From Anaerolineae bacterium (lineage in GTDB: Bacteria > Chloroflexota > Anaerolineae > UBA4142 > SHND01): 38,701 nt of DNA. Below are positions 1 to 38,701 of this stretch, in pieces. A program made the position numbers and the translations under genes. The stretch's first letter is position 1; the number at the start of each line of letters is the position of its first letter. The notes under the pieces were generated by a model that was given only the letters and a program-made list of their open reading frames with translations, made no database searches and had not been told where the DNA came from. The stretch spans positions 1 to 38,701 of the forward strand of contig JAJTXZ010000048.1 in the NCBI GenBank assembly GCA_021463195.1, written 5' to 3'.

Positions 1-96
1 GACCTTCAGGTTTGGTTTTGGAAAGCTATGCCAAGACCCTTCGGGTTTCCGGAAACCCGAAGGGTCTGACAGACCAAAACCTTTTCTGAACCTCTA
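1..96 (+). mobile_element. MITE-like palindromic element, copy A (98-bp family)
   Basis: This is a near-identical inverted copy of 24115-24212, with two mismatches over the 96 bases seen here. Its first two bases (TA) lie outside the window. It contains a perfect 34-bp palindrome at 34-67 and ends at 96 in CTGAACCTCTA, followed by TA at 97-98. Imperfect terminal inverted repeats begin TAGACCTTCAG and TAGAGGTTCAG. It carries no coding sequence. A TA target duplication is typical of MITEs mobilised by IS630/Tc1-mariner transposases; that link is inference. Confidence 0.8.
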
Positions 97-99
97 TAG

Positions 100-147
100 A
101 TGTCGTATCGAGCCGGGCGAGACAATCCGCGCCGCTCGATACGACAT
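100..147. repeat. 14-bp-stem hairpin downstream of the btuF-like gene
   Basis: A perfect 14-base inverted repeat (ATGTCGTATCGAGC at 100-113 and its complement at 134-147) encloses a 20-nt loop. It lies 14 nt beyond the stop codon of the leftward lipoprotein gene. With no T-tract it is not a classical intrinsic terminator, but it could protect the 3' end of the message. The copy A MITE abuts it directly. Confidence 0.55.
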
Positions 148-160
148 TATTGATCGCGCT

Positions 161-1183
161 CTACTGCGTAAACAATTCGGGATGAATCAATTTTGCGGCG
201 GCTTCCAAACCATCTGCCACGCGCGGGCCTGGGCGACTCACCAGATTGTCATCAATCGGAAACACCTGATTCAATTTCACCGCCTCGATTACATTCCAGC
301 CGGGGCGCTTGCCGACCGATTCGGGCGCAATGCCGTATGCGGCATCGCTAAGAATAATCACCTGCGGATTCGCTTTGATAATTTCTTCGACATTGAGCTG
401 CGGGAAGGGCGACGTCGCGCCCGCGGCGATATTGATGCCGCCCGCGCGCTTGATAAGCTCATCCACAAAACTGCCCGGTCCGGGCGTGAACGGTTTCGCG
501 GGATCCGTCGCGTCAAGTTCCCAAAATACGCGCGGTTGCGTTTTTGCCTGCGCGACTTTTTGTTCCACTTTGGCGATTTTCGCCCACATTGCCGTGACCA
601 CCGCGTCCGCCTGCTCAGCATTGCCGACGGCGACGCCAACCATTTTGATTTCACTGGCGATGGTGTCGAAAGTTGATTTTTCAGCGCCAACCACCAACAG
701 CGACAGTTTTAGCTCATCCAACTTTTTAATAACATCCGGCGACGTAATCCCTGCGACGAGAACGAGGTCGGGTTTGGCTGCGACGATTTGTTCATAATTC
801 GGGTTGAACCCATCGCTCAGTTTCGGCACCGCTTTGACTTGGGCGGGATAATCAGAAAATTGGTCCGCGCCGACAAGTTTATCGCACGCGCCGACCGCGC
901 AAACGATTTCGGTCGTGCTGGGCGCAAGCGAAATAATGCGCGCGGGGATTGCAGTCAAGGTCAATGAACGCCCCGCGCTGTCGGTCACGGTGATTTCTGA
1001 CGCAGCGGACGTTGGCGGCGCGACAGTCGGCGCAGTGGTCGGCGCGACGATTGGCGCGGTAGTTGGCGCGATAGTCGGTTGAATATTCGGAATAGGTGTC
1101 GCGGCGGGACTGCACGCGGCAATCAAGCTAGCGCTCAACAGCGCGCCGAGACTCAGCTGCACAAGAATTTTTCGGATTCGCAT
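161..1183 (-). CDS. Cobalamin-type ABC transporter substrate-binding lipoprotein
   Basis: This 340-residue protein is a helical-backbone periplasmic binding protein of the BtuF/FhuD/FepB class. It has a lipoprotein signal (LSASLIAAC, lipid-anchored Cys24), a Pro/Thr/Ala-rich linker at about 25-62, then the binding domain with IISLAPSTTEIV and KPDLVLVAG motifs and a late PGPRVADGLE stretch. It should sit on the outer face of the membrane and pass substrate to a BtuCD-type permease, which is not in the window. The cobalamin riboswitch 300 nt upstream on the same strand makes corrinoid the likely substrate; sequence alone would also allow haem or siderophore. The ATG at 1183 is chosen because the signal peptide starts there. 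Confidence 0.88.
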   Translation of the reverse strand: MRIRKILVQLSLGALLSASLIAACSPAATPIPNIQPTIAPTTAPIVAPTTAPTVAPPTSAASEITVTDSAGRSLTLTAIPARIISLAPSTTEIVCAVGACDKLVGADQFSDYPAQVKAVPKLSDGFNPNYEQIVAAKPDLVLVAGITSPDVIKKLDELKLSLLVVGAEKSTFDTIASEIKMVGVAVGNAEQADAVVTAMWAKIAKVEQKVAQAKTQPRVFWELDATDPAKPFTPGPGSFVDELIKRAGGINIAAGATSPFPQLNVEEIIKANPQVIILSDAAYGIAPESVGKRPGWNVIEAVKLNQVFPIDDNLVSRPGPRVADGLEAAAKLIHPELFTQ

Positions 1184-1306
1184 TTCGGCTCCCTGGAAAT
1201 ATATGACAAATTTGAAATTTGTCGTATCAACTGCCCATTTTCATTGACTGTGAAAAGCCAACGACGCATGGGCAATTCTCTGATAGAAAAAATTAAATTC
1301 GATGTA

Positions 1307-1340
1307 CAACAAAAAACCTCTTGCCTTGTACGACAAGAGG
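1307..1340 (-). terminator. Intrinsic terminator of the cobalamin riboswitch leader
   Basis: Read on the minus strand, a 7-bp stem (CCTCTTG/CAAGAGG, 1317-1340) runs into TTTTTTGTTG. It lies between the riboswitch aptamer and the lipoprotein start, where a transcription-attenuating expression platform is expected. Two further hairpins lie between aptamer and terminator (about 1361-1379 and 1419-1439) and may act as antiterminator parts; that is inference. Confidence 0.78.
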
Positions 1341-1478
1341 ATAATTACACACGATACAAGCGTGCGTTCACGCACGCATGCTTCAGATGCCTGCCCCCTT
1401 TCTCGCGAAGGAATATTGGCGATGTGAATCATCGCCACAGGATATCTACGAATAATGGACCCGTAAAATTATTCGCAG

Positions 1479-1604
1479 CAACATACGGGCGACCTGGCTT
1501 GAAACAAGCATAATCGTTTCATCGCGCTAAAACGCTAGCGCGCGCTTGTTCGTTTTACAGTTGCGGGACAGCGCGGGGATTTCACCCGACTTCGCCGTAT
1601 GTTG
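1479..1604 (-). ncRNA. Cobalamin riboswitch (AdoCbl class)
   Basis: The minus strand carries the family's conserved blocks in order: GGGTGAAATCCCCGCGCTGT, then CCCGCAACTGTAA, then AAGCCAGGTCGCCC. A perfect 10-bp P1 helix (CAACATACGG at 1595-1604 pairing with CCGTATGTTG at 1479-1488) closes the aptamer. It is followed in the transcript by a terminator and the BtuF-like gene, so bound corrinoid should shut off the uptake gene. The conserved core and P1 closure make this identification firm. Confidence 0.93.
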
Positions 1605-1635
1605 TAGGATAAATTGTTAAATTGAAACTGCGGAC

Positions 1636-1663
1636 ATTATAACCGAATTGGATTCGCGCGCAA
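1636..1663 (-). promoter_or_regulatory. Promoter of the riboswitch/btuF-like transcript
   Basis: On the minus strand TTGCGC (1658-1663) and a perfect TATAAT (1636-1641) are separated by 16 bp and sit about 32 nt before the riboswitch P1. Part of this promoter lies in one arm of the palindrome into which the second MITE was inserted. Confidence 0.75.
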
Positions 1664-1793
1664 ACCATCAGTTCCTGGTGATTACCCATATTTCGAAAAC
1701 GCAGCAGACTTGCAGACCCCAAGGGTTTTCGAAAACCCTTGGGGTCTAAAAATCCGGGTAATCACTAGATCAGTTCGCGCGCGAATCCAATTC
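1645..1793. repeat. Palindromic pre-insertion site around the 94-bp MITE
   Basis: A 17-bp inverted repeat (GAATTGGATTCGCGCGC at 1645-1661 and its complement at 1777-1793) brackets the MITE and its target duplication. Removing the MITE and one ATCAGTTC leaves a compact hairpin with a loop of about 15 nt, so the element appears to have jumped into the loop of an existing palindrome. Confidence 0.7.
1675..1768. mobile_element. MITE with 13-bp TIRs and 8-bp target duplication
   Basis: This 94-bp element has terminal inverted repeats CTGGTGATTACCC and CTAGTGATTACCC (one mismatch). It is flanked by exact 8-bp direct repeats ATCAGTTC at 1667-1674 and 1769-1776. A perfect 34-bp internal palindrome (1714-1747) resembles the core of the 98-bp family (AGACCC...GGGTCT). 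It lies in the divergent promoter region between the riboswitch and the PEP-swivel gene. No coding capacity. Confidence 0.82.
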
Positions 1794-1807
1794 GCGCCGA
1801 AAGTGAA

Positions 1808-1837
1808 TTGAACCCGATTTTCGCGCGCGCGTATAAT
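1808..1837 (+). promoter_or_regulatory. Promoter of a leaderless gene
   Basis: TTGAAC (1808-1813), an 18-bp spacer and TATAAT (1832-1837) end only 7 nt before the ATG at 1845. A start site 6-7 nt after the -10 would fall on the ATG, and no ribosome binding site is visible. A leaderless transcript is inferred. Confidence 0.75.
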
Positions 1838-1844
1838 ATAGCCA

Positions 1845-3476
1845 ATGCAAACCGCGCGCGAAATTCTCTGGACTGCGGCATTCCTCAACGAACGCTTTAC
1901 CGAACCTGTTTCACCGCTCGGTTGGTCGCACGTCGGCGCGCTGTTTCAAGAGCTCGCGCTGCGCGATCCGCTGCGCTATGTGGGCTATCCCGACGCGGAA
2001 AAAATTCCGACGACGCGCCTGTGGAGCGCGCTGCCGTATGTGAACGTCGAAATTTTTCAGATTCTATACAAACCGTTTCCCGACGCGCTGGTGCCTGCCG
2101 ACGCGGCGCGTTATTTTCCGAACGGCGACATAAATTTCCGAAAACGCGCGCCGTATCCAACCTGGCGTTGGCTGCCGCATTTCCTATGGTCGTTGCTGCG
2201 CCACACGCTGCGCGACCTTCTCAACACCTCGCCATTGAATTATCGCAAATGGCAAACCTTTGTGCCTTGGCACGAAACGCAAATACAACGGCTTGGCGCG
2301 CGCCTTGACGCGGCAACGAACGCGCTGGACCTTTGGCGAATCAGTGTCGCGCTGTACGATCTCGACACACAGCTGCTATCCATTCATCGCTGGTCGCTGA
2401 CCTACGCGGATGTGCTGCACAAGCTGCTCGCGCGGTGGGCGGGCGAGCTCGCGTCGCCGCTCATCAGCGATACGCCGAATAAAACACGTATCGTCAACGC
2501 GCAGCTCGCCGCGCTCGCGCGAATGCCCGCGCCACTGAACGCGAGCTTGTTAGCGCGCATCCAACGCGGCGACGCGCTCTCGGACGCGGAACAAGAAACC
2601 GCGCGCGCGCTCGACGCTTTTTTAATAGCGCACGGTCATCGCGCGTTTTCGCTTGACCTCGCGCAGCCAACCTTTCGCGAGGACCCCACTCAACTGCTGC
2701 CGCTTTTGGGCGACGCTGCCGCGTCCGCGCGTTCGTCACGCGAAAATTTACCTGCGGCATTCCAGACGGCATGGCGCAAATTGCGCTGGTGGCAGCGTCT
2801 GCTTTGGCGCCCCGTCATCGGGTTAGCGCGCCATTATACACAGCTGCGCGAAGACCAACGCTACTATTGGCAAAAATCGCTCGCGCTCACGCGCCGCGCG
2901 TATTTAAAAATCGGCGCGCAATATACCGCGCAAAATATTCTCGCCGCGCCCGCTGAAATTTTTTACGCGACGCGCCAAGAGCTTGCGCAATGCGCGCGCG
3001 GCGATTTGGACGCGTCTTTTTTGCGCGCGCGTATCGCGGCGCGGCAAAATGAATGGGCGACGTATCGCCGAGAATTCGCCGAACGCGGCGCGGCGGCAAC
3101 GCCGCATTTCTTGCGCGACGACACGCCGCTGACAGAAAATAAAATAGCGACAAGCGAAACGAATGTATGGCGCGGGCGCGGCGTGAGTCCCGGCATTGCG
3201 CGCGGCATAGCGCGCATCGTTCACGACCCACGCGCGTTGGGGCGCGTCGGCGCGGGCGAAATCTTGGTGACGCCTTCGACCGATCCCGCGTGGACTCCTG
3301 TGTTTGCGCGACTGGGCGGCTTGATTATAGAGCGCGGCGGAATCTTGTCGCACAGCGCGGTAGTCGCGCGCGAGTATCAATTACCTGCGGTGATCGTGGC
3401 GGGGATTTCGCGCGTCCTGCGCGACGGCCAAGAAATTGAAGTGGATGGCACGAACGGGAGCGTTCGATGTGTGTGA
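1845..3476 (+). CDS. PEP-utilising enzyme, phosphohistidine swivel-domain protein
   Basis: This 543-residue protein ends (about 440-543) in a phosphohistidine swivel domain of the PEP synthase / pyruvate phosphate dikinase / rifampicin phosphotransferase kind. It shows GVSPGIARG, then LIIERGGILSHSAVVARE with the phospho-acceptor His503, then a closing EVDGTNG. The first 430 residues are helical and Arg/Ala-rich and resemble the middle part of long PEP-utilising proteins. No ATP-grasp nucleotide-binding domain is present, so on its own the protein lacks the usual ATP-handling half. It may pair with a separate ATP-binding subunit or act on another phosphoryl donor. Its promoter lies 7 nt before the start and a strong hairpin follows the stop. 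Function beyond phosphohistidine chemistry is unknown. Confidence 0.75.
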   Translation: MQTAREILWTAAFLNERFTEPVSPLGWSHVGALFQELALRDPLRYVGYPDAEKIPTTRLWSALPYVNVEIFQILYKPFPDALVPADAARYFPNGDINFRKRAPYPTWRWLPHFLWSLLRHTLRDLLNTSPLNYRKWQTFVPWHETQIQRLGARLDAATNALDLWRISVALYDLDTQLLSIHRWSLTYADVLHKLLARWAGELASPLISDTPNKTRIVNAQLAALARMPAPLNASLLARIQRGDALSDAEQETARALDAFLIAHGHRAFSLDLAQPTFREDPTQLLPLLGDAAASARSSRENLPAAFQTAWRKLRWWQRLLWRPVIGLARHYTQLREDQRYYWQKSLALTRRAYLKIGAQYTAQNILAAPAEIFYATRQELAQCARGDLDASFLRARIAARQNEWATYRREFAERGAAATPHFLRDDTPLTENKIATSETNVWRGRGVSPGIARGIARIVHDPRALGRVGAGEILVTPSTDPAWTPVFARLGGLIIERGGILSHSAVVAREYQLPAVIVAGISRVLRDGQEIEVDGTNGSVRCV

Positions 3477-3490
3477 CGACGGTTAAAAAT

Positions 3491-3543
3491 AAAGCAGCCG
3501 ATTATTGCGCCCGGCCGCGCAATAATCGGCGATGGGCTGCTTT
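3491..3543 (+). terminator. Long hairpin after the PEP-swivel gene
   Basis: A two-part stem (AAAGCAGCC/GGGCTGCTTT enclosing GATTATTGCGC/GCGCAATAATC) starts 14 nt after the stop codon. Only three Ts follow, so it is a strong hairpin with a weak U-tract. It probably marks the end of the rightward transcript. Confidence 0.6.
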
Positions 3544-3575
3544 GGGGGGAAAAGCAGACCCATTTGCTTTCGTAT

Positions 3576-3610
3576 AAAAAAACATCCGCCTCTAGCCAAA
3601 GAAGCGGATG
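3576..3610 (-). terminator. Intrinsic terminator after the GEMM riboswitch
   Basis: On the minus strand, stem CATCCGC/GCGGATG (3583-3610) is followed by seven Ts. It lies 45 nt downstream of the GEMM aptamer and is the last signal of the leftward M42 transcript or of a separate riboswitch RNA. Confidence 0.8.
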
Positions 3611-3654
3611 CGATGTCAAGCCAAGCCGCGCGTCAAACCTTACCGATTCGACCT

Positions 3655-3757
3655 ACTCTTTGGAAACCGGGCTACCATGACTCTTGCGGTCAAGCAAGAA
3701 TTTTAGGTCCCGTAGTTTTGCGTCCACGCCTTTCGCCGTGTTTGCCGTTAACAGAGT
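3655..3757 (-). ncRNA. GEMM-I (cyclic di-GMP type) riboswitch, orphan
   Basis: On the minus strand the conserved GEMM features occur in order: GGCAAAC; a P2 hairpin CACG..CGTG capped by a GAAA tetraloop; GGACGCAAAACTACGGG; a CCTAAA...ATGG tetraloop receptor around a hairpin with stem CTTGC/GCAAG; then GGTAGCCCGGTTTCC. P1 is ACTCT/AGAGT. It begins 76 nt after the stop of the last M42 gene and is followed by a terminator, but no leftward gene follows; the next DNA is the rightward PEP-swivel gene. Ligand choice (c-di-GMP or cGAMP) was not resolved from sequence. Confidence 0.85.
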
Positions 3758-3780
3758 GTAATTTAAAGTGCCGTGCTTGC

Positions 3781-3816
3781 GCCCATTGTACACGCGCGAC
3801 GCGCCCAATTCAATGG
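3781..3816 (-). repeat. Hairpin between the M42 stop and the GEMM aptamer
   Basis: CCCATTG/CAATGGG arms (about 3782-3788 and 3810-3816) form a stem 17 nt after the M42 stop codon. There is no T-tract. It may be a 3' processing or stability element separating the M42 message from the riboswitch. Confidence 0.4.
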
Positions 3817-3832
3817 GAGTTTAGTACCAAAT

Positions 3833-4966
3833 TCAAAGCGTTTTAGCGGCAAACACGCTAGTCAGAATTTCAATAATATTCGCCACATCACGCGCGTCCA
3901 CCATTTCCGATTGGGTATGTAAATAACGCACGGGCAACCCCAAAGCGCCGGTGACAGTCCCTTCGCGCGCGGCTTGAATCGGCGCGCCTTCGCCGCCGCC
4001 GCGCGCATGCGCTTGAATCTGGTAGGGCGTCTGCGTCTGGCGCGTCGCTTCCAATAAAACTTGCCGCGCCGCCGCGCTCGCAATCATTTTTTCATCCTGC
4101 GCCAAAATCGCCGGACCTTTGCCCAGCGCGAGATTTGTATCGCCGCCGGGAAAATCTTGCGCGGGCGTCGCATCCAAAACGAATGCGTAATCGGGCTGCA
4201 ACGCGAATGCGGCGGCGCCCGCGCCGCGCGCGCCCACCTGCGATTGCACGGTGAATACGCAATACACATCATGCGTCGCGCGTTTCAAACGGCGCAGCGT
4301 TTCAATCAATATCGCGCCGCGCGCGCGTCCGCTCAACGCTTTGCCGCACAATAAATTTCCTGCCGCGCGAAATTCGCCGACAAGGCAAGCGGCGTCGCCT
4401 ATCCGCACTGGCGCGTCTTGCGCCGATGTCGCGCCCACATCCAAAAAGAACGCGTCCGCATCCTTTTCAGTGTCCGCCGCGCCGCGCGTCTCGCGCCCAA
4501 AGACGCCAATCACGCCATTCTCGAATTGACAGCGCGCGCCGGGTAGCGTCAACGGTTTGACCGCGCCCAACATTCCAAAACGCGCAAAACCGCGCGCATC
4601 CAAAAATGTGACCATCACGCCCGGCTCATCAAGCGGCGCGGTCACCATGATTTTTTTGCGGCGATTGCCTGCGCCCTTGCGCAGCGCAATTAGATTGCCG
4701 AACGCGTCCACGCGGATTTGGTCTGCCAAACCTTTGATTTCCGCGCGCGCGAGCTCGCGCACCGCCTCTTCGCTGCCAGAGGGGCCGTACGTTTCTGACA
4801 GACGTTTGATTAGTTGATGAAAGGGCGTGAGCGCATCAGCCGCGTGCGTGGGCGACGGTGCGGGCAGGTCAAAGGCAGGAAAATGCGCGCGGGCACGCGC
4901 GGCCTGATTTTCTTTACGAGTCATAGCTAAACCTTTGGGTGACTGCGACCTTGGAGCGTGTGACAT
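3833..4966 (-). CDS. M42-family peptidase paralogue, probably inactive
   Basis: The 377-residue protein has the M42 (TET aminopeptidase) fold: LIKRLSETYGPSGSEEAVRE at the N-terminus, a middle PDZ-like insertion, and a C-terminal VRYLHTQSE. Against its two neighbours the first metal His is Pro111 (APLDEPG versus AHMDEVG), the bridging Asp is Ser212 (ALSGRAR versus ALDDRAG), and the catalytic Glu-Glu is Ser242-Gln243 (TVQSQVG versus TTQEEIG). The GGTDAG motif is GGEGAP. Only Asp265 and His350 remain. It should therefore not bind the two-metal centre, and a structural role in a mixed M42 assembly is plausible. Its start lies 4 nt after the upstream stop. A second ATG at 4924, with AAAGG before it, would drop 14 residues. 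Confidence 0.85.
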   Translation of the reverse strand: MSHAPRSQSPKGLAMTRKENQAARARAHFPAFDLPAPSPTHAADALTPFHQLIKRLSETYGPSGSEEAVRELARAEIKGLADQIRVDAFGNLIALRKGAGNRRKKIMVTAPLDEPGVMVTFLDARGFARFGMLGAVKPLTLPGARCQFENGVIGVFGRETRGAADTEKDADAFFLDVGATSAQDAPVRIGDAACLVGEFRAAGNLLCGKALSGRARGAILIETLRRLKRATHDVYCVFTVQSQVGARGAGAAAFALQPDYAFVLDATPAQDFPGGDTNLALGKGPAILAQDEKMIASAAARQVLLEATRQTQTPYQIQAHARGGGEGAPIQAAREGTVTGALGLPVRYLHTQSEMVDARDVANIIEILTSVFAAKTL

Positions 4967-4970
4967 TGGC

Positions 4971-6005
4971 TCAAAAATCCAAATCCGGTATGCGCGGCAG
5001 CGCGGCGCGCGCCAATTTCAACGCATTCCCAAAATCGTCGAGTGAAATCACCGCCGCGGGCGAATGGATATAGCGCGCGGGAATCGAAATCACCGCGCTC
5101 GGCACACCGGCGCGCGCGCGATGCAGCGCGCCCGCATCCGTGCCGCCGACCAGCGGTTGTTTGTATTGAAACGGCAGTTTATGTTCCTGCGCGGTTTCAG
5201 CCAAGAGCCGCGCCAACGCTTTGTGCGCGAGCAAGCCGCCGTCTGCTAACGTCAATGCGGGTCCCGCGCCGAGTCGCGTCGTGGGCGATTGTTCGCGCGA
5301 CTTGGGCGAGTCGTCGCAGATGGTCGCTTCTAGAACGAGCGCGGCATCCGGCGCCAGCGCGTGTCCCGCGACGCGCGCGCCGCGCAAGCCAATTTCTTCT
5401 TGCGTCGTAAACGCGGCATACAAATCGAATGGAAAATTTTCGCGCGCGAGTTCGCACAAGAGCGCGCACCCGGCGCGGTCATCCAGCGCTTTGCCGCGCA
5501 CGCAGTTATCGCCGAATGCGCGGAACGTCGTCGCAAAGGTAGCATACGCGCCGGGCGCGACGACACGGAGCGCGTCCTCACGCGAGGTCGCGCCAATATC
5601 AATACGCAGCGCGTCGGCGGGAACGACTTGGGCGCGTTCGCTCGCGGTGGTGAGATGGCGCGGCTTCAAGCCAATGACGCCGGGCGTCGCGTGTTTGCCG
5701 ACCAGCACGCTTTGCGCGGGCAAAACGCGATCGTCAATGCCGCCGATTTTTTCAAATTGCAACGCGCCGTCGCGGTCAATATGCGTGACGAGCAAGCCCA
5801 CTTCATCCATGTGCGCGGCGATCAAAAGTTTGAACGGGACGCGTGACGCGCCGCGGCGTGACGCGCGTTTCAGCGCCAGCACATTGCCGAGCGCGTCTAT
5901 GCGATATTCGTCCACGTATTTTCGCAAATGCGCGGTGATGAGCGCGCGCACCGCGCCTTCGTCGCCGGATACGCCGCGCGCGTTGGATAATTTTTCAAGT
6001 AACAT
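4971..6005 (-). CDS. M42-family metalloaminopeptidase
   Basis: This 344-residue protein is a complete M42 enzyme: metal His65 in AAHMDEVG, bridging Asp175 in ALDDRAG, catalytic Glu203-Glu204 in TTQEEIG, a Glu at 226 (LVLEAT) where Asp is common, the substrate-site GGTDAG (287-292) and metal His314 in PARYIHSP. Family members are cytosolic dodecameric aminopeptidases that trim peptides released by larger proteases. It is the middle gene of a tight trio, with 3 nt between it and the upstream gene and 4 nt before the next, so the three are probably co-translated. Confidence 0.92.
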   Translation of the reverse strand: MLLEKLSNARGVSGDEGAVRALITAHLRKYVDEYRIDALGNVLALKRASRRGASRVPFKLLIAAHMDEVGLLVTHIDRDGALQFEKIGGIDDRVLPAQSVLVGKHATPGVIGLKPRHLTTASERAQVVPADALRIDIGATSREDALRVVAPGAYATFATTFRAFGDNCVRGKALDDRAGCALLCELARENFPFDLYAAFTTQEEIGLRGARVAGHALAPDAALVLEATICDDSPKSREQSPTTRLGAGPALTLADGGLLAHKALARLLAETAQEHKLPFQYKQPLVGGTDAGALHRARAGVPSAVISIPARYIHSPAAVISLDDFGNALKLARAALPRIPDLDF

Positions 6006-6008
6006 GAT

Positions 6009-7148
6009 TCAACGTCGGCGCTTTGCGCGCGCTCGGCGCGCGGGCGCGCGGACAAAAGTTTCGCCGCGCAGCGCGCGCGCGTCGTCGGCATTCAGCTGCG
6101 CGGCGAATTCTTGCAACAGTTCCGCCGCGCGCGCGATATCGGACAGCGCGATGGTTTCAACCGCCGAGTGCATATAACGCAGCGGAATTTCGACCAGACC
6201 CGTCGGGATGCCATCGCCAGTGACTTGCATTATCCACGCATTCGTTTCGGTGTCGCTGCCATAAACTGTGATTTGATGCGGCAGCGCGCGGCGGCGCGCG
6301 GCTTGGCGCAACTTGTCAAATACGAACGGATGAACGTTCGCGCCGCGCGCAATGCCGGGCCCCTGTCCCGCTTCAGGCAGCGCATCGTCAGACAATCCAA
6401 CTTGACGCGCGTGCGTCACATCGAGACAAATCGCGATGTGCGGTTGAATGGCGTACGCGGCGGTTTGCGCGCCAACATACAGGGGGCTGTCTTCTTCGTT
6501 CACGTTCGCCACCGCATAAATGTCCCACGCGCGTGGCGTATCCTGCATGTGGCGCAAAAATTCAAGCAGCGCGGCGAGCCCCGCGCGGTTGTCGAGCGCT
6601 TGGCTCGCGACCATTTCATTTTGCAAAGACAACAGCGCGCGGTCGAGCGTAATCACATCGCCGACGCTGACAAGTTCGCGCGCGCGCGCGTCGCTCAAGC
6701 CGAGGTCAATAAATAATTCGGCAAGCGCGAGCGGGCGTTTGCGTTCGGCGGCAGCAAGCACATGCGGCGGACGCGCGCCAATGACGCCGGGCAGCGTTTT
6801 TTTTCCATGCACCAAAACATTTTGCGAAGGCAGAACACGCGAGTCCCAATAACCAATCTCTTCAAAACGAATAAAGCCGTCCTGAATGTCGGTCACAATT
6901 AAACCGATTTGGTCCATGTGCGCTTCGACGAGCAGACGCGGCGCGGCGGACGATTTTGGGCGAGCAGCGCGCGGCCCGCGCGTGGTTTGCGCGCGCAAGA
7001 TGCCAATGACGGAACCGAGCGGCGTAATTTCAACCGTGTCGGCGAGTTTTTGAAATTCGCGGACGAGGAGCGCGCGCACGGCGTTTTCGTGTCCTGATAC
7101 GCCGGGCGCGGCGGATAATTTGGCGAGAGTATCGGTCAGGGTTGGCAT
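6009..7148 (-). CDS. M42-family metalloaminopeptidase
   Basis: This 379-residue protein leads the M42 cluster. Metal and catalytic residues are intact: His77 in EAHMDQIG, Asp186 in ALDNRAG, Glu218-Glu219 in VNEED, Asp243 in CLDVTH and His327 in PLRYMHS. The GGTDAG loop of its neighbour is replaced by YGSDTE, suggesting a different substrate preference. It extends past the usual M42 end with a very basic Arg-rich tail (about 350-379). The promoter at 7164-7191 lies 15 nt before its ATG, so the leader is very short. Confidence 0.92.
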   Translation of the reverse strand: MPTLTDTLAKLSAAPGVSGHENAVRALLVREFQKLADTVEITPLGSVIGILRAQTTRGPRAARPKSSAAPRLLVEAHMDQIGLIVTDIQDGFIRFEEIGYWDSRVLPSQNVLVHGKKTLPGVIGARPPHVLAAAERKRPLALAELFIDLGLSDARARELVSVGDVITLDRALLSLQNEMVASQALDNRAGLAALLEFLRHMQDTPRAWDIYAVANVNEEDSPLYVGAQTAAYAIQPHIAICLDVTHARQVGLSDDALPEAGQGPGIARGANVHPFVFDKLRQAARRRALPHQITVYGSDTETNAWIMQVTGDGIPTGLVEIPLRYMHSAVETIALSDIARAAELLQEFAAQLNADDARALRGETFVRAPARRARAKRRR

Positions 7149-7163
7149 ACCGTTCTGTTGAGG

Positions 7164-7191
7164 ATTGTATACAAAACGCGCGCGGGGTCAA
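7164..7191 (-). promoter_or_regulatory. Promoter of the M42 operon
   Basis: On the minus strand TTGACC (7186-7191), a 16-bp spacer and TACAAT (7164-7169) lie 15 nt before the ATG at 7148. The predicted leader is about 8 nt. Confidence 0.75.
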
Positions 7192-7220
7192 GGGGGGGAG
7201 CGACCATGCCGCGCGCGCGC

Positions 7221-7248
7221 TTGAAATTTCCGCTTTCCCTGTTACAAT
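7221..7248 (+). promoter_or_regulatory. Promoter of the acyl-CoA synthetase gene
   Basis: TTGAAA (7221-7226), a 16-bp spacer and TACAAT (7243-7248) point rightwards. The 5' leader would be about 125 nt and contains the palindromic repeat at 7298-7331. Confidence 0.65.
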
Positions 7249-7283
7249 TTCTTTATATTTCGATTATAGAGCGAATTCTTGTT

Positions 7284-7362
7284 TGGTCTAGGGTAAAAGA
7301 CCCTTGGAGTTTTCGAAAACCTCAAGGGTCTGTTCCCTAAATCAAATCGGAAACTGGTCTAG
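7284..7362. repeat. Palindromic repeat of the MITE-core type with 8-bp flanking repeats
   Basis: A near-perfect 34-bp palindrome (7298-7331, AGACCC...GGGTCT with TTTTCGAAAA at its centre) resembles the cores of the elements at 1-96, 1675-1768 and 24115-24212. Exact direct repeats TGGTCTAG lie at 7284-7291 and 7355-7362 and could be a target duplication of a 63-bp insert. Terminal inverted repeats are not convincing. It lies within the leader of the acyl-CoA synthetase message. Confidence 0.6.
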
Positions 7363-7378
7363 AATTTGGGGGACGCAT

Positions 7379-9370
7379 ATGTCCGAATTTGAATTTGGCG
7401 GCAAGATTGCGTGGCGTCCGACGCGGGCGCAGATTGAACAGAGCAATTTGTATCGGCAATTCACGCGGCTCGGTTTCAAGTCGCTCGACGAATTTCAACG
7501 CGCGTCGGTCCATGATATCGCGTGGTTTTGGGACCTGATGCTGCGCGAACTCGACATTCAGTTTTACGAACCCTACACGCAAATCGTGGATTTGAGCGAC
7601 GGCATTCAATTTCCGCGATGGTGTGTCGGCGGCAAATTGAATATCGTTCATAACTGTCTCGATAAATATCAAGCGACGCCGCGCGCGCGGCAAATCGCGG
7701 TCAAGTGGGAAGGCGAAGAAGGCGCGACGCGCGCGTTGACGTACAAACAACTGCATGACGAGGTTTGTAAAATCGCAAACGGTTTGCGCGCGCTGGGTTT
7801 GGGCAAGGGCGACGCGATTGGCGTCTTTATGCCCATGACGCCCGAAATCGTGATTGCGACGTTGGCGATTGCCAAAATCGGCGCGGTGTTTTTGCCATTG
7901 TTCAGCGGATACGGCGCGGGCGCGGCGGCGACGCGTTTAAACGACGCGGGCGCGCGCGCGCTGTTCACCGCCGACGGCGTATTTCGCCGCGGTCAGGTTG
8001 TGCCGCTCAAGCATACGGCGGATGAAATCGCCGCGCACTGTCCGACGCTTGAGCATCTGATTGTTTTGCCGCGCGCGCAAAATCGAATTGAGATGCGGCG
8101 CGGGCGCGATTATTGGTGGGACGAACTTGTTACGCTGGGCAATCAGGCGGGGCTGGCGTCGGAAACGAATTTGGAGACAACGCGCGCGACAGCGCGAACG
8201 AACGCCGAAGATTTGTTGATGCTCATTTACACAAGCGGCACAACGGGCAAACCGAAAGGCGCGGTGCACACTCATTGCGGTTTTCCAATCAAAGCCGCGC
8301 AAGATTTGTATCACGGTTTGGATGTGAAACCGACCGATACATTATTTTGGATGACGGACATGGGCTGGATGATGGGGCCATGGCAAACGTATGGCGCGCT
8401 GCTGCTCGGCGCGACGATGTTTATCTATGATGGCGCGCCCGATTATCCCGCGCCCAATCGCGTCTGGGCGATGGTCGAACGACACCATATTTCGCTGTTC
8501 GGACTCTCGCCCACGTTCGCGCGCGCGTTGATGAAATATGGCGCCGAGCCAGTGAAAAAATATTCGTTAGCGAGTTTGCGCGCCTTTGGGTCAACGGGCG
8601 AACCGTGGAATCCCACCTCGTGGTTATGGTTATTCGACACTGTGGGGGGGGGGGAATTGCCGATTATCAATTATTCGGGCGGCACCGAAATATCGGGCGG
8701 TATTTTGATGGGGAATTTTCTCACGCCGCAGAAACCGGGATCCTTTGCGGGACCGTTACCGGGCATGGACGCGGATGTGGTGGACGAAAACGGAAATTCC
8801 GTGCGCGGGCGCGTCGGCGAGCTCGTGATTCGCCAACCGTGGATAGGGATGACGCGCGGTTTTTGGCAAAACCCGCAACGCTATCTCGACGCGTATTGGT
8901 CGCGTTTTCCGAATGTGTGGGTGCATGGCGATTTTTGCGCCATTGACGACGACGGGTTATGGTACATTCTTGGACGCAGCGACGATGTCATCAAAATCGC
9001 GGGCAAGCGTCTTGGGCCCGCCGAAGTGGAATCAGCTTTGGCAAAGCATGCAGCGGTGCAAGAGAGCGCGGCGATTGGCGTGCCTGACGAGCTCAAAGGC
9101 GAAGCGCTCGTCTGTTTTGTGATGCTCAAGCCGAATCACGCCGATGTAGAAATTTTGCGAAAAGAATTGCGTGAATTGTTGATTGAGGAATTAGGCAAAG
9201 CGCTCGCGCCCAAAGCGATTTATTTCGTGAGCGATTTGCCGCGCACGCGCAACGCCAAGATTATGCGTCGCATCGCGCGCGCGGTGTATTTGGGCAATGA
9301 TCCCGGCGACACGAGCGCGTTGGAAAATACGCGCGCGTTAGAAGAAATTCGACGCGTAGTAGCGAAATAA
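7379..9370 (+). CDS. AMP-forming acetyl-/propionyl-CoA synthetase-like enzyme
   Basis: This 663-residue ANL-superfamily enzyme activates a short-chain acid to acyl-AMP and then to the CoA thioester. An acetyl-CoA-synthetase N-terminal domain comes first (about 1-90), then the P-loop LIYTSGTTGKPKGAVHTH (about 280-297), an adenine-binding YSGGTE, the hinge region GRSDDVIKIAGKRLGPAEVE, and the catalytic Lys at about 627 in TRNAKIMRR. The ATG at 7379 is chosen because GGGGGA precedes it. An in-frame start at 7304 lies inside the palindromic repeat and is rejected. An 11-G run (8644-8654, near residue 422) is a possible slippage site. Length and motifs fit AcsA-like enzymes, but the substrate is not certain. 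Confidence 0.9.
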   Translation: MSEFEFGGKIAWRPTRAQIEQSNLYRQFTRLGFKSLDEFQRASVHDIAWFWDLMLRELDIQFYEPYTQIVDLSDGIQFPRWCVGGKLNIVHNCLDKYQATPRARQIAVKWEGEEGATRALTYKQLHDEVCKIANGLRALGLGKGDAIGVFMPMTPEIVIATLAIAKIGAVFLPLFSGYGAGAAATRLNDAGARALFTADGVFRRGQVVPLKHTADEIAAHCPTLEHLIVLPRAQNRIEMRRGRDYWWDELVTLGNQAGLASETNLETTRATARTNAEDLLMLIYTSGTTGKPKGAVHTHCGFPIKAAQDLYHGLDVKPTDTLFWMTDMGWMMGPWQTYGALLLGATMFIYDGAPDYPAPNRVWAMVERHHISLFGLSPTFARALMKYGAEPVKKYSLASLRAFGSTGEPWNPTSWLWLFDTVGGGELPIINYSGGTEISGGILMGNFLTPQKPGSFAGPLPGMDADVVDENGNSVRGRVGELVIRQPWIGMTRGFWQNPQRYLDAYWSRFPNVWVHGDFCAIDDDGLWYILGRSDDVIKIAGKRLGPAEVESALAKHAAVQESAAIGVPDELKGEALVCFVMLKPNHADVEILRKELRELLIEELGKALAPKAIYFVSDLPRTRNAKIMRRIARAVYLGNDPGDTSALENTRALEEIRRVVAK

Positions 9371-9397
9371 AAAACCGCGCCTCGGGCGCGGTTTTTT
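9369..9397. terminator. Bidirectional intrinsic terminator
   Basis: AAAACCGCGCC/GGCGCGGTTTT forms a stem with a very short loop, A-rich on the left and T-rich on the right. It begins at the stop codon of the acyl-CoA synthetase and ends 29 nt from the stop of the convergent carbonic anhydrase gene, so it can serve both. Confidence 0.85.
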
Positions 9398-9425
9398 ATT
9401 TCAGCGTCAACGTTGTTGGCGCGAT

Positions 9426-9965
9426 TTATGTTTCTCGAATCCCATAGAGGCGATTGTCCTCGACGCGATACAAGAGCGGCGCGACTAGACATTTTGGATA
9501 ACGCCAGCGCAAACGTTTCGTTTCGCTCAAGATAAAATCAATTTCATTGCCGATTTCAAACATTGGCGCGAAATATTGGAAATGCTGTTCCGCCCAGTCG
9601 CGCTCCCAGCCCACGTCCACCAAGCCCTGCACAAACTGCTCTTGGCGCGAAATCAAATTGACCATGCCGCATTGAGTGTGTCCGATGAGCGCAAGCGCGC
9701 GCACGCCGCCCACCGCAATCGCGTACGAAACTTTGAATTCGCTATAACGCAAATTGGCGCCGCCCGCGCGAATGATATACGCGAAATTTTCGGGGATGCG
9801 CAAATATTTGCGATTGTCCATGCACATGCCAATCAAGAGCTGCGCTTGCGCGTACGTTTCGGACGGACGATCCAGATTGTGATATTCAATCAGACGCCCG
9901 ATGGGCGTAGCTTGATAAAGCGCGGGAATCGCGTCTTGTGTATCCAACGCTTGCAATCGGTTCAT
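9426..9965 (-). CDS. Beta-class carbonic anhydrase family protein
   Basis: This 179-residue cytosolic protein shows the beta-carbonic anhydrase zinc signature: Cys48-x-Asp50-x-Arg52 in MCMDNRK, the IIRAGGAN segment in place of the usual RNAGN, and His96-x-x-Cys99 in LIGHTQCG. These supply the three zinc ligands and the Asp-Arg dyad for interconverting CO2 and bicarbonate. The Ala-Gly-Gly change near the active site departs from the textbook form, so activity is likely but unproven. It is last in a leftward group, 22 nt after the FecR-like gene. Confidence 0.82.
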   Translation of the reverse strand: MNRLQALDTQDAIPALYQATPIGRLIEYHNLDRPSETYAQAQLLIGMCMDNRKYLRIPENFAYIIRAGGANLRYSEFKVSYAIAVGGVRALALIGHTQCGMVNLISRQEQFVQGLVDVGWERDWAEQHFQYFAPMFEIGNEIDFILSETKRLRWRYPKCLVAPLLYRVEDNRLYGIRET

Positions 9966-9987
9966 ACGCGCTGTCCTGCGAATTTTT

Positions 9988-11319
9988 TTATTCCGCTGTC
10001 AGGCGGATGTTGGAGAGATAACTTTCATAATCCCAGCCCGACGCGTAAATTTCCGCCGAAACGATGCGGAACGGTTTGAACGGCAGACTGGCGAGCAGAT
10101 TGCTGGAATCAAACGGAATCCATTGCGCGCGCGGGATGCGGTCCGCGTTTTCATGCGGATTATTGGTGTCGTTCTGAACGTAAAAGCCGTGAAAATATTC
10201 GTGTTGGTCGCCGTTCACATCTTTGTACGTCAAATGCAAAATGAGCGGGTACTCGGTGCTTTGATAACCGCCGCCGGAAAGATTGTGTTGGTCTACGCGC
10301 ACATCCGCCGAAAGATTGAGTGTGCGAAAATCAGAAACATCGCGATTGATTTCTTGACGAATGCCGGTGATGGCGCTGTTTTGATTTGAACCGACGCGTT
10401 TAATTTGCACTGCGCGCCGATCGCCGGCGTGGACAATGCCGATCGAGCCGTTGACATTTCCGCCATCGCCGCCCTGGTCGCTGTAACATTTCCAAGGACC
10501 GATTTCATTTGGGTCGCAGGTGATGGTTTGCGCAAAATCGCCGTTCGCTAACAAGTCTTTGGCGGCGGGCAAAAGGTCGCCGAGCGGCTGGTTATCTTGC
10601 GCCACAATGCGCTGTCCCAGTCCGACGAGCATTTGCCGACTGCCATCGCGCGACTGCACCAGCGCGCTGCCTTCGCGCACCGCGATTTCCGAGCTGCCGT
10701 CGCTCACGTTCACGGCATAACTGCCGCCGGGATTGAGCCAGACATCGAAATTCGGCGTACGCACCAGAAATTGCAAAGCGCGTCCGTCGGGATTGCCTTC
10801 ATGTTTCCATATCGGCGCAATGGCATAGCGCACCGCGCCGCCAATTTGTTCGACCGTAACTATATTCGGTTGGTCGCTCCAACCAAAGCGCGGGCGGCGC
10901 ATTTCGCGCAGCGTCAACTGTGTATTGGGTGAAACAGTGGCAATGCTGGAATCGAAAAAGGTGAGCAAGCCGCGCGAAGAATCGGACTTGTCGGTGACGA
11001 TGGTGTAATTTTCAGAGACGGGCGCGGGGTCTTTGACCGCAATCGGCAGCGTCACATTGGGCGCGTTCACGCGCACAGGCGTATCGCCCTCTTTGGTTAT
11101 GCCAATCGCCTGCAGCGAAGCGGTTTGCGCGTCGCTGGAAAAACGGATAAATTGATAACCGAGCGCCGGCACGAGCGCGCTGAGCGCGACGCAGGCAAAG
11201 AACGCGCCGAATAGAACGAGCCACGCCGCGCGTTCGGGTTTGCCTTGCCAGACTAGCGTTTGCGGCTGCGCTACGCGGACGCGCTGCGGCAGCGCACGCG
11301 ATTCAAGATCTAACTTCAA
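9988..11319 (-). CDS. Membrane-anchored FecR-like domain protein
   Basis: From the proposed TTG start this is a 443-residue single-pass membrane protein. A short cytosolic stretch is followed by one membrane segment (about 32-57, AWLVLFGAFFACVALSALVP). Next comes a FecR-type beta region (about 95-240: FDSSIATVSPNTQLTLREM, VEQIGGAVRYAI, EGSALVQS). A C-terminal galactose-binding-like module (about 255-443) starts LLANGDFAQ. FecR domains usually sense or transmit envelope signals; here no sigma factor is adjacent. The TTG at 11319, with GGGGAG 10 nt upstream, overlaps the end of the acylphosphatase gene. An ATG at 11364 or 11406 would overlap more. Function unknown. Confidence 0.7.
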   Translation of the reverse strand: MKLDLESRALPQRVRVAQPQTLVWQGKPERAAWLVLFGAFFACVALSALVPALGYQFIRFSSDAQTASLQAIGITKEGDTPVRVNAPNVTLPIAVKDPAPVSENYTIVTDKSDSSRGLLTFFDSSIATVSPNTQLTLREMRRPRFGWSDQPNIVTVEQIGGAVRYAIAPIWKHEGNPDGRALQFLVRTPNFDVWLNPGGSYAVNVSDGSSEIAVREGSALVQSRDGSRQMLVGLGQRIVAQDNQPLGDLLPAAKDLLANGDFAQTITCDPNEIGPWKCYSDQGGDGGNVNGSIGIVHAGDRRAVQIKRVGSNQNSAITGIRQEINRDVSDFRTLNLSADVRVDQHNLSGGGYQSTEYPLILHLTYKDVNGDQHEYFHGFYVQNDTNNPHENADRIPRAQWIPFDSSNLLASLPFKPFRIVSAEIYASGWDYESYLSNIRLTAE

Positions 11320-11599
11320 AGCGGTCGAACTCCCCGGACGGCGCGTGCCATTCCACCTGCACATTCTCGACGACGGCAGCGGATGGTCCGATGCGCAATG
11401 CTTCAATCAACGCGTCCAGCTCGTCGCGCGAACCTTCCGCCACGACGAAAACGCTGCCGTCCGGCATATTGCGCACATAACCCATCAAATGCAATCCATC
11501 CGCGCGGCGCTGCGCGAACCAACGAAAATTGACGCCTTGCACGATGCCGCGCACGCTGATTTGCGCGCGTGTGACCACGCGGGTCTGATTGCTTTGCAT
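11303..11599 (-). CDS. acyP: Acylphosphatase
   Basis: This 98-residue protein matches the acylphosphatase family in length and motif. RAQISVRGIVQGVNFRWFAQRRA carries the phosphate loop and catalytic Arg, GYVRNMPDGSVFVVAEG carries the catalytic Asn, and it ends VENVQVEWHAPSGEFDRFEVR. It hydrolyses acyl phosphates such as carbamoyl- or acetyl-phosphate in the cytosol. The ATG at 11599 is chosen because a TATAAT -10 box ends 6 nt before it, implying a leaderless message; longer in-frame starts would run back through the promoter. It overlaps the following FecR-like gene by about 17 nt. Confidence 0.92.
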   Translation of the reverse strand: MQSNQTRVVTRAQISVRGIVQGVNFRWFAQRRADGLHLMGYVRNMPDGSVFVVAEGSRDELDALIEALRIGPSAAVVENVQVEWHAPSGEFDRFEVRS

Positions 11600-11605
11600 A
11601 GCAAA

Positions 11606-11633
11606 ATTATAGCACAGGTGATGAAAGGCACAA
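11606..11633 (-). promoter_or_regulatory. Promoter of the acylphosphatase cluster (leaderless)
   Basis: On the minus strand TTGTGC (11628-11633), a 16-bp spacer and TATAAT (11606-11611) end 6 nt before the ATG at 11599. A start 6-7 nt after the -10 would fall on the start codon. Confidence 0.7.
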
Positions 11634-11664
11634 CGCAAAAGGCAAAGACAAACGCGCTCAATGT

Positions 11665-11670
11665 TATAAT
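11665..11670 (+). promoter_or_regulatory. -10 box of the HD hydrolase gene (leaderless)
   Basis: A perfect TATAAT sits 7 nt before the ATG at 11678. No good -35 hexamer is visible 16-18 bp upstream. No ribosome binding site is present, consistent with a leaderless transcript. It shares a 78-bp divergent region with the acylphosphatase promoter. Confidence 0.6.
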
Positions 11671-11677
11671 CGCTCGT

Positions 11678-12322
11678 ATGACTCGAACCTATATAACTCT
11701 GGCGCAGGCGCGCGCGCTGTATGCGGACGCGGATAGCGCGCACGATTTTGAACATATTTTACGCGTTACGCATATGGCGAAATATTTGGCGCAGCGCGAA
11801 GGCGCGGCGGTGGAAATTGTCCGCGCGGCGGCGTTATTGCATGACATCGCGCGGCACGCCGAAGACCACGTTGACGCCTCGCTTGATCACGCGGACGTAG
11901 CGGCGCGCGACGCGAAAGAACTTGTGCTGAAAAATGGCGCGACGGAAGCGTTTGGCGAACGCGTGGCGGAAGCGATTCGTTCGCATCGGTTTCGCGGCAC
12001 GACGCAGCCGCAATCGTTGGAAGCGAAAATTTTGTTTGACGCGGACAAACTGGATTCCATCGGCGCGATTGGCGTCGCGCGCGCCTATGCGATTTGCGGA
12101 CTGATGAATCAAAAATTGTACAGCGAGCCAAAAGAAAATAAAACGGCAACGCGCCATCAACACAATGCGGCGCACACGCCGGTTGACGAGTATCATGTCA
12201 AATTAAAACATTTGCGCGAGCGCTTTTTTACGCTGACGGCAAAAAAAATCGCCAAGGAACGCGACGCGTTCATGCGCGCCTTTTTCGAACAGCTGGCGCG
12301 TGAAGCGCGCGGAGAGTTATAG
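11678..12322 (+). CDS. HD-domain phosphohydrolase
   Basis: This 214-residue protein has the HD metal-dependent phosphohydrolase signature: His near residue 26 (DFEHILRV), His55-Asp56 (AALLHDIARH) and a later Asp in LFDADKLDSIG. The order H...HD...D and the DADKLDSIGAIGVAR block resemble the YedJ-type small HD hydrolases, whose substrates are mostly uncharacterised. The ATG at 11678 was chosen over longer in-frame starts because the -10 box is just upstream and the conserved region begins soon after. The next gene starts 3 nt after its stop. Confidence 0.85.
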   Translation: MTRTYITLAQARALYADADSAHDFEHILRVTHMAKYLAQREGAAVEIVRAAALLHDIARHAEDHVDASLDHADVAARDAKELVLKNGATEAFGERVAEAIRSHRFRGTTQPQSLEAKILFDADKLDSIGAIGVARAYAICGLMNQKLYSEPKENKTATRHQHNAAHTPVDEYHVKLKHLRERFFTLTAKKIAKERDAFMRAFFEQLAREARGEL

Positions 12323-12325
12323 CGC

Positions 12326-13732
12326 GTGCGTTGGCTCGTTCTCATCGCTGGTATCTTGCTTTCCGCGTGCGCCGCGTTGGTTCCAACGCCCGCACCGGCG
12401 CCCGCGCCGACCGCGCTTTCTACGCCGACCAGAATCCCGCCGACGCCGCTCCCCGCGCTGACCGCGACCATTTTCCCCGATGCCGAGCAATCGTATAAAA
12501 AAGTTTCAGGACGCGCGCCGTTCACTGTCGTATTTTCGGCAGCCGTGACAGGCGGCGCGCCGCCATACACCTACGCGTGGGATTTTGACGGCGATAACAA
12601 AACGGACAGCGCTGAAAAATCCCCCCCCCCGCATGTATTCACTCAAGCCGCGGCGTACAATGCCGCGCTCGTTGTAACCGACGCGCAGGACCAAGTTATT
12701 CGCGTCACGCGTCGCATTGTCGCGTTCGCGCCGCCTGCAATGCCAAATTGGAAATATGGCATGAACGCATATCTCGAACGCCGCCACGCGCCATATTATC
12801 CGACTTGGCAAGATGTCGAACGCGCGGCGCAGCTCATGCAAGACGCGGGCGTCCAAGTTGCGCGAATGAATTTCAACTGGGATATGTTGAATCCGACGCG
12901 CGACGAATGGAAATTCGAGGATTACGATAACGTTGTAAAAATCGCGCGCGCGCATGATTTAGAAATTTTGGGCGTCCTCGCGTATTCGAGTTGGTGGGCG
13001 TCCTCGGCGCAGGACTCGCAAGATTGGCGCGTGCGTTTGTACTCTGAACCGCTGAACGATTACGATTTCGCGCGTTACACCTACGCGGTCGTCAATCATT
13101 TCAAAAAGGAAGCGCGCGTGTGGCAGATTTGGAATGAACCAAACACGCAAGATTTTTGGAAGCCGCAGCCGAATCCCGCGCGCTATGTTTCGTTATTGCA
13201 AGAAGCGTATCTCGCCGCGAAATACGCGGATCCGAACGCGATAATAGTGTTCGCGGGTTTGAACGGCAACGGGATTGACGGCAATGACGACGCGCAACTC
13301 ACAAGCGATTTTTTGCAAACGACGTACGCGGCGGGGGCGCGCGGCTATTTCGACGTGATGGCGATTCATCCTTTTATGCTGCCGAACAGCGGCATCGAAA
13401 CTTTGCGCGCGAAAATTTCCGCGACGCGCGAATTGATGAACAAGCACGGCGACGAAAATATTCCGTTATGGCTCACGGAAATTGGCGCGCCGACGGATAT
13501 TCCATGGTGGGCAACCGCGCCGCCGCAATCGGAAGAGGATGCGGCGAATTGGCTTGAATTGGTGTACACAAAATTGTGGGATTTGACGCCGACGATTTTT
13601 TGGTATCAACTGCAAGACCGCGATACGGGTGACGACCCCGCAGGGCATTTTGGAATTTTGCGCGCGGATTTTTCGCCGAAACGGGCGTATGAGGTGTTAA
13701 AGAGGATTGCGGGCAGCAAACCCGCCAAGTAG
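12326..13732 (+). CDS. Lipoprotein with PKD domain and clan-A glycoside hydrolase domain
   Basis: This 468-residue protein starts at a GTG 3 nt after the HD gene. It has a lipoprotein signal (LLSAC, Cys15) and a Pro/Ala/Thr linker (16-50). A PKD-like beta domain follows (about 60-132, with APPYTYAWDFDGDN). The TIM-barrel glycosidase (about 140-460) has the clan-A acid/base in WQIWNEPN (Glu271) and a likely nucleophile in LWLTEIGAP (Glu385), most like GH39/GH5-type enzymes. It should hydrolyse a polysaccharide at the cell surface; the exact sugar is not predictable. A run of ten Cs (12621-12630) within the PKD coding region is a potential slippage site. Confidence 0.85.
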   Translation: MRWLVLIAGILLSACAALVPTPAPAPAPTALSTPTRIPPTPLPALTATIFPDAEQSYKKVSGRAPFTVVFSAAVTGGAPPYTYAWDFDGDNKTDSAEKSPPPHVFTQAAAYNAALVVTDAQDQVIRVTRRIVAFAPPAMPNWKYGMNAYLERRHAPYYPTWQDVERAAQLMQDAGVQVARMNFNWDMLNPTRDEWKFEDYDNVVKIARAHDLEILGVLAYSSWWASSAQDSQDWRVRLYSEPLNDYDFARYTYAVVNHFKKEARVWQIWNEPNTQDFWKPQPNPARYVSLLQEAYLAAKYADPNAIIVFAGLNGNGIDGNDDAQLTSDFLQTTYAAGARGYFDVMAIHPFMLPNSGIETLRAKISATRELMNKHGDENIPLWLTEIGAPTDIPWWATAPPQSEEDAANWLELVYTKLWDLTPTIFWYQLQDRDTGDDPAGHFGILRADFSPKRAYEVLKRIAGSKPAK

Positions 13733-13751
13733 AATTTTTGGGAAAAGATTT

Positions 13752-13786
13752 CACAGATGACACAGATTACTTGTGACCGATCTGTG
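13752..13786. repeat. Intergenic hairpin after the glycosidase gene
   Basis: CACAGAT/ATCTGTG (13752-13758, 13780-13786) forms a stem 20 nt after the stop. The sequence lacks a T-tract. The region contains the direct repeat CACAGAT/CACAGAT. The rest of the interval to 13863 shows only an eight-C run at 13855-13862 immediately upstream of the next promoter. Confidence 0.4.
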
Positions 13787-13863
13787 CCATCCATCAATTT
13801 GCCCTTGTCGTTTGTTATTGCGCCATTGCCCAATTTTGTGACGCACATCTTCTGCCCCCCCCA

Positions 13864-13893
13864 TTGACGCGCGCGCCCATTCCGTTTTACACT
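13864..13893 (+). promoter_or_regulatory. Promoter of the ATP-grasp-like gene
   Basis: TTGACG (13864-13869), 18-bp spacer, TACACT (13888-13893). The ATG at 13903 is 9 nt further, so the leader is at most a few nucleotides. This also shows why a TTG at 13864 is not the start codon. Confidence 0.7.
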
Positions 13894-13902
13894 CTTGCCA
13901 TT

Positions 13903-15372
13903 ATGAGCTCGGTCCTCACTTCGCCTTTTAGCCCCGACGAACATGGTTTGCGCGGCGTCTCGCTCGATTTGTACTTGCGCCAAATTTTCGCCTCGCTGCC
14001 GCCCGAGACCGTCCGCCAACTTTACCAACACATGCGCGCGGAGGCGCTGCGTAAAGAGCTGGTCTATTATCGTGACGGCAAGACCGAAGGCATTAACGTA
14101 ATCATGCGTCCGCTCGCGATGTTCGCGGAACAACTAAATTATTTTCATTATGTTTCGCAAACGCTGCTCGGCGCGCTCAAGCGCATGCCCGAATTGTATC
14201 TCAAAGATTTCCAAGTGCGCGAAATAGTGCCGCTAGAAGATGGCGAAGCGAAATGGTTGTGGGATACATGGGGCGCGAGTCACAATCAATTTCATACCGT
14301 ATTCGGACGACTCGACGCGGTGGCGGATTTGTCCGGCGCGTTTTCCAAAGATTCGCTGGCATTCATCGAGGCGAATCTCGTCGGCGCGGGCGGCATTCAT
14401 TTGATTCCTACCGCCGAAGAAATTGTGGTTGAAAATGTCGTGCCGATTATGGAATCGGTCGCGCCGGATTTGGAATTAAAAACCGCGGGCGATTTACGCG
14501 AGCTTTTTATTCAAGAGATGCTCGATCATGCCGAAATCATCGGACGCCAAGGACGCGCCGTCTGCTTTGTAGACCCAAAATATTCCGACGATGGTCCAAA
14601 CGAACAAGAGTCGCTGCTGCGTTATTATCGCGCGCGCGGTTTTGAAGTGTATCACGCCGACCCTGAAGAATTGTATCTCCGCAACGGCGAAGTGTATTAT
14701 GAAAATCATTTGATTGATGTGGCGTATCGCGATTATGAAACGCGCGAATTGGCAGAGATGGAAGCCGAGGGCATGAACGTGCGCCCGATGAAACAACTCT
14801 TGCGCCAAAATCAAATGGTCAGTTCGATGGCGGGCGATTTTGACCATAAATCCTGTTTTGAAATTCTCACCGACGCGCGTTTCGCCGCGTACTTTACAAT
14901 GGACGAACGCAATGTGTTTCGCCGACATGTTTTATGGACGCGCGTTTTGCGCGAGACACGCACCACCGACCCGATCGGCGAATTGGTTGAACTGTTGGAA
15001 TTTACGCGCGCGAATCGTGAAATCTTGGTCATTAAACCCAATCGCGCGTACGGCGGCGATGATGTATTGATTGGCCCTTCGATCGCCCAAAATGATTGGG
15101 AAGCCGCCATCGCGCGCGCGGTGGCAGAGCCGAGCAACTGGGTCGTGCAGCGGCTTGCGCGCATTGCCGTATATGAGTTTCCGACGCTTGTGGAAACCGG
15201 CGACGTTACCGTAGCGCCCTTTTATGTGGTATACGGTTTTGCGCCAACCAAATATGGCCTCGCCATTCTCGGACGCGCGTCGCAAAAGCAAGTGGTGAAT
15301 GTGGCGCAGCGCGGCGGCATGCTCGCCGTCTTGGTTGGACAACACAAACATCCCATCTATGCGCCCAAATAG
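13903..15372 (+). CDS. Circularly permuted ATP-grasp-like protein
   Basis: This 489-residue soluble protein resembles the circularly permuted ATP-grasp / glutathionylspermidine-synthase-like group. A helical N-terminal region is followed by RAVCFVDPKYSDDGPNEQE, RDYETRELAEME, a lysine-containing nucleotide-binding strand EILVIKPNRAYGGDDVLIGP (about 375-394), VVQRLARI, and a C-terminal glycine-rich part ending VAQRGGMLAVLVGQ. Such enzymes join a carboxylate to an amine using ATP. The substrate is not recognisable and the assignment rests on motif order, so it is moderate. It opens the rightward group running to rsmI. Confidence 0.62.
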   Translation: MSSVLTSPFSPDEHGLRGVSLDLYLRQIFASLPPETVRQLYQHMRAEALRKELVYYRDGKTEGINVIMRPLAMFAEQLNYFHYVSQTLLGALKRMPELYLKDFQVREIVPLEDGEAKWLWDTWGASHNQFHTVFGRLDAVADLSGAFSKDSLAFIEANLVGAGGIHLIPTAEEIVVENVVPIMESVAPDLELKTAGDLRELFIQEMLDHAEIIGRQGRAVCFVDPKYSDDGPNEQESLLRYYRARGFEVYHADPEELYLRNGEVYYENHLIDVAYRDYETRELAEMEAEGMNVRPMKQLLRQNQMVSSMAGDFDHKSCFEILTDARFAAYFTMDERNVFRRHVLWTRVLRETRTTDPIGELVELLEFTRANREILVIKPNRAYGGDDVLIGPSIAQNDWEAAIARAVAEPSNWVVQRLARIAVYEFPTLVETGDVTVAPFYVVYGFAPTKYGLAILGRASQKQVVNVAQRGGMLAVLVGQHKHPIYAPK

Positions 15373-15413
15373 AAAAGCAAGAGTTAACTTTATTCTGTAG
15401 TTTTTATTCCACA

Positions 15414-15710
15414 ATGAAACGTTACGCGCTTGTAATGATTACTCACTTCAAGCCGACTTGGAACGCTCTTTCCGAAGAAGCGCAGGCGAGTTTTGCCGCG
15501 CGGATTCGTCGCGCCGCGCAGGCGGTTGAGGTGACGCCTTTCGTTGGCTATACCCTCACAACGCCCGGCGCGCTGCTGGAGATTTGGGAGGCGGACCACA
15601 GAGAACGGCTCGAACATTTTAAACAAAAATTGGACGCGCTCGGCTATAAAGAATATTATGATAGCGCGTTGCTATTCGGAGAACGCGACGCCAACTGGAT
15701 TGAAGAATAA
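15414..15710 (+). CDS. Small conserved-looking hypothetical protein
   Basis: This 98-residue protein is not recognised with confidence. The pattern MKRYALVMITHFKPTWNALS, a helix, FVGYTLTTPGALLEIWEAD, a second helix and DSALLFGERD suggests a compact alpha/beta-barrel (ferredoxin-like) fold of the kind found in small stress or monooxygenase-like proteins. No catalytic residues can be named. It lies 41 nt after the ATP-grasp-like gene and 16 nt before the methyltransferase, so it probably belongs to the same transcript. Confidence 0.65.
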   Translation: MKRYALVMITHFKPTWNALSEEAQASFAARIRRAAQAVEVTPFVGYTLTTPGALLEIWEADHRERLEHFKQKLDALGYKEYYDSALLFGERDANWIEE

Positions 15711-15726
15711 TTTTGCGGCGGCAGTT

Positions 15727-16548
15727 GTGAGTGAATCTCTTATCACCAGCGTTTCCAATCCGCTCGTCAAAAACGCGCGCGCGCTATCGCAAAAAAAAGA
15801 ACGCGACGCGCGCGGCGAATTTTTGGTCGAAGGCATTCAACCCGTCCTCCATGCGGCGCAAAATGGCGCGCGCATCAAAACGCTGCTCGTCGCGCCTGAA
15901 TTGCTCACAAGCGATATAGCCCGCGCGTTTTTACAAACGCAAGAACGCGCGGGCGCGCGCATTGCGCGCATTAGGCGCGCGGCATTCGAAACCTTTGCGG
16001 AACGCGAACATCCGACGGGTCTCGCCGCTATCGTACAAATGACGCCGCGCGCGCTGTCAACCTTGACGTTCGACGCGTCCGCGATATTTGTGGTATTGTA
16101 TCAGGTGAGCAATCCCGGCAATCTCGGCGCGATTTTGCGGACGGCGGACGCGATTGCCGCGCGCGGCGTCATTCTCATTGGCGCGACGACCGACCCTTAT
16201 GCGCCAACCGCCGTCAAAGCGAGCCGCGGCGCGCTTTTTACCGTGCCGCACGCGCGCGTATCAGGCGTCCAAGAATTTTTGACGTGGGCGCAAGCAGCGC
16301 ATTTGCGTCTGGTGACGACTTTGGACGCGGCGCCGCAAATCTTTTGGCGCGCGGATTTACGTCCGCCGTTAGCGCTCGTATTTGGAAACGAAGGCGAAGG
16401 GTTGCCAGAACATTTGCTGCGCGCGGGCGACACGACGCGTATTCCAATGTCCGGGCAGGTGGACTCGCTGAATCTCGCGTGCGCCGCAAGCGTGTTATTA
16501 TACGAAGCGAAACGACAACAAGAATTTTCACGAAACGGAATCTCTTGA
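15727..16548 (+). CDS. TrmH/SpoU-family RNA 2'-O-methyltransferase
   Basis: The 273-residue protein starts at a GTG (VSESLITSVSNPLVKNARAL). It has an L30e-like substrate-binding domain (about 10-105, FLVEGIQPVLHA) and a SPOUT knot domain with the three SpoU motifs: SNPGNLGAILRTAD, LALVFGNEGEGL and IPMSGQVDSLNLACAASVLLYE. It should methylate a ribose in rRNA or tRNA using SAM; 23S rRNA is the commonest target of this subtype but the site cannot be told. It ends 1 nt before the M32 carboxypeptidase start, so the two are translationally coupled. Confidence 0.9.
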   Translation: MSESLITSVSNPLVKNARALSQKKERDARGEFLVEGIQPVLHAAQNGARIKTLLVAPELLTSDIARAFLQTQERAGARIARIRRAAFETFAEREHPTGLAAIVQMTPRALSTLTFDASAIFVVLYQVSNPGNLGAILRTADAIAARGVILIGATTDPYAPTAVKASRGALFTVPHARVSGVQEFLTWAQAAHLRLVTTLDAAPQIFWRADLRPPLALVFGNEGEGLPEHLLRAGDTTRIPMSGQVDSLNLACAASVLLYEAKRQQEFSRNGIS

Positions 16549-16549
16549 G

Positions 16550-18055
16550 ATGAAGGAAAAACTCGACGAACTCTATACTCTGATCGCGGAAACAAACGAC
16601 CTTGCCAGAGCGGAAGCGGTTCTCGGCTGGGACCAACAGGCGTACATGCCAGCCGGCGGCGCTGCCGCGCGCGCGCAGCAGCTTGCGACCTTGTCGCGTT
16701 TGGCGCATGAAAAATTCACAACGGAACGCGTCGGCCAACTAATTGACGAGTTGACCAAAGCGACGCGCGATCTGCCCTATGACGACGATACGGTTTCAAC
16801 GCTGCGCGTATTGAAACGCGATTACGTCAAAGCCGTTCGCTTGCCATCCGCGTTTGTCGCCGAACTCGCCGTCGCGAGCGGACTGGCAACGACGGCGTGG
16901 GCGCAGGCGCGCGCGGCGAATGATTGGCAAGCGTTCGAACCGCATCTCGCGCGCATGTTGGAATTGAAACAGCGCCAAACCGAATATATGGGCTACACCG
17001 CGCGGCGCTATGACGCGCTGCTCGATGATTACGAGCCAGACATGACGACCGCGCAAGTGACCGCGATTTTTGACGCAGTGCGGCATGAACTCGTGCCGTT
17101 GACGCAGGCGCTCTCCGCGCGCGCAGACCGCGTGGACGACGCGGCGATATATCGCGCGTACGACGTGGAGCGACAATGGACTTTGGCGCACAAGGCGCTG
17201 CGCGCGATCGGTTACGATTTTGCGCGCGGGCGCATGGACCACGTGCCGCATCCGTTTTGCACAACCTTTTCCAATCACGATGTGCGCGTGACCAATCGCG
17301 CGCTGCCGGATTTTTTCAATTCATGCCTTTTCGGCGCGCTGCACGAAGGCGGCCACGCCTTGTATGAGCAGGGTTCGCCTGACCGTTTTGAGCGCACTGC
17401 GCTCGCGGGCGGAACTTCATTGAGCGTTCACGAATCGCAATCGCGCCTGTGGGAAAATCTCGTCGGGCGTTCGCGCGCGTTCTGGCAATATTTTTTTCCC
17501 GAATTCAAAAAAACGTTTCGCAAAAACGCGGCGGATTTGGACGCGGAAAAAATGTATCGCGCGGTGAACAAGGTGCAGCCGTCCTTGATCCGCGTGGAAG
17601 CCGACGAAGTGACCTATTCGCTGCATGTGATGCTGCGCTTTGAAGCGGAGAATCTCTTGCTCGAAAACAAACTCAAGGTTTCGGAACTGCCGGCATGGTG
17701 GGATGAAGCGATGTCGTCGTATCTCGGCATTACGCCGCCCGATGTCGCGCAAGGCGCGCTGCAAGACGTGCATTGGTCAATGGGCTTGTACGGTTATTTT
17801 CCGACGTACTCGCTCGGCACAATTCTTTCCGCGCAATTATTCGACCACGCGCGCGCGCAGTTGGGCGATTTGGATGAACAATTCGCGCGCGGCGAATTCA
17901 CTCCGCTGCGCGAATGGCTCACCGCAAACATTTATCAACACGGCCGCAAGTACACGCTCAATGAAATCGCCCTGCGCGTCACGGGCGAACCCTTGCAAAC
18001 GCGTTCGTATATTTCATATCTCAAGAAAAAATATTCGGAACTCTACGGATTGTAA
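16550..18055 (+). CDS. M32-family metallocarboxypeptidase
   Basis: This 501-residue protein matches carboxypeptidase Taq in length and layout. The zinc motif is HEGGH (His265, Glu266, His269) in GALHEGGHALYEQGS, followed by the M32-typical ESQSRLWEN with the third ligand Glu. Other family blocks are RMDHVPHPFCTTFSN and the C-terminal IYQHGRKYT. Family members are cytosolic, alpha-helical dimers that remove C-terminal residues from peptides. It may act with the M42 aminopeptidases in peptide turnover, which is inference. Start ATG follows the previous stop by 1 nt. Confidence 0.93.
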   Translation: MKEKLDELYTLIAETNDLARAEAVLGWDQQAYMPAGGAAARAQQLATLSRLAHEKFTTERVGQLIDELTKATRDLPYDDDTVSTLRVLKRDYVKAVRLPSAFVAELAVASGLATTAWAQARAANDWQAFEPHLARMLELKQRQTEYMGYTARRYDALLDDYEPDMTTAQVTAIFDAVRHELVPLTQALSARADRVDDAAIYRAYDVERQWTLAHKALRAIGYDFARGRMDHVPHPFCTTFSNHDVRVTNRALPDFFNSCLFGALHEGGHALYEQGSPDRFERTALAGGTSLSVHESQSRLWENLVGRSRAFWQYFFPEFKKTFRKNAADLDAEKMYRAVNKVQPSLIRVEADEVTYSLHVMLRFEAENLLLENKLKVSELPAWWDEAMSSYLGITPPDVAQGALQDVHWSMGLYGYFPTYSLGTILSAQLFDHARAQLGDLDEQFARGEFTPLREWLTANIYQHGRKYTLNEIALRVTGEPLQTRSYISYLKKKYSELYGL

Positions 18056-18060
18056 AGGAT

Positions 18061-18115
18061 GGAGATTGGAGACTGGAGACTGGTTTCTAATCTCCAATCT
18101 CTAGTCTCCAATCTT
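18061..18115. repeat. Heptanucleotide tandem repeat upstream of rsmI
   Basis: Seven degenerate 7-bp units plus a six-base remainder run in register (GGAGATT, GGAGACT, GGAGACT, GGTTTCT, AATCTCC, AATCTCT, AGTCTCC, AATCTT) and stop at the GTG start of rsmI. The second half is roughly the complement of the first, so a hairpin can form. Similar 7-bp tracts occur at 28658-28684 and 30312-30353. Confidence 0.8.
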
Positions 18116-18961
18116 GTGCATATTCTCTATCTCGTCGCCACACCCATCGGCAATTTGCAAGACATTTCACCGCGCGCGCTCGACACGCTGCGCGGTGTCG
18201 CTTTGATTGCGGCGGAAGATACGCGCACGGCGAAACAGCTGTTGAATTATTTCGACATTCACACTCCCGTTACAAGTTTTTTTGAACACAGCAAGCAAAA
18301 CAAAATCAATCACATTCTCGACGCGTTACAAGAAAATGATGTCGCGGTGATTTCAGAGGCGGGGACGCCGGGCATCAATGACCCGGGATACGAACTCGTC
18401 CGCGAGGCGATTGCGCGCGGGTATCGCGTTTCGCCGATTCCGGGCGCGAGCGCAGTGTTGACGGCTTTGGTCGCGTCAGGGATTTCTGCCAACGCGTTTT
18501 ATTACGTTGGGTTCTTGCCGCGTGAACCGCAAGCGCGCAGAAAATTTTTGCGCGAGTTGGTGAATGAACGCGATACGATTGTGGCGTTTGAAACGCCGCA
18601 TCGTTTGCGCGACGCGTTAAAGGATTTGGAAAACATTTTTGGCGCGGCGCGAAAAATTTGTGTGGCGCGCGAATTGACGAAAAAGTTCGAAGAGTTTCAG
18701 CGCGGGACGATTGGGGAGGTGCGCGAACATTTTGAAAAGAATGAACCGCGCGGGGAGTTTACGTTGGTGATTGCGGGGGCGACGGCGGACAACGGACGGC
18801 GGACGACAAATGTGGTGTGGGATGATGCGCGAATTGTAAAGGAGATGCGCGCGTTATTGAAAAAAGGTGTGCCGCGCACAGAGGCGGTGAAACGAATTGC
18901 AAAAGCGAGCGGGCGAGAGAGGCGCGCGGTGTATGAAATGATGTTGAACGAATCGCGGTAA
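18116..18961 (+). CDS. rsmI: 16S rRNA (cytidine-1402-2'-O)-methyltransferase
   Basis: From the GTG at 18116 this is a 281-residue RsmI-family protein. It has LVATPIGNLQDIS at the N-terminus, AAEDTR, SFFEHS, the SAM-site SEAGTPGINDPG, IPGASAVLTAL, FYYVGFLPR, ETPHRL and CVARELTKKFEE. The C-terminal small domain (about 230-281) ends VKRIAKASGRERRAVYEMML. It ribose-methylates C1402 in the 16S decoding centre. The longer in-frame start at 18059 would translate the heptad repeat and is rejected. Its stop codon lies inside the terminator stem. An exact 92-bp copy of bases 18818-18909 occurs at 25167-25258. Confidence 0.95.
   Translation: MHILYLVATPIGNLQDISPRALDTLRGVALIAAEDTRTAKQLLNYFDIHTPVTSFFEHSKQNKINHILDALQENDVAVISEAGTPGINDPGYELVREAIARGYRVSPIPGASAVLTALVASGISANAFYYVGFLPREPQARRKFLRELVNERDTIVAFETPHRLRDALKDLENIFGAARKICVARELTKKFEEFQRGTIGEVREHFEKNEPRGEFTLVIAGATADNGRRTTNVVWDDARIVKEMRALLKKGVPRTEAVKRIAKASGRERRAVYEMMLNESR
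18818..18909 (+). repeat. 92-bp direct repeat, left copy (within rsmI)
   Basis: This stretch of the rsmI C-terminal coding region is identical base for base to 25167-25258. Outside it the two copies diverge on both sides but stay recognisably homologous. The two copies bracket about 6.3 kb of accessory DNA, like attachment-site or recombination duplications. Confidence 0.9.
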
Positions 18962-18982
18962 GCAAGTCCGCGATTCCTTTTT
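18950..18982 (+). terminator. Intrinsic terminator of rsmI
   Basis: GAATCGCG (18950-18957) pairs with CGCGATTC (18969-18976), followed by CTTTTT. The stem includes the rsmI stop codon at 18959-18961 in its loop. Confidence 0.75.
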
Positions 18983-18984
18983 GC

Positions 18985-19272
18985 TCCCACTGCCCATTGC
19001 TCGCGTTGTGCGTGATGCCTTGAATGCAGTCGTTTCGCCTGACGCGAACAGTGCGCTGTTCTTGTAGAGTTCTCCGCGCACATCAAAACGTGCGCTTTGA
19101 TCGTCGCTGTTTTTTAATCCAAGCCAGACATGCAGATCGTTGAGCGTGGTCAGATTCCCATCCGTCAATATATCCCCCGCAGACCAAGCCCCAATCTCTT
19201 TCCAAGGATTGCCGCCGTTAAAGTTGACGCTGGTGGATGGATAGAACGCGGGTTGATGGAGGCAATAGCCCG
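18985..19272 (-). pseudogene. N-terminal half of a secreted-protein domain (fragment)
   Basis: On the minus strand the frame reads YCLHQPAFYPSTSVNFNGG, then WLGLKNSDDQSARFDVRGEL and LYKNSALFASGETT. It then shifts by one base into CIQGITHNAS before meeting the rsmI end. It has no start codon or signal peptide of its own. The matching C-terminal half of the same type of domain (CIQRITRNANN...) lies upstream in the other fragment at 20090-20370, so the domain is present in permuted order. The function of this domain, which resembles C-terminal modules of large secreted proteins, is unknown. Confidence 0.6.
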
Positions 19273-19275
19273 ATG

Positions 19276-20019
19276 TCAGCGGAGAAAGCGAATGACGAAA
19301 TAAGGGAGAATAAACATTACCGCAGTTAAGCCGAGCCAAACCAGAAAAGCCGTACGGTCGGCACGCCCCGCTGCGCGTTCAATGAACAAGACCGCGCTGC
19401 TCCAAATGAACGGCGGCACGATCCAAAAATCATGGAACGTAGCCCCCGAGTCTCCACCAATCACATACAAGTTCCAAATGCCATTTGCAGTAGCCAGAAC
19501 GATGCCGACTGCCAAACCCAACAAGAACCTCTCCCGATATCGCCAGAGTGTTGCACTAGCGCCAAGCCAAGAGACCACAAGAAAACATGCTCCCGCCGTG
19601 GCGAACGGAACTGTATGCAGATAGTTTGCGATGATATTGCTGCGCGTTAACCAAGCACTCAAATTAGCTAGGCCAAGACTACCGAACCAGTAACCCCCGG
19701 CAAAGGCAAGGAGCGAACCAAAGCCCGCCAGTCCCCAGCGCCAAAATCGCACCCGACAATATCCCAGCAGCCGAGCCGTTACGAGGGGTACAAGAGCCAT
19801 CAGCCCAATCTCGAAAACCAGAATAACCGTAAGTGCGGTTTTATCTACAGCATACCCAAAGTGGATAGCCCTAGAACCGGGAAATGCCAGCGCTGCAATT
19901 GCTAGCATAATAGGAAAGAATGACAATCCCGAAAGGAGCGCTGCTGCCCAACTGAATGTCACTTTGATCCAAGCACGTTGTTCCGGCTGTTCGCTCAAGC
20001 GGCTTTGTCGAAGATTCAT
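19276..20019 (-). CDS. Multi-pass membrane protein of unknown function (paralogue 1)
   Basis: This 247-residue protein has about six to seven hydrophobic segments, starting near residues 25-50 (WAAALLSGLSFFPIMLAIAALAF). It contains shared blocks with the gene at 21951-22694: LVTARLLGYCRV, WRWGLAGFGSLL, LVVSWLGAS, AVLFIERAAGR and LVWLGLT. No catalytic motif is visible. AAGGA lies 9 nt before the ATG. A 13-bp hairpin lies just upstream (20042-20072). Base composition lacks the GCGC runs of the backbone genes, suggesting a different origin. I do not recognise the family. Confidence 0.7.
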   Translation of the reverse strand: MNLRQSRLSEQPEQRAWIKVTFSWAAALLSGLSFFPIMLAIAALAFPGSRAIHFGYAVDKTALTVILVFEIGLMALVPLVTARLLGYCRVRFWRWGLAGFGSLLAFAGGYWFGSLGLANLSAWLTRSNIIANYLHTVPFATAGACFLVVSWLGASATLWRYRERFLLGLAVGIVLATANGIWNLYVIGGDSGATFHDFWIVPPFIWSSAVLFIERAAGRADRTAFLVWLGLTAVMFILPYFVIRFLR

Positions 20020-20041
20020 TATTTGAGTTCCTTAATTTGAA

Positions 20042-20072
20042 AGAGGTAGGGCAACCACTTTGCCCTACCTCT
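20042..20072. repeat. Strong hairpin before membrane-protein paralogue 1
   Basis: A perfect 13-bp stem (AGAGGTAGGGCAA at 20042-20054, complement at 20060-20072) with a 5-nt loop lies between the domain fragment and the membrane-protein start. It lacks a T-tract on either side. Similar strong hairpins precede the other two membrane genes of this island. Confidence 0.65.
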
Positions 20073-20089
20073 CTTGATCATTTCGCACT

Positions 20090-20370
20090 TTATGGTGTGA
20101 AGGACGCTCCAAATCCAGATCGTCGGTTTGCCGCGTCGAAGTACAAGCGCAAGCCAACAGCGTTGCTGTGTCCGCCGCAGAATGCTCCCGCACCATTCGT
20201 CCCGATTCGAGTAAACACTTTGACGGACAAAATATCAATTGCTCCATTGAAAGGTGTGGCGGAGAACGAATTGAAAGCAACTGCACTCTCCAAAGCATTG
20301 TTGGCATTGCGCGTGATGCGCTGAATGCAAGTTGCTGTAGTGGTTGGCGTCTCTACTGGTATGAGCGTCC
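20090..20370 (-). pseudogene. C-terminal half of a secreted-protein domain (fragment)
   Basis: On the minus strand the frame reads a Pro/Thr linker (PVETPTTTAT), CIQRITRNANNALES, then SVKVFTRIGTNGAGAFCGGH and SNAVGLRLYFDA, and stops at 20090. It is in frame with the preceding 335-residue membrane protein but separated from it by two consecutive TGA codons. It lacks an own start. It overlaps in homology with the end of the fragment at 18985-19272 over the CIQ.ITRNA segment, the join point of a formerly continuous domain. Confidence 0.6.
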
Positions 20371-20380
20371 GGGTTTGTCA

Positions 20381-21388
20381 TCAAAAAGTCGTGCATGCGC
20401 GCCGTTTGAACCATCCCCAATACAACCACCACGCCGTCGTCGCACTAGTCACCAACAATGCCAGCCCAAGCGCCCACCCCACCTGACGATTACCTTCGCC
20501 GCGAATCTGTTCCAGTTCCTGCTGCCGCGCATCGAACGCGCTTTGGTGTTCTGGCGTAAGATATTCGCGGGGCACTTGGACCAGGAGAATTGGGCGCGGA
20601 TCATTTGGAAAAACGGTCATGGTTGATGCGAATGACTCCAAAATCGGACCTGTGTCATCTTTCAACCAGACGCGCGGAGAATAGAATCCCGCGTAATTGG
20701 TCAGACGCGCAACTGGCTGATCAGTTGCGGTCAAATATATCTCCTTATCGAAATAATAGAATCTGCGGTTCTTGGAAAAGAGCACTTGTTTGGTGTGTTC
20801 GGTAAGAATCCGATTTTTATACAGGATTTGGGAAACGTCGAGACGATTATCCCTTTCCTCGATGAACCATGCAACAGTAGGCGTCTCGTCAAATTCTGGC
20901 GGCAGGATAATCGCCAGCCCCGATTCCGGGATCAAGACCCTTCCTGCACTCCTCAAGATTTGCAAAGTTTGTGGGGCGAACTTGTTCCCTGTCAAAATAT
21001 CGAGTTTTTGCAGCGGGACTTGACGTCCGTCCTTTAGATTCAACAATGTATATTCACTTTGATTCGAGGCATCCTTCGCGAGCAGACTCCAATTCTCAGT
21101 TAGCCACCATGAACCTGCGTTTCCCTCTTGCACCAATTTGGTCAACGCCGCTTTTTTTTCATCCTCAGCCATGCAACTTGGTACTAGCACAAAGGCAGAC
21201 AGACCATACTTGAGCTGAACGCGCGCGTGTTCGCTAGCGCGTGGGCATTGACAATCCATAATCCAACTCCAGGGGGAATTTTGCGAGTCCCACCAGCCCC
21301 AGCACCATCCCAGATACAGCGCATGGGCAAGCGCATACAGCGTCACAAGCCCAAATCCAAGTCCGACAAGTTTGTGGTACCAGCGCAT
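20381..21388 (-). CDS. Two-pass membrane protein of unknown function
   Basis: This 335-residue protein has a hydrophobic N-terminus (about 8-30) and a C-terminal membrane segment (about 304-326). The roughly 270-residue domain between them probably faces outside. A CQCPRASEHA segment follows the first helix. The central part alternates beta strands (VPLQKLDILTGN, SGLAIILPPEFDETPTVAWF) without recognisable catalytic residues. An excellent ribosome binding site (AAGGAG, 7 nt) precedes the ATG. Two TGA codons end it, followed in the same frame by a secreted-domain fragment. Codon use differs from the backbone. Family not recognised. Confidence 0.72.
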   Translation of the reverse strand: MRWYHKLVGLGFGLVTLYALAHALYLGWCWGWWDSQNSPWSWIMDCQCPRASEHARVQLKYGLSAFVLVPSCMAEDEKKAALTKLVQEGNAGSWWLTENWSLLAKDASNQSEYTLLNLKDGRQVPLQKLDILTGNKFAPQTLQILRSAGRVLIPESGLAIILPPEFDETPTVAWFIEERDNRLDVSQILYKNRILTEHTKQVLFSKNRRFYYFDKEIYLTATDQPVARLTNYAGFYSPRVWLKDDTGPILESFASTMTVFPNDPRPILLVQVPREYLTPEHQSAFDARQQELEQIRGEGNRQVGWALGLALLVTSATTAWWLYWGWFKRRACTTF

Positions 21389-21426
21389 TGTTATTCTCCT
21401 TGAAAATGACCAACCCCTCCCCCCGG

Positions 21427-21449
21427 CCCCTCTCCCAATGGGCGAGGGG
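21427..21449. repeat. CCCCTCTCCC-type hairpin repeat
   Basis: CCCCTCTCCC (21427-21436), a three-base loop and GGGCGAGGGG (21440-21449) form a short hairpin upstream of the 335-residue protein gene. Comparable C-rich hairpins are widespread intergenic repeats in many bacteria. The function here is unknown. Confidence 0.5.
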
Positions 21450-21517
21450 AGATTTTCATTCGGTGGGAGTGAGCCGTTGGCTCATCGAAAACTCCTTGAA
21501 TACAAAATTCTCACTGT

Positions 21518-21569
21518 GCAGCCCCAGAGGATGTTTGGGCATATCAATTCCTAAATCCTCTGGGGCTGC
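21518..21569. repeat. 15-bp-stem hairpin between island genes
   Basis: GCAGCCCCAGAGGAT (21518-21532) and its exact complement (21555-21569) enclose 22 nt. It lies between the stop of a duplicated tail fragment and the next leftward gene. No U-tract follows on the minus strand. On the plus strand TTGCTTTT follows. Confidence 0.65.
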
Positions 21570-21590
21570 TTGCTTTTCAACCCATCGGAT

Positions 21591-21931
21591 TTATGGTGTA
21601 GGGGTTGCTATGCTAGATGGCGTTGGAGTTGGAATGAAAGAGTAGTTGAACGCGCAGCCGCTAATGTCGAGCGTGACTTGCGTGCATTCGGTTTGCCGCT
21701 GTCGAGCAGGAAAGTGTGCGCGCCAGCAAACATTTCCATAGTGGGTTTGGTAAACGGATACCAGCCGGAATTCGGACTGCCATGATGGATGGTCCCATTG
21801 TAATCCAACGTGACCTTGGTCGTTGTGAACGTGACAAACGGTGTCGCTTGATTTGCCAGTGTTATAGTTTGCTTGGCGGAGTAAGTCTGATTGAGTGTCG
21901 CATAAAAGATGCGCGGATTGCCGGGCAAAAG
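21591..21931 (-). pseudogene. Duplicated tail of a secreted protein, copy 1 (fragment)
   Basis: This minus-strand fragment reads LPGNPRIFYATLNQTYSAKQ, GTIHHGSPNSGWYPFTKPT and AGAHTFLLDSGKPN. It shifts frame and continues as TQVTLDISGCAFNYSFIPTP, ending at 21591 in a Pro/Thr tail. Bases 21640-21931 align without gaps to 22803-23094. The same one-base frameshift sits in both copies. It follows the membrane gene stop at 21951 directly and has no start of its own. Confidence 0.65.
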
Positions 21932-21950
21932 TTATCGACTCTCACCCACT

Positions 21951-22694
21951 TTACCAGAACTTGACCGACCGGACAATTGCGATGGACAGAACGAACATGA
22001 CCAACGTCAAACCCAGCCAGACGAGATATGCGTTACGGTCCACACGCCCTGCTGCCCGTTCGATAAACAACACGGCGCTCGTCCACACAAAGGGCAGCGC
22101 CGTCCAGAAAGCGTGCAACGTAAACGAGCCCGAATTACTCATTTTCCAATCCGCAAATCCATTGATGGTTGCCAAGAGAATACCTACTGCCAACCCCAAC
22201 AACAACCCTTTCCAATATCGCCAAAGTGTCGAACTGGCGCCAAGCCACGAGACTACCAACATGCCGGCGGCTGCAGTTGCGAACGGCAGCGCATGTATGT
22301 ATGCTGCAAGCATTACGCTACGCGTTAACCCGTGGCTCAAATTTGCAATTCCGAGACTGCTAAAATACCAAATACCAAACCAGACGAGGAGCGAGCCAAA
22401 CCCCGCCAGTCCCCATCGCCAAAGTTGCACTCGACAATACCCCAACAATCGCGCGGTTACAAGCGTGATAAAGACGAGAATCACACTCTCGACCAGTAAG
22501 AGCAATAGAAAGAATCTATCGGTTACAGGATCACGCTGTGCGCCCATAAAACCCTGAATGGCATATCCACCTGCCGTTACAAAAATGGCAATGAAACATA
22601 CTCCCGCCAGTAATGCGGCGAACCAAGCAAGAACGAGACGCAGCCAAGGTTTGTGCGTAATGGTTGGATTCAACGCGGTGGTTTCGGCATTCAA
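21951..22694 (-). CDS. Multi-pass membrane protein of unknown function (paralogue 2)
   Basis: This is a close paralogue of the gene at 19276-20019, with the same length (247 residues) when started at the TTG at 22694. AAGGGG lies 6 nt before that TTG, and a 24-bp palindrome lies just upstream, which argues against the longer in-frame start at 22760. Shared blocks include LVTARLLGYCRV, WRWGLAGFGSLL, MLVVSWLGASSTLWRYWKG, AVLFIERAAGRVDRNAYLVW. About six to seven membrane segments; no enzyme motif. The family is not recognised. Its context, next to duplicated secreted-protein tails, suggests segmental duplication. Confidence 0.7.
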   Translation of the reverse strand: MNAETTALNPTITHKPWLRLVLAWFAALLAGVCFIAIFVTAGGYAIQGFMGAQRDPVTDRFFLLLLLVESVILVFITLVTARLLGYCRVQLWRWGLAGFGSLLVWFGIWYFSSLGIANLSHGLTRSVMLAAYIHALPFATAAAGMLVVSWLGASSTLWRYWKGLLLGLAVGILLATINGFADWKMSNSGSFTLHAFWTALPFVWTSAVLFIERAAGRVDRNAYLVWLGLTLVMFVLSIAIVRSVKFW

Positions 22695-22714
22695 AGGTAT
22701 CCCCTTATTGAACC

Positions 22715-22738
22715 TGCCGCACCGGTACCGGTGCGGCA
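22715..22738. repeat. Perfect 24-bp palindrome
   Basis: TGCCGCACCGGT is followed immediately by its exact complement. It lies 34 nt after the stop of the SBBP-tail pseudogene and just before the ribosome binding site of membrane-protein paralogue 2. It could form a loopless hairpin or cruciform, or be a protein-binding operator. No T-tract is attached. Confidence 0.7.
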
Positions 22739-22802
22739 AGTTGTTTTGAGCCAACTCCAATGTTTCTCAATTCAAGGCGTTGGAGTCGGTGTGGGCATGA
22801 AC

Positions 22803-23094
22803 GAGTAGTTGAACTCGCAGCCGCTAATGTCGAGCGTGACTTGCGCGCATTCGGTTTGCCGCTGTCAAGCAAAAAGGTGTGTGCGCCTGCAAACATTTCC
22901 ATTGTGGGCTTGGTGAATGGATACCAGCCGAAATTCGGACTGCCATGATGGATGGTCCCATTGTAATCCAACGTGACCTTGGTCGTTGTGAACGTGACAA
23001 GCGGTGTCGCTTGATTTGCCAGTGTTATAGTTTGCTTGGCGGAGTAAGTCTGATTGACTGTCGCGTAGAATGTGCGCGGGTTGCCGGGCAAGAG
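22803..23094. repeat. 292-bp direct repeat (second copy of 21640-21931)
   Basis: This 292-bp block aligns gap-free to 21640-21931 and is about nine-tenths identical by eye, including stretches of many tens of identical bases. It encodes the C-terminal domain of the SBBP pseudogene. The paralogous membrane gene lies between the copies. Confidence 0.85.
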
Positions 23095-24114
23095 CTCGCG
23101 TGATGCAATCCCGCTGTTATCTGTTGTGCCGAATGTACGATACCCGCCGTTGTCGCTGCCGTAAGTTATGGGAACATTATAATGCGCCATCCGCGCCAAA
23201 CCGCACGACAAACACATCGTGGCATGGCAGCGTGCTTTCTGCCGCGATTTCGGGACCGATACAATCGCCCGGATGATAGCCCGCCCAATCGGTCGAATCC
23301 GTAGCGCCAACCACATACGCGTTTCCGTTTGCATCCACCGCAACGCCAGCCGCATACTCGGCGCCTGAACCGCCAAATGTCTGCATCGGTCCGCTCGAGC
23401 GATTTTGGACCAAGCCCTGTGTATCCCCTCCTGACGTGTACGCGCCCGCGACCCATACTTGATTCGAGCCATCCACCGTCATGCTAAACACGCCCGTGCC
23501 CTCGGCGCCGAGATTCAAAAATTCCGGCGCGCCCACTCCGCCGTTCTCATCCACCTCAATCAAATACCCTGACCCCTCAATGGACGCGCCCCAATCTGCC
23601 GAACCGGATGAGCCGCCGACGAGCAAACTTGCACCCTTCCACGCGAGCGCGGTGGCAAAATCGTGCTCTGCGCCGCCGAGCCGCTGCGCCCAAGCCAACC
23701 CACCCATTGCATTGAACTTGGCCACATACCCATCCCAATCATACGGATGCCCCGCGCCGGCAAAATCGGGAGAAAAGGTAGAGCTGCTCACGAACGCGTT
23801 GCCTTCCGCATTCACAACGATGGCGCTCGGGTCTTTACTTTCTGCGCCGCCAAAAATAATGGTTTGAAGCAGCGCGCCAGCCGCGTTTAATTTGACGACG
23901 AACGCGTCAGAATCATAGTCGGCGGAATATCTCAACCCCGTCACATACGCGTTGCCCGCGCTGTCAACGGTGATGGCGCTGCTAAAATCCAAGACTCCGC
24001 CGCCGAACAAAGTTTGATAAATCGTATCGTCGTCGAGTTCGGCGTTTGATTTTTGTGACGCTGCTTTGGTTACGAACGGCGCGGTTACCACATCGCCTTT
24101 GATGCTGGCATCTA

Positions 24115-24212
24115 TAGAGGTTCAGAAAAGGTTTTGGTCTGTCAGACCCTCCGGGTTTCCGGAAACCCGAAGGGTCTTGGCATAGTTTTCCAAAACCAAA
24201 CCTGAAGGTCTA
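24115..24212 (-). mobile_element. MITE-like element, copy B, inside the SBBP gene
   Basis: This 98-bp element is bounded by TAGAGGTTCAG and its partner CTGAAGGTCTA and flanked by TA at 24113-24114 and 24213-24214. It has a near-perfect 34-bp central palindrome at 24144-24177. On the minus strand it introduces TTG-CTA-TAG into the SBBP frame. Removing the element and one TA gives ACA TTG CTA GAT GCC, restoring an open frame through the junction. This supports true insertion with a TA target duplication. Confidence 0.9.
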
Positions 24213-25017
24213 TAGCAATGTTTGGTTCGGGTTGATTTTATTTACGACTTGAAAGAATGGCAGCGCGAATTCACGCACCGCCGTTTTGACTTGTACGCCA
24301 TTCTGGGCGAGTTTCAATTCTTGCGCGCCGCGAACGCGGAGTTTTACTTGTGCCAAGTCCGCGCCCTTGCGCGCAACGAGACGCGGCGTAAAGCGTCCAT
24401 CCCTTGAAGTAAAAATTAAATCAATCTTGGGATAAATGTTTTTCAGCCGCACCCCTTCCCACACCGGCACATCGGCGCGCCATCGGTCGGGATTGTTGCC
24501 CAGATAAAAAGACATCCGCGTATCAATGCGGCGGAACGGCACAATTTTTATTTTCTTGTTCGCGCCAACAAATTTGAGATGGAGATTGACACCTCGCCGC
24601 GTCGGCGGCGCAGCATTCGGCTTGCATTGGCGTTTGGCGGCTGGCTCAAGCACAGACAAAACCAAACTCTTGTTTCGCACGGTCAAAATCGAACTGCCGA
24701 GATGCGCTTGGAATTGGATGCGGGCGTCGGCGAATTGTCCCACATTTTCGACAAAGAAAATGGGAGAACGGTTCGACGATGCGCGTTGGAATGTGTTTGG
24801 GGAGGATTGTGTCTGCGGTTTGCGGTTCGCGCGCGAGGGAGATTTGCTGTGCGCGTGCAGTGGTGGAGTGAAATTCAGCAGACCGAACAAAGCAAACAAA
24901 CCGAGAACGAACCATGCCCTGACAACGGAAGGGAAAACAAGGCGGGAGAGACGAAATGAGTTCATTGTCTGCTCCTATTGAGTTGAGTTTAGAAATGCAA
25001 ATAGACGAGACGCGCAG

Positions 25018-25023
25018 ATTATA
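25018..25023 (-). promoter_or_regulatory. -10 box upstream of the SBBP gene
   Basis: TATAAT on the minus strand lies 52 nt before the SBBP start. No clear -35 hexamer is visible. The rest of 24966-25140 shows no gene. Confidence 0.4.
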
Positions 25024-25139
25024 GCATGCAAAGTTTCTGTTGGCGCGCGTGATTCGAAAATTGGCAAACAATTTTTTGCTGACGCGAATGGCTTTGCCTT
25101 TGACCCGCGTTTTTGCGCGTGCTATATTGACACCAAGAC

Positions 25140-25310
25140 GAGGGATAACGGGCGGCGGAGATTGTTTGGGATGATGCGCGAATTGTAAAGGAGATGCGCG
25201 CGTTATTGAAAAAAGGTGTGCCGCGCACAGAGGCGGTGAAACGAATTGCAAAAGCGAGTGGGCGCGAACGGCGCGCGGTGTACGATTTGACGTTAGGCGA
25301 GTCGCCATGA
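25140..25310 (+). pseudogene. Remnant of the rsmI 3' end
   Basis: The frame ending at the TGA at 25308 reads VWDDARIVKEMRALLKKGVP, RTEAVKRIAKASGRERRAVY and DLTLGESP, the C-terminus of an RsmI protein, but a TAA at 25146 closes it upstream and there is no start. Bases 25167-25258 are identical to 18818-18909; the last 50 bases differ at many positions. It may be the displaced original 3' end of rsmI after integration of the island, or a remnant of a second rsmI copy. Confidence 0.85.
25167..25258 (+). repeat. 92-bp direct repeat, right copy
   Basis: Identical to 18818-18909. It marks the right edge of the accessory segment and resembles an attR-like or homologous-recombination junction. No integrase gene is visible between the repeats. 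Confidence 0.9.
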
Positions 25311-25405
25311 ATTCAAGGTGGGACAGCAAACTTGTGCTTTCTGAAAAGACATGCTGAAAATCCCGCAAGCCAGTGGTTTACAATATTCTCACACGGAGGC
25401 AGACA

Positions 25406-26533
25406 ATGAAAAAACGTACGTTTCTTGGCATATTTACAATCTTCATGGCCTTGATGTTGTTCTGGTCTCAGCAACCGGCCCCGCTTTCTGCTCAGACTGA
25501 TCAAGCGACAAAAGCGAGAGTCACTGCCATTGCGAAAGCAGCCATCCTTGCCCGAAATGAGGTCATAGTGAATGGCAGTAACGAAAAGTCTCCTGACCCG
25601 CTTGTTGAACGCGCAGCTTATGTAAACGCAATGCAGCCACATTTTGAGAAGCAGTTGCATGTCCGAGCTGTTATCGCGGAGCATCGAATCCGATATACCA
25701 GCTTTCGTACAAGCTTGACCGTAAGTAGTCTTGAAGTGCAATCAGAAAAAGCGGTATTGAAAGCGCTTGAACATACCGTGATGGATATGAAAGTCGGCGA
25801 GGGAGATTCTAATGCACCAGGGAACACAGAATACGAACTCGAGCATACTCTTGTTTTTCTGAAGCAAGGTAACAAATGGAATTTGGAAAGTATCGAACCC
25901 TATGATGGTTTTGGCGCCGCGTCCGGTTCGCAACTAGCTTTAGAAGGCAACATTGTTCTTCCATCTCCATCTGATCCAATTGGCGTCGGCTCTGACATAG
26001 AGCCGCTCCTACCAGAAATCTATACGAATACGCTAAACCGCCAAGCTATCGTTAACTATGCCTATGCATATTGGCAAAACTATAATCCAGCGTACCGACG
26101 ATTTGATGGCATAGAAGAAGGAGGCGATTGTACAAACTTTGCTTCGCAAGCTCTACGTGCCGGAGGTTGGACTGATGTGTTCGGCCCGGATCGAACAGCT
26201 ACAAACGTGTGGTTTTATAATTCTCTCTATCAAAGCTATACTTGGGTCAATGTCCAATATTGGTGGCAATTCGCATGGCATCGTCCCCGATCCCGTCCAC
26301 TCAGTTATGTCTCTAATCTCAAACGAGGCGATATTCTACAGATGGACTTTGATCCGTCGGTTGGTGATGGTATGGAGCATACTATGATCGTGACAAAGAA
26401 AGACAAGACTACAGGTGAGATTTATCTCACCTATCACACGACAAATCACAAGGATAGACCTTTTTCGGATATTTATGCCCATTACCCCGATGCGTGGCAC
26501 TATGCATGGAGGTCGCTCGCAAGTTTCAATTGA
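25406..26533 (+). CDS. Secreted amidase-domain protein
   Basis: This 375-residue protein has a signal peptide (MKKRTFLGIFTIFMALMLFW, cleavage near 30). An N-terminal alpha/beta region (about 35-185) looks like a sensor or NTF2-like module. A C-terminal Amidase_6-type papain-fold domain follows (about 210-375): NRQAIVNYAYAYWQNYNP, the catalytic Cys242 in EGGDCTNFASQALRAGG, and His325 in GMEHTMIVTKKD. The family is associated with cell-wall or peptide amide hydrolysis outside the cell. GGAGG 6 nt before the ATG gives a strong start. The sequence lacks the GCGC runs of the backbone, suggesting acquisition. A lipoprotein gene follows after 1 nt. Confidence 0.85.
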   Translation: MKKRTFLGIFTIFMALMLFWSQQPAPLSAQTDQATKARVTAIAKAAILARNEVIVNGSNEKSPDPLVERAAYVNAMQPHFEKQLHVRAVIAEHRIRYTSFRTSLTVSSLEVQSEKAVLKALEHTVMDMKVGEGDSNAPGNTEYELEHTLVFLKQGNKWNLESIEPYDGFGAASGSQLALEGNIVLPSPSDPIGVGSDIEPLLPEIYTNTLNRQAIVNYAYAYWQNYNPAYRRFDGIEEGGDCTNFASQALRAGGWTDVFGPDRTATNVWFYNSLYQSYTWVNVQYWWQFAWHRPRSRPLSYVSNLKRGDILQMDFDPSVGDGMEHTMIVTKKDKTTGEIYLTYHTTNHKDRPFSDIYAHYPDAWHYAWRSLASFN

Positions 26534-26534
26534 A

Positions 26535-27026
26535 ATGAAATCAAATTACTACAAGCAACGATGTAAATGTAAACGGGTCATCCATGTGGTGTTAATTCTC
26601 CTGCTTGCGTTATGGCTGTTGGCATGTGGTTCAAATCCTCAGCCAGTACGAGGTTCAGAAAGCAAAGAAGCGCTCGTAGAGAGCTATCTCCGGGCATTGA
26701 AGGAAGAAATGCCCAGCGGTCTTGTGGATCTAACCTCAATAGAACTGGATGCAGAACAGGCAGCACAAGAGAAAATTGCTGCCCTCGGGGGTGACAAATT
26801 TCGTGTCGTTAATGTGGAATATATCGAGCCGATCCATCCGAGCTGGGTACGGGTCGTGATACACGGTGAGCGCGAGAACACTTCAGGCGTAAAGTCCAAT
26901 CACGAAGAGGTACTCATTTTGCATGAGCTTCAGGGAAGGTGGTACCTGAGTCTCGGCAAATCGCGCAACACGCCACCAGTACGGGTACCTCCGACCTCAA
27001 TCCCATGGACTCCAACCAACCACTAA
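26535..27026 (+). CDS. Small lipoprotein of unknown function
   Basis: This 163-residue protein has a basic N-terminus, a hydrophobic core and the lipobox LWLLAC, followed by GSNPQPVRGSESK. The rest is a single alpha/beta domain (helix ALVESYLRALKEEMPSG, then VRVVIHGERENTSG and VLILHELQGRWYLSL) resembling NTF2-like or lumazine-binding folds. No catalytic residues are seen. Its ATG follows the amidase stop by 1 nt, so the two are co-expressed and may work as a pair at the cell surface. The domain resembles the non-catalytic half of its partner in general pattern only. Confidence 0.75.
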   Translation: MKSNYYKQRCKCKRVIHVVLILLLALWLLACGSNPQPVRGSESKEALVESYLRALKEEMPSGLVDLTSIELDAEQAAQEKIAALGGDKFRVVNVEYIEPIHPSWVRVVIHGERENTSGVKSNHEEVLILHELQGRWYLSLGKSRNTPPVRVPPTSIPWTPTNH

Positions 27027-27045
27027 TCGTGTATTGTCACTCACC

Positions 27046-27080
27046 AAGCCACAAGCCATTTGCGCCTGTGGCTTTTTTCT
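27046..27080 (+). terminator. Intrinsic terminator of the amidase/lipoprotein operon
   Basis: AAGCCACA (27046-27053) pairs with TGTGGCTT (27067-27074) and runs into a T-tract (27073-27078) 20 nt after the lipoprotein stop. Confidence 0.88.
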
Positions 27081-27081
27081 T

Positions 27082-27111
27082 TTGACCCAACCCCGCGCCG
27101 CGTGCTATACT
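27082..27111 (+). promoter_or_regulatory. Promoter of the cystathionine beta-synthase gene
   Basis: TTGACC (27082-27087), 18-bp spacer, TATACT (27106-27111). The predicted leader to the ATG at 27208 is about 90 nt and begins right after the upstream terminator. Confidence 0.75.
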
Positions 27112-27207
27112 CGTCGTCAAGGACGATTGCGAAAGAATAAAGGACGAATCATCGCCGCCCTTTTGCTCATTTTCCTTCTTCCTTCATCCCTTTTTGCGGA
27201 GATTAAG

Positions 27208-28623
27208 ATGTCAATGAGGATTAACGAAAATCTACGCGTCTATGACGACGTGGTGCAAGCGATTGGCAATACGCCATTGGTGAAATTGAATAAGGTCACG
27301 CGCGGCATTCGCGCGCAGGTGTACGCGAAGTTGGAATTTTTGAATCCGGGCGGCTCGGTCAAAGACCGCATCGGGCTGGCGATGATTGAACGCGCGGAAC
27401 GCGACGGCAAATTGAAGCCGGGCGGCACGATTGTCGAAGGCACCAGCGGCAACACCGGCGTCGGGCTGGCGATTGCGGCGGCGATCAAGGGCTATAAATG
27501 TATTTTCGTGATGCCCGATAAAATGAGCGAAGAAAAAATTCGCTTGCTCCGCGCGTTCGGCGCGCGCGTGGTGATTACGCCAACCGCCGTCGAACCCGAT
27601 GACCCGCGTTCGTACTATTCGGTCTCCAAACGTTTGTCGGAAGAAGCGCCGAACACGATTCTCGCGGGGCAGTATTGGAATCCGGCGAATCCGCAAGCGC
27701 ATTACGAAACGACGGGACCCGAAATTTGGAAACAGACGCAAGGCAAAATTGATTATTTCGTGTGCGGCATGGGCACGGGCGGCACGATTACGGGAACGGG
27801 AAAATTTCTAAAGGAACAAAATCCGAACGTGCAAGTGATTGGCGTTGACCCCGTTGGCTCGCTGTTGTACGCGACGTTCAAAGCGGGCGGAAAAATTCCC
27901 GAAGGCGCGTTTCCCAAAGTATACAAAATCGAAGGCATCGGCGAAGATTTTCTGCCGACGGCGTTGGATTTGCAATATGTGGACGATGTGGCGCAAGCGG
28001 GCGACCGCGAATCGTTTTTGATGACGCGGCGTCTGGTGCGCGAAGAAGGATTATTTTGCGGCGGCTCGGCGGGTTCGGCGGTGTGCGGCGCGCTGCAAAT
28101 CGCAAAGAATTTGGACAAGGATAAAATCGTGGTGGTGCTTTTGCCTGATTCGGGTTCGCGCTATCTTTCCAAAATTTTCAACGACGATTGGATGCGCGAG
28201 AATCGGTTGCTTGAAGTGCCGCTCGCGGAAGGACGCGTCGAAGAATTGTTGATACACAAACGCATGGAAATTATTACGGCGCGGAAACACGATTTGAAAA
28301 CGCAATTAATTGCGCGGATGAAGCAGTACAACATTTCGCAGTTGCCCGTCGTGGACGATGCGGGCTGTTATTTGGGCATGGTCACTGAAGTGGATTTGTT
28401 GAATCATCTGCTTGGTTCGGATCATCAACACGATGCGGATGAAACAATTGAAGATATTATTGACCGCGAATCCGCCGAAGTGATTGGACCTGAAACATCG
28501 CTCGCTGTGTTATCTGAAATTTTTCACCACGGCAAAGTCGCGGTGGTGTGCGAAGAGGAAAAGGTAACGGGGATTGTGAGCAAGATTGATTTGATAGAAT
28601 ATCTCGCGGGGAGAGTGCAATAG
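27208..28623 (+). CDS. Cystathionine beta-synthase / cysteine synthase with CBS pair
   Basis: This 471-residue protein has a fold-type-II PLP domain (about 10-330) with the PLP lysine Lys52 in NPGGSVKDR, the substrate loop EGTSGNTGVGLAIA and a glycine-rich phosphate cradle MGTGGTITGTGKFL. A tandem CBS-domain regulatory pair (about 350-471: ISQLPVVDDAGCYLGMVTEV, VAVVCEEEKVTGIVSKIDLI) follows. It should condense serine (or an activated serine) with homocysteine or sulfide in transsulfuration; CBS domains bind SAM or adenosine nucleotides in relatives. The ATG at 27208 has GGAG 7 nt upstream. Upstream sense codons resemble a signal peptide but are judged untranslated. Confidence 0.93.
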   Translation: MSMRINENLRVYDDVVQAIGNTPLVKLNKVTRGIRAQVYAKLEFLNPGGSVKDRIGLAMIERAERDGKLKPGGTIVEGTSGNTGVGLAIAAAIKGYKCIFVMPDKMSEEKIRLLRAFGARVVITPTAVEPDDPRSYYSVSKRLSEEAPNTILAGQYWNPANPQAHYETTGPEIWKQTQGKIDYFVCGMGTGGTITGTGKFLKEQNPNVQVIGVDPVGSLLYATFKAGGKIPEGAFPKVYKIEGIGEDFLPTALDLQYVDDVAQAGDRESFLMTRRLVREEGLFCGGSAGSAVCGALQIAKNLDKDKIVVVLLPDSGSRYLSKIFNDDWMRENRLLEVPLAEGRVEELLIHKRMEIITARKHDLKTQLIARMKQYNISQLPVVDDAGCYLGMVTEVDLLNHLLGSDHQHDADETIEDIIDRESAEVIGPETSLAVLSEIFHHGKVAVVCEEEKVTGIVSKIDLIEYLAGRVQ

Positions 28624-28657
28624 GGTGCAGCGCCTTGTGCCTGCCCATTTGATAGAC

Positions 28658-28684
28658 GAGATGCGAGAAACGAGAAACGAGAAC
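28658..28684. repeat. Heptanucleotide tandem repeat at a GTG start
   Basis: GAGATGC, GAGAAAC, GAGAAAC, GAGAACG run in a 7-bp register and end at the GTG at 28685. The pattern parallels the tracts before rsmI and the helicase gene. Confidence 0.65.
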
Positions 28685-29497
28685 GTGCTGCAACTCTATC
28701 CCTTACCCAGCGCGGAACGCGAATTAGATGGAACGTATCTCGCGCATGATTTGCGACAATACGCGAACGACTCGACGCCGTACATTTACGCGAATTTCGT
28801 GACGAGTTTGGATGGACGGATTGCCATTCCGCGTCCCGACGGTTCGGGTTTGATGGTGCCAAAAAATGTCGCGAACGAACACGATTGGCGCTTGTATCAA
28901 GAGCTCGCCGCGCAAGCGGATTTAATCATCAGCAGCGGCAGATATTTGCGCGACTGGGCAGAGGGACGCGCGCAAGAGATTTTGCAAACAGACGACGCGC
29001 GTTTCGCCGATTTGCGCGAATGGCGCAGCGCGCGGGGGCTGAAACCGCATCCCGACATTGCCATCATCAGCAGCAGTTTGGATTTTTCAATTCCTGATGC
29101 GCTAACCCAAGATGGACGCAAAGCGATTTTTTTTACGACGACGAACCCGGACCCCAAACGCGTGCGCGAGATTGAAAGCAAAGCGGGGCAAGTGATTGTG
29201 GCGGGCGAAAATAGCGTCGAGGGCAAGTTGTTCGCGCAGCGCGCGTTTGAATTGGGCTATCGCGTCATTTATTCGGGCGCAGGTCCGAAAATTTTGCATT
29301 TGCTTTTAGCGGATGGTGTGCTGGATCGTTTGTATCTGACTTTCGCTAATCGCGTGTTGGGCGGCAAACCGTTCGCGACGATTGTGGACGGCGCGCTGCT
29401 GGAACCGACCGCCGATTTCAAACTCGACGCGCTATATTTCGATGCGGCGGGAGTGGATGGTCTGGGGCAGTTGTTTGCAAGTTATGACAGAGGATAA
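28685..29497 (+). CDS. RibD C-terminal / dihydrofolate-reductase-like oxidoreductase
   Basis: From the GTG at 28685 this is a 270-residue protein with a RibD-C/DHFR fold. PYIYANFVTSLDGRIA is the N-terminal strand and substrate loop, then DLIISSGRYLRDW, PDIAIISSSLDFSIP, a nucleotide-binding VIYSGAGPKILHLLLADG, and LDRLYLTFANRVLGG. Relatives reduce pteridine- or pyrimidine-like rings using NADPH; the true substrate is unknown. In-frame starts at 28625 (GTG, 1 nt after the CBS stop) or 28661 (ATG) would translate the heptad repeat; I prefer 28685 by analogy with two other genes but am not certain. Probably co-transcribed with the upstream gene. Confidence 0.82.
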   Translation: MLQLYPLPSAERELDGTYLAHDLRQYANDSTPYIYANFVTSLDGRIAIPRPDGSGLMVPKNVANEHDWRLYQELAAQADLIISSGRYLRDWAEGRAQEILQTDDARFADLREWRSARGLKPHPDIAIISSSLDFSIPDALTQDGRKAIFFTTTNPDPKRVREIESKAGQVIVAGENSVEGKLFAQRAFELGYRVIYSGAGPKILHLLLADGVLDRLYLTFANRVLGGKPFATIVDGALLEPTADFKLDALYFDAAGVDGLGQLFASYDRG

Positions 29498-29565
29498 AAC
29501 CACTAATCTGTGGCTCGGACAACGAGCGCCAGAGCGCGCGAAAAATTTAAGGTCGCAACACCAAT

Positions 29566-29593
29566 TTGATTTTCGGGACGAGTATGCTATGCT
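29566..29593 (+). promoter_or_regulatory. Promoter of the toxin-antitoxin pair
   Basis: TTGATT (29566-29571) is followed, after 16 bp, by TATGCT (29588-29593). A second TATGCT overlaps at 29583-29588. The ATG at 29615 has AAGGAG 7 nt upstream. Confidence 0.5.
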
Positions 29594-29614
29594 GTGTCCT
29601 GCAAGGAGAAAATT

Positions 29615-29971
29615 ATGACGCCTTCACAAGCGCTTCCCAAACTGATTGCCGAACATCGCGAGTTGGCGCGACGGGTCAAAGAGATTGAAAAGATTCTCTA
29701 TAAACGATTGCCTGTTGCTGCGCCCAAAAAGGCAGTCCAAGCCAACACGCCAAAACGAAAAAAAGATATTCGCGTTCTAGTCCAAGAGATGCAGAAGAAA
29801 TATGCAGGCACAACCTCGCTCACCAAATCCCTCCTCGCGGAGCGGCGCGCCGAAATCGCGCGTGAAGAAGCCGAAATTCGTGCTCGATTCGTACGCCATC
29901 GTCGCGCTCGTGGACAAGGAAAAGGGCCAAGAACGCGTCGTGCAACGACTCGTAGCCGCGCAAAACAATAA
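29615..29971 (+). CDS. VapB-like antitoxin candidate
   Basis: This 118-residue basic protein starts at an ATG with a strong AAGGAG site. The N-terminal helix (MTPSQALPKLIAEHRELARRV) and the segment TSLTKSLLAERRAEIAREEAEIRARF look like antitoxins that wrap around PIN-domain toxins. The last 30 or so residues are extremely Arg-rich and are read in a different frame from the toxin gene, which begins at 29862, so the two coding regions overlap by 110 nt. Either the overlap is real or a frameshift removed an earlier stop codon. No ribbon-helix-helix or AbrB fold is obvious, so the class is uncertain. Confidence 0.6.
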   Translation: MTPSQALPKLIAEHRELARRVKEIEKILYKRLPVAAPKKAVQANTPKRKKDIRVLVQEMQKKYAGTTSLTKSLLAERRAEIAREEAEIRARFVRHRRARGQGKGPRTRRATTRSRAKQ

Positions 29972-30269
29972 GATTGCGCTTTACATGAGTTTGGTAAATT
30001 GGGGCGAAATTCTTTACACATTTGAACGCGAGCGCGGCGGACAGTTTGCTATTGAACTCGAACAAGAGCTCGACGAATATCCGATGAAATTGATGGGAGT
30101 TGATCGAAGGCGGATTCGCGCGGCGGCGCGCTTGAAAAGTGTGTATCGTTTGTCCTATGCAGACGCGTTCGTCGTCGCGTTGGCGCAAGAACTCAATGCA
30201 ACAGTTATCACCGGAGACCCCGAATTTAAATCCGTTGAGCATATAGTTTCTGTTGATTGGATACGCTAA
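29862..30269 (+). CDS. PIN-domain ribonuclease toxin, VapC-like
   Basis: From the GTG at 29862 this is a 135-residue PIN-domain protein of standard VapC length. The acidic residues are in place: Asp9 in KFVLDSYAIVALV, Glu in LVNWGEILYTFE, Asp in LSYADAFVVALAQE and Asp in VITGDPEF. Together they bind Mg2+ for RNA cleavage, and VapC toxins usually cut tRNA or rRNA and are held inactive by their antitoxin. The start is set at GTG-AAG-AAG because the PIN fold begins five residues later; the longer frame from 29802 would add only low-complexity residues. A terminator follows. Confidence 0.85.
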   Translation: MKKPKFVLDSYAIVALVDKEKGQERVVQRLVAAQNNKIALYMSLVNWGEILYTFERERGGQFAIELEQELDEYPMKLMGVDRRRIRAAARLKSVYRLSYADAFVVALAQELNATVITGDPEFKSVEHIVSVDWIR

Positions 30270-30270
30270 C

Positions 30271-30299
30271 ACCGCCATTCGCCAAGAGTGGCGGTTTTT
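30271..30299 (+). terminator. Intrinsic terminator of the toxin gene
   Basis: ACCGCCA (30271-30277) pairs with TGGCGGT (30289-30295), followed by TTTT, immediately after the toxin stop codon. Confidence 0.85.
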
Positions 30300-30311
30300 C
30301 ATCTGTGCCTT

Positions 30312-30353
30312 AATCTGAAATCTAAAATCTGAAATCAAAAATCAAAAATCCAC
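30312..30353. repeat. Heptanucleotide tandem repeat abutting the helicase start
   Basis: Six 7-bp units (AATCTGA, AATCTAA, AATCTGA, AATCAAA, AATCAAA, AATCCAC) run without interruption to 30353. The GTG start codon of the helicase is the next three bases. No Shine-Dalgarno sequence is present. Confidence 0.85.
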
Positions 30354-32645
30354 GTGTCTCCCACCCAATTCCTCGCCTCCCTCCGTTCCGAGAAACACTA
30401 CGCCAACCAAATCGTTCATCTCGAACATCTCGCGCCGCGCGCGGCGAAATACGCGCGTCTGGAAAAATCTTTGCATCCCGCGCTGCAAGATGCCTTGAAA
30501 CAAATTGGCATCGAAAAATTTTTCTCGCATCAAGCGCACGCGATCAATGCCGCGCGCGAGGGTTATGATGTCGTCGTCGCCACAAGCACCTCGTCAGGAA
30601 AAACATTGTGCTACAACATCCCCGTTCTTGAAGCGATTTTGGCGGAACCGCATTCGCGCGCGTTGTATTTGTTTCCGACAAAGGCGTTGGCGCAAGACCA
30701 GTTGCGCGCGCTGGATGAATTGACGAGTGTGCTGGAGACGAATAAACAAATTGTTTTCGATACGTATGATGGCGACACGAAACGCGAAGCGCGCACAAAA
30801 TTACGCAAGCGCGGCAACATCATCCTCACGAATCCCGACATGCTCTCGCTCGGCATTTTGCCCAACCATTCGATGTGGGCGGATTTCATCGCGAATTTGA
30901 AATATATTGTCATTGACGAAGCGCATGTATATCGCGGCGTGTTCGGTTCGCAAGTGGCGTGCGTGCTGCGGCGACTGCGCCGCATCTGCGAATATTATTC
31001 CGCGAATCCGCAATTTATTTTTTGTTCGGCGACGATTGCGAATCCGGGCGAGCATGTGCATCGTTTGTCGGGACGGCGGGCGAAGGTGATTGCGGAAGAT
31101 GGCGCGCCGCGCGGGCAGCGCGAATTCGCGTTGTGGAATCCGCCGTTCATTGACAAGACGCGCACGACGCGGCGCAGCGCCAATTCCGAAGCCGCGCATC
31201 TGTTTTCCGAACTCGTGCGCGAGAAAATGCGGAACATTACTTTTGTGCGCGCGCGGAAACTCGCGGAACTCGTTTTGTTGTACGCGCGCGACAATTTGAA
31301 ACGCACCGCGCCCGAACTCGTTGACAAGGTGAAATCGTATCGCGCGGGCTATCTCGCTGACGAACGCCGCGCGATTGAACGCGATTTGTTTTCGGGAAAA
31401 TTATTGGGCGTGACGGCGACGAACGCGTTGGAATTGGGGATTGATGTGGGGCATCTCGACGCGACGGTGGTGGTCGGATTTCCGGGAACGATTGCGTCGT
31501 TATGGCAGCAGGTCGGACGTTCGGGGCGCGGCACGCGCGACGCGCTTTCGATTCTCGTCGGCATGGATGACCCGCTCAATCAATTTTTCATGCGCCATCC
31601 TGAAGCGCTGTTTGCGAAACCCGTCGAACACGCGTTGATCTATCCCGACAATCCGTACATTTTGGAAAAACATTTACCGTGCGCGGCGTATGAACTGCCG
31701 TTGACGAACTCGGACGAAGAATTGTTCGGTCCCGGATTCGTCGAAGCGATGATTCGTTTGGAGCGCAGCGGCACGCTCGACTATCGCAACGAGCAGTGGT
31801 ATTTTCACGGACTCGGCTATCCCGCCGAAAAGGTCAATATTCGTTCCGTGTCCGACCAAATTGTTTCGCTCGTGGACACGAAACACAATTTCAAAACGAT
31901 TGAAGAAATCGAAGCGACGACGGCGATGCAGCGCTGTTACGAAGGCGCGATTTATTTGCATCAGGGCGAATCGTATTTGATTACGAAATTGGATTTGGAA
32001 GCGGGCGCGGCGTACTGCAAACCTGTTGACGTGGATTTTTATACCGAAGTGCGCGAGAACGGCGAGACGCGCATTTTGAAAGCATTGCGCGAACGCGAAG
32101 TGGGCAACACTCTCGCCTATTATGGCGATGTGCGCGTGACGGAACAAATCGTCGGCTATCGCCGCAAGCGTCAATTCACCGAAGAGGTATTGGCGACGAT
32201 TGATTTGGACTATCCGCCGCAGTTATTTGATACGAAAGCGGTGTGGTGGGACATTTCGGAAGACTTGAGACTGGAGATTGTGCGCGCAGGTTGTGATTTC
32301 GCGGGCGCGTTGCACGCGGCGGAACACGCGTGCATTGGACTCTTGCCATTGTTTGCGATGTGCGACCGTTGGGACATTGGCGGACTTTCCATTCTCTTGC
32401 ATCCCGATACGGGCAAGCCGCAAATTTTTATTTACGATGGTTTTCCCGGCGGCATCGGCATCACGGAAAAAGCGTTCGCGTTGTTGGAATCATTGTGGAC
32501 GGCGACATTGGACACGATTGAACAATGTCCGTGCGAGTTCGGCTGCCCATCATGCGTGCAATCGCCGAAATGCGGAAACAATAACGAGCCGTTGGATAAA
32601 AAGGGCGCGGTGATGTTGTTAAGAGGGTTGTTGGGAAAAAGATAA
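30354..32645 (+). CDS. mrfA: MrfA/Hrq1-type DEAH helicase with DUF1998 zinc domain
   Basis: This 763-residue protein is a superfamily 2 helicase. It has the Q-like FFSHQAHAINAA, Walker A TSTSSGKTL (about 77-85), the DEAH box at about 188-191 (IVIDEAHVYRG), FCSATIANP, and the C-terminal RecA motifs LGVTATNALELGIDVGHLDA and QQVGRSGRG. The DUF1998/MZB domain ends with a zinc-binding cysteine group in CPCEFGCPSCVQSPKC (Cys725-Cys740). Bacillus MrfA and fungal Hrq1 unwind DNA for crosslink and mitomycin repair. No MrfB nuclease partner is in the window. GTG start abuts a heptad repeat, and a terminator follows directly. Confidence 0.92.
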   Translation: MSPTQFLASLRSEKHYANQIVHLEHLAPRAAKYARLEKSLHPALQDALKQIGIEKFFSHQAHAINAAREGYDVVVATSTSSGKTLCYNIPVLEAILAEPHSRALYLFPTKALAQDQLRALDELTSVLETNKQIVFDTYDGDTKREARTKLRKRGNIILTNPDMLSLGILPNHSMWADFIANLKYIVIDEAHVYRGVFGSQVACVLRRLRRICEYYSANPQFIFCSATIANPGEHVHRLSGRRAKVIAEDGAPRGQREFALWNPPFIDKTRTTRRSANSEAAHLFSELVREKMRNITFVRARKLAELVLLYARDNLKRTAPELVDKVKSYRAGYLADERRAIERDLFSGKLLGVTATNALELGIDVGHLDATVVVGFPGTIASLWQQVGRSGRGTRDALSILVGMDDPLNQFFMRHPEALFAKPVEHALIYPDNPYILEKHLPCAAYELPLTNSDEELFGPGFVEAMIRLERSGTLDYRNEQWYFHGLGYPAEKVNIRSVSDQIVSLVDTKHNFKTIEEIEATTAMQRCYEGAIYLHQGESYLITKLDLEAGAAYCKPVDVDFYTEVRENGETRILKALREREVGNTLAYYGDVRVTEQIVGYRRKRQFTEEVLATIDLDYPPQLFDTKAVWWDISEDLRLEIVRAGCDFAGALHAAEHACIGLLPLFAMCDRWDIGGLSILLHPDTGKPQIFIYDGFPGGIGITEKAFALLESLWTATLDTIEQCPCEFGCPSCVQSPKCGNNNEPLDKKGAVMLLRGLLGKR

Positions 32646-32682
32646 AAAAAGCGTCGCGCGGATTTTGCGCAACGCTTTTTTT
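32644..32682. terminator. Bidirectional intrinsic terminator
   Basis: An A7 run, a GC-rich stem (AGCGT..GCGC with GCGC..ACGCT) and a T7 run lie between the convergent helicase and phosphodiesterase genes. Confidence 0.85.
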
Positions 32683-32683
32683 A

Positions 32684-32790
32684 TTGGGGAATTTCGATCT
32701 TTAATTCTCCATCGTTCACGCTCACGCAAAACGTATCCAAATGCGCTTTTGGATCAACAATCAATTCGTCATTTGTCGCGTTGCGCTAAA
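32684..32790 (-). pseudogene. Possible gene remnant, C-terminal 34 codons
   Basis: On the minus strand, after a TAG, a frame reads NATNDELIVDPKAHLDTFC and VSVNDGELKIEIPQ and stops at the terminator edge. The amino-acid pattern looks like a genuine protein end, but there is no ATG or ribosome binding site and the piece is too short to place in a family. Confidence 0.3.
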
Positions 32791-32827
32791 AACCGCGCCA
32801 ACGCGAGTGATATTTATTCGCAAACGC

Positions 32828-34603
32828 TTATCGCGCGTCAAGCGAGCTGTCATGCAACCCTTGCGTCTGTTCACGCCATTCGCGCAACAGCTCGTACACG
32901 CCGCTCGCCCAGATAATGGGTTTGCCATCATAGGGCAGCGCTTTGGGATATAACACGAATGGGCGCGTTTGCGGTCCGCCCATACCGCCATGATGACTGA
33001 CTTGATTTTCAAAACCCGCTAGCTCTTGCGTGACAGGATCAAAGATTGTATGCACAATAATATCGGGACAATCTTTAAAACCGCTTTCACGTTTTATGTG
33101 CAAGGCGGCGTTCGGTCCAAAAATCGCGAGCGGGTCAACACTGCCTTCGACGGTGCCAAGGTCCACATAATGAACTCCGCCTTTGCCAATCGCCATCGTG
33201 CCATTCTTTTCTGATTTGACAATAACCAGCCCGAGGCCGGAATGTTGCTGCAGTCCGACGAGCAAGTCAGGATGAATATCTCCAATCTGCTCAAAGGTCA
33301 TGCGTTCTTTGGAATCGGTAAAATAAATCAAGCCGATGCTGCCCGAACCATAGACCACTACTTTGGCTTTTTTTTGCGCGTCCGCTTCCGCCGCCGCTTC
33401 TTTGGGGTCACGGTCCGGCCCCACCGTTACGACACCGTCTTTAATTTTGTTTCGCATCATGCGGCGAATGAGCCCGGCCGTGCGCGTATCATCCTGTATG
33501 GATTCTGTAAGCACGGCGTTCCAGTTGTCCCATGCTTCATTTGTGTCAAGCGCGCCGAAAACGGTTTGGTCGCCCTTGAGCAATCCTTTTACCAAACCCT
33601 CAAGCGAGATGCCATACGCGCCTTTGAAAGTTGGGCCTTCGTCTTGACCATGGTCGGACAGCACAATCAGATGATACGGGCGCGGCGCATATCGCAGCGA
33701 ACGTTCGATACGCGCAAAATAACGGTCTATTTCATGCAACATCTGGAATGCCTCGCGGCTCTGCATCCCCGCGTAATGTCCGAGGTCGTCGTAACCCGCA
33801 TACAACGCATAGATTGCCGGGACGCCGCGCAGCACATCGCCAATCACGGTATAGGTGGCGAGGTCTTGGAGCAGCGGCCCCATGACGGCGCGCAAAAACG
33901 CGTATTTGAAATTGCGCGCGCTGACCACATATTTTACGCGCGCGTCGCCGCGCTTGTGCGCGCGACGTTGCGCGCTCGCTTCCCACCACTCTTTGACAAC
34001 TTCGATGCTAACGCGCGTGAACAGGCGCGCGACGATGAATGGATTAAACAAGTACGTATAGAAACGCGGACCGCGTCCATGGCGGCGCGCGACAATCGTA
34101 CTCATCGTAAAAAGCGATTCGGTCGCATCGCCCGAAAACATATTCCCGCGTGACGCGCCGCCGTCAGCCAGTAACCCTTTGCCATTCGAGAGCGCATTTT
34201 CGAGCGCGACCGCATCTAGTGGATTGCCCGACATGATCATTCGGTCTTGCTCACGGCTCCACCAGCGGTAGGCAGGCACATTATCATTGTTGCCAAGCAA
34301 AATGCCGGTTTGCATTGCAGCGGTTTGCGACGTGAAATCAGTTTCCCATTGGAGGAGCTTGTGTGAACCGCTATCGAGCCATTTTTTGACGGTGGGCATA
34401 TAGCCGTCCGCAATGGCGCGTTTAAAAATATCAATGCTCAAACCGTCAATTTCGAGAAACAAAAAACCCGGCGCATCGGTTTTTTGCGGATTACCGTATT
34501 TTTGCGCCATCTTGCGCGTCACATTACGGTCAAAATTGATATCCTCGTCCAAGATAAAAAGCGCGCCGAGAATCGCGTTAACGATTGTAATCCACACGGT
34601 CAC
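32828..34603 (-). CDS. Alkaline-phosphatase-superfamily phosphodiesterase, membrane anchored
   Basis: This 591-residue protein starts at a GTG directly after the TAG of the holin-like gene. Residues 1-19 form a membrane helix (VTVWITIVNAILGALFIL). The catalytic domain then shows FLFLEIDGLSIDIF (metal Asp), DFTSQTAAMQTG (nucleophile Thr), AGYDDLGHYAG (Asp and His), VLSDHGQ (Asp-His) and a late VSHHGGMGGPQTRPF (His), so all metal ligands are present. Relatives hydrolyse phosphodiesters or nucleotide pyrophosphates. It is in frame with the upstream gene and its first helix appears to complete the holin-like domain, so the two may be one gene split by an amber codon. No ribosome binding site precedes the GTG. 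Confidence 0.82.
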   Translation of the reverse strand: MTVWITIVNAILGALFILDEDINFDRNVTRKMAQKYGNPQKTDAPGFLFLEIDGLSIDIFKRAIADGYMPTVKKWLDSGSHKLLQWETDFTSQTAAMQTGILLGNNDNVPAYRWWSREQDRMIMSGNPLDAVALENALSNGKGLLADGGASRGNMFSGDATESLFTMSTIVARRHGRGPRFYTYLFNPFIVARLFTRVSIEVVKEWWEASAQRRAHKRGDARVKYVVSARNFKYAFLRAVMGPLLQDLATYTVIGDVLRGVPAIYALYAGYDDLGHYAGMQSREAFQMLHEIDRYFARIERSLRYAPRPYHLIVLSDHGQDEGPTFKGAYGISLEGLVKGLLKGDQTVFGALDTNEAWDNWNAVLTESIQDDTRTAGLIRRMMRNKIKDGVVTVGPDRDPKEAAAEADAQKKAKVVVYGSGSIGLIYFTDSKERMTFEQIGDIHPDLLVGLQQHSGLGLVIVKSEKNGTMAIGKGGVHYVDLGTVEGSVDPLAIFGPNAALHIKRESGFKDCPDIIVHTIFDPVTQELAGFENQVSHHGGMGGPQTRPFVLYPKALPYDGKPIIWASGVYELLREWREQTQGLHDSSLDAR

Positions 34604-34909
34604 CTATAATGCGGGCCAAAAACCGTCAATCATCACACCGGGAATATGATTGGCGACAAACAAGGTCGCAATGCCGATCAAGAGAAAAGTCAAAAAGGGA
34701 AAGAGGAGCGCCGGCAGCTGCGCGAAAAAATTAATAAACAGCCACCAGACGCCGGCTTGCAATACGGCAAGACTAAGCGCGACCAGCGCGGCCGAACCGA
34801 ACGTCGCAATCTTGACCCCCGGCGAAATGTACGCCAACAGCAGCAATGATAACGCCTGCGCGATCAAGACCGTCAAAGATTGGATAACATGCGCCCGTGA
34901 AATTCGCAT
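34604..34909 (-). CDS. Holin-like membrane protein (phage_holin_4_2 type)
   Basis: This 101-residue hydrophobic protein has three membrane segments (about 10-30, 36-60, 66-88) and ends VANHIPGVMIDGFWPAL. It resembles the YvlD/phage_holin_4_2 family, whose members normally carry a fourth helix after the GFW segment. Here a TAG (34604-34606) falls exactly there and the missing helix is encoded in frame in the next gene. GGAG lies 5 nt before the ATG. The likely role is as a membrane anchor; a lytic holin function is not implied by the family name. Confidence 0.75.
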   Translation of the reverse strand: MRISRAHVIQSLTVLIAQALSLLLLAYISPGVKIATFGSAALVALSLAVLQAGVWWLFINFFAQLPALLFPFLTFLLIGIATLFVANHIPGVMIDGFWPAL

Positions 34910-34969
34910 ATGGACTCCGCTTGTGTGACGGCATCACCCGAGCTTTCCAGGTTATCCGTACCGTAAAAA

Positions 34970-36244
34970 TTAGATGCCGTCGCGCAGCAGCGGACACGTC
35001 ATGCAATGTCCGCCGCCGCGCCCTTTGCCCAATTCAAAGCCCGCAATCGGCACTACTTCGACCCCCGCTTCGCGCATCTTGGCAATCGTGTACGTATTGC
35101 GTTCATACGAAATAACGACGCCGGGTTCCAGCGCGACTGTATTGTTCGCGTCATCCCATTGTTCGCGCTGCATCTGATAATCATCGCCGCCCGTTTCGAC
35201 GACGGTGAGTTCGCGCACGCGGAGCGCGTCCGCGACCGCCGCCAAAAATGATTTTTCCGAGGTAACATGAAAATCGCCCTCTTTTTTGCCGGGACGCAAA
35301 CTAAAGGCGCGAATATTATTGACCACTTTGGGGAACGCGGTGGCTTTGTCGCGATCAAGCAAAGTGAACACGGTATCGAGGTGCATGTGCGCGCGGTCGC
35401 GCGTCATCACAGCCACAATCACGCGTTCCGCGGAACCTTTGGCGAAAAGATTTTTCGCGATTTGTTCAATCATGCGGCCCTGCGTGCGTTCGCTCATGCC
35501 AATCGCGACCGCGCCATTGCCAATGGGTTGCACATCGCCGCCCTCCAATGACGCGCGTCCAAAATCCGCGGCGAGGAATTTGCCCTCGTCGCCCATTTCG
35601 GGATACCACCAGTGAAACTCGGCGTCCTGAAACATGGGATGATAACGATAAATCGCCAACACATTCAACGATTCGCGACGCCGCGCCAGCCAGTACATTG
35701 GATTCACCGAAACGCCGTCATAAATCCAGCATGACGAATCGCGCGTAAATAATGTATTTGGCACGGGCGGCAAAATAGAATAATTCGGTTCATCCATCGC
35801 GGCGGCGCCGAGCGAGATGGTACGCATTTGCGCGAGGTCAAAACCCAACTCGTTCATTTCGCCGACGGTTAAACCGCCGATGAGATGTTTGGCAAGCACC
35901 TCCGGTCGCAAACCCCACAAAAATTCGCGCACCTCATCCACCAGCGACCAGCCGACCGTGTATTCAGAAGCAATCTGTTCAATCACGCGCCGCCGCCCTG
36001 CCGCGTTCGCGGCGAGCGCTTCGCCCAATAAATCGAGAAAGAGATACACCTCGACGCCGCGCTCGCGCATTCGCGCCACAAATTGGTCATGCTCCCACTG
36101 CGCGCGTTCGACCCACAACACATCGTCAAATAACAATTCGTCGTGATTGGTCGGCGTCAAACGTTGCAGCGAAAGTTCCGGACGATGCACCAACACTTTG
36201 CGTAATTTGCCGACTTCGGAATGAACGCCAAATAATTGTGTCAT
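34970..36244 (-). CDS. arcA: Arginine deiminase
   Basis: This 424-residue protein is a standard-length arginine deiminase converting arginine to citrulline and ammonia. Motifs are GKLRKVLVHRPE at the N-terminus, PNTLFTRDSSCWI, SLEGGDVQPIG (substrate Glu), AHMHLDTVFT (catalytic His), and GRGGGHCMTCP at the C-terminus with nucleophile Cys414. It lies 46 nt after the ornithine carbamoyltransferase gene, giving two steps of the arginine deiminase pathway; carbamate kinase is not in the window. AAGGTGG lies 10 nt upstream of the ATG. Confidence 0.96.
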   Translation of the reverse strand: MTQLFGVHSEVGKLRKVLVHRPELSLQRLTPTNHDELLFDDVLWVERAQWEHDQFVARMRERGVEVYLFLDLLGEALAANAAGRRRVIEQIASEYTVGWSLVDEVREFLWGLRPEVLAKHLIGGLTVGEMNELGFDLAQMRTISLGAAAMDEPNYSILPPVPNTLFTRDSSCWIYDGVSVNPMYWLARRRESLNVLAIYRYHPMFQDAEFHWWYPEMGDEGKFLAADFGRASLEGGDVQPIGNGAVAIGMSERTQGRMIEQIAKNLFAKGSAERVIVAVMTRDRAHMHLDTVFTLLDRDKATAFPKVVNNIRAFSLRPGKKEGDFHVTSEKSFLAAVADALRVRELTVVETGGDDYQMQREQWDDANNTVALEPGVVISYERNTYTIAKMREAGVEVVPIAGFELGKGRGGGHCMTCPLLRDGI

Positions 36245-36290
36245 GGTTATTGCGCCACCTTGATAAAATGCCGCGCGCGCTTTCCTCCTC

Positions 36291-37289
36291 TCACGCGCCC
36301 AACGTCGCGACCATCACCGCCTTGATAGTGTGCATCCGATTTTCCGACTGGTCAAACACGATAGAATTTGGCGATTCAAATACTTCTTCGGTCACTTCTA
36401 AACTTGCCATGCCGGTCTTTTGAAAAATCTCTTCGCCCACTTTGGTTTCGCGATTGTGGAACGCGGGCAGGCAGTGCATAAATTTCACATTCGGATTGCC
36501 CGTCGCCGCTAGCATCGCCGCATTAACTTGGTACGCTTTCAGCAAACGCACACGCTCCGTCCAGACCTCTTTCGGTTCGCCCATCGAAACCCAAACATCG
36601 GTGTAAATAAAATCAACGCCTTGAACCGCCGCTTGGACATTATCAGTGAGCATAAAACGCGCGCCGCTGCGTTCCGCTAACGCGCGCGCTTGCGCCACCA
36701 CCGCGGGCGCGGGCTGCAACGTTTGCGGTCCGCAAATGCGAACATCCATGCCCAATAGCGCGCCGACGATGGTGAGCGAATTTCCCATATTGCTGCGACA
36801 ATCGCCCACATAACAGTACGACAACTCCGTCAACGGTTTGGACGAGTGTTCTTGCATCGTCAAAATATCGGCGAGCGTTTGCGTCGGATGCCATTCATCG
36901 GTCAATCCATTCCACACCGGCACGCCCGCGTACTGCCCCAGAATTTCAACCGTCGCTTGGGCAAAACCGCGATATTCGATGCCGTCATACATGCGGCCCA
37001 AAACGCGCGCGGTATCTTTCATAGATTCTTTATGTCCGATTTGCGTGCCTTCGGGTCCTAGATACGTGACGTGCGCGCCTTGGTCGTACGCCGCGACTTC
37101 AAACGCGCAGCGCGTGCGCGTTGAACTCTTTTCAAAAATCAACGCGATATTTTTGCCCTTGAGACGCGGCTGTTCATAACCGCCATATTTCGCCGCTTTC
37201 AACGTCGCCGCAAGTTTGAGCAGCTGGGAAAATTCCTCCGACGTAAAATCAATTTCTTTGAGAAAATTGCGATTGCGTAAAAAACCCAT
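36291..37289 (-). CDS. arcB: Ornithine carbamoyltransferase
   Basis: This 332-residue protein carries the carbamoyl-phosphate loop [13 protein letters not shown] (about 54-66), the HPTQTLAD segment and the ornithine-site [11 protein letters not shown] near residue 270. The reaction interconverts ornithine plus carbamoyl phosphate with citrulline plus phosphate. Placed directly before arginine deiminase it most likely works in the catabolic direction, so arcB is favoured over argF; sequence alone does not decide this. AAAGGA lies 9 nt before the ATG. Confidence 0.93.
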
Positions 37290-37338
37290 GCGAATTATCC
37301 TTTCAATGCTCGCCTCGAAATTTTACGACCAGAGTATA

Positions 37339-37361
37339 GCGCAAATTGGCGATTTTTGCGC
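37339..37361 (-). promoter_or_regulatory. Inverted repeat at the arc promoter (candidate operator)
   Basis: GCGCAAA (37339-37345) and TTTGCGC (37355-37361) form a 7-bp dyad with a 9-bp spacer. It overlaps the upstream side of a TATACT -10 box (minus strand, 37333-37338). TTGACG lies 22 bp upstream of that box, which is too far for a normal -35. The dyad is therefore a plausible regulator site; no match to ArgR boxes is evident. Confidence 0.4.
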
Positions 37362-37448
37362 GTCAATAGATGTTATAAAATTGACGTGCAAAATAAGAGT
37401 CCCTTGAATTCAATGCGAGACTTGTTCCGCCGGCGCAAGCTACCCCCA

Positions 37449-37479
37449 ACAAAAAATCCGCGCCCCAAGCGCGCGGATT
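37449..37479 (-). terminator. Intrinsic terminator of the PPK2 gene
   Basis: On the minus strand, AATCCGCGC and GCGCGGATT arms form the stem and TTTTTTGTTG follows, 46 nt after the PPK2 stop. The rest of 37362-37524 shows no gene. Confidence 0.85.
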
Positions 37480-37524
37480 CCAAATAACGTTTACGAATGC
37501 GGCATAACGCGCTCTGGCGCGCGC

Positions 37525-38433
37525 TCAATATTTTTGCGGCGCATAACGAAACGGATGCTTTGATTCTGTGTATCCTTCCGGACCGTTGCGTTCAGGGAGT
37601 TCGACCTTTTCGTGCGAAACTTCATAGTATGGAATCAGACTGAGCAAATGCGTGATGCAGTTCAAACGGCCGCGGCGTTGGTCATTAAAATCCACCACAT
37701 ACCATGGACTCGTGTCCGTGTCCGTCGCTTCGAACATCGCGTCGCGCGCGCGCGAATAATCATACCAGCGCCGATGACTTTCCAAATCCATCGGGCTTAG
37801 CTTCCAAACCTTGCGATAATCGCTGATACGTTCTTGAAAACGCTTGGTTTGATTTTCCATATTGACTTCGAGCCAATATTTGACCAAGATAATGCCCGAT
37901 TCAAGCATAGACCATTCAAAAGCCGGCGTCTCTGCCAAAAAATGCGTCACTTGATCGGACGTAGCAAAACCCATCACGCGTTCAACGCCCGCGCGATTGT
38001 ACCAACTGCGGTCAAACAAAACGACTTCGCCAGCGGCGGGAAAGTGCGGCATGTAGCGCTGCATATACATTTGCGTTTTTTCGCGTTCGGTCGGTGTGGG
38101 TAGCGCGACCACGCGAAAGACGCGCGGACTGACGCGTTCGGTAATATATTTAATGACACCGCCCTTGCCCGCCGCATCGCGCCCCTCAAACACCACGCAG
38201 ATTTTCGCGCCCGTATGTTTGACCCATTCCTGAAGCTTGACGAGTTCGATCTGCAATTTCTCCATCTCGGCGTCAAACTCGCCGCGTTTCATTTTGGGAC
38301 GCGCTTCGCCGACGGCGGGAAAATGCTCCAATTCCGCCGCGCGTTCCAGCCGCTGTTCATCCGCCTTGGCTTGGAGCTTGCGCTCCTTTTTTTTCAATTT
38401 CTCGAGCTGTTTGGCTTGTTTCTTTTTACCCAT
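37525..38433 (-). CDS. ppk2: Polyphosphate kinase 2 family protein
   Basis: This 302-residue protein is a one-domain PPK2. It begins with a Lys-rich coiled-coil (1-40), then Walker A EGRDAAGKGG (83-92), the lid RVVALPTPTERE, Walker B LFDRSWYNRAGVERVMGF (139-156), and the C-terminal SPWYVVDFNDQRRGRLN. PPK2 enzymes move phosphate between polyphosphate and nucleotides; the direction and nucleotide depend on subclass, not settled here. AGGGGG lies 5 nt before the ATG and TATAAT about 35 nt further upstream on the minus strand. Confidence 0.95.
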   Translation of the reverse strand: MGKKKQAKQLEKLKKKERKLQAKADEQRLERAAELEHFPAVGEARPKMKRGEFDAEMEKLQIELVKLQEWVKHTGAKICVVFEGRDAAGKGGVIKYITERVSPRVFRVVALPTPTEREKTQMYMQRYMPHFPAAGEVVLFDRSWYNRAGVERVMGFATSDQVTHFLAETPAFEWSMLESGIILVKYWLEVNMENQTKRFQERISDYRKVWKLSPMDLESHRRWYDYSRARDAMFEATDTDTSPWYVVDFNDQRRGRLNCITHLLSLIPYYEVSHEKVELPERNGPEGYTESKHPFRYAPQKY

Positions 38434-38544
38434 AATCGCCCCCTGACTGCCTTGCGTGCAGATACATTATAACAAAACGCCCCATTCTTTCCGCGCGTTC
38501 GAGAATTGCGCGATTATAGCCCGAATATTTGGCGCGTCAAACAA

Positions 38545-38576
38545 AAAAAGGTTGAGGAAATTTCCTCAACCTTTTT
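38545..38576. terminator. Perfect palindromic bidirectional terminator
   Basis: AAAAAGGTTGAGGAAA is followed at once by its exact complement, giving a 32-bp palindrome with T-tracts on either strand. No rightward gene precedes it, so it most likely ends a leftward transcript entering from beyond the right edge. Confidence 0.8.
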
Positions 38577-38701
38577 GCCTAGAGCCGATTCCACTTTGAT
38601 TTGCGGGTAGACCTGATATATTACAGATAAGCAGTTCAACTGTGGGTATGGTGACTCCGGTCAGACCCCGAGTGCAAAACTCGTCCGAAAGATGGTGAGC
38701 C
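38577..38701. other. Unassigned right-end sequence
   Basis: No open reading frame or known RNA is convincing here. Local hairpins include GAGT/ACTC around a CAAA loop near 38671-38683. The sequence from about 38640 (TGTGGGTATGGTGACTCC) has the TG start and G/C-rich dyads expected of some insertion-sequence ends, but the window stops too early to judge. Confidence 0.3.

Follow-up and report, generated by a model that had tools for sequence, protein, structure and literature searches.

Riboswitches are usually filed by the protein gene that stands behind them, and those without one are dropped as orphans or relics. In Listeria, two non-coding RNAs, AspocR and Rli55, lie under B12 riboswitches (PMC8079631). 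In Rli55 a riboswitch and its terminator precede the non-coding RNA, the ligand shortens the transcript, and the long RNA, which sequesters EutV via ANTAR elements, acts only without ligand (PMC8079631); AspocR is likewise a riboswitch-terminated non-coding RNA, about 1400 nt long and antisense to pocR (PMC8079631). For c-di-GMP, merRNA of Bdellovibrio carries the riboswitch in an RNA without a conserved downstream ORF and has been proposed to act as a ligand store (PMC3627812), and a survey predicted antisense-acting c-di-GMP riboswitches (PMC9943018). Our search of the open-licence literature found no report of a c-di-GMP riboswitch controlling a distinct small RNA. We take B11 of mycobacteria to be the same molecule as 6C RNA. 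6C/B11 represses mRNAs through C-rich loops that pair with G-tracts near ribosome-binding sites (PMC12395582).

We analysed a stretch of 38,701 nt (the window) from an Anaerolineae bacterium (GCA_021463195.1, contig JAJTXZ010000048.1, positions 1-38,701; genome G000). Judging from sequence comparison, one locus in this window is likely to be a self-contained minus-strand transcription unit that yields a c-di-GMP-gated small regulatory RNA. Its arrangement, a riboswitch and terminator between a promoter and a conserved non-coding RNA, reads as that of the Rli55/AspocR kind, and here too the ligand is predicted to shorten the transcript, so that the long RNA would act only without ligand. The locus differs from Rli55 in its ligand, in its phylum and in a C-rich loop that suggests base pairing instead of protein sequestration, and it differs from AspocR in that the RNA stops before the convergent gene. 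With merRNA it shares a c-di-GMP riboswitch without a conserved downstream ORF, but no downstream RNA output has been described for merRNA, whereas a distinct conserved RNA and a controlled terminator are present here. If true, this reading would tie small-RNA regulation directly to c-di-GMP. The likely output of this seemingly orphan GEMM is a conserved RNA, which suggests that other orphan GEMMs, too, deserve re-examination for RNA outputs.

Layout of the locus and its aptamer

The features of the locus are as follows.

3833..4966, minus strand: M42 peptidase gene (PF05343), upstream; syntenic marker outside the unit, same neighbour in relatives
3785..3817, minus strand: promoter CCCATTGA-N19-TACAAT (-35 TTGAAT, 17-nt spacer, -10 TACAAT); 33-nt geometry common to 8/8 loci
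3659..3756, minus strand: c-di-GMP-I (GEMM-I) riboswitch aptamer (RF01051, 64.5 bits)
3656..3663, minus strand: predicted antiterminator strand 1, CCAAAGAG, at the aptamer 3' end (P1 strand); pairs with 3603-3596 and has 4 nt in common with P1
3596..3603, minus strand: predicted antiterminator strand 2, UUCUUUGG, in the terminator loop and upper 5' arm; partner matches in four genus GEMM loci
3574..3611, minus strand: riboswitch-controlled intrinsic terminator from folding, a 12-pair hairpin (3611-3582) and T run
3485..3565, minus strand: small non-coding RNA (6C-like), two hairpins and U tract; covariance model R1 100.9 bits, single copy, syntenic, fold z -6.3, covariation
3532..3563, minus strand: small-RNA hairpin 1, loop UCCCCCC (3550-3544), from fold and covariation
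3497..3530, minus strand: small-RNA hairpin 2, GC-rich, the small-RNA terminator, with loop GGCCGG and the U tract behind it at 3493-3485, from fold and covariation
1845..3476, plus strand: convergent PEP-utilizer mobile-domain protein gene (PF00391); syntenic marker outside the unit, same neighbour in relatives

The original prediction of a minus-strand GEMM-I aptamer with a GAAA tetraloop was borne out. An Rfam scan of the window matched the full c-di-GMP-I model (RF01051, positions 1-87) at 64.5 bits (E 1.5e-10) against a gathering score of 35, and the tetraloop is present; at this score a chance or weak aptamer was rejected. The aptamer starts 76 nt past the end (3833) of the last of three consecutive M42 genes and is followed by the terminator, and the next ordinary-sized gene beyond is the convergent PEP-utilizer gene, all as had been described. 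Position 11 of the RF01051 model, which we take to be the ligand-contacting G20 in Vc2 numbering that separates c-di-GMP from cGAMP types, was G in the alignments of 6/6 GEMM loci, which classes the window aptamer as c-di-GMP type. This aptamer is the only RF01051 match in the G000 genome (4.7 Mb, 98% complete). The same genome encodes seven GGDEF proteins, indicating that the cell is able to make c-di-GMP.

The only other Rfam match above its gathering score in the window was a cobalamin riboswitch (RF00174, 33.7 bits, 1467-1617, minus strand), followed by a terminator (1340-1317) and a PF01497 periplasmic-binding-protein gene (161-1183, minus strand); this is an ordinary B12-uptake switch. 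Elsewhere in the genome, at G000:C65:26950-27218 on the plus strand, a tandem pair of c-di-GMP-II-like matches scored 46.6 and 41 bits against a gathering score of 53.5; this is perhaps a divergent tandem c-di-GMP-II riboswitch.

A probable small RNA, conserved behind the riboswitch terminator

The GEMM had been called an orphan with no gene to control. That holds for protein genes, but directly after the riboswitch terminator comes an RNA element of about 80 nt that is conserved, covaries and ends in a terminator of its own. This second pair of hairpins with its own U tract (3565-3485), lying between the terminator and the PEP gene, was absent from the original prediction, and it encodes no plausible protein.

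Relatives were searched with RF01051 (149 genomes) and with the two neighbouring proteins (40 genomes), and eight loci were compared: six species of the genus (G000-G005) and two genera of the sister family (G014, G018), all eight genomes probably being metagenome-assembled. Across the genus, the flanking proteins share 52-73% identity with their window counterparts. The order M42, GEMM, convergent PEP gene recurs at the syntenic site in G001, G002 and G004 of the genus and in G018 of the sister family; in G014 the M42 gene and GEMM are followed by a tRNA gene in place of the PEP gene. The full unit of promoter, GEMM, terminator and small RNA stands after M42 in four genus species and both sister-family genera. 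Loss of a downstream gene was rejected, because all six GEMM loci are arranged alike and in none does a protein gene stand directly behind the terminator, the outcome of the synteny comparison that had been proposed as a check. G003 and G005 keep the promoter and small RNA but lack both the GEMM and its terminator, and there the promoter runs straight into the element (in G003 a contig break separates it from the M42 gene). Survival of the small RNA after GEMM loss suggests that the small RNA is the output common to all these loci, and the riboswitch a regulator that can be dispensed with.

Two further observations concern the upstream side of these loci. The final M42 gene of G001 (G001:C35:75804-76905) is broken across two frames, a possible frameshift or assembly error. 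In G004 (C80, about 3560-3765) a pair of 70-80 nt palindromic repeats (GTAGCGCAACAACATGAGATTGC...) lies between M42 and the small-RNA promoter, and the end of this repeat, ATGTTGTTGC, occurs in G005 too.

The covariance model R1 gave one strong match per genome, at 53-107 bits, in 6/6 genus genomes and in G014 and G018. The other 12 of the 14 sister-family genomes gave no small-RNA match, and a search of 396 genomes of the class and 400 of the phylum yielded no convincing match beyond the eight. The weaker R1 matches that were read by eye were palindromes or ordinary terminators without the C6 loop. A mobile or repeated element was rejected, since each genome holds one good copy in a syntenic place. 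Over 79 nt, the small RNAs of the genus share 85-97% identity; in comparisons of the genus with the sister family identity drops to 48-60%, with the structure retained. In the alignment, 99.0% of cells were paired, compared to 87.2% in shuffles and 32-51% in slid controls. Changes on both sides were found in 18/26 pairs, a count reached by 0/500 shuffles; this alignment was fitted to the structure, and a prior MAFFT alignment gave 14/26. The five members tested had fold z-scores of -4.6 to -6.6, and T residues follow hairpin 2 on the small-RNA strand in 8/8. Also kept in 8/8 were GCCGGGC around loop 2 and, within or next to loop 1, six or more consecutive C. The conservation of GCCGGGC at the hairpin 2 loop (window about 3516-3511, minus strand) has no evident reason; with its self-complementary GGCC/CCGG, the GGCCGG loop could support dimerisation.

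The nearest Rfam family is 6C RNA (RF01066; gathering score 47), with matches of 32.9 (E 0.6) and 32.8 bits in two relatives and of 17.0 bits in the window. The 6C RNA of Actinobacteria has a similar size and a hairpin with a six-C loop followed by a terminator hairpin (PMC4046766, PMC12395582). However, 6C RNA has two C-rich stem-loops of about six C each, whereas loop 1 here is CCCCCC and loop 2 is GGCCGG or UAGCCGG; it also belongs to another phylum and is not described as riboswitch-controlled (PMC4046766, PMC12395582). Membership in 6C was rejected on score, second loop and phylum, and R1 defines a new RNA family in Chloroflexota.

Comparison of sequences thus establishes which parts are present and conserved, that there is covariation, and that the small RNA persists where the GEMM is lost.

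Alternative readings of the locus

The best surviving alternative, which we regard as improbable, is that two terminators are simply stacked: the GEMM leader would be a free-standing c-di-GMP store or decoy, and the hairpins a back-up or bidirectional terminator protecting the PEP gene. The merRNA precedent, a non-coding RNA with a c-di-GMP riboswitch, no conserved downstream ORF and a proposed storage role (PMC3627812), makes such a leader conceivable, and the element does end in a terminator hairpin adjoining the convergent gene. Yet G005 and G003 keep the element and promoter though the GEMM is gone, and G014 has no PEP gene downstream to protect. A mere terminator would need neither the conserved C6 loop and GCCGGGC nor the covarying hairpin 1, and the antiterminator pairing described below implies that read-through has a purpose.

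It is very unlikely that the element encodes a micro-protein (MGLLFPPKQPIADYCAAGRNNRLLYF, 26 codons in G000), with the riboswitch an ordinary switch of a tiny gene. Read from the ATG, the frame closes after 26 codons in G000, stays open for 27 or more in the other five members of the genus, and is preserved by a 3-nt insertion in G002. The pattern of change, however, is not that of a coding sequence: substitutions fall 3, 7 and 5 times at codon positions 1, 2 and 3, so that third positions are not favoured, 9 of 14 changed codons are non-synonymous, and the changes preserve base pairs. The ATG also lacks a preceding Shine-Dalgarno-like sequence, and G014 and G018 have neither an ATG there nor a similar peptide.

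Slighter still is the chance of a gated antisense RNA against the PEP-utilizer gene in the manner of AspocR, one of the readings in the original prediction. The PEP gene is convergent and close (in the window, about 9 nt separate the U tract from the PEP stop codon), but the small RNA terminates before that stop codon wherever the PEP gene follows on the same contig. Moreover, the gap between small RNA and PEP gene is longer in G001, G002 and G004 than in the window, and in G014 the PEP gene is missing at this place, a tRNA gene being next. Of that earlier reading, the ligand-gated RNA came closest to being right, and the antisense target gives way to a small RNA.

Least probable of all are the two other suggestions, that the GEMM serves the M42 operon as a 3'-UTR switch or that it is a relic whose gene was lost. 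Both draw on its position on the strand of the M42 gene, 76 nt past that gene's end; against them, a promoter with invariant spacing in 8/8 loci sits between M42 and the GEMM at an M42-promoter distance varying from 15 to 275 nt, and the GEMM is conserved in two families with its expression platform kept.

Predicted switching, trans action and candidate targets

In the preferred reading, a c-di-GMP-gated small RNA, the promoter at 3817-3785 would start a leader holding the GEMM-I aptamer. At low c-di-GMP, the aptamer 3' strand CCAAAGAG would pair with UUCUUUGG of the first terminator, which would then fail; polymerase would carry on until the terminator of the small RNA at about 3485, and the product would be either a transcript of about 290 nt or, after processing, an RNA of about 85 nt. 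With c-di-GMP bound, P1 would form, the pairing strand would be held, the first terminator would fold, and a leader of about 200 nt would be released without the small RNA. These three sizes are inferred.

The terminator loop and upper arm can pair with the aptamer 3' strand in 6/6 GEMM loci. The pairing is CCAAAG with CUUUGG in G000, G001 and G002, a CUUUUUGG variant in G004, and CCGAAG with CUUCGG (A-U to G-C) in G014 and G018. Per-locus shuffles gave p values of 0.017-0.19 for this helix, and the best-scoring helix of G001 lies elsewhere in the spacer. Across the GEMM loci of the order, the same test was not significant (Fisher p 0.14), because platforms vary. When the RNA was cut just after the terminator loop, the antiterminator fold was the minimum-energy fold in 5/6 loci and 1.3 kcal/mol above it in G000; it beat the P1 fold by 3 to 11 kcal/mol in the five loci with P1 defined. 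In full-length RNA the advantage, 0.3-9.6 kcal/mol, passed to the free fold, in which the terminator is formed. With the antiterminator on the loop and upper arm only, the lower terminator stem could still form. By these models, all six loci have competing antiterminator and terminator structures and hence an expression platform predicted to be able to switch, with modest support per locus.

In the four genus loci, P1 and the antiterminator strand have 3-4 nt in common. The assumed P1 of G014, 3 bp long, has no overlap with that strand, and no clear P1 was found in G018. Since the ligand stabilises P1, and P1 overlaps the antiterminator strand in the genus loci, the small RNA is predicted to be OFF with c-di-GMP.

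The other GEMM-I riboswitches of the order, in the loci read, share the aptamer, and several have the CCGAAG x CUUCGG antiterminator design. They precede protein ORFs, mostly secreted as judged by eye, whereas the window GEMM precedes an RNA, making this locus an exception in its own clade.

By analogy with 6C/B11 of mycobacteria, we hypothesise that the small RNA is probably trans-acting and that its CCCCCC loop pairs with ribosome-binding sites rich in G. In the G000 genome, GGGGGGA-N-ATG sites numbered 21, compared to 4 in the reversed control, and most of these ATGs start no real ORF. The few plausible G-run sites include an M20-like peptidase and, by eye, an apparent ribosomal protein S21, and no target is claimed. 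The S21-like gene (G000:C102:25684-25699, minus strand) has seven G before its start codon and is a possible partner of the C-rich loop. To the wider proposal that the genome's only GEMM-I might govern many genes whose ribosome-binding sites are G-rich, by way of a 6C-like small RNA acting in trans, we give somewhat less than even credence; if true, one second-messenger signal would reach many genes post-transcriptionally through one RNA.

The promoter pattern CCCATTGA-N19-TANAAT has identical length in 8/8 small-RNA loci, and the motif occurred 27 times in the six genus genomes, compared to once for the reversed control. Separately, some promoters of the genus, in at least three species, carry conserved GAAC-N4-GTTC inverted boxes, which resemble a LexA/SOS box, between CCCATTGACA and TATAAT (for example G000:C126:9166-9198, G001:C224:12249-12281 and G002:C20:49217-49249).
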